Part shown: in pieces, positions 1 to 51,892 of the stretch
Position numbering within the stretch: position 1 is the first letter of the stretch
Layout: each line of letters begins with the position of its first letter
Origin: Candidatus Uhrbacteria bacterium
GTDB taxonomy: Bacteria; Patescibacteriota; Patescibacteriia; 2-12-FULL-60-25
Assembly: GCA_008363075.1 (NCBI GenBank)
Contig: RHKK01000008.1
Coordinates: 1 to 51,892, forward strand
Direction: 5' to 3'
DNA length: 51,892 bases
Translations under genes and position numbers: made by a program
The notes under the pieces: model-generated
Database searches by the model: none
Told to the model about the DNA's origin: nothing
What the model saw: the letters and a program-made list of their open reading frames with translations, nothing else

Positions 1-95
1 GGGAGGATCGGACAACACTCGAGGCGTTGGCGCGCGAACTCGGCGTCGAGTCGCGCGTGCGTTTTCTCGGCACGCAATCCCACGACGAGATCGCG
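1..95 (+). pseudogene. Glycosyltransferase (GT4) C-terminal fragment, truncated and inverted
   Basis: Frame 3 on the + strand runs in from the left edge and encodes a typical middle/C-terminal stretch of a group 1 glycosyltransferase (TLEALARELGVESRVRFLG then HDEIAE). The similarity stops abruptly near base 95. After that the same frame encodes low-complexity residues, while the opposite strand becomes a glycosyltransferase N-terminus. So this is a fragment without start, end or nucleotide-sugar-binding motif. It may belong to the same gene as the minus-strand N-terminal piece at 96-319, folded back on itself. Confidence 0.6.
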
Positions 96-319
96 GAGCC
101 GAAACCGATGCGATGCACGGTCGCGTTTCCGATCGTTTCGCGCGACGCAAGTCCCGGTTTCAGTTTCGCGCAGACGAGGTCGAACGCAAACGCATCACCG
201 AGCCGGTCGGTGATTTCTTTCAACGCCACTTCCGCCCCGCCGACGAGCGGCAGGTATGCGACGGCATAGACGAGGACGCGTCGGCGTTCCGGCGCTGACC
301 GGCTGCTTGACCGAGACAT
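96..319 (-). pseudogene. Glycosyltransferase (GT4) N-terminal fragment
   Basis: Read on the minus strand from an ATG at 319, the frame encodes a short basic leader followed by RVLVYAVAYLPLVGGAEVAL and EITDRLGDAFAFDLVCAKL. This is the classic N-terminal Rossmann strand and GG-E-V loop of GT4 glycosyltransferases. The similarity ends around base 95, where the + strand starts to encode the C-terminal part of a similar enzyme. The gene is therefore broken by an inversion or by a chimeric junction. It is divergent from the GT4 at 343, with only 23 bp between the two start codons. Other frames here are open but carry no recognisable family. Confidence 0.6.
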
Positions 320-342
320 CGTCTGAAGCCTATCTTAACGCT

Positions 343-1518
343 ATGGAAAGCGCAAAAATCAAGATTGCCATCGCCGTGACGTTGGCAGAGCCCGGAGGCG
401 TCCAACACTTCCTGGCGGGGTTTTCGTCTTGGTTGATGAAACGCGGGCATGAAGTCACGGTCCTTGCGGGCGACGGCACCTGGCTCGAAGAGCGCTGCGA
501 GGAACGGGGCGTGCCGTTCGTGCGTTTGCGCAAGATGGGACGCGAGATCAATCCGCTGCGCGATCCGGCGGCGGTGCGCGAACTGCGCGACGCCTTGCGC
601 ACGCTCGCACCCGACGTCGTACACCTCAACAGCACCAAGATGGGCGTGGTCGGATCGGTGGCGGCGCGTCTCGCCCCCATCCCACGCGTCGTCTATTGCA
701 TCGGCGGATGGTCGTTTCGCGAAGCGTTGCCCGCGCACAAACTTTGGCTCTACCGCACGCTTGAAACGTGGTCGGCGCGCCTCAAGGACGTCATCGTCTG
801 CGTCCATCCGGACGATACGCGCCTCGCGCGCGAGCTCGGCATCAAGCCGCGAGAAGGAATTGTGACCGTTCCGAACGGAATCGATCTCGCGCACTTCGAC
901 GCGCAACTTCTTCCCCGCGACCGTGCCCGCCCCCTCTTGTCAGAGGCTACTCACTACTCACTACTCACTACTCACTTTGTCTTTGGCACCACCGCAAACT
1001 TTTATCCGCCGAAAGATCTGCCGCGCTACATGGACGCGTGCAAGATCGTGCATGACGCCGAACCGCGCACGCGATTTCTCATTCTCGGCGAAGGCTCGCA
1101 ACGAGCGGAGATCGAAGCGCGACGGCACGCGCTCGGCCTCGACGAGGTCGTGCGGCTCCCCGGCGCGCGCGACGATGCGGCCGCGCTCCTCGCCGGATTC
1201 GACGCCTTCGTGCTGCCGAGCTCAAAGGAAGGCATGTCGATTTCCCTGCTCGAGGCGATGGCCGCGCGCCTGCCCTGTATCGCCACCGATGTCGGCGCCG
1301 CAAAATGGATGTTCGACGGAGGCGGTCTCGTCGTTCCGAAACTCAATCCGCCCGCGCTGGCGGAAGCGATGCTTCGCGTCCTGCACGATCAAACGCTCCG
1401 CGAACGCCTCGGCCGCGAGGCGCGCCATCAAGTCGAAACCCGTTTCCCGCTCGAACAAACGTATCGGGGAAATCTCGAGGCGCTTCACCCTCTCCTTACG
1501 AAGGAGGGGGCGAGGTGA
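343..1518 (+). CDS. GT4 family glycosyltransferase
   Basis: A 391-residue GT-B glycosyltransferase that probably transfers a sugar from a nucleotide donor to an envelope glycan or lipid carrier. The N-terminal domain has the EPGGVQHFLAGF loop. The C-terminal domain has the EGMSISLLEAMA motif (EX7E-like) around residue 300, which binds the donor nucleotide. I start at ATG 343 because a -10-like TATCTT ends 6 nt upstream and there is no SD, as in other apparently leaderless genes here. Between the two domains, about residues 202-211 are encoded by four tandem copies of the 7-mer CTACTCA (947-974), so gain or loss of one unit would shift the frame. The last residues overlap a small palindrome (1492-1512). 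Acceptor and donor are unknown. Confidence 0.85.
   Translation: MESAKIKIAIAVTLAEPGGVQHFLAGFSSWLMKRGHEVTVLAGDGTWLEERCEERGVPFVRLRKMGREINPLRDPAAVRELRDALRTLAPDVVHLNSTKMGVVGSVAARLAPIPRVVYCIGGWSFREALPAHKLWLYRTLETWSARLKDVIVCVHPDDTRLARELGIKPREGIVTVPNGIDLAHFDAQLLPRDRARPLLSEATHYSLLTTHFVFGTTANFYPPKDLPRYMDACKIVHDAEPRTRFLILGEGSQRAEIEARRHALGLDEVVRLPGARDDAAALLAGFDAFVLPSSKEGMSISLLEAMAARLPCIATDVGAAKWMFDGGGLVVPKLNPPALAEAMLRVLHDQTLRERLGREARHQVETRFPLEQTYRGNLEALHPLLTKEGAR
947..974 (+). repeat. Four tandem CTACTCA units inside a glycosyltransferase gene
   Basis: Four perfect head-to-tail copies of the 7-mer CTACTCA lie at 947-953, 954-960, 961-967 and 968-974, within the linker between the two GT-B domains. Seven is not a multiple of three, so slippage by one unit changes the reading frame. 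Confidence 0.9.
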
Positions 1519-1529
1519 GGTGGAACTCG

Positions 1530-3857
1530 CTATCGTCTCGGACCGGAACCCGCGCTCGTCGCGACCTCGCTTGACGGCTCGGCCGGCGCGGAAAGCGTGA
1601 CGGTGTTCGGGTCGTCCGGATGGACCAGGCTCTCAAACGCGTCCCGCGTGCCGGGCGCCACGGACTCCCCGTACGTCAGGATGTGGTCGCGCAAGCCGTC
1701 GAGTTCGATGATCTGCATCTTCATCGCGAGCTGCGCATAGATGGTCGCGTTCGCCCGCGGGAAGCCCGAGAGCGTCTCGACCGTTCGCTGGAGCGCGGCC
1801 GCGTCGCGCAGGACGATGTACGCGTCGAACAGTGCGACCAACTCCTGCGGACTTTGCAGGTTGTATGGATACGGTGCCTGCATCGCGGCACGGATTTCTT
1901 CCGCGCCCTGCAACCGGACCGCCGGATCCTGCGCACCCTTGTCGTACATGAGCGTAAGGCCGTAATTCCACGAACCGATGCCGTTCTCCGGATCCAGGTC
2001 GCGTACGAATTTGAACGTCCGTACGGCATCGTCCAAACGACCGATCTGGAGATACAGCCGCGCGAGGCCGTAATGGAGCTGCTGCCGCTTGGGGCTGGTC
2101 TCGATCGCGCGTCCGTACTGCGTCAGTGCCGTCTCCGCTTCGGATGGGATAAGCGACATGCCTTCCTGGGCGAGTCGCGCGTAAATATAATGCGGGTGGG
2201 TATTGCGCGGGTGGCGCGCGATCTCCTCTTCGGAAAGCGCTTTCGCGAGCTGGTACATCTCCTGCCATTGCGGGAATCGCTGGAATTGCCCCGCGTTGAT
2301 CATGGCGATGATGTTGCGGGAAAGGAGGAACGATTGTTCGTCCTTATACAACGTCGGGATGTCTGCCGCCTGCTTGGCGTATTGCAAGGACAGCACGGGA
2401 TTGAAGCCGAACACCGAATTGGCCTTGAGCGCGAGTTCCGATGCCTGAAACGGCAGGATCGAGGCGCGATACACGAGCAGGATCGCGAGGACTTGCAGGA
2501 CGCCGTACAAGATCCACGGCGCATCCCGCTTGACCGGTGTCCGCTCTTGGCTCTCCGCGCTCCGTTCTTTCTCTCCGATGAATTCTCCCCGCGTCGCCGC
2601 GATGATGAGGCCGAACAGCAGGTAACTCATCGTGAATCCGGCCGGATGGTCGAAGACGAACAGGTTTTGGACGAAATACGCGATCGGCAGCGAGAAGAGG
2701 ATCGCCGCGATCGGCAGATCGATCCATCCGCGCCTGTACGCGCGCCACGTCGAATAGAAGATCGCGAGATAGATCGCAAAGAAGGTGAGAAATCCGAGCA
2801 ATCCCGTCATGGACAGCACGTCCATCACCGTATTGTGCGCGCGATCAAACCACGTTTCATACGATCCGTAACGGAGCGACTCGGGGTTGAACTTTTCGTT
2901 GAACAGGATGTGATAGTTGTCAAGACCCCAGCCCGTGAGCGGCCGTTCCAGGAATCCCTGCCAAGCGATCTCCCATGCGATGAGACGCGTGCCGACCGTC
3001 GCCTGGAAGTTCGTGAGACGCGCGAGCGGCGACTGCTGGATCATGGGCAGGTCGCGCATGGCGTAGAGCGCGCCGTAGCCCAGGAAAAGCGCAGCCAAGG
3101 CGCCGAACGCGGCGAGTTTGGCCTTCTTCTTGGGATGAAAAAGGCCGATATAGAACACGAACGCCACGACACCGATCCCCAAGCCGACCAACGCGCCGCG
3201 CGACTGAGCGAGGATGAACGCGATGAGATCGAAGACGGCGAACACGACGTACCAGGCGCGCCACGCACGGGATTTGTTTTTCCAAAACAACAGCGCGAGG
3301 AAGAACAGGTTGAAGATCTGGTACGACGCCATGTAAATCGGGTTGTCCAGCAACCCCCCGACGCGCTCGCCCGCCGGAAACATGAGCAGGTTCGGATTGA
3401 GTTTCTGGAGAATGGCGACGATCGCCATCACGGCCGAGAGCGCGACCTCGTAGTTGAGGAGCCATTTCCACTGGTTCCACGTTTTAAGCGTCCCGACCAT
3501 CATCGTAAGCCAGGCAAGAAAATGGAGCAGCGTAAAGAGACCGTTCATGCGCTCCTGATTGCCCCACCAGGCGCGGAACGGATCGACCGCCAACAACACG
3601 GAGAGCGCAAGCGCGACGAAATATCCGAGGATCGCGAAATACAAAAGATGCTTTTTCGGCCGGTAGTCCGGTTCCATCCATGCAAGCGCAAGATAAGCGG
3701 GGAACGTGAGACCGATCAGGATCTGGAAATAGATCAGCTTCGAGAAGACGAACGGGAAGATCACGGTCGGGATAAACATGAGCGGGACCAAAAGGCCGCC
3801 GTAAATCCCGAGATACGTCAGCGCTTTGAACAATTTAACGGCGTTGGAGCGATTCAT
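1530..3857 (-). CDS. O-antigen ligase-like (Wzy_C) membrane protein with C-terminal TPRs
   Basis: A 775-residue polytopic membrane protein. The N-terminal ~430 residues hold roughly a dozen hydrophobic segments. The Wzy_C-type region has AQSRGALVGLGIG and a loop ending RAHNTVMDVLSMTGLLGFL, where the His is a conserved position of ligases. The remaining ~330 residues are soluble and helical with TPR-like units (HYGLARLYLQIGRLDDAV). The family transfers polyprenyl-linked glycans onto lipid A or onto protein. With no LPS genes in view and an S-layer-like gene directly upstream, protein glycosylation is the likelier job (inference). I chose ATG 3857; the frame stays open to 3950 but that would cross the terminator hairpin at 3899-3930. 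It has no SD, and a TACCCT lies 13 nt upstream. Confidence 0.85.
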   Translation of the reverse strand: MNRSNAVKLFKALTYLGIYGGLLVPLMFIPTVIFPFVFSKLIYFQILIGLTFPAYLALAWMEPDYRPKKHLLYFAILGYFVALALSVLLAVDPFRAWWGNQERMNGLFTLLHFLAWLTMMVGTLKTWNQWKWLLNYEVALSAVMAIVAILQKLNPNLLMFPAGERVGGLLDNPIYMASYQIFNLFFLALLFWKNKSRAWRAWYVVFAVFDLIAFILAQSRGALVGLGIGVVAFVFYIGLFHPKKKAKLAAFGALAALFLGYGALYAMRDLPMIQQSPLARLTNFQATVGTRLIAWEIAWQGFLERPLTGWGLDNYHILFNEKFNPESLRYGSYETWFDRAHNTVMDVLSMTGLLGFLTFFAIYLAIFYSTWRAYRRGWIDLPIAAILFSLPIAYFVQNLFVFDHPAGFTMSYLLFGLIIAATRGEFIGEKERSAESQERTPVKRDAPWILYGVLQVLAILLVYRASILPFQASELALKANSVFGFNPVLSLQYAKQAADIPTLYKDEQSFLLSRNIIAMINAGQFQRFPQWQEMYQLAKALSEEEIARHPRNTHPHYIYARLAQEGMSLIPSEAETALTQYGRAIETSPKRQQLHYGLARLYLQIGRLDDAVRTFKFVRDLDPENGIGSWNYGLTLMYDKGAQDPAVRLQGAEEIRAAMQAPYPYNLQSPQELVALFDAYIVLRDAAALQRTVETLSGFPRANATIYAQLAMKMQIIELDGLRDHILTYGESVAPGTRDAFESLVHPDDPNTVTLSAPAEPSSEVATSAGSGPRR

Positions 3858-3894
3858 AGGGTCGGCAGCTAGGGTAGCACGGCCCTTCCCGACG

Positions 3895-3930
3895 CAAAAC
3901 CCCCACACCTTTCTTGAAAGTGTGGGGGTT
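3895..3930 (-). terminator. Rho-independent terminator of the S-layer-like gene
   Basis: An inverted repeat AACCCCCACAC-c-TTTC / GAAAGTGTGGGGGTT forms a 15-bp stem with one bulged base. On the minus strand it is followed by TTTT. It sits about 70 nt downstream of the S-layer-like stop and separates that gene from the Wzy_C ligase. Confidence 0.85.
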
Positions 3931-3998
3931 GCTTCCTTCAGGCGATCCACGTGACGCGAGAGGCGTGACGCGGGCGCCGTCAGGCGGCTGGGCCGTGA

Positions 3999-6900
3999 TT
4001 AGCGGCTCAGCGTGGACTGCTGCGTCAGGTCCTCGACGTAGAGGTCGTTGGTCCAGTCGCGCGAGCCTCCGGCGGAGGACGAGGCGCTGGAGTGCGGAAC
4101 CTCGGAGAGGTCGGACCAGACGAACGTACCCTCGGCATCCGACACGCCGTCCGGTGCCGCGCCCGTATCGATGTGCGGGCCGACGACCGTGAACGGATTG
4201 TCGAAGCTCAGGTAACCGGTCGACACCGTGCCGGCGGTTTCGCGGCGGAAGTTGAGCGACAAGGAGTCACCCGAGTCCACCGTGCCGTTGATGGTGCCGT
4301 GCAACGTGTACACGTTGCTCGAACCGGAGACCGTCTCTTCGTTGGTGAAGACGACGACGATCTGACCCGAGGTTTCGCCCAGAGCCGGACCGCTCGTGTA
4401 GTAGTTGACGCCCGTCGCGGAGGTGATGTCGATATCACCGTCGGCGATGTCCGTCGAACCCTTGCGCAAGCGGAGGTTCTGGAAGTTGAAGCTCGAGTTG
4501 GAGTCACCCTTCGACCAGTTGAAGACGATCTTCTTCAGCGCGACGGAGCCCGCGCTGTCGGCCGAGACCTGGAACTTGTAGAGGTCCATGTCGAGACCGG
4601 AGGTCAGCGTGGTGGTCGAGAGCGCCTGGCGCGTCACGACCGGCTTCGTCTTGCGGAGAGCGAACTGGTTGCCGATGTTCGTGGCCGTGGTGGTGGCCGC
4701 GTACAAGCGGTCGCCCGAGGCCTGACCGTTGGCCAGGATGTTCAAGCGGCCCGCGAAGTTGGTGTCCCAGTCGCCCGTGGTGATGCCGCTCGCGATACCG
4801 AGCTGCATGAGGTTGCCCGAGCGCGGCGCATTCGCCGAACCGGAGACGGTCGACGAGGAGACCGGCGCGCGGAGCTTGCCCCACAGCTGGAACGTGACGG
4901 AACCATCCTTCGGAACGACGACCGGGCTGGCCAGCGTCACGTCGGCAAACGACGAGGCGCCGGACGGCAGCGTGGCCGTACCCTTCACTCCGCCATCCTG
5001 CGCGACCGCGATGCCCTGCGCGACGTAGTTGGCGGCGACACCCGTGGAGGTGACCGTCAGCTTGTCGATCTGCACGGCTTCGTACTGGGCCGTCGCCTGG
5101 AACTGGGCGAAGTTCTGCCACACCGCACCGTCGTCACCCACGAGGATCGTGGACTGGCGAAGGTTGTTCGGCGAGACGGTAAGCGTACCCGAGTTCTGGA
5201 TGGTCTGGATCAGCACCGGCGAGGTGCTGGCGTTGGCGCCGACCTGCGTGGAACGGGTCGGGGTCACCGTGTTGGACTCTTCGTCATCGGCCGTCACATC
5301 GGCGTCGGCGGCGATGCCCACCGCGATGTAGTCCGCGGTGCCTTCGACCGTCGAGTCGGCGGTGCACTTCGCGACGAGCGTCTTCGAGGTGCCAGCCGCA
5401 ACGGTGACGTTCATGTTCGTGATGTTGAACGTGCCGGCGGTCGTGTCAGGCGCCTGCGAGAGGCCGACCTGCGTGTCGCCGTCGAACAACGCACACGACG
5501 TAACGATGTCCTTAGTGGTGGTCGCGCCGAAGAACGTGCCGTTGAACGAGCCCTGACCGGTCAGCTTGACCGTGCGGATCAGGATGTCGTTCTGGTCGCC
5601 CGAGGTAAACACGAAGCCCACCGTCGGGATGTTCTGCTGCTTCTTGACCGCCGTACCGGCGCTCGGCGAAGCGGCGAGCGAGATCGAGAGGCTCGAGGCC
5701 TTCACCGTCTGGAGGTTGCCGTTGATGGTCGAGTTCGGAACGATCTTGTCGGTCGCGAGGAACTCGCCCGTGCTCACGACGCGAACGTCGGACGAGCCGA
5801 ACAACGCGCTCGAAGCGTCACCAAGCACGACGCGGTACTGGTTGTTGCCGTCCTCGGAGAATTCGCCGGAGACGTCATCCGCACCGTTGTGCAGGTCCGC
5901 CGTGATGGCAAGGTTCAGCACTTGACCGGCATCGATGTTGCGCGAGTCGGAGAGCGTGATGAGACAAACCGCTTCGTTACCCTGACGCGGACCGGTACCG
6001 GAACACGTGGCCGGGAACGAGGTGGGACCCATCCAGGTCTCGCCCGTGTCAAGATTCTTGATCTTGATGTCACGGAAGTACTCGGTTTCGTTGGTACCGA
6101 CGACCTTGTCATCCGTGGTGTTACCCTGGATGCTGAAGTCGATGTTGCGGATTTCCAACGTGTTGTCCGGCGAGGCCAGCGAGAAGCGGAACAGGACGAC
6201 GTCCTGCGTGCCCTTCGCAATGTTGCCCGGAACCGGACCGTTGAAGGAGACCGTGAGCTGGCCGCCCTGGGTCGTCACTTCGATGTAGTCCGTGCTCGCG
6301 CCGTCAAACGAACCCTGGCCCGTGGTCGTACAACCGCCCGTTGCCGAAGCGGAGATACAAACCGCGGCGCCCGAGTTGTACAGGCGGTCGACCGCGTAGA
6401 CGTCCGTCGTGTATTCGACGTAGGTCTTGATCGTGCGGCCCGCGCGGCCCGCGATGGCGGCGCGCAGCGAGAACGTTCGGGTCGTGCCGTTCGTGATCAC
6501 GTACGGCGGCTCGAAGTTCAGGACGATCTTGTCGCCCACGAGCGCGGCGGCGGACGCGACTTTCGTCGTACCCGTCCACAGCTCGAGGTTCGTGAGGTCC
6601 GAGTTGGACACCGAACCGGCCTGGATGAGCGTGATGCGGCGAACTTCAATGTCGTTGGTGTTGGCCGTCAACTTGAAGTTGGAGATTTCGGCGTTCTGCG
6701 CGCCGATGTTCGGGTTGGTCGGCGTCGTGCCCTTCTGGACATCGAGACGACCGGCCGACGTCGTACCGACCGTGAACACGTTGCCGCGGACCGGGAAGGA
6801 ACCCGAGACCGTGCCAGACGGGATCACGACGGAGGCGGCGTCGGTGATTTCGAACGCGTGCTGCCCACCCGTCGTGGACGGGCTGGAGAAGTCACCGACC

Positions 6901-7919
6901 ATCACGACGGACTTGGTCTGACCGGCGCCGACCATGATGTTGAGGCCGTGGAACTCGACGATGTTGGTCGACGAGTTGATCGTGCGGCCCGTCGTCAGGC
7001 GGTTGCCGTTGCCGTCATACAGGTAGACGTTTGAGAAGTCGGACGTCGCGCCGACGCCGATGCGGCGGATGCGGAGTCCCGTCACCGTCACGTCGCCGGA
7101 ACCGGCGGTGAGGTTGTACTTGGCCATCGCAACGCTCGCCGCGTTCTTCGGAACGGTCTGGGCCGGAGGCGTGTCGGACGCGAGCGACACCTGGAGGTTG
7201 CCGCCCACCGGAGTCACGCCGCCACAGATGGCGATGACGTCGGCCAATTCACATTCGCGCGTCGTCACGCTGGACGCGTGGTCCGGATACGTGATCGTCG
7301 TCGTGATCGTGAAGGCCGGGTTGAAACCGTTCGCGGCGTACACGGCGTCGGAAGCGATCATGCGCTTCTGGCCGCCATCCACCACGTAACGGGTCGGGCT
7401 GCCGGCGTACTGGACCACGGTGCCGTTCGGGTGGACCGGGGTCGAGACCGAGGAGCCGATCGTGTAGTTCACGAAGAACGAGTCCGGCACGTCAACCACG
7501 CGCTGGGCCCACGCGGAGCCGTAGAGCGAGGTCGCGAGCGCTTCGGATTCGACCCAGTGAAGAATGCCGCCAAGCGTGACGGCGTACACTTTCGGATCCG
7601 TCTGGATCTTGACCAGGCGCGTGCCCGGGCGAATCGTGACGTTTCCGCCGATGAGGTACGAGGCCAACTCCGTGTCGGAGATCGTCCGAACGCCGGAGAA
7701 GTCCACGAACCACGAGAAGTAGGTCTTCTCGTTCGGGAAGACATAGCGCTTGCCGTCCGCGGCGAAATAGTACACCGCAGGCCCGGAGGCCTTGATGAGG
7801 TCGCCGGCCGTCGCGGCGCGAGCCGCCGTCGGAAGGGCAATGGTGCCGATACCGACCGACCAGGCGATCGTCGTCAGGGCGACGAAGCTGGAGAAAATTT
7901 TCTTAAGGATAGTACCCAT
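3999..7919 (-). CDS. Large secreted S-layer-like surface protein
   Basis: A 1306-residue protein with an N-terminal signal peptide of about 35 residues (MGTILKKIF, hydrophobic core, cleavage near ARA-AT). It begins with a ~115-residue domain (GDLIKASGPAVYY, YVFPNEKTYFSW, TDPKVYAV) that recurs in the protein at 40822-41979. A related ~60-residue segment follows (RYVVDGGQKRM). The rest is a long series of Thr/Ser/Gly/Val-rich beta-sandwich-like repeats with very few Cys. I infer a cell-surface array or adhesin. The start at ATG 7919 fits the signal peptide; the frame is open to 8003 but that stretch overlaps the structured leader. It has its own terminator and lies downstream of an ECF sigma/DUF5667 pair on the same strand. 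Confidence 0.8.
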   Translation of the reverse strand: MGTILKKIFSSFVALTTIAWSVGIGTIALPTAARAATAGDLIKASGPAVYYFAADGKRYVFPNEKTYFSWFVDFSGVRTISDTELASYLIGGNVTIRPGTRLVKIQTDPKVYAVTLGGILHWVESEALATSLYGSAWAQRVVDVPDSFFVNYTIGSSVSTPVHPNGTVVQYAGSPTRYVVDGGQKRMIASDAVYAANGFNPAFTITTTITYPDHASSVTTRECELADVIAICGGVTPVGGNLQVSLASDTPPAQTVPKNAASVAMAKYNLTAGSGDVTVTGLRIRRIGVGATSDFSNVYLYDGNGNRLTTGRTINSSTNIVEFHGLNIMVGAGQTKSVVMVGDFSSPSTTGGQHAFEITDAASVVIPSGTVSGSFPVRGNVFTVGTTSAGRLDVQKGTTPTNPNIGAQNAEISNFKLTANTNDIEVRRITLIQAGSVSNSDLTNLELWTGTTKVASAAALVGDKIVLNFEPPYVITNGTTRTFSLRAAIAGRAGRTIKTYVEYTTDVYAVDRLYNSGAAVCISASATGGCTTTGQGSFDGASTDYIEVTTQGGQLTVSFNGPVPGNIAKGTQDVVLFRFSLASPDNTLEIRNIDFSIQGNTTDDKVVGTNETEYFRDIKIKNLDTGETWMGPTSFPATCSGTGPRQGNEAVCLITLSDSRNIDAGQVLNLAITADLHNGADDVSGEFSEDGNNQYRVVLGDASSALFGSSDVRVVSTGEFLATDKIVPNSTINGNLQTVKASSLSISLAASPSAGTAVKKQQNIPTVGFVFTSGDQNDILIRTVKLTGQGSFNGTFFGATTTKDIVTSCALFDGDTQVGLSQAPDTTAGTFNITNMNVTVAAGTSKTLVAKCTADSTVEGTADYIAVGIAADADVTADDEESNTVTPTRSTQVGANASTSPVLIQTIQNSGTLTVSPNNLRQSTILVGDDGAVWQNFAQFQATAQYEAVQIDKLTVTSTGVAANYVAQGIAVAQDGGVKGTATLPSGASSFADVTLASPVVVPKDGSVTFQLWGKLRAPVSSSTVSGSANAPRSGNLMQLGIASGITTGDWDTNFAGRLNILANGQASGDRLYAATTTATNIGNQFALRKTKPVVTRQALSTTTLTSGLDMDLYKFQVSADSAGSVALKKIVFNWSKGDSNSSFNFQNLRLRKGSTDIADGDIDITSATGVNYYTSGPALGETSGQIVVVFTNEETVSGSSNVYTLHGTINGTVDSGDSLSLNFRRETAGTVSTGYLSFDNPFTVVGPHIDTGAAPDGVSDAEGTFVWSDLSEVPHSSASSSAGGSRDWTNDLYVEDLTQQSTLSR

Positions 7920-8169
7920 AGGGTAGCCCTTGCGGGCTGTATGCTTTCCGGGATCCGTGAGAATCCGTGGAAAGCGGTTCTTGCTGTTATGAGTAGTCGG
8001 CATGGCTTCCGACCGAAGTCGGAATCGACCTTTCGCGCCAAACCGTGGGCGTGGGGATCGGGCACGAGCGAAAGCGTGGCTCCGGTGGGGACGGAGAGTT
8101 CTCCCGCTCGTCAGGACGCCTCTGCTAGGCAGGGTCGCCCTGGTCGCGGGGGAACCTTCTTGAAGAGAG
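7920..8169 (-). promoter_or_regulatory. Long structured 5' leader of the S-layer-like gene (unassigned)
   Basis: This 250-bp gap has no convincing gene. On the minus strand it contains a UUCG-capped perfect hairpin (TTCCGAC-TTCG-GTCGGAA, 8007-8024), a TTTCC/GGAAA pairing enclosing two copies of CGGAT, and a GNRA hairpin (AGCCC-GCAA-GGGCT, 7925-7938) ending 5 nt before the S-layer ATG. There is no SD, and I see no U-tract that would end transcription from the DUF5667 gene. It could be a regulatory or mRNA-stabilising leader. It matches no riboswitch class I can recall. Confidence 0.4.
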
Positions 8170-9357
8170 CTACGGCGGGGTGGTGGTGGCCGCGCCGGCG
8201 GACGGGGCGGGCTCGGTGGATGACGCGCTTACGCCGTCCTGTGACGAACTCGCGCTCGCGGACGGGACCGCGTCGGCCGAAGCCGCCGCGACCTCGGCGT
8301 CGGAACTCAACTGGTCCGCGATCGCGATCGCGACCACCGTGGCTCGGACGGCGTCCGCGAGTTTGGCCGTGGCTTCATCGAGTTTCTTCTCGGCAAGCAA
8401 CGTCGCCGCCTCGTTCAGCGTCGAGCTGGCTGCGGCGAGTTCGGGAATCGTGGATGTCGCGGGCGCGGCGGACGCGGTTCCGGAGGCGGTTTGGGCGGAA
8501 AGGGTACCCGAGGCGCTCATCGCCATCAACCGCCGGGTGGACGCGTCGAGCGAAGCCCGCAAGTCGCGAATCTTGCTCTCCAACGCGCGGGTGACATCCT
8601 CGTCGGTAATCGCGTTCTGCTCCTCGGTGCCGGACGCCTTGGTCTCGACGAGGACAGCCACGGCCGCGACGCTCGTCTGCACGGCCTGCGCCTCGGCCTC
8701 GGCCACGGCTTGCTTGACGTCCTGCTGGACGACCCCGGTCTTCACCTGCTTCAGCTCCTGCGACACTTGCTCAATCTTGCGATCGACGAGTTTTGCGAGT
8801 TCCGCCGTTTCCGGCGCGGACGCCTCCTGTTTCACCTCCTTCAGTTGGTTCTTCACGGTATCCAGGTCGCGCTTCAATCCGATGGCCGCTTCGCGCAGCC
8901 GCTCAGGACTCTTTTTTTCCGGCGTGTTCGCGATCGTCTTGATCTCCTCGACCCGACGGTCCACGAACTCGGCCTTCAGGCGCACGCGATCGGCCTTGCC
9001 TTGCGTCAGCGCGAGACGCGTCTGTTCGCTCGCGATCTTGACGGGGTACAGGAAATCGCCGGGCACCGAGCGCTCGGAGGCCGACACGCTGACGAGCGAT
9101 CCGCCGAGCACGGCGGCGATCACGGAAAGCGTAGCCAGGGCAGGCGTGCGCAGCCATTGTACGAACCTTGCAGGGATAAACGTGCGCGCCGCCTCACGGA
9201 AACGCAGGGACGCGGGCAGGGGGGAGAGGGCTTCGGCCGAGCGGATGCGCTCGAGCAGATCCGCGCGCGTACGCAAAACCCACGCCTGGTCAGGCACGAT
9301 GCCGCGCTCCGTCGAACGGACGGATCGCAGCTTGCGGAGAAGATCGCGCTTGCTCAT
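8170..9357 (-). CDS. DUF5667-like membrane protein paired with ECF sigma factor
   Basis: A 395-residue protein with a cytosolic N-terminus (~75 residues), one membrane segment (TLSVIAAVLGGSLVSVS) and the DUF5667-type signature just after it (PGDFLYPVKIASEQTRLAL). A long Lys/Glu-rich coiled coil follows, then an Ala/Ser/Thr-rich C-terminus. Its start overlaps the sigma-factor stop by 4 nt (ATGA), so the two are translationally coupled. Proteins of this type commonly sit beside ECF sigma factors. An anti-sigma or envelope-sensor role is inferred, since I see no zinc-binding anti-sigma motif in the N-terminus. Confidence 0.75.
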   Translation of the reverse strand: MSKRDLLRKLRSVRSTERGIVPDQAWVLRTRADLLERIRSAEALSPLPASLRFREAARTFIPARFVQWLRTPALATLSVIAAVLGGSLVSVSASERSVPGDFLYPVKIASEQTRLALTQGKADRVRLKAEFVDRRVEEIKTIANTPEKKSPERLREAAIGLKRDLDTVKNQLKEVKQEASAPETAELAKLVDRKIEQVSQELKQVKTGVVQQDVKQAVAEAEAQAVQTSVAAVAVLVETKASGTEEQNAITDEDVTRALESKIRDLRASLDASTRRLMAMSASGTLSAQTASGTASAAPATSTIPELAAASSTLNEAATLLAEKKLDEATAKLADAVRATVVAIAIADQLSSDAEVAAASADAVPSASASSSQDGVSASSTEPAPSAGAATTTPP

Positions 9358-9938
9358 GGCGTGGGTTGGGATCGGTCCAGGGCGTCGAGCGCCTTCATGG
9401 CCCGATGGTAAATGACGCGGACGTGGCCGGGCGTCTTGTCGAGGATCAGCGCGATGTCCTGGTACCCCAGCCCGTCAACGAGCCGGAGCGTGAGAACGTC
9501 GCAATAATCTTCTTTCAAGCGGCCGATTTTCTCGAGGACCAGGCTGAAATCCGCCTTGGCCTCGATCAAGGCGCGCTGCCGGTTGTGATCGGACAAAACG
9601 CCTTCGCTATCAGAAGACGTCAAACCCCCCGATTCCGTTACAACGGAGGAGAGGGGAGTGGCCGGCTCACGCTTCCGGTAATGGTCGACGACTAAATTTC
9701 TCGCAAATTTATATAAAAGCGCACGGACGTTGCGGATCTCCGTTTGCTCCAACGCATATTGCCAAAAGCGAAGAAACGTCTCCGATGTCACGTCTTCCGC
9801 CGCTTCCTTGGACGGAAGTTTCAGGTACACAAAGCGATAAATGTGCGTGACGTATCGATCGTACAGGCGGCCAAAGGCTTCCGCATCCCGGTGGGTGCGG
9901 ATTCGATAGACATAAAACCTATCAACGAGTTGATTCAT
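9354..9938 (-). CDS. ECF-type RNA polymerase sigma factor
   Basis: A 194-residue ECF sigma factor. Region 2 is at residues ~18-85 (AFGRLYDRYVTHIYRFVYL, then AAEDVTSETFLRFWQ). Region 4 is at ~135-188, a helix-turn-helix (LVDGLGYQDIALILDKTPGHV, then YHRAMKALD). A Ser-rich linker joins them. It would direct RNA polymerase to a small regulon. The ATGA overlap with the DUF5667 gene and the S-layer gene beyond suggest control of envelope functions (inference). It has no SD; a CATACT -10-like element lies about 29 nt upstream of the ATG. Confidence 0.9.
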   Translation of the reverse strand: MNQLVDRFYVYRIRTHRDAEAFGRLYDRYVTHIYRFVYLKLPSKEAAEDVTSETFLRFWQYALEQTEIRNVRALLYKFARNLVVDHYRKREPATPLSSVVTESGGLTSSDSEGVLSDHNRQRALIEAKADFSLVLEKIGRLKEDYCDVLTLRLVDGLGYQDIALILDKTPGHVRVIYHRAMKALDALDRSQPTP

Positions 9939-10056
9939 GGGCCGCGAACTCCCGATTCCTCCATGGCGCAGTATGTCCGAGCCTATCGGATTTGAGGCTT
10001 TTTTTCAAGGAAAAAGAAGGATTCTTTGCGAAGATTGGACAAAAGTTGATTGTGTT
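9939..10056. other. Intergenic gap between GT4 and sigma-factor gene
   Basis: A 118-bp spacer between two same-strand genes. It is T-rich on the minus strand downstream of the GT4 stop (CTTCTTTTTCC, then TTGAAAAAAAG) but has only a weak hairpin (TTCGCAAAGAA). I see no gene in it. It probably holds the sigma-factor promoter. Confidence 0.4.
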
Positions 10057-11229
10057 TTACGCGTTGACTGCCAGCGGAGTCGTGAGAGTCGTCGGCTGTC
10101 CGCAGATCTCGCGATACAGGCGCTCCATATCGTCGATGCGGTCGTTCAGATCGTGTGAGGCGAACGAATGGCGCGCCGCGGCTTCCGTAAAACGCGCACG
10201 ATCGATCGGGTCCATTTGCGCGGCAACGATAAACGCATTCGCCAAGCTGTCGATATCGCGCGGACGCACCGGCAGCATCGAACCGCCGGTCGCTTCGACG
10301 TTCGCTTCGATGTTCGTCGCGATCACGAGACGGCCGAGCTGACACGCTTCGACGAGCGCAAGCGACAACCCTTCGCTCGCGGTCGGAAAGACGTGGGCGA
10401 GGGCGCCGGCCTGCAATGCGATCAGTTCCTTGCCGGAACGCTGACCGAGCATGAGCACGCCCGGCGTGCGGCTGGTGAGACGGCAGAGCCACGATGCATA
10501 CGCGTCGGTCCAGGCCGCGCCGCCGACGATCACGAGTGGCCGCGTGGCAAACAATTCCGGAAATTCCTTGCGCGCCTTGCCGTATGCTTCGATCATCACA
10601 TGCGCCAACTTGTCAGGGATCAAACGGCCGACAAACAGGAAATAGTTATCCACATCCAAACCGTGCGGACGGAGAAAGTTATCCACATCTTTCGGAACGT
10701 CGGGCATCGGCACCGGATGCGTCACGTAACACGTTTGTACGCCGTACATACGCTGGCAGTACGTGGCCAGCACCTGCGAAATGGTCACGGTCCGGTGCGG
10801 AATATGGCACGCCATCCACTCACCGATCTTGAACGTGAAACGGGCAAAGCGTCCCCATTTGGCAAGGACGCGATCAATGGAATGGAACGTCACCACGACC
10901 TTGGCGCGCGGGTGCAAAAGACGCGCGAGCGGCGAGAGCAGCGCGATGCCTGCGCCATGCAAGTGGACGACATCGGGACGCGCGCGGCGCGCGGCCATAA
11001 GCGCGGTCACACTGTGCGTGATCGCATCCAGGTGCTTGGTTCGGATACCGGGCGTCAACACCTGTTCGATGCCCGCGGGCGCCTTCGTCCCCGCCACGTA
11101 CCACGCACGACCGAACACGAGTACGCGATGCCCGCGAGACGCCAAACCGGACGCCAACGTTTCCACGTGGCGTTCAATGCCGCCGGAACGTGCCGGCAGG
11201 CCTTTTTGACCGATCATGGCGATGACCAT
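10057..11229 (-). CDS. GT4 family glycosyltransferase
   Basis: A 390-residue glycosyltransferase opening with VIAMIGQKGLPARSGGIERH, the typical start of a bacterial GT4 subgroup. It has DVVHLHGAG for the N-domain and ASEGLSLALVEACQLG for the donor-binding C-domain. I place the start at ATG 11229 because family members begin right before this beta strand. ATGs at 11274 and 11340 would add a hydrophobic or basic extension, the latter overlapping yraN. It is the last gene of a minus-strand group with yraN. It probably builds a surface glycan, but sugar and acceptor cannot be read. Confidence 0.85.
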   Translation of the reverse strand: MVIAMIGQKGLPARSGGIERHVETLASGLASRGHRVLVFGRAWYVAGTKAPAGIEQVLTPGIRTKHLDAITHSVTALMAARRARPDVVHLHGAGIALLSPLARLLHPRAKVVVTFHSIDRVLAKWGRFARFTFKIGEWMACHIPHRTVTISQVLATYCQRMYGVQTCYVTHPVPMPDVPKDVDNFLRPHGLDVDNYFLFVGRLIPDKLAHVMIEAYGKARKEFPELFATRPLVIVGGAAWTDAYASWLCRLTSRTPGVLMLGQRSGKELIALQAGALAHVFPTASEGLSLALVEACQLGRLVIATNIEANVEATGGSMLPVRPRDIDSLANAFIVAAQMDPIDRARFTEAAARHSFASHDLNDRIDDMERLYREICGQPTTLTTPLAVNA

Positions 11230-11315
11230 AAGGAGAGACAAAGCGAACGGTTGTTCATACCAAAAACGACGCATATTGTCAATGCGCTGGCATATATATG
11301 TAGCTAATATTAGCC

Positions 11316-11678
11316 TTATCCGTACACGTTTTCCACCCAATGATACTCGACGGGCCTGCCGGAAAGAGCCGTGATCGCCAGCACGTCTGCCTGATAGCGT
11401 GCGGGCGGCGCAGCTTGCTCCTCAAGCCAACATTCGATGGCACGGGCTAGATGTCGCAACTTCTTGCCCGTCACAGCTTCTTCCGGATGACCGAACATGA
11501 GCGTGTTCCTGTACTTGACTTCGACGAACCGGATGTCTCCGCCGCGCTCGGCGATCAGGTCTATTTCTCCGAGCCGATGCGTCCAGTTACGCGCCACAAT
11601 ACGAAAACCACGCTCGACCAAAAACGACGCGGCCAGGTCTTCGCCCAGCCGACCGTCGGCCTTGCGCGCATGCGTCAT
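11316..11678 (-). CDS. yraN: YraN/UPF0102 family putative endonuclease
   Basis: A 120-residue protein with the complete UPF0102 signature: GRLGEDLAASFL near the start, then LGEIDLIAE and RFVEVKYR around residues 36-58. These match the restriction-endonuclease-like core E...GEIDLI...FVEVK, so the catalytic Asp, Glu and Lys are in place. The family is nearly universal in bacteria and is thought to act on branched DNA, but the role is unsettled. Length is normal. The start directly follows an almost pure A/T tract, with no SD. Confidence 0.9.
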   Translation of the reverse strand: MTHARKADGRLGEDLAASFLVERGFRIVARNWTHRLGEIDLIAERGGDIRFVEVKYRNTLMFGHPEEAVTGKKLRHLARAIECWLEEQAAPPARYQADVLAITALSGRPVEYHWVENVYG

Positions 11679-11737
11679 ATTTTATTATTTTAATATTTTA
11701 TTTAATTATTATATATTTTATTATTTCTCTTATATGA
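11679..11737. promoter_or_regulatory. Extremely AT-rich tract upstream of yraN
   Basis: About 58 bases are almost exclusively A and T, in a window that is otherwise GC-rich. The tract separates yraN from the upstream membrane-protein gene. It offers many -10-like hexamers (TATAAT-like, minus strand) just before the yraN ATG. Confidence 0.55.
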
Positions 11738-11751
11738 TTCCCCTCTTCTCC

Positions 11752-12174
11752 CTACGACCTCCCGCCCGGCTTCGGCAGCCATTTCTCGTACGCCGCGCGC
11801 TCCTGCTGCTTGGCCCGTTCCGCCGGACGGACGCGGTAATGCTCGTTCCAAATATCGTACGTCCAATAGCCGAATCCGACGATCCAGAAAAGCCACAGGA
11901 TGCGCATGGAGAGATACGGCACGTATTGCCAATGGAAGAAATACAACCCGAGGCCGGCAACGCCCGCCCAACCCGCGCACGCCGAAATGCGTTTCAGGAG
12001 CCGACGCAAGTCTTTTTCCAATTTTGCGCGGCGGACGTACGGAATCAACCCGAGCGACGCGACGACCAGCACGACCATGAAAAACGGAAGGAACCGTTCG
12101 AGCCACGGCATGAAGGGCACGGGCTGCAGATTGAACCAGAACGAGGGCTTGAAGAGCGGGAGAATCCAATTCAT
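11752..12174 (-). CDS. Hypothetical membrane protein
   Basis: A 140-residue protein with three or four hydrophobic segments (MNWILPLFKPSFWFNL; ERFLPFFMVVLVVASLGLIP; WAGVAGLGLYFF; SMRILWLFWIVGFGYW) and a basic C-terminal tail ending KPGGRS. I recognise no family. ATG 12174 is preferred because TAGATA lies 10 nt upstream and no SD is present. It is in the same orientation as, and 28 bp below, the methyltransferase gene. Confidence 0.65.
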   Translation of the reverse strand: MNWILPLFKPSFWFNLQPVPFMPWLERFLPFFMVVLVVASLGLIPYVRRAKLEKDLRRLLKRISACAGWAGVAGLGLYFFHWQYVPYLSMRILWLFWIVGFGYWTYDIWNEHYRVRPAERAKQQERAAYEKWLPKPGGRS

Positions 12175-12202
12175 AGACAGGAGGTATCTACCAGCCCGCA
12201 CG

Positions 12203-12805
12203 TTATTCCGCAAGGTCGGCCGGCGTGTTCACCACGACGGCGTGGCCGTGATCCGGAGCGGTCTTGTGATACACGAGCGCATAATGGCAATCACCCGCAT
12301 CGAATTCGTCCACGAGCTCGAGCTCCGGATCCGCGAAATACCGCTTGGCCTCGACCGGCGGCATCCGTTGTTCCGGCGGCGGACCGATCGCGGTCCGGCA
12401 CGCCCGCCACTCGATCACGAGCAGATGTCCGCCCGGTGCGACGAGTCGCATCGCTTCGGCCACAAGTCCGCCGCGATTACGCGAGAGATACAGGTTGTTC
12501 GCGACGATCACGAGCTGGCATGAAGCGTCGCGGATCCGGGCGGCACGCACGACCTCGATATCCGACCAAATGGGAATAATATTCCAATATTGTTCATGCC
12601 GCGCCGCGCGCTCCACGGCCTTGAGTGCGTGCTTGTCGATATCCACCGCATACACGCGCCCGTTCCCGCCGACCAATTGCGCCGCAGGAAAGACGAAATG
12701 TCCGAGGGCTCCGCAACCGAGATCGGCGACCGTGTCCCCTTCCCGGACACCGGCGCGCTCGAGCGTCTTGAACGGATTGATCAGCTCGTTGCCGCTATGG
12801 CGCAT
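12203..12805 (-). CDS. Class I SAM-dependent methyltransferase
   Basis: A 200-residue Rossmann methyltransferase. Motif I is at residues ~26-36 (VADLGCGALGHFVFPA), the acidic motif II end at ~53 (VYAVDID), and motif IV-like LVIVANNLYL near 105. An APGGHLLVIEW strand follows, as in Ubie/Methyltransf_25-type enzymes. The substrate cannot be deduced. It lies 6 nt below the 85-residue membrane-protein gene and is probably cotranscribed. Confidence 0.8.
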   Translation of the reverse strand: MRHSGNELINPFKTLERAGVREGDTVADLGCGALGHFVFPAAQLVGGNGRVYAVDIDKHALKAVERAARHEQYWNIIPIWSDIEVVRAARIRDASCQLVIVANNLYLSRNRGGLVAEAMRLVAPGGHLLVIEWRACRTAIGPPPEQRMPPVEAKRYFADPELELVDEFDAGDCHYALVYHKTAPDHGHAVVVNTPADLAE

Positions 12806-12811
12806 ACGCGA

Positions 12812-13069
12812 TTAGGCGGGCCGTGGGAACAGCGACCCGAGCGTCGCCTGCAGGAACGCATCCCACAGGTTGAACATCACGATGAACCCGATAAAACAGA
12901 ACACGATGCCGAGGAGCTTATAGAACAACGTACTCCCTCCCCCACCGAGATATTTTTCCGCGAACGGAACGGAACCGAAGAATCCGTAGATGTCACGCGT
13001 CTTCCAGACGAAACCGATACCGACGGCCAGGATCGCGCCGCCGAGCAGGATGCGGAGAATGATGCCCAT
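12812..13069 (-). CDS. Small membrane protein, function unknown
   Basis: An 85-residue protein with two hydrophobic helices (IILRILLGGAILAVGIGFVW and FYKLLGIVFCFIGFIVMF) and short polar termini, the look of the small two-helix membrane proteins common in Patescibacteria. ATG 13069 is the first start fitting the hydrophobic N-terminus. A TACACT element lies about 20 nt upstream. No family assigned. Confidence 0.65.
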   Translation of the reverse strand: MGIILRILLGGAILAVGIGFVWKTRDIYGFFGSVPFAEKYLGGGGSTLFYKLLGIVFCFIGFIVMFNLWDAFLQATLGSLFPRPA

Positions 13070-13117
13070 AGATGTGGAGGATGTTCATGGCAAGTGTACC
13101 ACACCGACGAACGCGCT

Positions 13118-13807
13118 TCATCCCCTCCGATGCGCGAGCGGCAGGATGCGCCAGACAAGGATGACCGCCATGAGCGCCGCGAAGCCGCACAATACCGACG
13201 CGACGGACGCGTTGCCGAATGAAGCGAGAAAATAAACCGCGAACGTCGGGAGCATGAATGCCGCGTAGCCGATCAGGATCCAGATGAGCGCCTTGCGATT
13301 GGCTCCGGGTTGTTTGAGCCCTTGCCACGCAAGACCGATACCGAGAAACAACGTCGCGAGATAGTATGTGGCGTAAAGGATGTCAAACCCGATCCCGGTC
13401 GTGTCGAACGCGACGAATCGGCCCGTACACTCCGCCGCGCCGAACAAACCGGGATACAGCAGCATGACGACGGAGAACGCCCCGGCGAGCGCATAGCCCC
13501 AAACCATCGAGTATTTCATGCGCCGCAGACGCGTCACGAAGTCGATGCCGAGGATGGGCAGAAACGCCGTACACACGAAGCCGATGCGCGTCCACAGCGC
13601 GGGATCGGCCCCTCGGCAGATCGCATATTCGGAAAGCTGGAATCCCGCGAGAAGCAAAAGGAAGATGGCGGACAGCCGACCGAAGACGGTGAGCCGATAC
13701 CGCCACCAAACGTATACCGCGAGCAGAAACTCAAGCGCGAACGTCGCGAGGACGACCTCGGACGAGAAGCACCGCAGCGTCGTCCGGCGATCGTCAAAAA
13801 GACGCAT
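13118..13807 (-). CDS. Seven-helix membrane protein, function unknown
   Basis: A 229-residue protein with about seven hydrophobic helices (VVLATFALEFLLAVYVWWRY, LSAIFLLLLAGFQLSEYAI, WTRIGFVCTAFLPILGIDFV and others). It resembles the 7TM sensor modules often fused to histidine kinases, but there is no kinase domain. The ATG at 13807 has a TACCAT 6 nt upstream and no SD. The frame is open further upstream but only through the repeat element at 13831-13909 and the antisense of the next gene. It heads the minus-strand run down to yraN. Confidence 0.65.
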   Translation of the reverse strand: MRLFDDRRTTLRCFSSEVVLATFALEFLLAVYVWWRYRLTVFGRLSAIFLLLLAGFQLSEYAICRGADPALWTRIGFVCTAFLPILGIDFVTRLRRMKYSMVWGYALAGAFSVVMLLYPGLFGAAECTGRFVAFDTTGIGFDILYATYYLATLFLGIGLAWQGLKQPGANRKALIWILIGYAAFMLPTFAVYFLASFGNASVASVLCGFAALMAVILVWRILPLAHRRG

Positions 13808-13830
13808 GCGGCCATGGTAGCACGAATCTC

Positions 13831-13909
13831 TGTCGTTGCGAGGAACGGGAGTGACGAAGCAATCTCCGTTTCGCGATCCTGAGATTGCTTCGCTGTGCTC
13901 GCAACGACA
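13831..13909. repeat. REP-like inverted-repeat element, copy 1
   Basis: A complete 79-bp element. A left arm beginning TGTCGTTGCGAGG and ending GAAGCAATCTC is followed by a short loop and an inverted right arm beginning GAGATTGCTTCG and ending CGCAACGACA. It lies between two divergent genes. The same arms occur at 23441, 24434, 24544, 24868 and 24917. Confidence 0.85.
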
Positions 13910-13936
13910 GGCGATCCGAATCTCGGTTCTTGTCGC

Positions 13937-13965
13937 TTGACGCGGAGACAATATTTTGATATGTT
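13937..13965 (+). promoter_or_regulatory. Sigma70-type promoter of the 2H phosphoesterase gene
   Basis: -35 TTGACG (13937-13942), a 17-nt spacer and -10 TATGTT (13960-13965). This predicts a 5' leader of about 27 nt containing a strong SD. Confidence 0.7.
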
Positions 13966-13999
13966 CGTGCATCCTCGATTCAAAAAGGAGGTGATGAGG

Positions 14000-14656
14000 A
14001 TGAGCACCTTGAACGGGGCCTTCGGGCTCCTCATGATTCCCGATGCGAACACGGTCCGGATCGTCGGCCACGTGCTCGAAGACCGACGCGTGGCACGGCG
14101 ACTCGAGAAGGCGGCGTACGTCGTCCGGCCCGAGGGCGTACACGTGACGCTCTACCAGGCGCGCACCTTCCGGGACCTGCCGGTCGAGGTCGCGCGCAGG
14201 CTGGTCGGCAAACTGAACCAGCTTGTCGTACACAACCGCATGGGCAAGCTGCTGTTCCACCTGTTCGAGGTCGGACCGTACCGGGACAACGACCGCTTCC
14301 TCTTCTGGAACGCGCACGAGCCCTTCGGCGACGAGCGGTTGCAGCTCGCCCATGGCATGAGCGTCGCGCTCGCCGCCTGGGTCGAGATCGACGCCGAGGA
14401 CGAGCACGCTTTCGAGCGCCGCATCTCCGACCTGCCCGAGACGGAGCGGTATCGTCGACGCGGATTGTACGAGAACGAACGGCTCTTCGGCCACACGCTC
14501 GTGGGCGAGGAGTACCTGCCGCACATCACACTCGCGGCCGACCCGGACGGCTTTGGAGCGATCAAGCCCTTCGAGGAACCCTTCACCGCCTCCGCGGCGC
14601 GCGTCGTCTTCGCCCGCATGGGCGAATGGGGCAAGATCGACGAAATCCTGTTCTAG
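14000..14656 (+). CDS. 2H phosphoesterase superfamily protein (RNA ligase/CPDase-like)
   Basis: A 218-residue protein with two HxT motifs in the expected places, HVTLYQ (~residue 49) and HITLA (~residue 176). These mark the 2H superfamily of 2'-5' RNA ligases and cyclic phosphodiesterases. Substrate unknown. ATG 14000 is chosen because AGGAGG (13986-13991, in an AAGGAGGTGAT context) lies 8 nt away; ATG 13994 would be only 2 nt away. This near-perfect anti-SD match is rare in the window. The gene has its own promoter and a terminator at its end, and is monocistronic. A second, unrelated-looking 2H protein is at 37293-37826. Confidence 0.75.
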   Translation: MSTLNGAFGLLMIPDANTVRIVGHVLEDRRVARRLEKAAYVVRPEGVHVTLYQARTFRDLPVEVARRLVGKLNQLVVHNRMGKLLFHLFEVGPYRDNDRFLFWNAHEPFGDERLQLAHGMSVALAAWVEIDAEDEHAFERRISDLPETERYRRRGLYENERLFGHTLVGEEYLPHITLAADPDGFGAIKPFEEPFTASAARVVFARMGEWGKIDEILF

Positions 14657-14660
14657 CCTG

Positions 14661-14685
14661 GCTCCGCAAGGGGCTTCTTTTTATT
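14661..14685 (+). terminator. Terminator of the 2H phosphoesterase gene
   Basis: A short hairpin GCTCC-GCAA-GGGGC (14661-14674) followed by TTCTTTTTATT. It starts 4 nt after the stop codon and runs into the end of the convergent pgeF gene. Confidence 0.65.
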
Positions 14686-15385
14686 GCACGAACGTCAGAT
14701 ACGCCATCATCGCCTCCAGCGGGCCGTCCTGATCGCGTCGGCGAGAAAAATATTTTGATGTAAGCTGGAACGTACATTCGCCCGCGTCCTCGATCTCCGA
14801 AACGCCCTCGGCCGAGAGCTGTGTCTTGATGATCCAGGGAAGATCGACAAATGTTCGACCGTCGCGTGTGTGGATCGCCTCCGGATACGCATCGAATGCG
14901 CGGGTGACATCTCCCTTCACCTCGAAATGACATGCGCGGATACCTGGTCCGATGCCGACGAGTACATCCGAAGCGTCGCATCCAAGCGCGCGCAATTGCC
15001 GGATCAATTGGGGCACGATCCCGTTCGCCAAGCCGCGCCAACCGGCATGGACCACTCCGATGACACGCCACTTGGGATCGACGGCGTAGATCGGGAAGCA
15101 ATCCGCTCCCGTGACGGACAGGATCAGCCCGGGCACGACGGTGACGAGTCCGTCGCAGGACGGGATCACCGTTCCCGCGTCCGCGTCCGCCGCGACGTGG
15201 ATCTGCGTCCCGTGGACAAGGTCGGCCGAAACGAGGCGGTCGAACCGCAGCCCCTCGCGTTCGAGAAAGCGGCGCCGGTTGGCCGTCGTGTCTTCCGTCG
15301 GAGCCGTGATGCGCAGGTTGCCGTCGCGGCGTTCGGAAAAGCCGTAACGGATGTTTGGAATTGATTCAAAGATGGAAAATTTCAT
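14681..15385 (-). CDS. pgeF: YfiH-family polyphenol oxidase-like protein (PgeF)
   Basis: A 234-residue protein of the YfiH/PgeF family (multicopper polyphenol oxidase fold). Members act as purine nucleoside phosphorylases/adenosine deaminases or remove mis-incorporated residues from peptidoglycan precursors. The metal-site motifs are present: LVHGTQIH, a C-F-P stretch after SVTGAD, GVVHAGWRGLANGIV, and GPGIRACHFEV. Length is typical. ATG 15385 gives the family's usual N-terminus (KFSIFESI). The caspase-gene terminator ends only 6 nt upstream, so this gene needs its own start signal or readthrough. Link to murB/murC at 25-27 kb is functional, not positional. Confidence 0.85.
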   Translation of the reverse strand: MKFSIFESIPNIRYGFSERRDGNLRITAPTEDTTANRRRFLEREGLRFDRLVSADLVHGTQIHVAADADAGTVIPSCDGLVTVVPGLILSVTGADCFPIYAVDPKWRVIGVVHAGWRGLANGIVPQLIRQLRALGCDASDVLVGIGPGIRACHFEVKGDVTRAFDAYPEAIHTRDGRTFVDLPWIIKTQLSAEGVSEIEDAGECTFQLTSKYFSRRRDQDGPLEAMMAYLTFVQ

Positions 15386-15390
15386 GGGTG

Positions 15391-15413
15391 AAAAATCCCC
15401 CGCACCACGGGGG
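15391..15413 (-). terminator. Terminator of the caspase-like gene
   Basis: On the minus strand, CCCCCG-TGGTG-CGGGGG (15397-15413) is followed by ATTTTT. It lies a few nucleotides below the caspase-like stop codon. Confidence 0.85.
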
Positions 15414-15417
15414 CAGA

Positions 15418-16332
15418 TCATTCGCGCGAGGCGGTGCGCGAGAGGCGGACGCGCCAGAGCACGGCGTCGCCGTCCCCGAGCGCGTTCACGTCCATCTGCG
15501 TACGCTGCTCGCTCGAGAGGCGCGGCCGGACGCGGTCCTGCACGGCCATGAGGAGGTCCTCCATGGTGACGGCGCCGTCGTCGCGGCCGAGTACGGGCAC
15601 GAGCTCGACGAGCGCATTGGACATGAACTCGCCGTACGAGAGCGTCGAGGCGCTCGTCGAGTACAGTCCGTGCCACACCGCGCCGGTTTCGATGACGGTC
15701 GGCATGGCCCAGTCGAGGCTGCCGGAATGGCACGCGTCCGCGATGAAAATTCCCTGCCCCGGCTGCAGGCTCATGAGATGCGCGCGGAGCTCCGCCTCGG
15801 TGAGGCTCGTGCGGTCGTAGAGCTCGAGCGAGTTCTCGCCGCCGTGCGTGCCGAAGTACACGATCACGAGATCCTCCCGCGTTACGCGGATGGACTGGCG
15901 AATCACGGCCGCGCGGAACTCGTCGAGCGTCGCGCGCTCGTCCATGAGGATGATCGCGTGGTCGGGATCCATGATCCGCGCGCGGACGAACGCGTCGGCC
16001 ATACGCCGCGCGAGATCGCGATGTCCGCGCAGGTCGCGGCTCGCGCCGTCCGCCGTGGGCGGGAACTCCCACAGCGACACGAAGATGCCGTAGGCGCGTC
16101 CGCGTCCCGTGGCCCCGAGGCCGGTGCCCCGGGACGGCGCCTCCGCCCGCGGCGACGACGTCTCCGGATGCTCGCCGACGTGCAGTTCGTACTGCAGCCA
16201 TCCGCGATGCAGCGCGTAGCCGATGCAGCCGGCGCCGCCAAGCAACAAGACGAACACCGCGAACATCAAGCGGCTGAAGAGCGTCCTCATCCACCCGATG
16301 ACGCCGGAACCAAACTGCCGGCCGCGCGTCAT
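15418..16332 (-). CDS. Membrane-anchored caspase-like peptidase (C14)
   Basis: A 304-residue protein. A hydrophobic anchor (LFSRLMFAVFVLLLGGAGCIG, residues ~18-38) is followed by a Pro/Ser/Arg linker and a caspase-fold domain. The catalytic dyad is visible: His in VIVYFGTHGGENS (~167) and Cys in IFIADACHSGSLDW (~200). Such prokaryotic caspase homologues cleave after Arg/Lys or Asp. The anchor suggests a domain outside or on the inner face of the membrane, orientation not certain. ATG 16332 is set by ACCTCCTT on the + strand (16338-16345), an AAGGAGGT SD 5 nt upstream. It has its own promoter and terminator and is a single-gene unit. Substrate and trigger are unknown. Confidence 0.8.
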   Translation of the reverse strand: MTRGRQFGSGVIGWMRTLFSRLMFAVFVLLLGGAGCIGYALHRGWLQYELHVGEHPETSSPRAEAPSRGTGLGATGRGRAYGIFVSLWEFPPTADGASRDLRGHRDLARRMADAFVRARIMDPDHAIILMDERATLDEFRAAVIRQSIRVTREDLVIVYFGTHGGENSLELYDRTSLTEAELRAHLMSLQPGQGIFIADACHSGSLDWAMPTVIETGAVWHGLYSTSASTLSYGEFMSNALVELVPVLGRDDGAVTMEDLLMAVQDRVRPRLSSEQRTQMDVNALGDGDAVLWRVRLSRTASRE

Positions 16333-16362
16333 GACCAACCTCCTTGTCGAAGAACTGATTCG

Positions 16363-16391
16363 ACCGTAACAAGGGGTCGGGACGGGGTCAA
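16363..16391 (-). promoter_or_regulatory. Promoter of the caspase-like gene
   Basis: -35 TTGACC (16386-16391), a 17-nt spacer and -10 TACGGT (16363-16368), read on the minus strand. Its -35 overlaps the U-tract of the upstream gene's terminator. Confidence 0.6.
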
Positions 16392-16420
16392 AAAAGGACG
16401 ACGTTCAGGGAACTTCGTCC
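16390..16420 (-). terminator. Terminator of the MazG-like gene, with the stop codon in its loop
   Basis: Minus strand: a GGACGA-A-GTT / AAC-G-TCGTCC stem (16396-16420, one mismatch) followed by TTTTTT. The TGA stop of the MazG-like gene (16405-16407) lies inside the hairpin, at the loop. Confidence 0.8.
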
Positions 16421-16716
16421 AGGATGATGCGGCCCTCAAAGCCGCCGCGCCGCTCGCGCTTCTCTCGCATCAGGGCGACGAGCGAGGCACGATGGTAGCC
16501 ATGATGCTCGATCAGCGCCTCGACGACCTCGAGCACGTCGGCGAGCTCCTCCATCGAGGGGTTCATCGCGAACTCCTCGCTCTCCTCCATGAGTTTGAGC
16601 GAGAGCTTCTCGGCGTACTCCCCGGCGTCCGCGACATGCGTCACGGCGGTGCCGCCCTCGGCTTCGATGATCTTGGGGATGCGATCCCGCACCAGCTTTC
16701 CGTACCTCTTTCCCAT
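16405..16716 (-). CDS. MazG-like / phosphoribosyl-ATP pyrophosphohydrolase-like protein
   Basis: A 103-residue all-alpha NTP-PPase-like protein. It begins KRYGKLVRDRIPKIIEAEG, a start shared by stand-alone MazG-like proteins, and carries the metal-binding pattern EESEEF...MEELADVLEVVEAL (EExxE...ExxD). It probably hydrolyses a nucleoside triphosphate or related compound to the monophosphate. GGAGGT (16722-16727, complement) lies 5 nt before the ATG. A promoter (16791-16819) and terminator enclose it as a single gene. A second, longer MazG-like protein is at 17778-18515. Confidence 0.75.
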   Translation of the reverse strand: MGKRYGKLVRDRIPKIIEAEGGTAVTHVADAGEYAEKLSLKLMEESEEFAMNPSMEELADVLEVVEALIEHHGYHRASLVALMREKRERRGGFEGRIILDEVP

Positions 16717-16790
16717 CGCCGACCTCCGGCTTTCAAAACCCCCGCCGCTTGCCCCGTCGGATGATGGGGGATCGGCAAGGAGCTCAAAAC

Positions 16791-16819
16791 GTCTTAACGC
16801 GGAAGAACGCCCCGTGCAA
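16791..16819 (-). promoter_or_regulatory. Promoter of the MazG-like gene
   Basis: -35 TTGCAC (16814-16819), a 17-nt spacer and -10 TAAGAC (16791-16796) on the minus strand. The resulting ~65-nt leader can pair CTTGCC with GGCAAG before the SD. Confidence 0.5.
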
Positions 16820-16821
16820 GA

Positions 16822-17331
16822 CTATCGCACGTTGACCGGAAACGTGTACGTCACGTCGTCGCTTCCGGACTGGCCGAAGCGCACCATCGCGTTCACTAGG
16901 ACCTTGCCGCTCACGCTCGCGGGAATCTTGAAATTGTATTTGCCGTTCCGGAAGCTCACCGGTAGGCGCAGACCGAGATCCGTACCGGAAGCATTCATCA
17001 TGCCGGCGGCAAACTCGAACACCTCTCCGCCGACCGTGAAATCCAATTGGCTCCCCCGCGTGACTTCCTTGAACGGCAACGAGGCTTCCATCACCAAAGC
17101 ATCCGGCGCGATCTTGTCGACGCACAACCCCTCATAGCAATAACTTCCCTCGACGCCGGGATACGTTTCATCTCCCACGGTCATCACGACCACCGGCGGA
17201 TGCCCGGGTTCGCTCGCGGGGACCTCGACGGTCGGCGCCGAGGGCGCGGACGGGACGGGCCTCGGCGCGGACGGCGCGCACCCGGCGCCGAGCAGAGCAA
17301 ATGCCGAAACGAGGATAAGAAGTCTTTTCAT
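16822..17331 (-). CDS. Lipoprotein, function unknown
   Basis: A 169-residue predicted lipoprotein: signal peptide MKRLLILVSAFALLGAGC with a lipobox (LGAGC), a Pro/Ser/Ala-rich spacer (~30 residues), then a ~115-residue beta-rich domain containing two Cys (YCYEGLCVDK) that may form a disulfide. No family recognised. TACAAT lies 9 nt upstream of the ATG with no SD, suggesting a leaderless message. A similar-sized lipoprotein lies at 36825-37256 with a different domain. Confidence 0.7.
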   Translation of the reverse strand: MKRLLILVSAFALLGAGCAPSAPRPVPSAPSAPTVEVPASEPGHPPVVVMTVGDETYPGVEGSYCYEGLCVDKIAPDALVMEASLPFKEVTRGSQLDFTVGGEVFEFAAGMMNASGTDLGLRLPVSFRNGKYNFKIPASVSGKVLVNAMVRFGQSGSDDVTYTFPVNVR

Positions 17332-17361
17332 ATGGAAAGCATTGTAACGAAACGCGAAAGT

Positions 17362-17781
17362 TTAACAATCGAAATATGCCTTTCCGGTTTTGTAAGCCTC
17401 AATGTACTCGGATTCAACGCCAAAAAGCGGACTTGGAAGATCTTCAAGATCGTACCAGGCCCAATCTTCACGCTTGTCGGGCTCCATGACACGCGGCTCC
17501 CCGCTTTTCCAATCTGCGACAATGCCGATGTCTACATAATGCTTTGGCGCATATTTTCGAAGATTGGAAACGCATAAAAACCGCACATTCGTAATCTCAA
17601 TACCAACCTCCTCCATCGTTTCGCGCATTGCACATTCCTCGAATGTTTCCAGATGCTCAAGATGTCCGCCCGGCCCGCAATACTCACCGTCTCCATGTGC
17701 ATTCTTACGTCTACCCATCAAGACTTTCCCGTCTTTGAAAATCAGGACACCGACACCGACGCGGGGATGAAGTTCGTTCAT
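17362..17781 (-). CDS. Nudix hydrolase
   Basis: A 139-residue Nudix protein. The 23-residue Nudix box runs from GGHLEHLETFEECAM to RETMEEVGIEI (residues ~39-64) with the metal-binding REXXEE intact. The N-terminus (RVGVGVLIFKDGKVLMGRRK) resembles MutT/NUDT15-like dGTP or dinucleotide hydrolases. Its start overlaps the MazG-zinc-ribbon gene by 4 nt (ATGA). It is the last gene of the secA-housecleaning operon. The preferred nucleotide cannot be read. Confidence 0.9.
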   Translation of the reverse strand: MNELHPRVGVGVLIFKDGKVLMGRRKNAHGDGEYCGPGGHLEHLETFEECAMRETMEEVGIEITNVRFLCVSNLRKYAPKHYVDIGIVADWKSGEPRVMEPDKREDWAWYDLEDLPSPLFGVESEYIEAYKTGKAYFDC

Positions 17782-18515
17782 AGCTGCACTCTGCCAAGAT
17801 CTTGCCCTTTGATCACCTTCTTTTCAACCGCTCCTTGGAACAACCGAAAGGCGGGACGCTTTTCGTCCGGATAGATGATCGGCACGCCAAGCAAAAACTC
17901 GCAGGAAGGACATGTGAGATTCTTGAGTTGCTTAAATGACCTTTTCTGCAGATCTTTCAAAGCTTCCGGTGCGGCAATCCGATCCAAATACATTCGCTTC
18001 AGGGATCCGGGGCCGTCTTTTTGATAGACCGCGAAAGGCTTATGACATTTTTCGCACAAGAGCAAAAGCCAACGCGAATGTCCGCCGCGTGTTTTGCGGT
18101 ATTTGTCGGAAATGAAAGTAAAGACTCCCTTCATACTTCTTTCTTCCGATGCGCTTTTTTTCTTCCAATACACACTCTCCGTCCCCGGTTCTTTGCCACC
18201 GTTATTTTTCATCAACCTCGCCGGATATTTCTTTTGTGCCAGCGCGAGTTTTTTGCGGATGATTTTTTCCGTATCCAATCCCAACAAAACCGACATTTCG
18301 AGAGAATAAATCAGCACATCCGCTAACTCTTTCTTGATCTCTTCGATTTTCGCTTTATCTTTCTTCACTTCATCAAGCGGAAGGTTCTCCCATTGAAAAA
18401 GCTCGAGCAATTCCGCGCCCTCGATCATGATCGACTTCGCGACATCCGCCGGGCGTAGTTTGTCCCAGCCACGATCACGAAGATGTTTGAGGATTTTTTG
18501 CTCAAGGGGTTTCAT
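17778..18515 (-). CDS. MazG-like NTP pyrophosphohydrolase fused to a zinc-ribbon domain
   Basis: A 245-residue two-part protein. Residues ~1-100 are a MazG/dCTPase-like all-alpha domain (PADVAKSIMIEGAELLELFQ, then EIKKELADVLIYSLEMSVLL, the EExxE...ExxD-like pattern). Residues ~125-245 hold a C-terminal domain with a zinc ribbon (CEKCHKPF ... LTCPSCEFLL) and basic stretches. The first half would hydrolyse non-canonical or surplus dNTPs. The zinc ribbon may bind nucleic acid or serve as an adaptor (inference). It lies 9 nt below the HAM1 gene and overlaps the Nudix gene after it. The fusion is unusual. Confidence 0.75.
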   Translation of the reverse strand: MKPLEQKILKHLRDRGWDKLRPADVAKSIMIEGAELLELFQWENLPLDEVKKDKAKIEEIKKELADVLIYSLEMSVLLGLDTEKIIRKKLALAQKKYPARLMKNNGGKEPGTESVYWKKKSASEERSMKGVFTFISDKYRKTRGGHSRWLLLLCEKCHKPFAVYQKDGPGSLKRMYLDRIAAPEALKDLQKRSFKQLKNLTCPSCEFLLGVPIIYPDEKRPAFRLFQGAVEKKVIKGQDLGRVQL

Positions 18516-18524
18516 GCCCGCAGT

Positions 18525-19061
18525 CTAATTCGACGCAAGATATTCCGCCAACTTCTCCGCCGCCATCCGCCTCGCGCTGATCTTGTTTTTCTCCTCCGGC
18601 CCCATCTCGGCATAGGTTTGGTCGTATCCATCAGGTTGGAATATAGGATCCCAAGCGAATCCTCGCTCCCCTCGCGGCGGAACGATTCGACCGTTGGCCA
18701 CGCCTTCGAAGAATTGGATGTCTCCGGCGCTTTTCGCATATCCGATCACGATCGTGACAGCCGCGCGATCATTCCCGAGCTTCGCGGCGAGTTCCGCCAA
18801 GCCGCGCGTACCGACGGTCTGCAAAAACCACTTGATGAACGGGCCGGGCAAACCGTTCAGGCACTCCATGGAAACCGACGTGTCTTCGACGATGAATTCT
18901 CCGTCATGATGTCGGCATGCCGCCTCGAGCTTCGCACGGATGATGGCGTGTGGATCGATCTCTTGAATTTCAGGTAAATCAATATCAAGCCGCTCGATCT
19001 CCGGCAGGATCGCTTTCATCTCATTGAATTTTTTCTCGTTTCCGGTGATGAAGTAGATCAT
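18525..19061 (-). CDS. rdgB: Non-canonical purine NTP pyrophosphatase (HAM1/RdgB family)
   Basis: A 178-residue Ham1-fold enzyme that hydrolyses ITP, dITP and XTP to monophosphates, keeping deaminated purines out of DNA and RNA. Motifs: the N-terminal [13 protein letters not shown] (family S/TxNxxK), [18 protein letters not shown] (metal and substrate loop), and a [20 protein letters not shown] block followed by the S-R-x-A-like [12 protein letters not shown]. The D-T-S in place of the usual D-S/D-D-S is minor. It sits between VOC and MazG-zinc ribbon in a tight operon. Confidence 0.88.
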
Positions 19062-19064
19062 AGA

Positions 19065-19448
19065 TCAATGATCATACCTCGGACTTCCACCGAACTTGGT
19101 CAAATCGATGATCGGAATCTCATTCCCGTCCGGATCGGCAACAATAGCGTACTTCCCAGATCTGACTTCAATCGGCTGCAAAATAACATGAAAGCCGGAT
19201 TGCTGAAAATCTTTACAAAAGCGTTCAACATTTTCTACAAGATAGCTGTAATCGAATTTCGGCAGTTCCGGATTTACATGAACCACGATCTCGGAATCAC
19301 TTTTCTCGAACGCAAAACCGATCATTTTCGCATCCTCATCTTCCCAGACCTTTTTCAGTCCGAGGGCCTTCGTATAAAACGCTTCAGCTCGCCTGAGATC
19401 TGAGACTTGATACATGATGTTGTCGATCTTCAGGAGCTTGTTCATCAT
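19065..19448 (-). CDS. VOC (glyoxalase/bleomycin resistance-like) family protein
   Basis: A 127-residue protein with the paired beta-alpha-beta-beta-beta modules of the vicinal oxygen chelate fold: IMYQVSDLRRAEAFYTKALG at the start and YAIVADPDGNEIPIID near the end, with a candidate metal ligand Glu in GNEIPI. The reaction is unknown. It overlaps the preceding Nudix gene by 4 nt (ATGA) and ends 3 nt before the HAM1 gene, so it is part of the same operon. Confidence 0.8.
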   Translation of the reverse strand: MMNKLLKIDNIMYQVSDLRRAEAFYTKALGLKKVWEDEDAKMIGFAFEKSDSEIVVHVNPELPKFDYSYLVENVERFCKDFQQSGFHVILQPIEVRSGKYAIVADPDGNEIPIIDLTKFGGSPRYDH

Positions 19449-19882
19449 AGTGAGTCCAAATACCCATTCACCAACTCCAACGTCCCATTCGTGAAATACG
19501 TTTCGGCCGTTTCGTGAGTCACGTTGAGCCAGGCATACCCCTCATGCTCGGAGCTTACTTGAACCGTTTCAATATTCTCTTTCAATCTTCCGACAAATGC
19601 AATGTAAAAAATCCGTTGCTTGTCCGTATCCCACGTCTGATGTCGTCCAAGCGCCACCGGCCGATGTTCCAGCTCCACTTCCAAACCACCGGTTTCTTCT
19701 TTGATTTCGCGTTGCAGGATTTCGGCGAGAGGCATCTCAAACTCATCGACTTCTATGCGTCCTCCGGGAATATCATAATATCCTTCCAGCGCTCCCCCGA
19801 TTTTCCCGTTCAATCCCAAAACTTTTCCGTCGGGCCGGACGATGATCGCCTTCAAGGAAACATGGTATTTCTCTTTGGCCAT
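19445..19882 (-). CDS. Nudix hydrolase
   Basis: A 145-residue Nudix hydrolase starting MAKEKYHVSLKAIIV. The box runs from GGRIEVDEFEMPLAEIL to REIKEETGGLEVE with metal-binding Glu residues intact. ATG 19882 begins 2 nt after the secA stop codon (TAG-GT-ATG), so translation is coupled to secA. It is the first of five genes that follow secA. The substrate is probably a nucleotide derivative, otherwise unspecified. Confidence 0.88.
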   Translation of the reverse strand: MAKEKYHVSLKAIIVRPDGKVLGLNGKIGGALEGYYDIPGGRIEVDEFEMPLAEILQREIKEETGGLEVELEHRPVALGRHQTWDTDKQRIFYIAFVGRLKENIETVQVSSEHEGYAWLNVTHETAETYFTNGTLELVNGYLDSL

Positions 19883-19884
19883 AC

Positions 19885-22620
19885 CTACACCACCGCCCCG
19901 TGGCACTTCTTGAACTTCTTGCCGCTTCCGCACGGACACGGATCATTGCGTCCGACGTCTTTGAACTTCGGATCGGTTTCGAGTGTGCGTGAAGTGCCGG
20001 GCACATCGTCGGACGTTTTCGCCGCGCCGGACAACTGAACGGGTTGCGCGAGCGGTTGCATCTGACGCAATTCGCGCTCGGCATCCTGCTTGGTTATCTG
20101 TACTTTGAAAATCATGTGCGCAACGCGCTGGTTGAGCGTCGTGAGCAGGTTCTGGAAGAGCCGGTACGCCTCGCGCTTGTACTCGACGAGCGGATCGCGC
20201 TGGCCATAGCCCTGCAGCCCTACGCCATGGCGGAGGTAGTCGATGGCTTCAAGGTGGCTAATCCACAAATCGTCGATCGAGCGCAGCGCGACGACTTTTT
20301 CGATCTCCATCTGCAGCGCCACGTCGCCGAGGACGTCGGCGAGCATGTCATACGCCTCGCGCACGAGCTTCATGATCGCCTCGATGATCGCCGTCCGACG
20401 CGCGACGAAGTCGTCCTGGTCCTCGACTCTTGCAAGCTCGGCCTCGATCGAGGCTTTCACGTCGAATCCGGACGGCAGGATCGCGCGCGCGCCGTCCTCG
20501 ATCTTCGTCATGTCCCATGCGCGGTCGTCCTCGGCCGACGTGTGGAACGAGACGAGCTGCTCGACTTCCGACTCGATCATCTCGAGGATGATCGGCTCAA
20601 GCGGGCTTTTCCTCTCCTCCGTCGCCTTGGTCGCGGCATGCAGGATGTCGCGGCGCTTTTTATAGATGACCGTGCGGTGTTTGTTGATGACGTCGTCGTA
20701 CTCGAGCAGGTGTTTACGAATGTCGAAGTTATGGCCTTCCACCTTGCGCTGCGCGGCCTCGAGCTGCTTGGTGAGCATCTTGTTCTCGATCGGTTCGTCA
20801 TCCGGAATCTTGAGACTTTCCATGAGATTCTTCACGCGCTCGGAACGCTTGCCGAAAATGCGCATCAAATCGTCCTCCATCGAGAGATAGAATTGCGTGG
20901 AACCCGGATCGCCCTGACGACCCGCGCGGCCGCGCAACTGGTTGTCGATACGGCGCGATTCGTGGCGTTCGGTGCCGAGTACGTGCAACCCCCCGAGCGC
21001 GCGGATCTCGTCCGCGGCGCCGGCCTCCGGCGGATTGCCGCCGAGGATGATGTCCACGCCGCGCCCCGCCATGTTCGTCGCGACGGTGACCGCGCCCTTG
21101 CGGCCCGCCTGTGCGATGAACTCGGCCTCCTTCTCGTGGTTCTTCGCGTTCAGGACATTATGCGGCACGCCGGCCTGGCGGAGCATCTCGGACAATAATT
21201 CATTCTTTTCGATGGAGACCGTGCCGACTAGCACCGGCTGGCCTTTCTCGTGGCGCTCCTTGATTTCGCGCACGACCGCCTTGAACTTGCCGACCTGGTT
21301 CTTGTACACGCGGTCGGACAGATCCTGGCGCCGGTTCGGGCGGTTCGTCGGAATCGAAAGGACCTCCAGCTTGTAGATCTTGTGGAACTCCTCGGCTTCC
21401 GTAACGGCCGTACCGGTCATGCCGGCGAGCTTTTCGTACAGGCGGAAGTAGTTCTGGAACGTGACGGTCGCGAGCGTGACAGACTCGCGCTGGATCGGCA
21501 CGCGCTCCTTGGCCTCGATCGCCTGGTGCAGGCCCTCCGAGTAGCGACGGCCTTGCATCATACGACCCGTGAACTCGTCCACGATGATCACTTCTCCGTC
21601 GCGCACCACGTACTCGCGGTCCTTGTGGTACAGCGCCATCGCGCGCAAGGCCTGCTCGATGTGATGGACGGTCTTGATGCCGCCCTGGATATACAAATTC
21701 TCCACGCCGAGCCACTGCTCGAGCTTGGAGATGCCCGATTCGGTGAGCGTCGAAGTACGCAGTTTCTCGTCCACCTTGTAGTCCTCTTCCTTCACGAGAT
21801 TCGCGACGAGCTCGGCGTATTTGTAATACGCGTCGGTCGCCTCGGCCGCCGGCGCGCTGATGATAAGCGGCGTGCGCGCTTCGTCGATGAGGATCGAGTC
21901 CACTTCGTCCACGACGGCGTAATGCAGCTCTCGCTGTACCATCTCTTCCGGCCGCGTGACCATGTTGTCGCGCAGGTAATCGAATCCGAACTCGTTGTTG
22001 GTGCCATAGGTGATGTCGGCCGCATACGCCTCGCGACGCGAGACGGGGCGCAGGTAATCCATGTCCACGCGGAAGGAGCCCGTCGCATCGCGCTCCGGGT
22101 CGTGTTCTGGTTCGTTCTTGAATGTCGGATCGTAGATGAAGCTGCCGGCATGCTGGATGCAGCCGACCGTCAACCCGAGCGCGTGATACACCTGCCCCAT
22201 CCAGATCGCGTCGCGTCGCGCAAGGTAGTCGTTCACCGTGACGACATGCACGCCCTTGCCCGTCAACGCGTTGAGATACACCGGCGCCGTGGCCGTCAGC
22301 GTTTTCCCTTCACCCGTGCGCATTTCCGCGATCATGCCGCGGTGCAACGCGATCCCGCCGACGAGTTGCACGTCGTACTGGCGTTGCTTGAGCACGCGCT
22401 TCGAAACTTCGCGCACGACCGCGAACGCCTCTTCCAGCATCGCGTCCGTCGGTTCGCCTTGCGCGAGACGCTCTCGAAACGCCACCGTCTTCTCTTTCAG
22501 GGCCTCGTCGGAGAGGTCCTTCACGGACGGTTCCAGCGCCGTGATCCGGTCCGCGACGGAGCGAATCTTGGCCACTTCTCGTGCGTTCGGATCGCCGAAC
22601 AGCTTGGTCACCCAGGACAT
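19885..22620 (-). CDS. secA: Preprotein translocase ATPase SecA
   Basis: A 911-residue SecA, the ATPase that drives proteins through SecYEG. Walker A is [16 protein letters not shown], followed by LARRDA and the DEAD-box-like [19 protein letters not shown]. The helicase-like second half has [12 protein letters not shown] and [10 protein letters not shown]. The C-terminal SEC-C zinc motif is present ([15 protein letters not shown]). Length is full. ATG 22620 is chosen because TAAAGT lies 10 nt upstream and no SD exists. It heads the operon Nudix-VOC-HAM1-MazG/Zn-Nudix, an unusual neighbourhood. Confidence 0.97.
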
Positions 22621-22662
22621 AGTCCGGGTGACTTTACGCGAAGATGCGGGAAAAAACAAGCT

Positions 22663-22983
22663 TTATTCCCCTGCCTTTGAGCGCTCATCTTGGCGCTTTT
22701 TCCAGTCACTCAACTCGACGCGCAAGTGATCCTTCACCTTGTCGATGGCCTTGTACAAATCCTCCGCGTCCTTTTCGACGCGCATCACCTCTCCCCCGAT
22801 CTGCACGACGGCCTTGCACTCGAACACGTTGCCTTTGTGATGATGGCCGGCCGCACGCCCGACCTCCACGTCCATATGTCGGATCGAATCGAGATATTTT
22901 TCGAGAGACGACATTTTTTCTTCGGTATATTGTTTGATGGCCGGCGTCAATTCCATGTCATGGGCTCGGATGTTGATGGTCAT
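22663..22983 (-). CDS. hpf: Ribosome hibernation-promoting factor, short form
   Basis: A 106-residue HPF/RaiA protein that binds the 30S decoding region to silence or dimerise ribosomes. It starts MTINIRAHDMELTPAIKQYT and has the conserved ...EKMSSLEKYLDSIRHMDVEV... and ...AEDLYKAIDKVKDHL pattern; the C-terminal extension of long HPF is absent. ATG 22983 is preferred because TACAGT lies 9 nt upstream. The upstream 30 bp contains a TTTGCG simple repeat. It lies 43 bp upstream of secA on the same strand. Confidence 0.92.
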   Translation of the reverse strand: MTINIRAHDMELTPAIKQYTEEKMSSLEKYLDSIRHMDVEVGRAAGHHHKGNVFECKAVVQIGGEVMRVEKDAEDLYKAIDKVKDHLRVELSDWKKRQDERSKAGE

Positions 22984-23040
22984 ACGTTGCACACTGTAAA
23001 CCGCAAAACGCAAAACGCAAAGGCGACCCTTCACCGCCAC

Positions 23041-23160
23041 CTGTGGATGAATGTTCGCCTAATCTAAGCCTCGTTTTTTCCGTTCCGGCTGTTTCAAGCT
23101 TCAAGAGTCACCCTCCATGATATAATATTTACGCTTTATAATTTTTTCTCTCTTTCTCCT
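23041..23160. promoter_or_regulatory. Divergent intergenic region, hpf / DUF378 gene
   Basis: The right side, toward the + strand gene, is AT-rich with TATAAT twice (within ATGATATAATATT and TTTATAATTTT), followed by a pyrimidine-rich leader before ATG 23161. The left side carries signals toward hpf. No gene visible. Confidence 0.5.
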
Positions 23161-23397
23161 ATGATGATGGGCAAAATGTGCGGCGGCCACATGGTCGCAT
23201 GGATCCTCCTCTTGGTCGGCGGCCTGAACTGGGGCCTCGTCGGCATCGGCGGTTTCGCCGGCGCAAACTGGAACGTCGTGAACCTCCTGCTCGGCGCCTG
23301 GCCGCAGGTCGAATGGATCGTGTACATCCTGGTCGGCGTTTCGGCCGTGATGATGCTCTTCAAGGACAAGTGCAAGATGTGCATGGCCGCGAAGTAA
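23161..23397 (+). CDS. DUF378 family small membrane protein
   Basis: A 78-residue protein with two helices (WILLLVGGLNWGLVGIGGF and EWIVYILVGVSAVMMLFKD) and the LNWGLVG signature of DUF378. Cys pairs at both ends (MCGGH and CKMCMAAK) could bind metal or form disulfides. Family function is unknown. There are two candidate ATGs in tandem at the start. A strong terminator follows at once. Confidence 0.85.
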   Translation: MMMGKMCGGHMVAWILLLVGGLNWGLVGIGGFAGANWNVVNLLLGAWPQVEWIVYILVGVSAVMMLFKDKCKMCMAAK

Positions 23398-23417
23398 TTC
23401 GCGACACCACGTATAAG

Positions 23418-23445
23418 ACAAAACCCGCGAACGCGGGTTTTGTCG
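23418..23445 (+). terminator. Terminator of the DUF378 gene
   Basis: Perfect 12-bp stem ACAAAACCCGCG-AA-CGCGGGTTTTGT (23418-23443). Its distal arm supplies a T-tract, and it runs directly into REP arm 2. Confidence 0.85.
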
Positions 23446-23469
23446 TTGCGAGCGGAGCGAAGCAATCTC
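23441..23469. repeat. REP-like single arm, copy 2
   Basis: A solitary short-type arm, TGTCGTTGCGAGCGGAGCG then AAGCAATCTC, abutting the DUF378 terminator without a matching right arm nearby. Confidence 0.8.
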
Positions 23470-23533
23470 AGAACCTGCCTTGTATCGAATACAATGAATC
23501 CCCACCATGTGGCGCGAGTTTTTGAAACGAAGA

Positions 23534-23566
23534 AGAGCCCGATTCGCAGAACGCGATTCGGGCTCT
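23534..23566 (-). terminator. Terminator of the coiled-coil membrane protein gene
   Basis: A 14-bp stem AGAGCCCGATTCGC / GCGATTCGGGCTCT with one mismatch. On the minus strand it is followed by the T-rich TCTTCGTTTC. Confidence 0.75.
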
Positions 23567-23594
23567 CCAGGAAATGTGGCGCAGTGCTCGCGGC

Positions 23595-24266
23595 TCACGG
23601 GTTCGGGCAGGTACCCTCGGGACCCAGGAGCTCGTTCTCGCGACAAGTCGCGCCGTATTCGTCGACCACGATGCGGTCGGCGTTCACGGTCTGAACGGAT
23701 CCGTGAGCGCAGAGGATCTCGAGCGTGGAGATCCGTCCGTCGAGCCTCGCGGCCGTGAGGCGCATGTCTTCGACGGATCGCTGACACGTACGCAGCTGCG
23801 AGCGCGTCATGAGGCCGTCCATCCTGCACCGGAACCCGCGGCTCTCCGCGAGGACGAGCTCGGCGCGCAGGTCGGCGTTCTCCGCCATGAGCGCGTCGTT
23901 CTCCATCGTGAGACCGGCGCGCTCGATGGCGAGGCGGTCGTAGGCCGCCTGGAGCTCCGCGTTGCGCGTCTCCAGAACGCCCACCGACTCGAAGTGGTAG
24001 ACGAAGAGACCGAGGCAGAACAGGGCCGCGGCGCCGATCCCGGTCCAGGTGTACGAGCGCTGAAGCCGGAGCGCATTGTCCTTCTTCTCCAGCTCGGAGC
24101 TGTAGTCGTCGAGCTGCTCTTCCAAGCAGTCGACTTCCCACTTGAGACCCTTGATCCTCCACCCCGCGTTCTTGCGCAGGCGGCGGAGGCTCTCCTCCCG
24201 ATCGTAGGCCGCCTTGTGCGGGTTCTTGGCCTGGTTGCGGTAGGCTCCCTGATTCTGCGTCTGCAT
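23595..24266 (-). CDS. Coiled-coil single-pass membrane protein, function unknown
   Basis: A 223-residue protein: a basic N-terminal ~35 residues, a first coiled coil (GLKWEVDCLEEQLDDYSSEL, ~39-65), one transmembrane helix (TGIGAAALFCLGLFVYHF, ~75-92), a second coiled coil (~95-150) and a small C-terminal domain with four Cys (FRCRM, RTCQRS, ILCAHG, ATCRENE) likely to form disulfides outside the cell. No family known. It stands alone with a near-consensus promoter, a palindromic leader and its own terminator, so it is probably well expressed or tightly controlled. SD is weak (GAAAGG). Confidence 0.65.
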   Translation of the reverse strand: MQTQNQGAYRNQAKNPHKAAYDREESLRRLRKNAGWRIKGLKWEVDCLEEQLDDYSSELEKKDNALRLQRSYTWTGIGAAALFCLGLFVYHFESVGVLETRNAELQAAYDRLAIERAGLTMENDALMAENADLRAELVLAESRGFRCRMDGLMTRSQLRTCQRSVEDMRLTAARLDGRISTLEILCAHGSVQTVNADRIVVDEYGATCRENELLGPEGTCPNP

Positions 24267-24284
24267 GGTCCGACTAGCCTTTCT

Positions 24285-24301
24285 GTCGAGCTCAGCTCGA
24301 C
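24285..24301. promoter_or_regulatory. Perfect palindrome in the leader of the coiled-coil gene
   Basis: GTCGAGCT-C-AGCTCGAC, 8 bp on each side of one base, between the predicted start site and the ATG. It could be a repressor operator or an mRNA hairpin. Confidence 0.6.
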
Positions 24302-24339
24302 GAAATTTGTTTGTAGAGACGGTACGAATTTAATAAAAT

Positions 24340-24368
24340 AATATAGCACAAAAATATGCTTTTGTCAA
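24340..24368 (-). promoter_or_regulatory. Near-consensus sigma70 promoter of the coiled-coil gene
   Basis: -35 TTGACA (24363-24368), a 17-nt AT-rich spacer and -10 TATATT (24340-24345) on the minus strand. This is the best promoter match in the window. Confidence 0.8.
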
Positions 24369-24433
24369 TAAATCTAACCTCTAAGATTAGCCAAATCCGC
24401 TAAAATAAGCCGCCTCCCGGAGCCCATAATTGC

Positions 24434-24510
24434 GTCGTTGCGAACAAAGCGAAGCAATCTCAAAACCCGTCTAATGGGATTGCTTCGTCGCTGCGCTCCT
24501 CGCAACGACA
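24434..24510. repeat. REP-like inverted-repeat element, copy 3
   Basis: Left short arm GTCGTTGCGAACAAAGCG...CAATCTC, loop AAAACCCGTCTAAT, and a right long arm GGGATTGCTTCG...CGCAACGACA. The loop is identical to that of copy 6. Confidence 0.9.
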
Positions 24511-24543
24511 AAACAAATGCATCCTCTGACCTGAACTCCCTTC

Positions 24544-24902
24544 TGTCGTTGCGAGCGAAGCGAAGCAATCTCATTCGATGGAATCGGATAGATCCCGCCA
24601 CTTCGGATTGATAGAATCGATTAATTTGATTTTCTTTTGTCGCGATCCCGCCTTGATCTGCTTCTCCCGCTCGATGGCATGAAAAATGTGCGGAAACTTC
24701 TCATCATACACAAGCTTCCAAATTTGATAACGCTTGACGAACTCACTGCCCTTTCCGGCGCGATGCTGTTCCATTCTCTGAATTAAATTCCAAGTAACGC
24801 CGGTATACAGCACCGTGTTGTATGTATTTGTCAGGATGTATACGTAACCCGCTCTCATAAGCATGATGGGATTGCTTCGTCGCTGCGCTCCTCGCAACGA
24901 CA
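24544..24902. mobile_element. REP-like element containing a GIY-YIG gene (copies 4 and 5 as its two arms)
   Basis: The left short arm (24544-24572) and the inverted right long arm (24868-24902) are the same two arm types found in complete elements 3 and 6. Here the 14-nt loop is replaced by a GIY-YIG reading frame that starts just inside the right arm and whose stop codon is formed at the edge of the left arm. I read this as a 359-bp REP-like unit carrying its own nuclease gene. Activity is inference. Confidence 0.65.
24571..24864 (-). CDS. GIY-YIG (URI-type) nuclease family protein
   Basis: A 97-residue single-domain GIY-YIG protein. It has GYVYILTNTYNTVLYTGVTW (the GIY...YIG element reads YVYI...YTG), RMEQHRAGKG with the conserved His region, ...EFVKRYQIWKLVYDEKF, and AIEREKQIKAGSRQKKIKLI with the metal-binding Glu. 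Two starts are possible, ATG 24864 or 24858; the latter gives MRAGYVYI. Reading further upstream would translate the repeat arm itself. The TGA stop overlaps the other repeat arm. Family members nick or cut DNA, so this one may act on the surrounding repeats (inference). Confidence 0.85.
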   Translation of the reverse strand: MLMRAGYVYILTNTYNTVLYTGVTWNLIQRMEQHRAGKGSEFVKRYQIWKLVYDEKFPHIFHAIEREKQIKAGSRQKKIKLIDSINPKWRDLSDSIE

Positions 24903-24916
24903 AACAATATTACCCG

Positions 24917-24994
24917 TGTCGTTGCGAGCGGAGCGAAGCAATCTCAAAACCCGTCTAATGGGATTGCTTCGTCGCTGCGCTCCTCGCAACGACA
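24917..24994. repeat. REP-like inverted-repeat element, copy 6
   Basis: A complete short-arm / loop / long-arm element nearly identical to copy 3 including its loop, 14 bp to the right of the GIY-YIG unit and 39 bp from the murB stop codon. Confidence 0.9.
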
Positions 24995-25033
24995 CACTTA
25001 CTACGTTCCAAAAATCTGATTGTTTGTCAATCT

Positions 25034-26044
25034 CTAAAACCCCACGTATTGTACCTCTTCCTGCAACTCGATCCCCAAATCGTCGCGGATCTTCATTTTC
25101 ACGAGCGAGATCAGCGCAAGAATATCCTGTGCGCGAGCCTTCCCCTTGTTGATGAAAAAATTGCCGTGCTTCGCGCTCACTTCCACATCGCCGACGTTTT
25201 TGCCCATCAGCCCCGCTTGTTCGATAAGCCAGCCGGATGAAATTTGCCTTTTGTCGATCATGCCCTGCGGCACTTCCAATTCGCGTTTCAAAATCTCAAG
25301 CTCCTTCTCGTCCGAAAATTCGAAATTCTTGAAGACGCAACCGGCGCTCGACGATGCGAGCGGCTGTTTTTCTTTGCGCGTCGCCATGATCTCTTCCATG
25401 CGTGTTTTCGATGCGGCCTGATCGATGCATGCTTCAAGTTGCAAGATACAAGAAAAAATGAGATGCGGCTCGTGCTTGAACAGGCTCGTACGATACCCAA
25501 AAAGGCATTGTTCATTCGTGAGCGTCACGCGCTGTTTGTCGCGCAAGCGGAATGCGTCCACCGTCTCGACGACGTCTTTCATCTCGCCGCCATAGCAACC
25601 CGCGTCGCCGTACAGCGCCCCGCCGATCGTGCCCGGCACACCGATCGCCCATTCGAATCCCTTGAGTCCGGCTTCCACGGTCTTGCGCGCCACGAGCGCG
25701 GTGATCGCGCCGGCTTCTGCCATGATTCGTGATTCATACCTGCCCGCCGAATTGGCGGGATTCATGATTCGTATTTCCCTATTCGCGGCCTGGATCATCA
25801 CGCCTTCAAACCCGTCGTCGGAGACGAGCAGGTTCGATCCCCCGCCGTACACGTACCACGGGATGGAGAGATTTATCGCCGCTTGCACGGCCTGCGCGAT
25901 CGCGTCCGAAGACGGCGCAACGACATACAGCCGCGCCGGACCGCCGACGCGGAAGCTCGTATGTTTCGCCATCGGTTCGTTCTCCGTCGCCGACGGAACG
26001 GCGGCCTTATATGCGGCGATTTGTTCTTGAGTCAATACATTCAT
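25034..26044 (-). CDS. murB: UDP-N-acetylenolpyruvoylglucosamine reductase (MurB)
   Basis: A 336-residue FAD enzyme that reduces UDP-GlcNAc-enolpyruvate to UDP-MurNAc. Seen: HTSFRVGGPARLYV, YVYGGGSNLLVSDDGFEGV, AIGVPGTIGGALYGDAGCYG, and SSSAGCVFKN with the catalytic Ser region. The C-terminal ISSGWLIEQAG and the KHGNFFIN stretch are also present. Between FAD-domain strands it carries 14 extra residues (NPANSAGRYESRIM area, ~94-107) encoded by an in-frame 42-bp repeat insertion. ATG 26044 gives a normal N-terminus. It lies 29 bp below murC. Confidence 0.95.
   Translation of the reverse strand: MNVLTQEQIAAYKAAVPSATENEPMAKHTSFRVGGPARLYVVAPSSDAIAQAVQAAINLSIPWYVYGGGSNLLVSDDGFEGVMIQAANREIRIMNPANSAGRYESRIMAEAGAITALVARKTVEAGLKGFEWAIGVPGTIGGALYGDAGCYGGEMKDVVETVDAFRLRDKQRVTLTNEQCLFGYRTSLFKHEPHLIFSCILQLEACIDQAASKTRMEEIMATRKEKQPLASSSAGCVFKNFEFSDEKELEILKRELEVPQGMIDKRQISSGWLIEQAGLMGKNVGDVEVSAKHGNFFINKGKARAQDILALISLVKMKIRDDLGIELQEEVQYVGF
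25721..25772. repeat. 42-bp in-frame insertion with 10-bp direct repeats inside murB
   Basis: CATGATTCGT occurs at 25721-25730 and again at 25763-25772. Between them is GATTCAT plus a hairpin CCCGCC-GAATT-GGCGGG (25743-25759). One repeat plus the intervening segment is 42 bp, exactly 14 codons, so murB stays in frame. Confidence 0.75.
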
Positions 26045-26056
26045 ACGGATGCCTGC

Positions 26057-26084
26057 CGTAGGGGCGTAATGCATTACGCCCCTA
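26057..26084. repeat. 28-bp perfect palindrome (GTAGGGGC family) at the murC-murB junction
   Basis: GTAGGGGC - 12-bp core - GCCCCTAC, perfectly palindromic, covering the last codons and TAA stop of murC. The same outer arms with a different core occur at 48496-48523. It may attenuate murB transcription. Confidence 0.8.
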
Positions 26085-27480
26085 CCTTTTTTGCGATCGA
26101 ATAAATGTCCCCCGCGCCCATGACGATAATCACGTCGCCCGGCCGTTTCCAGCGCTTCAGAACGGTCAACGCCTCTTCGGGATCCGGCGCATATTCGACG
26201 CTGCGCTGGACGCCGCGCTCGCCATCATGACGGATGACCGCGTCCTGTAGATCGCGGGACGAGACCTCCAGCCCCTCTTCACGGCCCGCCACATCATAGA
26301 TCTCGCACAGAACGAGCTGTTCGGCCTTGTCGAAGGCGGGTACGAACGCGTCGAACAAATCCTTCGTCCGGCGGCGATGATGCGGCTGGAAGCACACGAC
26401 GAGCCGGCGGCCGGGATAGAACGATCGCGCAGCGTCCAGCGTGACGGAGACGGCCGTCGGATGGTGTGCGTAATCCGAAACAACGATGACGTCATCGCGG
26501 TCCGAAACGATCTCGAAGCGGCGCCAGATCCCGCGATACGTCTCGAGCGTGCGCGCGGCGTCGCCGGCGGGAATCCCGAGCGCGGATACGAGCGTGAGGG
26601 CGGCCGCGGCGTTCAACGCGTTCATGCGCCCGGGAACCGGCAGCTCGACGCGGATCGGACGGAGCGTCGCGTCGCGGTACGCGAACGCGAGCAGGCCGTC
26701 CTTGACAAGCAAGTCCTCGACGCGGCAATCCGCGTGCGACGCGAACCCGAACGTCCGGATGCGAATGCCGCGCGCCTCGAGCTCGCCGCGCTCGCGCCCG
26801 ATGAGCGTGGACACGCGCGGATCGTCCGCGTTGGCGATCACGACGCCGCCGCCCTGCACGCGCGACAACAGTTCGCTGAACGTGGCGAGCAGCGCGTCCA
26901 GATTGGGAAACACGTCGGTATGGTCAAGTTCGATGTTATTGATGACGAGCCCGTACGGCTGGAACTCAAGAAAATGCTTCGCGTACTCATCGCCCTCGAT
27001 CACCACCAGCTCCCCGTCGCCGAACCGCACGTTGCCGAGCGGATAGCCCGGCACGCGGCTCCCGACGATCACGGTCGGATCCTGGTTCGTGCCTTCGAGC
27101 AGGTGGCCGAGCATGGCCGTGGTCGTGCTCTTGCCATGCGTCCCCGTGACAAGAAGGACGCGCGAGGCCGCGTACCATTCGCCGAGGAACTGGAAGTTCG
27201 TCATCTCGCGAATACCGCGACGCACCGCCTCCATGCGTTCGGGATTCGTCGTCGGCACGGCGGATGAGTAGATGAGGAGGTCGCACTCCGGCGGCACGTG
27301 CATCTTGTCATGCCCGATCGCAACGCGGACGCCCATCGCCTCAAGCTCGTCCGTCAGCTCGGATTCCTTGGCGTCCGTCCCGGACACACCGATCCCCGCC
27401 CGCTTGAGGAGCTTGGCGACGGCGGACATGCTGATGCCGCCGATCCCCACCAGATGCGCATGCTTGGGCATCGATTCCAT
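26074..27480 (-). CDS. murC: UDP-N-acetylmuramate--L-alanine ligase (MurC)
   Basis: A 468-residue Mur ligase that adds L-Ala to UDP-MurNAc with ATP. N-domain HLVGIGGISMSAVAKLL; ATP P-loop VTGTHGKSTTTAMLGHLL (~114); IEGDEYAKHFLEF; NIELDHTDVFPN; VSDYAHHPTAVSVT; and CFQPHHRRRTKDLF. All the expected catalytic blocks are present. The final codons and stop lie inside the 28-bp palindrome. Either ATG 27480 or the in-frame ATG three codons on (MPKHAHLVG) could be used; no SD. It forms a cell-wall pair with murB. Confidence 0.96.
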   Translation of the reverse strand: MESMPKHAHLVGIGGISMSAVAKLLKRAGIGVSGTDAKESELTDELEAMGVRVAIGHDKMHVPPECDLLIYSSAVPTTNPERMEAVRRGIREMTNFQFLGEWYAASRVLLVTGTHGKSTTTAMLGHLLEGTNQDPTVIVGSRVPGYPLGNVRFGDGELVVIEGDEYAKHFLEFQPYGLVINNIELDHTDVFPNLDALLATFSELLSRVQGGGVVIANADDPRVSTLIGRERGELEARGIRIRTFGFASHADCRVEDLLVKDGLLAFAYRDATLRPIRVELPVPGRMNALNAAAALTLVSALGIPAGDAARTLETYRGIWRRFEIVSDRDDVIVVSDYAHHPTAVSVTLDAARSFYPGRRLVVCFQPHHRRRTKDLFDAFVPAFDKAEQLVLCEIYDVAGREEGLEVSSRDLQDAVIRHDGERGVQRSVEYAPDPEEALTVLKRWKRPGDVIIVMGAGDIYSIAKKVGA

Positions 27481-27494
27481 GGCTCATAACCTAA

Positions 27495-27528
27495 TAAAAA
27501 ACGGCCCGTTCGTCCACCAACGGGCCGT
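27495..27528 (-). terminator. Terminator of the FG-GAP protein gene
   Basis: A 10-bp stem ACGGCCCGTT / AACGGGCCGT (27501-27528) followed on the minus strand by TTTTTT, between the FG-GAP gene and murC. Confidence 0.85.
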
Positions 27529-27555
27529 GCTCGACAACCGTACGCCGTACGACTC

Positions 27556-29832
27556 CTACAACAATCCCCCGCGGGATTCGACAAACGCTCGTACCGCGTC
27601 TTGTTCCAGTACGTCCTTTTCAGCAGAGCCGATCTCGCCGTCATCCACCAGGGCCTGTAAATAGTCACCCACCGCCGCTTCATACTCCGATTGGCTGAGA
27701 GTCGGGTCGTCGTAACTGTAAGGAATCTCAACCATGGTACGCGTGGAACCGGCTTCTACGTTGAAATGCCGATTTTTGACGTTTCCCGGCCACAACACTT
27801 CGACCGTCCCGCGCGTGGCGCTTCCGAGTCCGCACAGAATAACGGTACTGTCTTGAGAGAGAAAGCTGGCACCGCCCATCACGGGATACATCGCCGTTTT
27901 TCCGCCTTCCGGAGTACAGAGAACGATCGCGCCGATACCGTCGCGGTTCACCTTGCCTCGTCTTCCATGCGCGCTTCCCTTGCCATTCGCGCCTCTGACC
28001 TTCACCTTCAACCAATGATTGTCGTTGCCGGAATTCATCTCCACGGAGAGCGTTCCTTCAAGCAGCCCGGGATCCTCCGGATACACCGGCGCAAGACGTA
28101 GATCGTGCGGATCCTGGACATACGGATTGATCGGAACCATGCGTAGAAATTGACGCGCAAATACATCAAGCACGGCTCCGGCCGGCTCAATGGGGAATGG
28201 CGCCACGGGATAAGGCGGCGATGGAACGACAATGCTTGCAGCTGCAATCACGTCAACGAATCCATTGTTATCAAGATCGCCCGAGGCGAGTCCATACACA
28301 TTCCGCATCCGATTCGCGGAACCGGCAAACGCGAGCGTTTCGATCTCAAAGCTCCCCGTGCCATCGACATTCCTTAAGTAGAAATTGTTGGGATTGGATA
28401 AATCCACGAAAGAAAGCAGATCAAGGCCGCCTCGATACACGATGTCAGTGTATCCATCATGATCGATATCCACACATGACGCGCCCCATCCGAACGCAGA
28501 TCGGATCAAGCTGCCGACGCCCGGGTCGGCAAAAGTACCGTCGGCCTGTCCGAAAAATACGCGTGAATCGCGATTACCGGCTTTCCCTGCCATCTCCGGT
28601 CCAAAACCGGAAGCCGTATAAGCACCGAAATTCGTTCCAAAAATATCCAGCCGTCCGTTGCTGTCGAAGTCCGCAAAGCAGCCGCCCATCCACGCTCCGT
28701 ACGCCGCCGTACCGGCTTCTGCCGTAATGTCCGTAAACTGGGGGACACCTTCCACGACGCCTCGGTTTTCCAAGATATGGATCAACCCTTGATCCGCGCC
28801 GTTCTGATCCGCAGCAGGCAGCCCTCCTTGATCGTCCCAAAGGACGATATCGATATCGCCGTCAAGATCGATATCAACGGAAGCGATTCCCCATGTGATA
28901 GTGGCCGGTTCATCAGCCAACACCGATGTAAACTCGTCGCCAAGCAGGTTCTCCCAGGCAAATGTCTGACCGGATTGCAACGGACCGTTCCGGTCGGAAA
29001 AACCGCGGAGAGCCGTCATTCCTGACTCGGTCGACATGTCGGAAAAGACGCCGTTTCCCATGTTGAGGTAAAGAAGGTTCGGTTGAACCGCGTCATGGAA
29101 GGCGTGAAAAATCGGCAAGCCAAAGCTGTGATGATCGAACGCCCGGGCAATCGCAACGTCGATCAGACCGTCCGCGTTAAAGTCGCCGAAAGATGCCGAT
29201 GTGTGCGCGGACGGTTCCCCGTCCGCGTCCCGTCCGCCTGCAATTTGTGAGCCGGCGCGATACGTCCAGTCCTCAAATCCGAGCCATGCGCCGGCATGAC
29301 TCCCTCGATTGCGCAGGAGACGATTCGCGTCCCGATCTCCCAAGACAAGCAGGTCGCGCCATCCATCGTTGTCAATATCGGCCACCGCCACGCCTGAACT
29401 CTCCTGTTCGGTCAGCGCGGCACCGGCAGCCGTCGCGACCTCGAAAAACTCGACGGATCCGGTCACGGGCAAGCGGTTCAGATACAGGCTGTTCGCTCTC
29501 CCGCGACCGTTGGTCACATAAAGATCTTCCGCTCCGTCATTATTGAAATCGGCCACCGCCACGCCGGCGAGACCCGTAAGGGTCGGCGCATTAAATAGTT
29601 CTTCGAGACTGATGGTTCGAGAACGAATACTTTTGCTTAACGCTTCCCCACGCGCCTCCTGACGACGATATGCGATGCCCGCTCCATCGCCGGCGGCGAT
29701 ATCCTGAAAGAATACTTGTTGGGTATTTATTAATAATGGCAGCGTCTGCGCGTCGGTTCTTGCGACATCCAAGGAAAGCGAGACCAATAAACATAAGACA
29801 AGGACCGTTTTGACAGAGAACTGATTTTTCAT
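27556..29832 (-). CDS. Secreted FG-GAP/VCBS repeat protein with ASPIC/UnbV C-terminal domain
   Basis: A 758-residue secreted protein. A signal peptide (MKNQFSVKTVLVLCLLVSLS) is followed by at least seven Ca-binding FG-GAP/VCBS blades, for example VADFNNDGAEDLYVTN, VADIDNDGWRDLLVLG, FGDFNADGLIDVAIA, VDIDLDGDIDIVLWDD, FADFDSNGRLDIFG and VDIDHDGYTDIVYRG. The C-terminus has an ASPIC/UnbV-type region (NHWLKVKVRGANGKG ... GTVEVLWPGNVKNRHF). It is probably a beta-propeller for surface binding. TATTAT lies 7 nt before ATG 29832. Its wording of codons looks less GC-biased than its neighbours, so transfer is possible. Confidence 0.85.
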   Translation of the reverse strand: MKNQFSVKTVLVLCLLVSLSLDVARTDAQTLPLLINTQQVFFQDIAAGDGAGIAYRRQEARGEALSKSIRSRTISLEELFNAPTLTGLAGVAVADFNNDGAEDLYVTNGRGRANSLYLNRLPVTGSVEFFEVATAAGAALTEQESSGVAVADIDNDGWRDLLVLGDRDANRLLRNRGSHAGAWLGFEDWTYRAGSQIAGGRDADGEPSAHTSASFGDFNADGLIDVAIARAFDHHSFGLPIFHAFHDAVQPNLLYLNMGNGVFSDMSTESGMTALRGFSDRNGPLQSGQTFAWENLLGDEFTSVLADEPATITWGIASVDIDLDGDIDIVLWDDQGGLPAADQNGADQGLIHILENRGVVEGVPQFTDITAEAGTAAYGAWMGGCFADFDSNGRLDIFGTNFGAYTASGFGPEMAGKAGNRDSRVFFGQADGTFADPGVGSLIRSAFGWGASCVDIDHDGYTDIVYRGGLDLLSFVDLSNPNNFYLRNVDGTGSFEIETLAFAGSANRMRNVYGLASGDLDNNGFVDVIAAASIVVPSPPYPVAPFPIEPAGAVLDVFARQFLRMVPINPYVQDPHDLRLAPVYPEDPGLLEGTLSVEMNSGNDNHWLKVKVRGANGKGSAHGRRGKVNRDGIGAIVLCTPEGGKTAMYPVMGGASFLSQDSTVILCGLGSATRGTVEVLWPGNVKNRHFNVEAGSTRTMVEIPYSYDDPTLSQSEYEAAVGDYLQALVDDGEIGSAEKDVLEQDAVRAFVESRGGLL

Positions 29833-29914
29833 AGCGTAAATAATATCTGTAGATGAAATGCACTTGTCTTCAGTATAACAAAACTCTACTTTTGAAAAAA
29901 GGAATGACAGATAC

Positions 29915-29939
29915 AAAAAGCGTTCCGGTCAGGGAACGC
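29915..29939 (-). terminator. Terminator with the stop codon in its loop
   Basis: Minus strand GCGTTCC-loop-GGAACGC (29920-29939) followed by TTTTT. The TGA stop of the gene at 29929 lies in the loop. Confidence 0.8.
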
Positions 29940-30402
29940 CAGGCGGAGCTCCGTTGGAAGAACTCCCGTTAGTGCCGCGGTCGGCCGCGTCGGATGATGG
30001 TGGCCGACGGAACCGGACCTCGAACGTCGCATGCGGCCGCTCCGCGACCCAGACGATCGCGCCGTGCGCGTCGAGCAGATGATCGGGCAGCAGGGAAAGC
30101 GCGGCATGGAAGGCGGCGCATCGCCCTCCGCGATCGGTCGCGTCCTCGCGGCGATAACGCTCGAGCAACACGTCCTTGAAGTCGCGCCACTCGGCGCCGT
30201 CGGTCTTGGCGCGTTCGATGCGCGCGACCAGCGGCCGGTCCACGCCGATGTACCGAAGATTCCAGTACACGTGCGCGAGATGGCGGATCAGCCACGCGGC
30301 CGGCACCTGCTGCGTCGCGACCATGGGCAGCAGGTCGTCCAGCGCAGCCTCCACGGCCTCCCGGCGCCGGGAGGCCGGAACAAATTCCTTCGAATCGTCC
30401 AC
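29929..30402 (-). CDS. Hypothetical soluble protein
   Basis: A 157-residue, mostly helical protein. The first ~130 residues look folded (AALDDLLPMVATQQVPAAWL, HVYWNLRYIGVDRPLVARIE). The last ~30 are Pro/Ser/Gly-rich and disordered. No family recognised. GTG 30402 is the start because GAGGAGGT (complement 30408-30415) lies 5 nt upstream. It is a single gene between its own promoter and terminator, of the SD-cassette type. Confidence 0.6.
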   Translation of the reverse strand: MDDSKEFVPASRRREAVEAALDDLLPMVATQQVPAAWLIRHLAHVYWNLRYIGVDRPLVARIERAKTDGAEWRDFKDVLLERYRREDATDRGGRCAAFHAALSLLPDHLLDAHGAIVWVAERPHATFEVRFRRPPSSDAADRGTNGSSSNGAPPGVP

Positions 30403-30430
30403 GCAAACCTCCTCTGGGCCGGGGCTTTCG

Positions 30431-30459
30431 ACGCTAGCAGGACACGATGGCGTTGTCCA
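30431..30459 (-). promoter_or_regulatory. Promoter of the hypothetical gene at 29929-30402
   Basis: -35 TGGACA (30454-30459), 17-nt spacer, -10 TAGCGT (30431-30436), minus strand. Confidence 0.5.
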
Positions 30460-30461
30460 GT

Positions 30462-32030
30462 CTACGTTTTCTCCTCATGATACTCCTGCTCCGTATTCAC
30501 CGACCAGATATTCGCCTTGTCCGTGACGCCGCCGATGATGTTGTCGACCGCCGTCATCGCCGTGAGCATGGAATGGTCCTGGTTATTGTAACGATGCATA
30601 CCGTTGCGCCCGAGGAGGAACAAATTATCATAACGATCGATGAACGAACGGATCTTGTCGAACTCGTTGTATGTGCCGAAATACGCGGGATACGTCTTGC
30701 GCTCGCGCAGGACCGTGCCGTCGAGCACGTCCGCCGGGTCGACCAAACCGATCCTCGCAAGTTCGTGTTTTCCGAGCGCGATCATGTCCTCGTCGGACCT
30801 CGTCCAAAGCGCATCGCCCTCATTGCAGAAATATTCCAGTCCCATCCACACGCGACTCTTGTCCTGCACGAGATATTCACTCCAGTTGTTGAAGATCTGG
30901 AGGCGTCCGACAAGCACGTCCGGATCATGGACATAGATCCAGTTGTCGCTGATGCGCCCACCCGTCGCGGCATCGGCAACCGCCAGCTTCTTGATCAGCA
31001 ATCCGACGGTGATGAAATCGCGATATTCCAAACCGTTCGCGACGCGCTTCACGTCCGCCGGAACGGCGCCGCCCAGGCCCGCGATCAATTCACGGATCGG
31101 CATCGTCGAAAAAAACTCGTCGCCCTCGAAACGGACGTCGCCGTCCGGCCCCTTCGCGACGACGGCCGTCACGCGGTTCCCGTCCGTCTCGATACGCGTC
31201 ACGCGCATGCCCATGCGGATCTCTCCCCCGCGCTCGCGAACGATGTCCGCGACGGTTTCCCACATCTGCCCCGGACCTAATTTCGGATAGAAAAATCGCT
31301 CGATAAGCGACGTCTCCGTGTCCTTTTGTCCCACGTCCTCTTTCTTCGCGAAGATCTTCTTGAGCTGATGGCGGACGACTTCGGTGACCGAAAGGCCCTT
31401 GATGCGCTGCGCGCCCCACTCCGCGCTGATCTCGCGGCACGGCTTACCCCAGACTTTTTCCGTGTACGAACGGAAGAATGTTTTATAAAGCTCGTCGCCG
31501 AAACGGTTCAGAAAAAACTCTTCAAGATTGCGCTCCGGTTTGATGGGAATCAGGCGACGATAGAGATACGTGACGCCGATCTTCAGCACGCGGACCGGTC
31601 CGAGCTTGCGCAGGACGTCGAGCGAAAGCGTGATCGGGTACGGGAAAAACGTCTTGTTGAAATATATGCGCGAGAGACGATTGCGCACGAGCATCACTTG
31701 ATCCGTCTGCTCCGGATCGACGGCGGCCGCATCGGATGCGAATTCCCGTGACTGTCCGTGATACGCGAGCCGTATGGTGTCATCATCTGTCTTTTGCAGT
31801 GGGAGGATGGAGAGCCACCAGTTCATCACTCGGTCGGATTTGGAAAAAAAGCGGTGGCCGCCGATGTCGATGCGATTGCCTTTGTACACAACGGTTTTGG
31901 AAATGCCGCCGACATACGTCGGATTCGCTTCCAGCACGATCGGCTTGATGTCCGTGCGCGCAAGCAGCTCGTAGGCGGCGGTGAGTCCCGCCGGACCTGC
32001 GCCGATGATGATGGCGGTCTTTTCGGCCAT
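30462..32030 (-). CDS. FAD-dependent oxidoreductase, UDP-galactopyranose mutase-like
   Basis: A 522-residue flavoprotein. It has the N-terminal dinucleotide-binding motif [36 protein letters not shown], the [14 protein letters not shown] block, and a C-terminal FAD-ribityl motif [20 protein letters not shown]. This layout matches the NAD(P)/FAD amine-oxidase-like proteins often annotated as UDP-galactopyranose mutase-like or protoporphyrinogen oxidase-like in glycan clusters. A role in sugar-nucleotide or isoprenoid chemistry for the envelope is inferred. ATG 32030 fits the Rossmann start. Divergent from glyA. Confidence 0.8.
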
Positions 32031-32105
32031 ACTCGCTTTGAGGCATCCTGACATGGACCGCCGCGACGGGCAATGCCGCGACTGGCCCGACGCGGGGGCA
32101 TGGTC

Positions 32106-32111
32106 TATAGT
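32106..32111 (+). promoter_or_regulatory. -10 element of glyA, implying a leaderless transcript
   Basis: TATAGT ends 6 nt before the glyA ATG at 32118, with no room for a leader or SD. It is the clearest example of an arrangement seen at about seventeen genes in the window. Confidence 0.6.
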
Positions 32112-32117
32112 TTGCCC

Positions 32118-33395
32118 ATGTTCAACGCCCTGCCCCGCGCCGACGCGGAAATCGCCGGCTTGATCGAGGAGGAAATCCAGCGCCAACGCGACGGCCTGGA
32201 GCTGATCGCCTCGGAAAACTACGTGTCCGAAGCTGTCATCGAAGCGATGGGAACGCCCCTCACAAACAAATACTCCGAGGGATACTTTTCGAAGAGATAT
32301 TACGGCGGCAACGAGTTCGTCGATAAGATCGAGATACTTGCCATTGAGCGCGCGAAGCGGATCTTTGGTGCGGATCACGCGAACGTCCAGCCGCACTCCG
32401 GTTCCCAAGCGAACCAAGCCGCGTATTTTGCCATCGCGAAACCGGGCGACACGTTTTTGGCCATGGACCTCGCGCATGGCGGCCATCTCACGCACGGTTC
32501 TCCCGTGAATTTCTCCGGCGCGATCTACAAGTTCGTCCATTACGGCGTGCGTAAGGATACTGAACGCGTCGATATGGATGATGTGCGCCGTCTCGCGCTC
32601 GAACACAAACCGCGCGTGATTGTCGCGGGGTTCTCCGCGCACCCGCGGCACCTCGACTTTGCGGCGTTCCGTTCCATCGCGGATGAAGTCGGCGCGTATC
32701 TCGTCGTCGACATGGCGCATTTCGCGGGTCTCGTCGCCGCGAAGCTTCATCCGGATCCCGTTCCCCATGCGGATATCGTTACGACCACGACGCATAAGAC
32801 GCTGCGCGGTCCCCGTGGCGCGATCATCCTCTCGAAGAAACTCGACAGACTGGATCCGGCGGGAAAGAAAAACCTCGCACAGAAAATCGACAGCGCCGTG
32901 TTCCCAGGCATCCAAGGTGGCCCGTTGGATCATATCGTCGCGGCAAAAGCGGTCGGGTTCAAGGAAGCGCTTGAGCCTTCATTCGTCGCCTACCAAGCAC
33001 AGGTTCTTGCGAACGCCCAAGTGATGGCGGAAGTCCTCCAAGCCGAAGGGATCCGCCTGATTTCCGGCGGAACGGACAACCACCTCGTGCTTGCGGACGT
33101 GACGTCCGTCGGCATCACCGGCAAAGAAGCGGAACTCTGGCTCGACACGGTGGGCATCTACACGAACAAAAACATGATCCCGTTCGACACGCGCACGCCC
33201 TTCGACCCTTCCGGTATCCGCCTCGGTACGCCGGCGATCACCACGCGCGGGTTCGACGAGGCCGCCACGCGCGAGGTCGCGCTGCTCATCGCGAGACTCC
33301 TCAAATCGAAGAACGCGCAGAGCGTCGCGGCAAACGTCAAACAAAAAGTACGCGCCCTCGCGGACGCGCACCCGTTGTACCCGGCTCAAGGCTGA
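32118..33395 (+). CDS. glyA: Serine hydroxymethyltransferase
   Basis: A 425-residue PLP enzyme converting serine and tetrahydrofolate to glycine and methylene-THF. Motifs: [56 protein letters not shown], and the PLP-lysine block [17 protein letters not shown], followed by [11 protein letters not shown]. The C-terminal [12 protein letters not shown] is intact. Full length. ATG 32118 agrees with the family start and the TATAGT 6 nt upstream. Its end overlaps the convergent SH3-protein gene by 10 nt. Confidence 0.97.
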
Positions 33396-34108
33396 ACGGT
33401 CACGAACTCGGCCGACACCCAGCCATGGGTACCGTCCAACACGACCTTGTACCATCCGTCGCGTTCCTCCACATAGGAAAACGGTTCGTCGGCCCTGGCC
33501 TTATACAGTATTTTCGACATGGTATTCGGCTCTGCCCGGATGTTGACCACCGAAATATCCCCCCGGATCTTCAGTTCTCCGCTGAACGTCTTGGCGCCAT
33601 CCTGCTGCAGACGCTCCAACTCGTCCGGGTTGCAATACTGCGTGTTCACGCCTTTGATGCGATCAGAGAGGCGGATGCAGAGGACAAACCGTCCGTCCAG
33701 ACGCCGGTAAAAATAAGGTTCCTGCAATTCCGGATCTTCGATCCGCACAAGCGCATCGATATACCCTTCTTCCCGCAGCTGCCCAAGCGTTTCGGGAAAC
33801 GTCTGACGGTCGAAATAATAATCCTGCAACGCCAAAAGGATGTTGGTCGAATCTTCCAGACGAATCCGATCGTATTCGAGCGCGACGTTTTTCATTTCCT
33901 GGGATCGCATCTGTTCACTCGCCTCGTTCAAACGACTCCCGTATTCGCGCACCTTGGCTTCATACGGCCCGAGCGGGTTCAGTTTCCCCAAAAACTGGCT
34001 GACGAGCGGAAGATTCATCAACACGATGATCACGACTAGGACCGCGATGACGACGCTTTGAACGACATCAATCTTCGACTTCCAAATGGAGAGCCTTTGT
34101 TTCTTCAT
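33386..34108 (-). CDS. Membrane-anchored protein with C-terminal bacterial SH3 domain
   Basis: A 240-residue protein: short cytosolic N-terminus, one membrane helix ([20 protein letters not shown], ~12-32), a coiled/helical segment, a central domain ([20 protein letters not shown]), then a C-terminal SH3b-type domain ([20 protein letters not shown] to [18 protein letters not shown]). SH3b domains usually bind peptidoglycan or peptide stems. The start is 4 nt after the stop of the large surface-protein gene (TAG-GATT-ATG), so the two are probably coupled and act together at the wall. Confidence 0.75.
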
Positions 34109-34112
34109 AATC

Positions 34113-36773
34113 CTAGTGCATGCGGATGAAGAACCGCGGCTCCCGTACGGGCGTCGGGGGCGGATCCGGCGGACGGGCGACCACGTCGCGTACGCGGACC
34201 GGCGCGGACGGCGCAACGACCCGGGGCTGTTCCTCCAGCACGGTGACGCGCGTCTCCAGCTTGGCGACGCGATCCTCAAGTCCGAGGATGCGCACGATGA
34301 TCTCCGATATCTTCTTCCACACCTCCTCGAGCAACTTCGGGACGTCCGCGCCGGCGGGAGCGGCCGACACCGTCACCGCCCGGGTCGGTGCAAGTAACCC
34401 TCCGCCTGACGTCGTCGTCCCCGAAGGCTCCGGCTCCGCCTCGGGCCCGGTTCCCGGCTCAATGGCCGTAAAGCTGCGGCTGGCCTTGGAGCTCTGGTTG
34501 GACCACCATACCGCCGCCTTAAAAAAGTAGGATCCGGTCTGGGTCACGTCGAGCGTCAGTGTGGTATCGAAATTCACGCCAGGCTGGATGAATTTCGCGG
34601 CCGAGGCATACGCCACGTCGTCTCCTCCGCCGCACTCGTTGGAGTCGGACGTGACAACGCACCACTCGTAATGGTACTCGAATCCGATGGTACCCTCGTT
34701 CGTAATGCGTACGCTTGCGGCAACGGTCGGAACGGTCCGATCGGGAATGCCGTTGATCACGATCTGCGCCGGCGAACCGACGATTTCGATTTCGCGGGAC
34801 TCGTTGATCTGCGTGCCGGCGATCACGGCGCTGAACAGGACGGCGATCCTCCGGCCGATCCAGGAGCTGTCGCTCGGGATCGAAAACGTCACCTCGTAGG
34901 TCGCCGTTTCCGCCAGGGGGGTCATCGCGCTGCTCGTCAGCTCGGTCCAGTTTGAGCCATTCCAGTACCGCAAGCGATACGTCGGGGCGGAATCTGCCGC
35001 CAACGGATCAAAGCCTCCGCTGTCGTTCCGTTCCGCCGTCTGAATCGTAAACCGGGCGGTTTCGCCGATATCATACGTCTGATTCCAGCCGACGGCGTAG
35101 ATCGCGTAATTGCCGGCATAGGGCGAGACGAAATTCAACGTCTCCGAATCCGTCCCCGAGTTGCCGTTGAAGGTCGCGCTGGCGGTCACGGCCCAGGCGC
35201 CGCCCGGTGCTTCGAGGGCGAAGTCGAAGTTCGACGTCCAGCCGTCGGATCCGGTGTCCGACGTCTGCGTCGTGCGCGTGGAGTTGTCCGGCTTCGTGAC
35301 CGTGAACGTCACGGCGCTGCCGGAGGTGTCGATGTTCGTGTCCTTGCGCACGTTTTTCACATGCGCGAAAAAGCTGAAGATATCGGCGGAGATGACGCCG
35401 CTCGTCGTCTCGTTGGCGTCTTCCGTCGGAAAATCGTCCGGGTTCAGGCTGGTATCGTTTAGCTGCGGATGCGAGTCTATGAAATAAAGCGAGCTCACGG
35501 CGAACACGTTATTCGAATCCTTCGTCTGGTCGGTATTCGTCGCGCGCAGTTTTTTGCTGCTACCGACCGTATCATTGGTCGCCGTATCGGCCGTTCCGAC
35601 CGTGTAGGCAAACGTATACACGTTAGCGGAAGGCGTCACGGCGGTCGGCCCGCCTTCGACCGAGCCGGAGGCGTTCACCGCGCTTACGTTCATCGCGCGG
35701 CTCAACGCCTCGCTCCGCGCGTTGAGTAGCCGGAACGTGGATGTCACGGTTTCGCCGCGATTATAGATGGCGAACGTGGAGGTTGCATCGTTCGTCGCCG
35801 CCGCCCCGTCGATCGAAAAATAGATCCGCGGATCGACGGCGAATCGATTCGCATACCGGGCGATCGTCGAACTGTCTCTCGTGACGTTCCCACCGTTTCC
35901 GGATGTCGCAATATGCGTCCATTTATCGCCCGTCAGCAGATTCGAGTTCCCCACGATCTCAAATTGGACGTCATAGTCCGTACCGCCCGTTGGATCGTAC
36001 GTGTTATCCGCAACAAACACGCCGATTGTGGATCCGCCCGTCCCCAATTCCTGCGTTGATCCGTTCTCGATCACCGATCCCGCGTTCCGCTTCGTACTCA
36101 CGCGTACCGTCTGGTTCGCCCCCGTGTCTTCGAGGCGATCCGTTGTCACGGCCGTGAACGTCATGTTTTCGTCGCCCGCGGGACCATAAGCGTATGCCGT
36201 CCCCGCAGGGTAGGGATTTTTCGCGATGTCGGAAACCTTGATACCGCCGCGAAGCGCCCCCTTGTCGCCATGCGCGTCCGAGTTTATATTATATTCTCCC
36301 GTCAGGCATCCCAAGCCGGCGCATTGCGCCTGTACGTACAGGCGATACGTGCCGGCCACGGGCGTTCCGGTATCCAAACCGTTGTCCGTCGAATAAAACG
36401 TGAACGTGGTTCCATCTGCGGGCGCGGCGCCGTTATGCAGCTGGATGATCTGCGCGGCGCCGTTATCAGAGTAGACGCGCAAGATGACATTGGTAGGCGC
36501 GTCGGGGGGCACGCCCGTCGTCCACGTTTTATAATAAAGCGTGATGCTCGCTCCGGCATTCAGTTCCCAACTCGCGCGATTCATACCGACGTTCTGATCG
36601 TTCACCGTGCGTAACGCAAAATTCCTTGTCCCAAGACCGGCGTTGTCCTGGCTCACAAATGCATCGCCCTTCCAGGGGCCGGCCGCCGAAACGGCCGGAG
36701 CGGAAAGAAAAAAGGCGGCACAGGCCGCCAAAAACACGCCCGAAATGTGAACCCTGCGTACAACAATAAACAT
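34113..36773 (-). CDS. Large secreted surface protein, function unknown
   Basis: An 886-residue protein with a signal peptide (SGVFLAACAAFFLSAPAVSA), long Thr/Asn/Ser-rich beta-sandwich-like modules, and a C-terminal Pro/Ser linker. A short predicted trimerising coiled coil follows (SEIIVRILGLEDRVAKLETR), then a Pro-rich tail. Cys pairs occur near residues 175 and 735. I recognise no family. It looks like a fibre or surface-layer component. TATCAT lies 6 nt before ATG 36773 with no SD. Cotranscribed with the SH3 protein. Confidence 0.7.
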   Translation of the reverse strand: MFIVVRRVHISGVFLAACAAFFLSAPAVSAAGPWKGDAFVSQDNAGLGTRNFALRTVNDQNVGMNRASWELNAGASITLYYKTWTTGVPPDAPTNVILRVYSDNGAAQIIQLHNGAAPADGTTFTFYSTDNGLDTGTPVAGTYRLYVQAQCAGLGCLTGEYNINSDAHGDKGALRGGIKVSDIAKNPYPAGTAYAYGPAGDENMTFTAVTTDRLEDTGANQTVRVSTKRNAGSVIENGSTQELGTGGSTIGVFVADNTYDPTGGTDYDVQFEIVGNSNLLTGDKWTHIATSGNGGNVTRDSSTIARYANRFAVDPRIYFSIDGAAATNDATSTFAIYNRGETVTSTFRLLNARSEALSRAMNVSAVNASGSVEGGPTAVTPSANVYTFAYTVGTADTATNDTVGSSKKLRATNTDQTKDSNNVFAVSSLYFIDSHPQLNDTSLNPDDFPTEDANETTSGVISADIFSFFAHVKNVRKDTNIDTSGSAVTFTVTKPDNSTRTTQTSDTGSDGWTSNFDFALEAPGGAWAVTASATFNGNSGTDSETLNFVSPYAGNYAIYAVGWNQTYDIGETARFTIQTAERNDSGGFDPLAADSAPTYRLRYWNGSNWTELTSSAMTPLAETATYEVTFSIPSDSSWIGRRIAVLFSAVIAGTQINESREIEIVGSPAQIVINGIPDRTVPTVAASVRITNEGTIGFEYHYEWCVVTSDSNECGGGDDVAYASAAKFIQPGVNFDTTLTLDVTQTGSYFFKAAVWWSNQSSKASRSFTAIEPGTGPEAEPEPSGTTTSGGGLLAPTRAVTVSAAPAGADVPKLLEEVWKKISEIIVRILGLEDRVAKLETRVTVLEEQPRVVAPSAPVRVRDVVARPPDPPPTPVREPRFFIRMH

Positions 36774-36785
36774 GAATGTATGATA

Positions 36786-36815
36786 ACAAAAAACGACTCG
36801 AATGACCGAGTCGTT
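36786..36815 (-). terminator. Terminator of the lipoprotein gene
   Basis: A 9-bp stem AACGACTCG / CGAGTCGTT (36792-36815) followed on the minus strand by TTTTTTG, just upstream of the large surface-protein gene. Confidence 0.8.
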
Positions 36816-36824
36816 TGTGGATAA

Positions 36825-37256
36825 TTAGCCCTCGTATCCTTCCGGCACCTCGAATGGCTCCCACACGGGATACGTCCCGCCTTCGGTGGCGTGGATGAAG
36901 CCGAAGTATCCGGCATCGTCCGACCAGTCGAGATCCGTGATTCCCTCCACCGCGATTCCTTCGGCGGTTTTCTTGATCGTGAGCGATACCACACGCCCGC
37001 GTTCGCCGTCGGCATAATACTCCGACACCGGACGAATCACGTTGCGCTCGATCTCGTCGATCTCGGTCGTGCTGAAATACGCCTTGCCGAAGTAATACAC
37101 CTTCGGAAGATCCGGGCAGGACGCGGCTTCCGCCGCGACCGGCGCCGTGACGGCCGGTTTGCCGGATGCGGGAGCCGAGCCCGGGACCGTCACATTGATG
37201 CAACCTTGGCCAAAAAGTGCCAACGCGGGGATGAGGATGAGAAGTTTTGTGGACAT
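36825..37256 (-). CDS. Lipoprotein, function unknown
   Basis: A 143-residue predicted lipoprotein (signal STKLLILIPALALFGQGC, lipobox FGQGC). After an Ala/Pro/Ser spacer comes an ~95-residue domain containing one Cys (SCPDLPKVYYFGKAYFST), ending in an acidic tail PFEVPEGYEG. No family recognised. ATG 37256 has TATGCT 10 nt upstream; ATG 37271 would extend the signal by five residues. Confidence 0.65.
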   Translation of the reverse strand: MSTKLLILIPALALFGQGCINVTVPGSAPASGKPAVTAPVAAEAASCPDLPKVYYFGKAYFSTTEIDEIERNVIRPVSEYYADGERGRVVSLTIKKTAEGIAVEGITDLDWSDDAGYFGFIHATEGGTYPVWEPFEVPEGYEG

Positions 37257-37292
37257 ATCGCGTAAGAGCATAACGCATTCGGGCGGAAATTG

Positions 37293-37826
37293 TTACGTAC
37301 CGAACGGAAGCCCGCGGAACGACGTCCAGCCCTTTTCCTCGTGCCGAAGGACGGTCATCGCGTCGATCGTGATCGAACTGATCGGGACCGTACGTGACTT
37401 CAAAAACTCGCCGATCTTCTCGTGGACGGCGGGTTCCACATCCTTGTACACAATCGTCAGGTGAAAATGCGACTCCTTATCGAAAATTCCGGGCAACCAG
37501 CCCGTGCGCGGCCCGAGTTCCGATTGGATCGCATTTTTGATATCGAACAATTTCGTGTCTTGCTCCATATCGATAAACCAGACACCTTTTCCAAACGCGG
37601 CGAATCCTGTCGTGCGGACCGTGAACGGCAGGAATGGCTCGACCGCGGCGCGAACCGACTCGATCACCGTGTCCGCGTCGGCATGCTCGAACGGCGTGAC
37701 AAACGTGATATGCGGCGGCAAACGCAACGCCCCGTGCACGTCGAATCGCTCCGAGATCTCGCGGCGCAGGTCGTCCACCCGCTCCCCCGTGTCGTCAGTC
37801 AGCACGTGGGCGATCAAGAACTTCAT
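37293..37826 (-). CDS. 2'-5' RNA ligase family (2H phosphoesterase)
   Basis: A 177-residue 2H protein of the 2_5_RNA_ligase2 type. The two HxT motifs are PPHITFVTPFEHA (~40) and SHFHLTIVYKD (~127), with MKFLIAHVLTDD as first strand. The family hydrolyses or joins 2',5'-linked or cyclic-phosphate nucleotides; the physiological substrate in bacteria is mostly unknown. TACCAT lies 6 nt before ATG 37826, with no SD, so it appears leaderless, unlike the other 2H gene at 14000, which has a strong SD. Confidence 0.8.
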   Translation of the reverse strand: MKFLIAHVLTDDTGERVDDLRREISERFDVHGALRLPPHITFVTPFEHADADTVIESVRAAVEPFLPFTVRTTGFAAFGKGVWFIDMEQDTKLFDIKNAIQSELGPRTGWLPGIFDKESHFHLTIVYKDVEPAVHEKIGEFLKSRTVPISSITIDAMTVLRHEEKGWTSFRGLPFGT

Positions 37827-37840
37827 GAGAACATGGTATC

Positions 37841-37859
37841 AAAAAACCGCCAACGGCGG
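37841..37859 (-). terminator. Terminator of the hypothetical gene at 37862-38392
   Basis: CCGCC-GTT-GGCGG (37847-37859) followed by TTTTTT on the minus strand, beginning 2 nt after the TGA stop. The -10 of the next gene directly follows the T-tract. Confidence 0.8.
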
Positions 37860-37861
37860 AG

Positions 37862-38392
37862 TCAGTCGTCGGACGTGTAGCCGTCCCAGAAGGCGCGGCC
37901 GACGCATGCGGGGTCCCGTGCGAGCTGCGACGCGCGCATCAGCACAAGCGACACGAACGGCACCGACGGGGAGCGGAGGTCCAGGCCGTGATACGTGAGC
38001 TCGGCCGTGAGTGCGTCGGCCATGTGGTTGCCGCGTACCGCCGTCCAAACGCCGGTCTCGCGCGCCGAAGCGAAGAGCGAGAGATAGGCGTACGGCGCCC
38101 CCACCGAATCTTCGTCGTCGGGCGTCGGACGGCGATGCCAGATCGCGAGGGTGGATCGCTCGAGATACTCGTTGACCTCGACGCCGATCGCGCCCGTGAA
38201 CGCCGCTTCCGGATGCGTGATCGCGATCGCACGGACGAGGTACGTACCGTGCGGGATGCCCGTGACGCGCACCCGCGTCTCCTCGCCCGTCCCGAAGGCC
38301 GCCGAGAGCTCGTCGTAGAGGATCTTCGGCACCTCGAGAAGCTTGTACCCTTCTTTGGAGAGCCGGTCACGTGCGGAGATGTCTGTTTCCAA
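37862..38392 (-). CDS. Hypothetical soluble protein
   Basis: A 176-residue mixed alpha/beta protein without signal or membrane segment (KLLEVPKILYDELSAAFG, VRVTGIPHGTYLVRAIAI, APYAYLSLFASARETGVW, VPFVSLVLMRASQLARD). No family recognised. I start at TTG 38392 because an AAGGAGGC SD (complement 38398-38405) is 5-6 nt upstream and no ATG fits. The promoter is less clear than for the other SD-type genes (TTGATT or TTGACG is present). It ends directly at a terminator. Confidence 0.6.
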   Translation of the reverse strand: METDISARDRLSKEGYKLLEVPKILYDELSAAFGTGEETRVRVTGIPHGTYLVRAIAITHPEAAFTGAIGVEVNEYLERSTLAIWHRRPTPDDEDSVGAPYAYLSLFASARETGVWTAVRGNHMADALTAELTYHGLDLRSPSVPFVSLVLMRASQLARDPACVGRAFWDGYTSDD

Positions 38393-38457
38393 AGTTCGCC
38401 TCCTTCCTTCCGGACTTCAGCATGAATCGCTCGTCAAATCAAGCCTCCCGTCTCCTC

Positions 38458-38486
38458 TTGAAGAGGCATGCGAATACTGCTAGTAT
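38458..38486 (+). promoter_or_regulatory. Promoter of tRNA-Trp
   Basis: -35 TTGAAG (38458-38463), 17-nt spacer, -10 TAGTAT (38481-38486). A start site near 38493 would give a ~12-nt 5' leader for the tRNA. Confidence 0.65.
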
Positions 38487-38504
38487 TGGCGAGCCGTAAA
38501 ACTT

Positions 38505-38578
38505 GGGGGCTTGGTGAAGTGGTATCACGCCGCTCTCCAAAAGCGTAGTCGTGGGTTCGATTCCTACAGCCCCTGCCA
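38505..38578 (+). tRNA. trnW: tRNA-Trp (anticodon CCA)
   Basis: A cloverleaf can be drawn by eye. Acceptor GGGGGCT / AGCCCCT (G-U at the first pair), D arm GTGA-AGTGGTA-TCAC, anticodon loop CTCCAAA with anticodon CCA, T arm GTGGG-TTCGATT-CCTAC, discriminator G, and an encoded CCA end. The top base pair of the anticodon stem is mismatched (C-T). It is flanked by its own promoter and terminator. Confidence 0.9.
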
Positions 38579-38611
38579 CAAAAACTCCATCGCATCCCGA
38601 TGGGGTTTTTG
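38579..38611 (+). terminator. Terminator of tRNA-Trp, usable in both directions
   Basis: AAAACTCCATCG ... CGATGGGGTTTTT forms a stem with a T-tract on the + strand. The A-run on the other side makes it usable for the convergent gene at 38617. Confidence 0.8.
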
Positions 38612-38616
38612 CATTC

Positions 38617-38970
38617 CTACCCCGCCTTCTTGAACGTCACCTTGAACACGGGTTCATACTTCACGTCATTCTCATCCTTTATCTCGACGGTCTCTCCTTT
38701 CATCAATTTCGACATCGCCGCGTCGCTTAACAGGATCGCATCGGACTGCAGATCAATTTTCAAACGATCGAGCTGCTCCATCTCGTGCTTCATACCGGAA
38801 CGAATCTCGTTTTCAAGCTGCGCCTTTTTTGCCTTTAGCTCTTTCAATTTCTCCAACACATCTTGATACGGCTTGGATTGATCGAACACGTCGCGGAACA
38901 CTTCCGACACCTTCTTTTTCTGCTCGCGCGTGGCCTTCATGCGGGAATGGATTTCGTTGAGATCGGTCAT
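38617..38970 (-). CDS. Small coiled-coil protein, function unknown
   Basis: A 117-residue protein. The first ~75 residues are helical and strongly charged (REQKKKVSEVFRDVFDQSKP, DVLEKLKELKAKKAQLENEI). The last ~40 form a short beta segment (GETVEIKDENDVKYEPVF). The two-part layout is a little like GreA-type factors, but the signature residues are absent, so I do not name it. A TATACT lies 22 nt upstream. Confidence 0.55.
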   Translation of the reverse strand: MTDLNEIHSRMKATREQKKKVSEVFRDVFDQSKPYQDVLEKLKELKAKKAQLENEIRSGMKHEMEQLDRLKIDLQSDAILLSDAAMSKLMKGETVEIKDENDVKYEPVFKVTFKKAG

Positions 38971-39038
38971 AGAAAAAAAGTTCGGAGCCGCGAGTATAAC
39001 ACACGGTCGACACGACGCGGACCTGCTACACTTTCCCT

Positions 39039-39680
39039 ATGTTCGGCCTGACGAAAGACGAGCTTCATGTCCTCCGGCGATTGGACACGCCGCGCAAGGT
39101 GCAGGCATTTCTTGACGAGATTCCGATCAACTTCGAGCCGGAAGGCGATACCTGCCTGTCTCCCAGACGGGTCATGCGCGAACGGCGCGCGCATTGCATC
39201 GAGGGCGCGATGCTGGCCGCGCTCGCATTTCGCATCCACGGACAACGCCCGCTGCTTCTGGACCTCGTGAGCAGCGATCGCGATACCGATCATGTCGTCG
39301 CGTTGTTCAAGCAACACGGATGCTGGGGCGCCGTCTCGAAAACGAATCATGCCGTCCTGCGCTATCGCGAACCCGTCTATAAAACCATCCGCGAACTCGC
39401 GCTTTCCTATTTCCACGAATATTTCGATCCGACCGGCTTCAAAACGTTGCGGACCTACTCGCGCCCCATGGATCTCTCGCGTTTCGACCGTGATAATTGG
39501 GTGACGAGCGAAGAGGATAACTGGTTCGTCGTGAACCATCTCTTCGACACTCCCCACATTCCCCTGCTCTCGCGCAGGCAGATCGCGACGCTCAATCGCG
39601 CGCATCCGGTCGAAATCAAAGCGGGAGAGATCACCGAGTGGACGCCGCGAACGGCTTCGTCAAAAGCGCGGAAAGGATAA
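39039..39680 (+). CDS. Transglutaminase-like (Cys-His-Asp) protein, putative
   Basis: A 213-residue protein. RRAHCIEGAMLAALAFRIHG puts a Cys at the start of a helix (~53), then LLLDLVSSDRDTDHVVALF (His ~86) and SKTNHAVLRYREPVYKTIRE. This is a plausible transglutaminase/arylamine N-acetyltransferase-like fold with Cys, His and Asp. Assignment is by pattern only, and a catalytic role is inference. TACACT lies 6 nt before ATG 39039. Its last 50 nt overlap the convergent MFS gene, an unusually long overlap; both C-termini look real but low-complexity. Confidence 0.55.
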   Translation: MFGLTKDELHVLRRLDTPRKVQAFLDEIPINFEPEGDTCLSPRRVMRERRAHCIEGAMLAALAFRIHGQRPLLLDLVSSDRDTDHVVALFKQHGCWGAVSKTNHAVLRYREPVYKTIRELALSYFHEYFDPTGFKTLRTYSRPMDLSRFDRDNWVTSEEDNWFVVNHLFDTPHIPLLSRRQIATLNRAHPVEIKAGEITEWTPRTASSKARKG

Positions 39681-40815
39681 GCGCGCCTAGGGCCGATCCG
39701 CCCGCCGCCACGCCGAACGCGGCGGGAAGCGAGACCACGTCCCAGATGCGGCCGATCATGAATCCGCCGAGGATAAGCGCGCCGCCGGTGATCGCGTGGA
39801 AGATCGCGTACGCCGTCCCGCGCGATTCCGCCGGGATAAGGTCGGCGATGAACGCGCGGCCCGATCCTTCGGTTAGCGCGTAGAACAGCCCGTAGAGGGC
39901 GAATGTCGCGACAACGGCATGCGCGGAACCGACAAGCGCGAACACGAGCTCGGCAAGAGCGAGCGTGAACCACCCGCCGACCAGAAACGGCAAGCGTCCG
40001 ACGCGGTCGCTCCAGACGCCGATCGGATAGGAAAGCGCGGCATAAAGCAGCGTGAACGCGCCGAAGAGCGCGGGGATCCACGGCGTCGGCACGCCCGCGT
40101 CGGCGGCGCGCACGAGCACGAGCGCATCGTTCGCGCGCGTGAGCATCGCGATCGTCGTACCGACGAGGAAAATCCAATACGCGACGGGAAAACGTTTTTG
40201 GGACACGCCGCGGACGGTTTCCGCGCGTTTCGGCTCGCGAATACCGAAGAGGATGAGCGCAAGCGCGATCGCGCCCGGAATCGCGGAGAGCGCGAAGATA
40301 AGGCGATACGCCTCAAGCCCGGGCGCGAACGAAAGCAGGATCGCGGAGGCGGCCAAGGGACCGAGCACCGACCCGGCCGTATCGACAAGGCGATGGAACC
40401 CGAACGCCTTTCCGCGGATCCGTTCCGCCGAGTCCGCGACAAGCGCGTCACGTGGCGCGTCCTTGGTGCCTTTACCGATGCCGTCCGCGACGCGAAGCGC
40501 GGCGACAAATGGAAACGTATTCGCGAACACGAGCAGCGGCCGCGCGACGGACGAAATCGCGTAGCCGAGAAAAACGAGGCCTTTGCGATTTTTGAACCGA
40601 TCGGACAGCGTGCCGGACACGAGGCGGAACAATGCTGTCGCGCCGTTCAGCAAACCGTCGATCAAGCCGATATCGGCCCGCGCCGCGCCGAGCGCGAGCA
40701 AGAATCCCGGAAGCGCGGGCGCGATCAAATCCTGACCGAAGCCCGACGCCAGCGCGACGAACGCCACGATAACGACGTTGCGCGGGAGCTTGACCTTAGC
40801 GGAAGGCGCGGACAT
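39631..40815 (-). CDS. MFS transporter
   Basis: A 394-residue major facilitator with twelve hydrophobic segments. The loop 2-3 motif reads GTLSDRFKNRKGLVFLGY (D-R-x-x-[RK]-[RK]), repeated in the second half as GVWSDRVGRLPFLVGG. The substrate is unknown; drug or metabolite efflux is typical. The start is 6 nt after the stop of the S-layer-domain gene, so both are cotranscribed. Overlaps the convergent gene at 39039 by 50 nt. Confidence 0.9.
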   Translation of the reverse strand: MSAPSAKVKLPRNVVIVAFVALASGFGQDLIAPALPGFLLALGAARADIGLIDGLLNGATALFRLVSGTLSDRFKNRKGLVFLGYAISSVARPLLVFANTFPFVAALRVADGIGKGTKDAPRDALVADSAERIRGKAFGFHRLVDTAGSVLGPLAASAILLSFAPGLEAYRLIFALSAIPGAIALALILFGIREPKRAETVRGVSQKRFPVAYWIFLVGTTIAMLTRANDALVLVRAADAGVPTPWIPALFGAFTLLYAALSYPIGVWSDRVGRLPFLVGGWFTLALAELVFALVGSAHAVVATFALYGLFYALTEGSGRAFIADLIPAESRGTAYAIFHAITGGALILGGFMIGRIWDVVSLPAAFGVAAGGSALGALILSALLTKPFAASTR

Positions 40816-40821
40816 ACCCGA

Positions 40822-41979
40822 TCACCTGATATATTGAACGGCGACGCTGGAAAAGTCGCCGGCCAAATCACGGAAGATCCCGCCGATCTGCGTCACCTCG
40901 ATGTGTAGCCATGTATGGGTGCCCGGCACGCGGAAGTACGTGCGGCGCAAAAGCCCGAGATCCTCCAGCGACCCCGTTTCCGACTCGCTCACGAGCTCCC
41001 AGCCGCGCGCGGCGGCCGTCGTTTTGTACCAGGTGACGATATCCGAAAGCGGGTCGAGCGTGAGCCCGTGCTGGAACACGTTTCGCGTGTCGACATGGAG
41101 TTCTGCCGTCGTCATGCGCGGATAGGCGAGATACCCGTCCGGAAAATCCGCTTCAAAAAACTCGACGACGGTGTATTCCGTGGACGACGCGACGGACACG
41201 GCAACGGACCGATGCGCGAAACGGCCGTCGCGTGACCGCCCGAAATTCAGGAGATGGCCGGACCCGAACGACGTGTCGAGATAGTCCTGATAGAGCAGCT
41301 CCCATCCGCCGGTCTGGGAGAAGTAATACGATCGCACCGCTTCCATCGGATCCGTCGTGGAAGCCGAATACCCGTTGGCCGTGAGCTTTGCGGGTTGCGA
41401 CAGGCCGGGATAGCGCAGGAACGACTCGAAATCGGCGGGCGGCGCCTGGTTCATGCGGCGCAACGCCTGACCGATATCGGCATACGACAGCGACGTGACG
41501 AACGGCAAAAGATCGTCGTTCGTGTCGTCGGGGATCGGCTCACCGAACCGGTAGTCGATGAACAGTGCATCAGACACGTCGCGGACCTTCATCGCCCAAT
41601 CCGAGCCGTACATGGCTTCGGCGACGGCTTCCGTCGGGATCCAGCGCAGCTCGTTGCCGTTGTCGATAAAATACACTTTCGGATCCGTCGTGATCTTGAC
41701 CATGTACGTCCCGGGATGCATGCGCACGTTGGCGACGAGCGGCACGGACGCGAGAAACGCATCCGATACGGTCTTCACCTCGGAAAAATCGCGGTACCAG
41801 GAAAAATAGACATCCTCGTTGGGAAAGGCGTAGCGACTGCCGTAATAATAATAGACGGCGGGGCCGGATCCCTTGATGAGGTCGCCGGGGAGGATCGGTG
41901 CCTGCGCGCCCGCGGTCGGTGCGAGTACGATCAGGAACGCGAAACCTACGAATAACCCCACAAACATTTTGGAGAGCAT
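40822..41979 (-). CDS. Secreted protein with the S-layer-type N-terminal domain
   Basis: A 385-residue secreted protein (signal MLSKMFVGLFVGFAFLIVLAP). Residues ~32-150 are a clear relative of the domain that opens the giant S-layer-like protein: GDLIKGSGPAVYYYY, RYAFPNEDVYFSWYRDFS, MVKITTDPKVYFI, AMYGSDWAMKVRDV. The C-terminal ~200 residues form an unrelated alpha/beta region (EAVRSYYFSQTGGWELLYQD; TWYKTTAAARGWELVSE) resembling two copies of a small domain. TAGGCT lies 7 nt before the ATG. It is probably a surface partner or anchor, cotranscribed with the MFS transporter. Confidence 0.75.
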   Translation of the reverse strand: MLSKMFVGLFVGFAFLIVLAPTAGAQAPILPGDLIKGSGPAVYYYYGSRYAFPNEDVYFSWYRDFSEVKTVSDAFLASVPLVANVRMHPGTYMVKITTDPKVYFIDNGNELRWIPTEAVAEAMYGSDWAMKVRDVSDALFIDYRFGEPIPDDTNDDLLPFVTSLSYADIGQALRRMNQAPPADFESFLRYPGLSQPAKLTANGYSASTTDPMEAVRSYYFSQTGGWELLYQDYLDTSFGSGHLLNFGRSRDGRFAHRSVAVSVASSTEYTVVEFFEADFPDGYLAYPRMTTAELHVDTRNVFQHGLTLDPLSDIVTWYKTTAAARGWELVSESETGSLEDLGLLRRTYFRVPGTHTWLHIEVTQIGGIFRDLAGDFSSVAVQYIR

Positions 41980-42027
41980 ACGACCAAGCCTAGCACTTCA
42001 CGCGAAAAAAACCTATACTGGTTTTAT

Positions 42028-42426
42028 ATGAACGTCCTTTTCTCCCTCCATCAATACTCCGATATCGGTCTCCTGCTCCTGCGTTGGGTCGTTGGCATGA
42101 TCTTCCTTGCACACGGCCGAAGCAAGCTTGGCTCATGGAAACAGCCGGCAAAAGGCATGAACGGCATGATGCGCGTGTTATCGATTGCGGAACCGCTCGG
42201 CGGCGTCGCTATGATCTTCGGATTCCTGACCCAGCCGGCCGCGCTGGGACTCGCGTTCGTCATGGGTGGCGCGATCTATTTCAAATCGATGGTGTGGAAG
42301 GTGCCCTTTTCGTCGGGTGAAAAAAGCGCGTGGGAATTCGATCTGCTCATCCTCGCCGCTTGTCTCGTCCTGCTGACGATGGGTGCGGGCGCCGCCAGCC
42401 TTGACCGTATCTGGTTCGGACTTTGA
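42028..42426 (+). CDS. DoxX family membrane protein
   Basis: A 132-residue four-helix DoxX-type protein (LLLLRWVVGMIFLAHGRSKL at the start, then PLGGVAMIFGFLTQPAALGL, and LILAACLVLLTMGAGAASLD). The family is linked to redox and membrane stress, but the chemistry is unsettled. TATACT lies 8 nt before the ATG, with no SD. Followed after 3 nt by a 60-residue basic protein. Confidence 0.85.
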   Translation: MNVLFSLHQYSDIGLLLLRWVVGMIFLAHGRSKLGSWKQPAKGMNGMMRVLSIAEPLGGVAMIFGFLTQPAALGLAFVMGGAIYFKSMVWKVPFSSGEKSAWEFDLLILAACLVLLTMGAGAASLDRIWFGL

Positions 42427-42429
42427 CGC

Positions 42430-42612
42430 ATGATCGTCAGACGCGGACGCAAGTGGGTCGTCGTCTCCGAGAAAACCGGCAGAAGTTTCGGCAGTTACGA
42501 CACGAAAAAAGAAGCGGAGCATCGCCTCAAGCAGGTCGAATTTTTCAAGCATCTCAAATCCATTCCCAAATCAAACATCCGTAAGGCGGGCCTTCGGAAA
42601 CGGTCATCTTAA
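42430..42612 (+). CDS. Small basic protein
   Basis: 60 residues, strongly basic (KWVVVSEKTGRSFGSYDTKK, EAEHRLKQVEFFKHLK). The compact beta-beta-alpha start resembles small DUF2188-like proteins, but I cannot assign it. Placement 3 nt after DoxX supports cotranscription. Confidence 0.6.
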   Translation: MIVRRGRKWVVVSEKTGRSFGSYDTKKEAEHRLKQVEFFKHLKSIPKSNIRKAGLRKRSS

Positions 42613-42619
42613 GAATCCT

Positions 42620-42781
42620 CTACTTCTTCGAATGCTTCTTGATCAGCACCCACAGGAGCCAGCCAAGCAGCACCGAGTTTACGGTCCAGACGATCAGCCA
42701 GACCCAGCTCAACAGCGCGAAAAAGAGAAACGCTCCGCCGCCCGCGGCGCCGGCGCCGTATCCGCCCATCATTCCGAACAT
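42620..42781 (-). CDS. Tiny membrane protein (53 residues)
   Basis: Minus-strand frame from ATG 42781 to TAG 42620: MFGMMGGYGAGAAGGGAF, then one long hydrophobic helix rich in Leu/Trp (LFFALLSWVWLIVWTVNSVL), ending in the basic tail IKKHSKK. It is a plausible single-helix protein with a Gly-rich N-terminus. Upstream is an A/T run and a possible -10 (GATAATTC). The alternative frame across this stretch encodes an Arg-rich, implausible peptide. Confidence 0.6.
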   Translation of the reverse strand: MFGMMGGYGAGAAGGGAFLFFALLSWVWLIVWTVNSVLLGWLLWVLIKKHSKK

Positions 42782-42906
42782 AAAAAAAATGTGGATAAAG
42801 AATTATCTCCACTTATTTTATCAATGTTCTTTACGATCTCCCAGAGCGACGACAAGGCGGAATCTTTTTCCACCTGCGGCCTCGCCTGATATAGTGAAGC
42901 CGTTCT

Positions 42907-43206
42907 ATGCCGAAACGCCGCAAGACCTCCGCCGCCGATTCGGACGCCGTACGCATCGCCGACGCGATCGGGCGTCTCGCAAACGCGCTGGAGAAACAGA
43001 ACCTGTATCACCGGCGTTTCTTGAACGGACTGATCTTCGGCGTAGGGACAGCGATCGGCGCGTCGGTTATCGCGACGCTGATCATCGTCACCCTGTCGCG
43101 CGTCTTCAGCCTCGTCGGCATCGCCAACTTTCTCGACCCCTCCTTCGGACAGCAGGTGCTGGAGGAACAGATCGAATCGCAAACTCCCCCATCCGACCCT
43201 CTATGA
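42907..43206 (+). CDS. DUF5665-like membrane protein
   Basis: A 99-residue protein: polar N-terminus with the repeating IADAIGRLANALEKQNLYHR helix and one membrane segment (FGVGTAIGASVIATLIIVTL), which together match the DUF5665 layout. TATAGT lies 11 nt before ATG 42907. The stop overlaps the DUF389 start (ATGA). Confidence 0.75.
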   Translation: MPKRRKTSAADSDAVRIADAIGRLANALEKQNLYHRRFLNGLIFGVGTAIGASVIATLIIVTLSRVFSLVGIANFLDPSFGQQVLEEQIESQTPPSDPL

Positions 43207-43925
43207 CCACCCTGTTTTCCAGTCTAACGGACAAGGACAAGGATACCGCCGTCGAGCATCTGATCGAAGAAAGCTCGCCGCGGCACGATTTTTTCCTCCT
43301 GATCGTCCTCTCGATCACCATGGCCGCCTTCGGATTGCTCATGAACAGCACACCCGTAATCATCGGCAGCATGCTCATCGCGCCGCTTTTGTATCCCGTC
43401 TTAAGCCTCTCGATGGGCGTGGTGATGGCGCATCAACAACTCATCGCACGGTCGGCCCTCACGATCCTGCAGGCGCTGACCTTTGCGATTCCGAGTGCCG
43501 CGGCGGTCGCCTTGTTCTTCGGGCCGCAGGCGCCGATCGATGTACTCGCCAATCCGGAAATCCAAAGCCGTCTGCGGCCGGACATTCTCTCGGCGGCCGT
43601 CGCGTTTATCGCGGGCATCGCAGCCTCGTTCGCGCTGATCAAGCCCCAGCTCAACGCCGCGATCCCGGGCATCGCGATTTCGGTCTCGCTTATCCCCCCG
43701 CTTGCCGTGACGGGTATCGGTCTCGCACGCTTCGATTGGCCCATGGCCGCAAACTCGTTTGTCCTTGCTCTGGTCAACGCCGCCTGCATCGTATTTGCAA
43801 GCTCGATCGTCTTTTCGCTCATGCGCTTGTACACCAAGCAACGCGTTGCCAAACGCGCGATCAAAAAGGACGATCGCGCCATCCGGGAAGAAAAACGCGA
43901 AGCCAAAGAACAGACGCATTCGTGA
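43203..43925 (+). CDS. DUF389 family membrane protein
   Basis: A 240-residue protein. A short cytosolic head (LIEESSPRHDFFLLIVLS) is followed by six hydrophobic segments with the DUF389 signature NSTPVIIGSMLIAPLLYPVL and AIPGIAISVSLIPPLAVTG. The C-terminus is highly charged. Possibly a transporter; the function of the family is not known. Start overlaps the DUF5665 stop by 4 nt, and it ends 2 nt before the phosphoglycerate-mutase start. Confidence 0.88.
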   Translation: MTTLFSSLTDKDKDTAVEHLIEESSPRHDFFLLIVLSITMAAFGLLMNSTPVIIGSMLIAPLLYPVLSLSMGVVMAHQQLIARSALTILQALTFAIPSAAAVALFFGPQAPIDVLANPEIQSRLRPDILSAAVAFIAGIAASFALIKPQLNAAIPGIAISVSLIPPLAVTGIGLARFDWPMAANSFVLALVNAACIVFASSIVFSLMRLYTKQRVAKRAIKKDDRAIREEKREAKEQTHS

Positions 43926-43927
43926 AT

Positions 43928-44626
43928 ATGGGCTATCTCGTCCTCGTACGCCACGGCGAATCGCGTTGGAATCTCTGCAACCGGTTTACGGGATGGATCG
44001 ATGTGCCGTTGAGTGAAAACGGCATCCGGGAAGCCCAAGCCTGCGCGAAGCACTGCAAGGCGTTCGATTTTTCCGCGGCGTACACGTCCAAGCTCGCGCG
44101 TACCCACTCCACCCTGTTCATCATCCTCGCCAGCCAGAACCGAACGGGGATCGTACAACACGAACACGACGCGAAATATTACCACTGGATCAGACGGTCG
44201 AATCATTGTACGGAAGACGATTTGCCGGTCTACGAAAGCACGGCCTTGAACGAACGTTTTTACGGCAAACTCCAGGGAATGGACAAAGACGAGGCCGAGC
44301 GCGTCTATGGCAAGGAAAAGGTATTTGCCTGGCGTCGTGATTATCACGCGAGGCCGCCCGGCGGCGAAACGCTGGAAGAAACCTTCCAACGCGCGTGGCC
44401 ATACGTCCGCCGGCACGTATTGCCGCGACTGAAGCGAGGCGAAGACGTGTTATTTGTCGGGCACGGAAACACGCTGCGGTCCATCATCCAGCATCTTGAA
44501 CGTCTTCCCGTCGAGGATGTCCCCTTCCTCGACCTTCCCGAACGCGTCCCGATCGTCTACCGCTATCGGCACGGCCGCTGGACGCACGTGTCCGGCGAAT
44601 ACGCGTTCGGTCGACCGCTTCGATAG
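43928..44626 (+). CDS. gpmA: 2,3-bisphosphoglycerate-dependent phosphoglycerate mutase
   Basis: A 232-residue histidine phosphatase-fold enzyme that interconverts 3- and 2-phosphoglycerate. The phospho-His motif is LVLVRHGESRWNLCNRFTGW (~5-24), followed by DVPLSENGIREA. STALNERFYGKLQGMDKDEA and the second His FVGHGNTLRSIIQHL are as in dPGM, with RPPGGETLE. Start ATG 43928, 2 nt after the DUF389 stop; longer in-frame starts would lie inside DUF389. Confidence 0.9.
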   Translation: MGYLVLVRHGESRWNLCNRFTGWIDVPLSENGIREAQACAKHCKAFDFSAAYTSKLARTHSTLFIILASQNRTGIVQHEHDAKYYHWIRRSNHCTEDDLPVYESTALNERFYGKLQGMDKDEAERVYGKEKVFAWRRDYHARPPGGETLEETFQRAWPYVRRHVLPRLKRGEDVLFVGHGNTLRSIIQHLERLPVEDVPFLDLPERVPIVYRYRHGRWTHVSGEYAFGRPLR

Positions 44627-44650
44627 CGCCTGCTACGCTACGCGCGACCT

Positions 44651-45613
44651 ATGGAACTCTTCCTGAGCTTTCTTTTCGCCGCGCTCGGGCTCGCGCTTCT
44701 CGTGAAAGGCGCGGACTGGCTCGTGGAGGGCGCATCGTCCATTGCGCGGCGGCTCGGTGTCGCCCCGATCGTCATCGGCCTCACGATCGTGAGCTTCGGG
44801 ACGTCGCTGCCGGAGCTGCTCGTGAACCTCTTCTCCGCCGTGCGAGGCAGTGCCGATCTCGCCATCGGCAATGTTACGGGCTCGAACATCGCGAACATCC
44901 TGCTCATCCTCGGCGCCTCGGCCTCGGTGCGGACACTGCGTGTGCAAAAGAATACGGTCTGGAAAGAGATTCCGCTCGCGCTCCTCGCCGTCGGGCTCGT
45001 CTGGATCATGGGAAACGACATGTTCATCGCCGGCGGGGCGCGCGATGTTCTCGACCGTATAGACGGCCTAGTCCTCATCGCCTTATTCGCGATCTTCCTC
45101 TACTACACGTTCGGCATTTCCAAGGTAGAAGGCGAGGCCGAGGCGCCGACCAAGCATACGACGCGACTCGCGACGTTCTACGTCGCCGCAGGCGCCGCGT
45201 TGCTCGTGATCGGCGGCAAGCTCGCCGTGGACGCGGCGCAAACGCTTGCCGTCCTCGCCGGCTTGAGCGAGCGCGTGATCGGGCTCACCGTCCTCGCCAT
45301 CGGCACATCGCTACCGGAACTTGTGACGTCGGTGGTCGCCGCGTTCAAGGGCGAGGACGACATCGCGATCGGCAACGTCGTCGGTTCCAACATCTTCAAC
45401 GTCTTCTGGATTCTCGGACTCACCTCCACGATCGCGGCGCTGCCGTTTTCGGCCGCGGTCGGGCGTGACGCGCTCGTCGCCGTCGCCGCATCGCTCTTGC
45501 TGTTCTTCGCCCTCTTCGTCGGCAAACGGCACGCGCTCGAGCGCTGGCAGGGCGTGGGCTTTCTCGGATGTTACGCCCTCTATCTCACCGCGCTCGTGGC
45601 GGGATGGCTCTAA
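44651..45613 (+). CDS. Calcium/sodium antiporter (CaCA family)
   Basis: A 320-residue antiporter with ten to eleven helices and both alpha repeats: [20 protein letters not shown] followed by [20 protein letters not shown], and [20 protein letters not shown] followed by [20 protein letters not shown]. It resembles YrbG-type proteins. TACGCT lies 11 nt before the ATG. A strong terminator follows at 45613. Confidence 0.93.
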
Positions 45614-45643
45614 AAACACCCGGCGAATGCCGGGTGTTTTTTC
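45613..45643 (+). terminator. Terminator of the Ca/Na antiporter gene, usable in both directions
   Basis: AAAACACCCGGC-GAAT-GCCGGGTGTTTTTT begins at the stop codon and separates two convergent genes. Confidence 0.88.
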
Positions 45644-45644
45644 G

Positions 45645-46109
45645 TTACCGGGCGTCGCGGAACCCTTTGAAAAACCGCACGCCCATCTTTTGATGCGGAT
45701 GAAACGGTTTTACTCCCGCTTCCGTCATCTTCGTGAACGCCGCCTCGTCGATCTTCCCCGCGAACGGCGCGTCCTTGGCCAGCTCCTGGAACGCGGCGTA
45801 ATCGCCGTTCTTGATCGCGTCCTGCACGGCCTGATGATGTTCGCGCATCTTCTCGTCGCTCGGATGGGCGCGGAACTTCATCATGCGCGGACGCGCGGGC
45901 ACTCCGGCGGACTCCAGAAGCGCACGGGCTTCGTCGCGCTTCCCTTGCTTGTGGAGCTCGCGGACCTGTTCGAGGATGGTTCGTTGCTCATCGGTAAACT
46001 CGGGACGCGCGCCCGACATGCCGTGCGCAAAAGCGGGAGCCGCGACCAGCCCAAGCGCGAGCAACGGTGCGGCGGCGGCCGTGGCATAATACATCGTTCG
46101 TTTCTTCAT
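45645..46109 (-). CDS. Secreted Met/His-containing helical protein (Spy/DUF3106-like)
   Basis: A 154-residue secreted protein: signal MKKRTMYYATAAAAPLLALG with cleavage near AFA-HG, then a helical, charged mature part (EFTDEQRTILEQVRELHKQG; SDEKMREHHQAVQDAIKNGD; PFAGKIDEAAFTKMTEAGV). The layout recalls small periplasmic Spy/CpxP-like chaperones or metal-responsive proteins. The mature protein carries His-Met clusters. It is downstream of the membrane protein and sigma factor and probably belongs to that stress module. Confidence 0.6.
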   Translation of the reverse strand: MKKRTMYYATAAAAPLLALGLVAAPAFAHGMSGARPEFTDEQRTILEQVRELHKQGKRDEARALLESAGVPARPRMMKFRAHPSDEKMREHHQAVQDAIKNGDYAAFQELAKDAPFAGKIDEAAFTKMTEAGVKPFHPHQKMGVRFFKGFRDAR

Positions 46110-46117
46110 AAATGATT

Positions 46118-47020
46118 TCACTCTGATGTTGAAGACTCTTCCTGCCTCATACGCTTGAGGACGGGGTAAGGTCGTACGCCCTTACATTCGGTACTACGCT
46201 CACCGACGAGTTTTCTGACAAAGGTCGCGTCGTGAGGCGGCGGGGCGGGAAATCCCGAACGCGTCGCCTCCGGCGGAGGGTATCCGTAGACCTTCCACGG
46301 GAAGACGAAACACGCGTGAAACGTGGACGATCCGGCCGCCGGAACGCCGACCATGCGGACGACGCGATGCGCCGTGAGAAAGAGGCGGTCGCGGTCGCGG
46401 AGATCGTCGCCGTTCACCACCCACGTGACGCCGTCGAACGTCCGGACGGTGAACGTCGCGTATCCTGCTTCGCTCCCCACGACCTCGCCCGCGAGCAGAC
46501 CGCGTCCCGGATCCATCCAGACGCGCCGCTGCAGCTCGAGCGCGGGATGATACAGCGGGATATGCCGTCCGACCCCCTGCTCGACGGACTCGGCAAGACC
46601 GCTCGCGAACAGCACGAACCCGCCCAGCAGGACACCAAGCGCGCCGAAGCCGACCACCGTCTTCACGGGATAGCGATAACCGAGCTTTGTGCGCCGCACG
46701 GTTTCGTGCGCGAGAAGCAGGAGCAACACGATGGCGGCGATCCAGAACAGCGGCAGGACGTCGATCAGGTAAGCGACGAAACTGTCATGCGTCACGGCGC
46801 GGAATTCCCAGCCCGCGTTTGCAAGCGCGAAGATCATGGCGCCCGCGGCCGCGACGGCGAACAGGATCGACACGCCCCACAAAAGCCAGAACAGCCGGTT
46901 CAACAACGTAAACCGCCAGCGCGGCTTCGGCGTCACGCCTTCTTGTTCGATCCGCTCGATGATCTTGTCGGCGAGCGGCTCGTTCCCGGCCGGCCGGTTC
47001 TGTTCATGGGACATCGTCAT
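46118..47020 (-). CDS. Membrane protein paired with ECF sigma factor (putative anti-sigma)
   Basis: A 300-residue protein. A cytosolic N-terminus (~45 residues, LADKIIERIEQEGVTPKP) is followed by hydrophobic segments (LFWLLWGVSILFAVAAAGAM, FVAYLIDVLPLFWIAAIVLL, VVGFGALGVLLGGFVLFASG) and a beta-rich C-terminal half (RVWMDPGRGLLAGEVVGSEA, FDGVTWVVNGDDLRDRDRLF). Its start overlaps the end of the sigma gene by ~17 nt, the arrangement of sigma/anti-sigma pairs. Anti-sigma activity is inferred from position, not from a known motif. Start ATG 47020 or 47014. Confidence 0.6.
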   Translation of the reverse strand: MTMSHEQNRPAGNEPLADKIIERIEQEGVTPKPRWRFTLLNRLFWLLWGVSILFAVAAAGAMIFALANAGWEFRAVTHDSFVAYLIDVLPLFWIAAIVLLLLLAHETVRRTKLGYRYPVKTVVGFGALGVLLGGFVLFASGLAESVEQGVGRHIPLYHPALELQRRVWMDPGRGLLAGEVVGSEAGYATFTVRTFDGVTWVVNGDDLRDRDRLFLTAHRVVRMVGVPAAGSSTFHACFVFPWKVYGYPPPEATRSGFPAPPPHDATFVRKLVGERSTECKGVRPYPVLKRMRQEESSTSE

Positions 47021-47591
47021 AGGTGGTGTCGTTCGGATAATGGGATCGCAATCGTTTCTTCGCACGGCTGATCAGGGTTCCCACCGACCCGATCGGCACC
47101 TGCAGAATGTCGGAAATCTCGGCATACTCCCGCTCTTCAAAATACCGCAGAACGAGAATATCCCGGTACTTTGGTTCAAGAAGATACAGCGCCTTCCATA
47201 GTCCGTCGCGGCGCATGCTCCGGTCCGCATCGACCTCCAGGTTCAATCCGTCGGCGATCTGCCCAAGCGCGAGCTCGCCCTCGGGCACAAGCGATCCTTC
47301 GGGCCGCACCGACCGGGAACGGAAAAAGCTCATCGTCTCGTTATGCGCGATGCGGTAGATCCAGGAAGAAAATTTCAACGCACGGTCAAACGCGTTCAGG
47401 TTCCGATAGGCTTTCAGAAACACGTTTTGGAGGAGATCTTCCACGTCCTCGCTTCTGAAAACTCCCAACCGGCGGATATAACGTGAAAGACGCTCTTCAT
47501 ACCGGCGGACAAGCACCCCAAAAGCCTCCTTTTGGCGCAAGGCTTCCGCAACGACTTCCTCATCGCGTGGATGGGCTTCTGGGAGGTTCAT
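47004..47591 (-). CDS. ECF-type RNA polymerase sigma factor
   Basis: A 195-residue sigma factor of the ECF group: region 2 around ~25-90 (AFGVLVRRYEERLSRYIRRL, EDVEDLLQNVFLKAYRNLN, FSSWIYRIAHNETMSFFR) and region 4 at ~140-185 (YLLEPKYRDILVLRYFEERE, YAEISDILQVPIGSVGTLIS). I start at ATG 47591 (LPEAHPRDEEVV); earlier starts at 47600 or beyond would enter the divergent promoter region. Divergent from YceI across a 160-bp gap. It is the second ECF sigma in the window and looks unlike the one at 9354. Confidence 0.85.
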   Translation of the reverse strand: MNLPEAHPRDEEVVAEALRQKEAFGVLVRRYEERLSRYIRRLGVFRSEDVEDLLQNVFLKAYRNLNAFDRALKFSSWIYRIAHNETMSFFRSRSVRPEGSLVPEGELALGQIADGLNLEVDADRSMRRDGLWKALYLLEPKYRDILVLRYFEEREYAEISDILQVPIGSVGTLISRAKKRLRSHYPNDTTYDDVP

Positions 47592-47751
47592 GCCGGCCAT
47601 GGAGTAGTACGCATCCCAACGGGAATCCTGACGGATGTCCACTCGTGAAAGAACATCGGGGACCGATGCGTAATATGCGTGTTCGGCTTGCCCGATCGGA
47701 AACGGCACGCGTATCATGCGGCCTGCCCGTTTATTCGTTGCCACGATCAAC

Positions 47752-48480
47752 ATGAATCGCACGCTCAAAATCCTCGTTCCTCTGCTCGTTCTTTCCGTCG
47801 CTTTGCCGATCGGCGGCTATGCGTATTGGCTGGTCGGCCGCCCCGTCAAGGCGCCGAGCCAGCCGATGAACGCATCCCCTCAACCGGCTCCGATGCCGGA
47901 AGCTTCCTTGCCGGAAGCGCTTCCGGTCGCGGCCACGGGGATGCAGTCCGTGTTCCGGATCCTGTCGGACGAATCATCGGCGACATTCACGCTCAACGAG
48001 GTGCTCCGCGGCGAACCAAAAACGGTGGTGGGCGTAACGAATAATGTGAGCGGCGAAATCGCACTCGACCCGACGAACCTGGAGGAAGCCCGCATCGGAA
48101 CGATCCGCATCAATGCGCGTTCGTTCAGGACCGATTCTGAACAACGCAACCGCGCCATCGTACGCCTGATCTTCAAATCCGAGGATGACGCGAACGAGTT
48201 TATCGAGTTCACGCCGACGAAGATCGATGGAATCCCGTCAAACGTCGCACACGACGTTCCGTTCGTCTTCTCGATCGAAGGCGATCTCAAGATCTCCGGC
48301 ACGACCAAGCCCGCGACGTTCGTCGGCTCGGCGATGTTCGCATCGGACGACCGTCTCGCCGGCGCGGCGGAAACCGTCATCCGCTATGGCGATTGGGGCC
48401 TATCAGTCCCGGACCTCCCTTTCCTCGCCGACGTGGACGAAGAGGTGAAACTCTCATTCGAATTCGTGGCAGTGAAATAA
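47752..48480 (+). CDS. YceI family periplasmic lipid-binding-like protein
   Basis: A 242-residue protein with an N-terminal membrane anchor or signal (MNRTLKILVPLLVLSVALPI), a Pro-rich linker, then a YceI-type lipocalin-like barrel (FTLNEVLRGEPKTVVGVTN, VSGEIALDPTNLEEARIG, RNRAIVRLIF). The C-terminal DEEVKLSFEFVAVK strand closes the barrel. YceI proteins bind polyprenoid chains. Possible targets are quinones or undecaprenyl carriers (inference). Divergent from the ECF sigma gene, so it may belong to its regulon. Confidence 0.85.
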   Translation: MNRTLKILVPLLVLSVALPIGGYAYWLVGRPVKAPSQPMNASPQPAPMPEASLPEALPVAATGMQSVFRILSDESSATFTLNEVLRGEPKTVVGVTNNVSGEIALDPTNLEEARIGTIRINARSFRTDSEQRNRAIVRLIFKSEDDANEFIEFTPTKIDGIPSNVAHDVPFVFSIEGDLKISGTTKPATFVGSAMFASDDRLAGAAETVIRYGDWGLSVPDLPFLADVDEEVKLSFEFVAVK

Positions 48481-48495
48481 TCGCAGACAAAAAAA

Positions 48496-48523
48496 GTAGG
48501 GGCACGATATATCATGCCCCTAC
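48496..48523. repeat. 28-bp palindrome (GTAGGGGC family), copy 2
   Basis: GTAGGGGC - 12-bp core - GCCCCTAC with one mismatched pair, between two convergent genes. A-rich on the left and T-rich on the right (ATTTTTG), so it may act as a bidirectional terminator. Outer arms are identical to those at 26057-26084. Confidence 0.8.
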
Positions 48524-48530
48524 ATTTTTG

Positions 48531-48959
48531 TTACCGCGTCCCGTCTTCGGTTTCCTCGATTGCGACCTTCGAGCGATCCTCCGGATCATACCGCACCTGC
48601 ACCGTGTTGCCCGGTTGGAATTGCGGCATGTATACGGGATTGATGATCATGGTCGCGGTCGCCTCGAACGGCTCGCCGTCTTCCGGCATGACGCGGACGC
48701 GCACATCCACCTGCGGCTGGTTGTTGTACCAGCTGCCGGTCGGATCGAGCGAGACGATCTCGGCCCGCGCCGGAACGCCGTTCTTAAGCAGTTGTTCGCG
48801 CTGGTATTCCGGGTAGAACATGAAGAACAACGGGATGAGAAGGCCGAGCGCGACCAAGCCGAAAATCCCGAGCGTAATCTTGGCATTCGTCGCCTTGTCG
48901 ATGGCGCCGGGCGCAGCCGGTTTCGGCGGCGCGGCGGGAGGAAGAGTCTGGTTTGGCAT
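48531..48959 (-). CDS. DUF3592-like membrane protein
   Basis: A 142-residue protein. A Pro/Ala-rich N-terminus (~22 residues) is followed by one membrane segment (ITLGIFGLVALGLLIPLFFM) and a DUF3592-like beta domain (NGVPARAEIVSLDPTGSWYN; FEATATMIINPVYMPQFQPG; VQVRYDPEDRSKVAI). The function is unknown. ATG 48959 has TAAAAT only 5 nt upstream and no SD. Confidence 0.75.
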   Translation of the reverse strand: MPNQTLPPAAPPKPAAPGAIDKATNAKITLGIFGLVALGLLIPLFFMFYPEYQREQLLKNGVPARAEIVSLDPTGSWYNNQPQVDVRVRVMPEDGEPFEATATMIINPVYMPQFQPGNTVQVRYDPEDRSKVAIEETEDGTR

Positions 48960-49003
48960 AAGATATTTTAAAAAAGATACAGGACGGGTAAACCGAGTGC
49001 AAC

Positions 49004-49027
49004 AAAAAACCTCTCCTGAAGAGAGGT
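49004..49027 (-). terminator. Terminator of the zinc-ribbon membrane protein gene
   Basis: ACCTCTC-TTCAG-GAGAGGT (49009-49027, minus strand) followed by TTTTT. Begins at the stop codon. Confidence 0.8.
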
Positions 49028-49590
49028 CAGCGCATGCCGGCGTCCACCTGCGATGCGTCGGGGCAAACAGACGCATGGTCGGCCTCGGCCCGCGTCCATT
49101 CGAGCTGAAGACGCAACGGAAGAAACACGAGCGTCGCGATGACGATCACCGTGACGAGCACGAGCGCGAGGATGCGTCTGATCGAAGGCCCGCGCGCCGG
49201 TTCGAACGGTTCGGGACGACGCGGTTCGAGGGGAACGCTCCTCGCATCAACGCGCGCCAGTCCCGTCAGCCGCGTCGCACGACGCGAGGGAACGGGACGC
49301 GGTGCGGATCGCGCGACGGGCGCGTCCGCCGATACGGAAACCGGAACGTGATCGGTGGGAGGATCCGGTCCCGAAACGGATCGCGGCGGCGGCACGACCA
49401 CCACTTCCTGCGGCGGAGGCGGCGTCGAACGAACCGCGCTCCGCTTGAGCTCGTCCGAAACGACGGGCATGTGCCGCGTCGCCTTCTCCTCCTGTGACCA
49501 CCCGTTGACACAGTGCGGCATGAGACAGTAGCCGTCGGTCCGCAACGGTGATCCACACGCGGAACACAGATTCTGTTTATGCGAGGCCAT
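49027..49590 (-). CDS. Zinc-ribbon, Pro-rich single-pass membrane protein
   Basis: A 187-residue protein: N-terminal four-Cys zinc ribbon (CSACGSPLRTDGYCLMPHC), a long disordered Pro/Ser/Arg linker (~45-135), one membrane helix (ILALVLVTVIVIATLVFLPL, ~140-160) and a short outer tail. No family known. ATG 49590 has AGGAGGGTGG directly upstream (SD 49595-49601, complement). A single gene between its own promoter and terminator, of the SD-cassette type. Confidence 0.65.
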   Translation of the reverse strand: MASHKQNLCSACGSPLRTDGYCLMPHCVNGWSQEEKATRHMPVVSDELKRSAVRSTPPPPQEVVVVPPPRSVSGPDPPTDHVPVSVSADAPVARSAPRPVPSRRATRLTGLARVDARSVPLEPRRPEPFEPARGPSIRRILALVLVTVIVIATLVFLPLRLQLEWTRAEADHASVCPDASQVDAGMR

Positions 49591-49625
49591 CCACCCTCCT
49601 TGCAAGGAACGATGAGCGCCCGAAT

Positions 49626-49654
49626 AGGATACGCCCGTTCCGCGCGCGAAACAA
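49626..49654 (-). promoter_or_regulatory. Promoter of the zinc-ribbon protein gene
   Basis: -35 TTGTTT (49649-49654), 17-nt spacer, -10 TATCCT (49626-49631), minus strand. Confidence 0.5.
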
Positions 49655-49684
49655 ACGGCCGTCCGTGTTACACTAGGGGTGAGT

Positions 49685-50200
49685 ATGGGTTTGAAATCTT
49701 CGCGTCAGACGCGATCGGTGCTGACCCGCAACTTCATCTTCGGCGTGGAGGACAGCCTTGTGTCAACCGTCGGGCTGTTGGCGGGAGTCGCCGTCGCCGA
49801 CGTGCCGCGCGCGACCATCCTGCTCACGGGCGGCGTGCTCATCGCCGTCGAGGGGTTGTCGATGGGCGTCGGTTCCCTGCTGTCGGAGGAATTCACCGAG
49901 GAATACGTTGATCGCGTCGCTAAAACCGACCGCCGATCCGTAGGCGGCGCGACCATCATGCTCCTCTCGTACCTCCTCGCGGGATTTGTTCCCCTCCTCC
50001 CGTATGCCCTGCTTGAACGCGAGCCGGCCTTCGTGACGTCCGTCGCCGCTTCCTGCGTTGCGCTCTTCCTTCTCGGATTCTTCGGCGCTCGGCGCTTCGG
50101 CGCGCGCGGCTATCGCACCGGCCTGCGCATGCTGCTCCTGGGCGGCGGAGCCATTCTCGTTGGCATTCTCGTCGGCCGCATGCTACATACCCGCCTATGA
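49685..50200 (+). CDS. VIT/CCC1 family Fe/Mn transporter-like protein
   Basis: A 171-residue membrane protein with the CCC1/VIT1 start FIFGVEDSLVSTVGLLAGVA and the Met/Glu-containing helix EGLSMGVGSLLSEEF. It has about five hydrophobic segments and lacks the long cytosolic metal-binding helix of plant VIT1, as usual for short bacterial forms. It probably exports or stores Fe2+ or Mn2+. TACACT lies 10 nt before ATG 49685. Overlaps the ZIP gene by 4 nt (ATGA). Confidence 0.85.
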   Translation: MGLKSSRQTRSVLTRNFIFGVEDSLVSTVGLLAGVAVADVPRATILLTGGVLIAVEGLSMGVGSLLSEEFTEEYVDRVAKTDRRSVGGATIMLLSYLLAGFVPLLPYALLEREPAFVTSVAASCVALFLLGFFGARRFGARGYRTGLRMLLLGGGAILVGILVGRMLHTRL

Positions 50201-50964
50201 CCCCGCTTTCCTCTGCGTTGCTTGCCGGCCTCCTGGTCGCAACCATGGCCCTGATCGGCTTCGGCAGTCTCTTGATCGCTACGAAATTACTCGAACGACT
50301 GCTGCTCGGCCTCGTCGCCTTTGCCGCCGGTGCCCTGCTCGGCGGCGCGTTCTTCCATCTCCTGCCGGAAGGCATCGAGCTCAACGAACAGGCGCTCCCG
50401 ATCGCGCTCATCGGCATCATCGCGTTCTTCATCCTCGATTCAGCCTTCTGGATCTACCACTGCCATGGCGGACATCGCCTGCATGACGACCACAAGCATG
50501 CGCATCCGTCCTGTCCGCCGGAAAAGCCCGTCGGCTGGCTGAACCTCGTCGGTGACGCGGTGCACAATCTCACCGACGGTATCGTGCTCGGCTCCGCCTT
50601 TCTCGTGAACCCGGCACTCGGCTGGACCACGACGCTCGCGGTCGCGTTGCACGAAATCCCGCAGGAGGTCGGCGATTTCGGTATCCTGATCCATGCGGGG
50701 TTTGATCGGAAAAAGGCACTGCTTCTGAACGGCACGGTCGCGCTCACGATTTTGGTCGGCATTCTCGGCGTCTTCATCGCACAGGAATACGTGGAAGGCC
50801 TCACGGCCTACACCATCCCCTTCGCCGCGGGCGGCTTCATCTATATGGCCTGCACCAACCTGCTTTCGGAAATCAAGGAAGAGGCGTCCGTCAGGCGACG
50901 CGCACTGCAATTCGTGTTTTTCCTGCTCGGCATCGGGTTGCTGTGGATGACGAAGGAGGGTTGA
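50197..50964 (+). CDS. ZIP family metal transporter
   Basis: A 255-residue ZIP transporter. The metal-site helices are visible: VGDAVHNLTDGIVLGSAFLV (HNxxDG) and VALHEIPQEVGDFGILIHAG (HExPxExGD). A His-rich loop lies between helices 3 and 4 (HCHGGHRLHDDHKHAH). Zn or Fe uptake is likely. Translationally coupled to the VIT gene, so the two may balance one metal. Confidence 0.93.
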   Translation: MTPLSSALLAGLLVATMALIGFGSLLIATKLLERLLLGLVAFAAGALLGGAFFHLLPEGIELNEQALPIALIGIIAFFILDSAFWIYHCHGGHRLHDDHKHAHPSCPPEKPVGWLNLVGDAVHNLTDGIVLGSAFLVNPALGWTTTLAVALHEIPQEVGDFGILIHAGFDRKKALLLNGTVALTILVGILGVFIAQEYVEGLTAYTIPFAAGGFIYMACTNLLSEIKEEASVRRRALQFVFFLLGIGLLWMTKEG

Positions 50965-50989
50965 TCGAAAACCAATAATTTGATAAAGA
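50961..50989 (+). promoter_or_regulatory. Promoter of the PlsC-like gene
   Basis: -35 TTGATC (50961-50966), 17-nt spacer, -10 TAAAGA (50984-50989), followed by a ~20-nt leader with AAGGAGG. Confidence 0.5.
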
Positions 50990-51016
50990 ACGGGCACGGC
51001 CAGCAAGGAGGCTCGC

Positions 51017-51847
51017 ATGAAGCTGATCCGTACCGGTTCTTTTTTCTGTTCGCTCGTCCTGTTCTGCTTCGTCGTGGCCTTCGTTGCGTTTCCGGCCATG
51101 GCGTGGCAGAAGGTCCGCGAGGCCGTTCGACGACAAGACGCGCGTGAGACGAGACAAGCGATCACGCGCCTGCAAGTGCGCATCGGTGCGTGGCTCTTCC
51201 GATGTATTCGCCGGATCATGCGCGTCGAGCTTGAGCTCGATCTGCGCTCGAAGGGCGCGCATCCCGGCCCGTTCATCGTGGTCATGAACCACACGAGCAT
51301 GTTCGACATCCTCGCCGTACTCTGGGTCTTGGCCGAGTACGGACGAGACGACCTGCGCTGGATCATCAAGCGCGAGATGATGGACGCGCCGTTCCTCGGA
51401 CGCATGGCGCGCTGGAGCGGGAACGGCTTCGTGGATCGCAACGGCAATCCCGCCGACCGCGATGCCGTGACCGCCTGCGCCATCCTCGCGAACGAGGACG
51501 ACTCGAGCGTCGTGATCTTCGTGGAAGGCACGCGCGATCCCTACGAGTTGCGACCACCCAAGCCTGGCGGATTCCTGCGCCTGATCGAGGCGCTGCCGTG
51601 CCACGCGGGACTCCTCGTCACCGTCGCGTGGCACCCCGTCACGCGCGACGGCGGCCGGACGCTCTTCGAAGGCGCGGCGCTCTATGGCAAGCGACTCTTC
51701 GTCTCCGCCGAGATCGTGGCGCCGGAGCTGCTCCGGCTCTCCGGCTTCCTCGGAACGGACTGGCGGGTCCGCAAGGACCGCATCGACGCCTGGCGCAAGC
51801 GCCAATACTTCGCGAAGATGATCGAACGCACTCCGGAGAGCGTCTGA
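51017..51847 (+). CDS. 1-acyl-sn-glycerol-3-phosphate acyltransferase (PlsC-like)
   Basis: A 276-residue acyltransferase. An N-terminal hydrophobic anchor (GSFFCSLVLFCFVVAFVAFP) is followed by the catalytic HX4D motif NHTSMFDILAVLW (~93-97) and the substrate motif FVEGTRDPYELRPPKPGG (EGTR). It acylates lysophosphatidate or a related lipid at the membrane. SD AAGGAGG (51005-51011) lies 5 nt from ATG 51017. It has its own promoter and a terminator at the stop, a single SD-type cassette. A lone acyltransferase would suit remodelling of imported lipids (inference). Confidence 0.88.
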   Translation: MKLIRTGSFFCSLVLFCFVVAFVAFPAMAWQKVREAVRRQDARETRQAITRLQVRIGAWLFRCIRRIMRVELELDLRSKGAHPGPFIVVMNHTSMFDILAVLWVLAEYGRDDLRWIIKREMMDAPFLGRMARWSGNGFVDRNGNPADRDAVTACAILANEDDSSVVIFVEGTRDPYELRPPKPGGFLRLIEALPCHAGLLVTVAWHPVTRDGGRTLFEGAALYGKRLFVSAEIVAPELLRLSGFLGTDWRVRKDRIDAWRKRQYFAKMIERTPESV

Positions 51848-51869
51848 CCCCGCCGTGGCGGGGTTTTTG
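51848..51869 (+). terminator. Terminator of the PlsC-like gene
   Basis: CCCCGC-CGTG-GCGGGG followed by TTTTTG, starting at the base after the TGA stop. Confidence 0.85.
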
Positions 51870-51892
51870 ATTCCAACTCCTTCGGCCATCAT

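Follow-up and report, generated by a model that had tools for sequence, protein, structure and literature searches.

Several short palindromic repeats in a Candidatus Uhrbacteria genome enclose only a 14-nt loop, and one copy carries a gene for a small GIY-YIG nuclease where that loop would be. The question this locus raises is whether the gene and its flanking arms form a mobile element, with the nuclease as its engine and the short palindromes as its dependents. The DNA analyzed here (the window) is a 51,892-nt stretch of contig RHKK01000008.1, and the genome it belongs to (G000) comprises 1.1 Mb in 25 contigs. Relatives of the nuclease were gathered by protein similarity alone, across 287 same-phylum genomes, 73 loci of many other phyla, and plasmids.

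A nuclease gene in place of a loop

The relevant features of the window are as follows.

13832–13908, minus strand: miniature element in the opposite orientation (long arm, 14-nt loop, short arm)
23442–23469, plus strand: solo short arm, from an arm search of the window
24434–24509, plus strand: miniature (presumed non-autonomous) element, 76 bp (short arm, 14-nt loop, long arm)
24545–24901, minus strand: nuclease-bearing (presumed autonomous) element, 357 bp; order on the minus strand is long arm, GIY-YIG gene, short arm
24545–24572, plus strand: short arm GTCGTTGCGAGCGAAGCGAAGCAATCTC, 3' of the GIY-YIG gene
24571–24864, minus strand: GIY-YIG nuclease P0001, 97 aa; PF01541 (E = 7.2e-14); residues Y9, Y20, G22, R30, H34, E67, and N86
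24869–24901, minus strand: long arm GTCGTTGCGAGGAGCGCAGCGACGAAGCAATCC, 5' of the GIY-YIG gene
24918–24993, plus strand: miniature element, 76 bp (short arm, 14-nt loop, long arm)

The first-pass annotation had described the two miniature elements next to the gene and the same pair of arms around it, and we find the arms where it placed them, with exact ends within 1 nt or so of those it gave; the elements at 24434–24509, 24918–24993, and 24545–24901 all run from GTC to GAC. The reading frame lies inside the 357-bp unit in place of the loop, and the relation of gene to arms is also as described—i.e. the stop codon (TGA, 24571–24573) shares bases with the inner end of the short arm, and the ATG is about 5 nt inward of the long arm. 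The third complete element and the solo short arm go beyond that annotation. The window holds three long-arm matches at 0 mismatches and five short-arm matches at ≤2 mismatches, and dinucleotide shuffles yield 0 of either.

P0001 consists of a single Pfam domain, with no NUMOD or other DNA-binding part, and has the residues of the GIY-YIG superfamily (the GIY/YIG tyrosines, Arg, and Glu). Among 28 family proteins, Y20, G22, R30, H34, E67, and N86 are invariant in all 28, and Y9 is nearly invariant. The AF2 model is confident (pLDDT 93.9), and structure comparison of this model places the predicted fold nearest to UPF0213 and Slx1, the latter a repair nuclease that cuts branched DNA. Profile searches of NCBIfam and PHROGs with the nuclease return only weak group I intron or homing-endonuclease matches. 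Between diverged nuclease copies dN is far below dS, and the protein is under purifying selection.

Structure of the arms

Arms in the window have a 4–5 bp stem, GAG...GAA, a variable apex, and a CTC/CCC tail. Their head is YGTC, not GTAG: across 166 arms, the base before GTC is T in 55% and C in 42%, with no conservation farther out. Pairing of the stems is evident from covariation, as 315 of 379 GTCRTNNNGAG heads are then followed by the reverse complement of NNN plus AT, compared with 110 when shuffled, in a count that does not assume pairing. Apex pairs of the long arms also covary (25/38 vs 7 expected). As single-stranded DNA, the CCCGC, CCCCGGG, and long arms fold well, and short arms fold weakly (z about +1). 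Folding energies do not support the idea that the short TTGC and TCCT arms fold stably by themselves, and the claims we make about stems therefore rest on covariation.

Arms flank the nuclease in many phyla

The annotation had proposed a search of related genomes for GIY-YIG genes flanked by such arms, and these turn up in many phyla. Using a generic arm detector (GTC head outward, stem, Y), outward-facing arms are present on both sides of 122 of 251 family copies (49%), compared with 1.9% (54/2836) of shifted control positions taken in the same loci, and at least one outward arm accompanies 216 of 251 copies (86%), compared with 22% (635/2836) of shifted positions. The same stem occurs on both sides in 33% of cases vs 0.39% when shifted. 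After removal of near-duplicates, 107 of 219 copies have both arms and 188 of 219 have at least one, while a stricter detector finds both arms in 43/104 copies, vs 0/2080 shuffles and 5/1642 shifted positions. By the generic detector, no arm accompanies 14% of family copies, and for several there is none in the vicinity (Photobacterium L318; L012). The one Rhizobium phage copy inspected is armless, and phage matches were set aside. The contrary pattern that the annotation had named, orthologues at conserved loci with most relatives armless, was not seen. Conserved synteny was considered as an explanation and rejected.

Some arrangements are more complex. At G302:C119:4383-4865 and G319:C40:63-508, the nuclease is flanked on either side by at least two nested arms, which would fit insertion of one element into another's loop. 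A family member in Neisseria gonorrhoeae (L108) lies within a dRS3-like repeat cluster, and the nearest downstream repeat faces the other way.

A sister family of small GIY-YIG proteins (L122–L151), which includes a member in the window's genome (L122, at G000:C23:41568), has no arms: the generic detector finds both arms in 0/30. Instead, 19 of these 30 genes lie 7–112 nt upstream of a same-strand tRNA gene, with the stop codon sometimes in the 5' part of the tRNA and a partial tRNA copy upstream. This looks like a separate, tRNA-targeting mobile family.

Each nuclease has its own repeat type

The window's genome encodes three further paralogues of the nuclease, 46–51% identical, and all three adjoin another repeat, ATCCTGAG...GAAGGAT or an ATTCT variant (the repeat is also written YGTCATCCTGAG...GAAGGATC, or its ATTCT variant). 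Because these paralogues adjoin a different repeat than the window's, each nuclease appears with its own repeat type. The nuclease of the window is closest to TTGC nucleases of deltaproteobacteria and Gottesmanbacteria, not to its own paralogues. Complete TTGC elements in this genome number 12, three in the window and nine elsewhere; all 12 are 69–85 bp long, have one short and one long arm, and are head-to-head dimers with the tags outside. Such asymmetry would be expected of an element with distinct left and right ends, and the nuclease-bearing unit is bounded by the same pair.

Arm type is distributed in step with the nuclease phylogeny. When mapped on a tree of 131 labelled nucleases, in which columns are few and single forks weak, the TTGC arm type requires 6 changes vs 40.7 expected, and all arm types together require 34 vs 69.6 expected. 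Nearest neighbours from different phyla share their arm type in 23 of 44 cases, compared with 8.4 expected.

Repeat number rises with nuclease number

The annotation had also suggested a correlation between nuclease copies and repeat copies, and we find one that is positive and independent of Y1/RAYT. The number of GTCATYSYGAG repeat heads increases with nuclease copies (Spearman 0.47, P = 3e-17; reversed-pattern control, −0.01), and the nuclease is present in 50 of 59 repeat-rich genomes vs 38 of 195 repeat-poor ones. In the remaining 9 of the 59 repeat-rich genomes no nuclease was detected, and arm counts are low in some genomes that do carry it. Within the window's own family, G305 has 2 nucleases and 51 TTGC heads, and G320, of the same genus, has 0 and 0. 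Overall, the distribution is patchy, as the nuclease was found in 102 of 287 same-phylum genomes, with up to 8 copies per genome.

Y1 transposases are present in 137 of the 287 genomes, and the nuclease effect on repeats is strong in both Y1-negative and Y1-positive strata. By contrast, no significant Y1 effect is seen within nuclease strata. A PF01797 search finds no Y1 in the window's genome, despite its 49 counted arms.

Insertion polymorphism

Near-identical units occur at unrelated sites. L152 and L153 (both in G173) are 414-bp stretches, 99.5% identical and 4.4 kb apart on one contig, and their flanks are unrelated; the sequence in common begins at TGTC, and its other end falls within ~8–9 nt of GACA. 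Two further pairs, L158/L159 (94%) and L168/L169 (83%), are likewise units that end at arms within different flanks. Read by eye, L152 and L153 lie in the same neighbourhood and adjoin apparent type IV pilin genes.

The comparison of occupied and empty loci that had been proposed yields both states in Azospirillum, Sphingobium, Shinella, and one CPR genus. In A. lipoferum 4B, a block composed of the nuclease and two REP dimers lies between sufB and sufC, while three relatives with flanks 95–97% identical have nothing between these genes. In the Sphingobium fnrL-regulator intergene, 4 aligned plasmids carry the nuclease unit, 2 carry a solo palindrome at the same point, and 2 carry neither. In one occupied Sphingobium strain (L121), the nuclease gene has lost 1 nt and is a dead copy. 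Sphingobium TYG64/TYG74 (L115–L117 vs L113) have the solo palindrome CGTCACCCCGGGTCAAGCCCGGGGTGACG where relatives have the nuclease unit, and in TYG74 it reads CGTCACGCCGGG...; a deletion between the unit's 8-bp direct repeats would give such a palindrome. Genomes G173 and G213 also differ in the presence of an element.

None of these comparisons gives a base-exact empty site: the Azospirillum intergene is diverged, as are G173 vs G213/G116 and Shinella H4-D48 (which has no element), and Sphingobium offers the solo palindrome as the alternative state. No target-site duplication is visible at L152/L153, and a clean single junction was not obtained at the compared loci.

Comparison with known systems

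The closest described repeats are CGTC-tagged REPs, known from several phyla, with A. lipoferum, S. meliloti, and N. aromaticivorans among their hosts, and grouped in four published families with 8–9 bp stems, 4–5 nt loops, and a CCA-like tail (Di Nocera et al. 2013, PMC3733652). They were concluded to lack a dedicated transposase, and no transposase gene was found flanked by CGTC units; that study does not mention GIY-YIG and leaves the mode of REP movement open (PMC3733652). The nuclease arms share with these REPs the YGTC head, AT as first stem pairs, a short tail, and a predominance of head-to-head dimers. Arms around the nuclease in Sphingobium (CGTCACCCCGGGCTTGACCCGGGGTCCC), S. meliloti, Shinella, Rhizobium, Azospirillum, and Novosphingobium aromaticivorans resemble CGTC-tagged REPs, and, read by eye, the alphaproteobacterial arms have the 8–9 bp stem, 4–5 nt loop, and CCA-like tail. 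In contrast, the arms of the window, with their shorter stem, GAG...GAA, and variable apex, lack those stems and loops. As they differ in stem, loop, and tail, the window arms are relatives of the four published CGTC families, not members.

With REP/RAYT systems (REPtron, REPIN) the elements have in common many non-autonomous palindromic copies, a gene between inverted copies, and cognate repeat types. They differ in the enzyme and the tag: an HUH/Y1 tyrosine transposase and GTAG there, a GIY-YIG (Slx1-like) nuclease and YGTC here. The parallel to REP/RAYT with another nuclease family drawn in the first-pass annotation thus holds, and extends to the CGTC-type arms of alphaproteobacteria. UPF0213 and bacterial Slx1-like GIY-YIG proteins (PDB 1zg2, 1ywl) have the same single-domain fold and are the nearest solved structures, but the solved entries state no repeat association. 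GIY-YIG homing endonucleases of the I-TevI type are likewise selfish nucleases, but the window's nuclease has neither NUMOD nor intron, and its unit ends in inverted hairpins and has non-autonomous copies. MITEs with terminal inverted repeats are also short, non-coding, and inverted at their ends, but here no DDE transposase partner is known and no target-site duplication is visible at L152/L153. Within the open-access literature, we found no paper that describes a pairing of GIY-YIG nucleases with palindromic repeats.

A candidate autonomous element

We consider it quite probable that the arms and the Slx1-like nuclease make up an autonomous element of which the palindromes, or REPs, are non-autonomous copies. 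The 357-bp unit would be bounded by hairpin-forming arms with outward YGTC heads and have the nuclease as its sole gene, and the 69–85 bp palindromes would be derivatives from which the gene is gone, leaving a short arm and a long arm. The nuclease may recognize the hairpin or cruciform form of its cognate arm, with YGTC head, covarying stem, and YC tail; it would nick at the head and cut a recipient site. GIY-YIG enzymes do not form a covalent intermediate with DNA, so copying or joining of the element would fall to host replication or repair. That the nuclease cleaves the arms and mobilizes the miniature copies is what we infer from their association and from GIY-YIG biochemistry; of the original proposal, the unit and its association with the nuclease stand as observed, and the role of mobilizer as a candidate one.

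A different history is conceivable, in which a free-standing gene of the homing type lands at existing REPs that spread by other means. GIY-YIG enzymes are the classical homing nucleases, nuclease genes do sit in repeat clusters, and the Sphingobium solo palindrome lies exactly where relatives carry the gene. However, the gene travels with both arms as a unit bounded by the outer arm ends, arm type tracks the nuclease phylogeny, and the A. lipoferum insert came with its repeats, as three relatives have none there; we therefore regard this history as unlikely. Purifying selection and a predicted fold near that of a repair nuclease would also suit a domesticated host factor with a role in processing or controlling REPs (e.g. 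by removing cruciforms) and none in mobilizing them, and one source terms the REP-associated TnpA-REP itself a domesticated transposase (PMC8266576). Such a factor is hard to reconcile with multiple diverged copies per genome, patchy occurrence, insertion polymorphism, and identical paralogous units at new sites, which makes this very unlikely.

Movement of CGTC-type repeats in trans by RAYT/IS200 or other transposases, with the nuclease as a bystander, draws on how common Y1 is in the phylum, but it sits poorly with the many arms of a genome that lacks Y1, with a nuclease effect that persists within Y1 strata where Y1 has no significant effect within nuclease strata, and with the absence of transposase genes between CGTC units (PMC3733652); its probability is very small indeed. 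Chance or an assembly artefact as the source of arms and gene has practically no probability, since shuffling gives an expectation of 0 and independent finished sequences, complete plasmids, and many phyla agree.

Implications

Given an autonomous element of this kind, the nuclease is the strongest candidate for the engine that CGTC-type repeats were thought to lack. More broadly, and with only a modest leaning in favor, these elements may be a new class of transposable element, spread over many phyla and moved by a stand-alone GIY-YIG nuclease through cleavage of the element's own terminal hairpins, with CGTC-type repeats in general as the non-autonomous copies. With a candidate that is specific, conserved, 97 aa long, and easily expressed, the question of how REPs move becomes testable. 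If true, this would add a transposition chemistry without a covalent protein–DNA intermediate, and would explain many small genes currently labelled 'GIY-YIG nuclease' or 'excinuclease ABC subunit C'.
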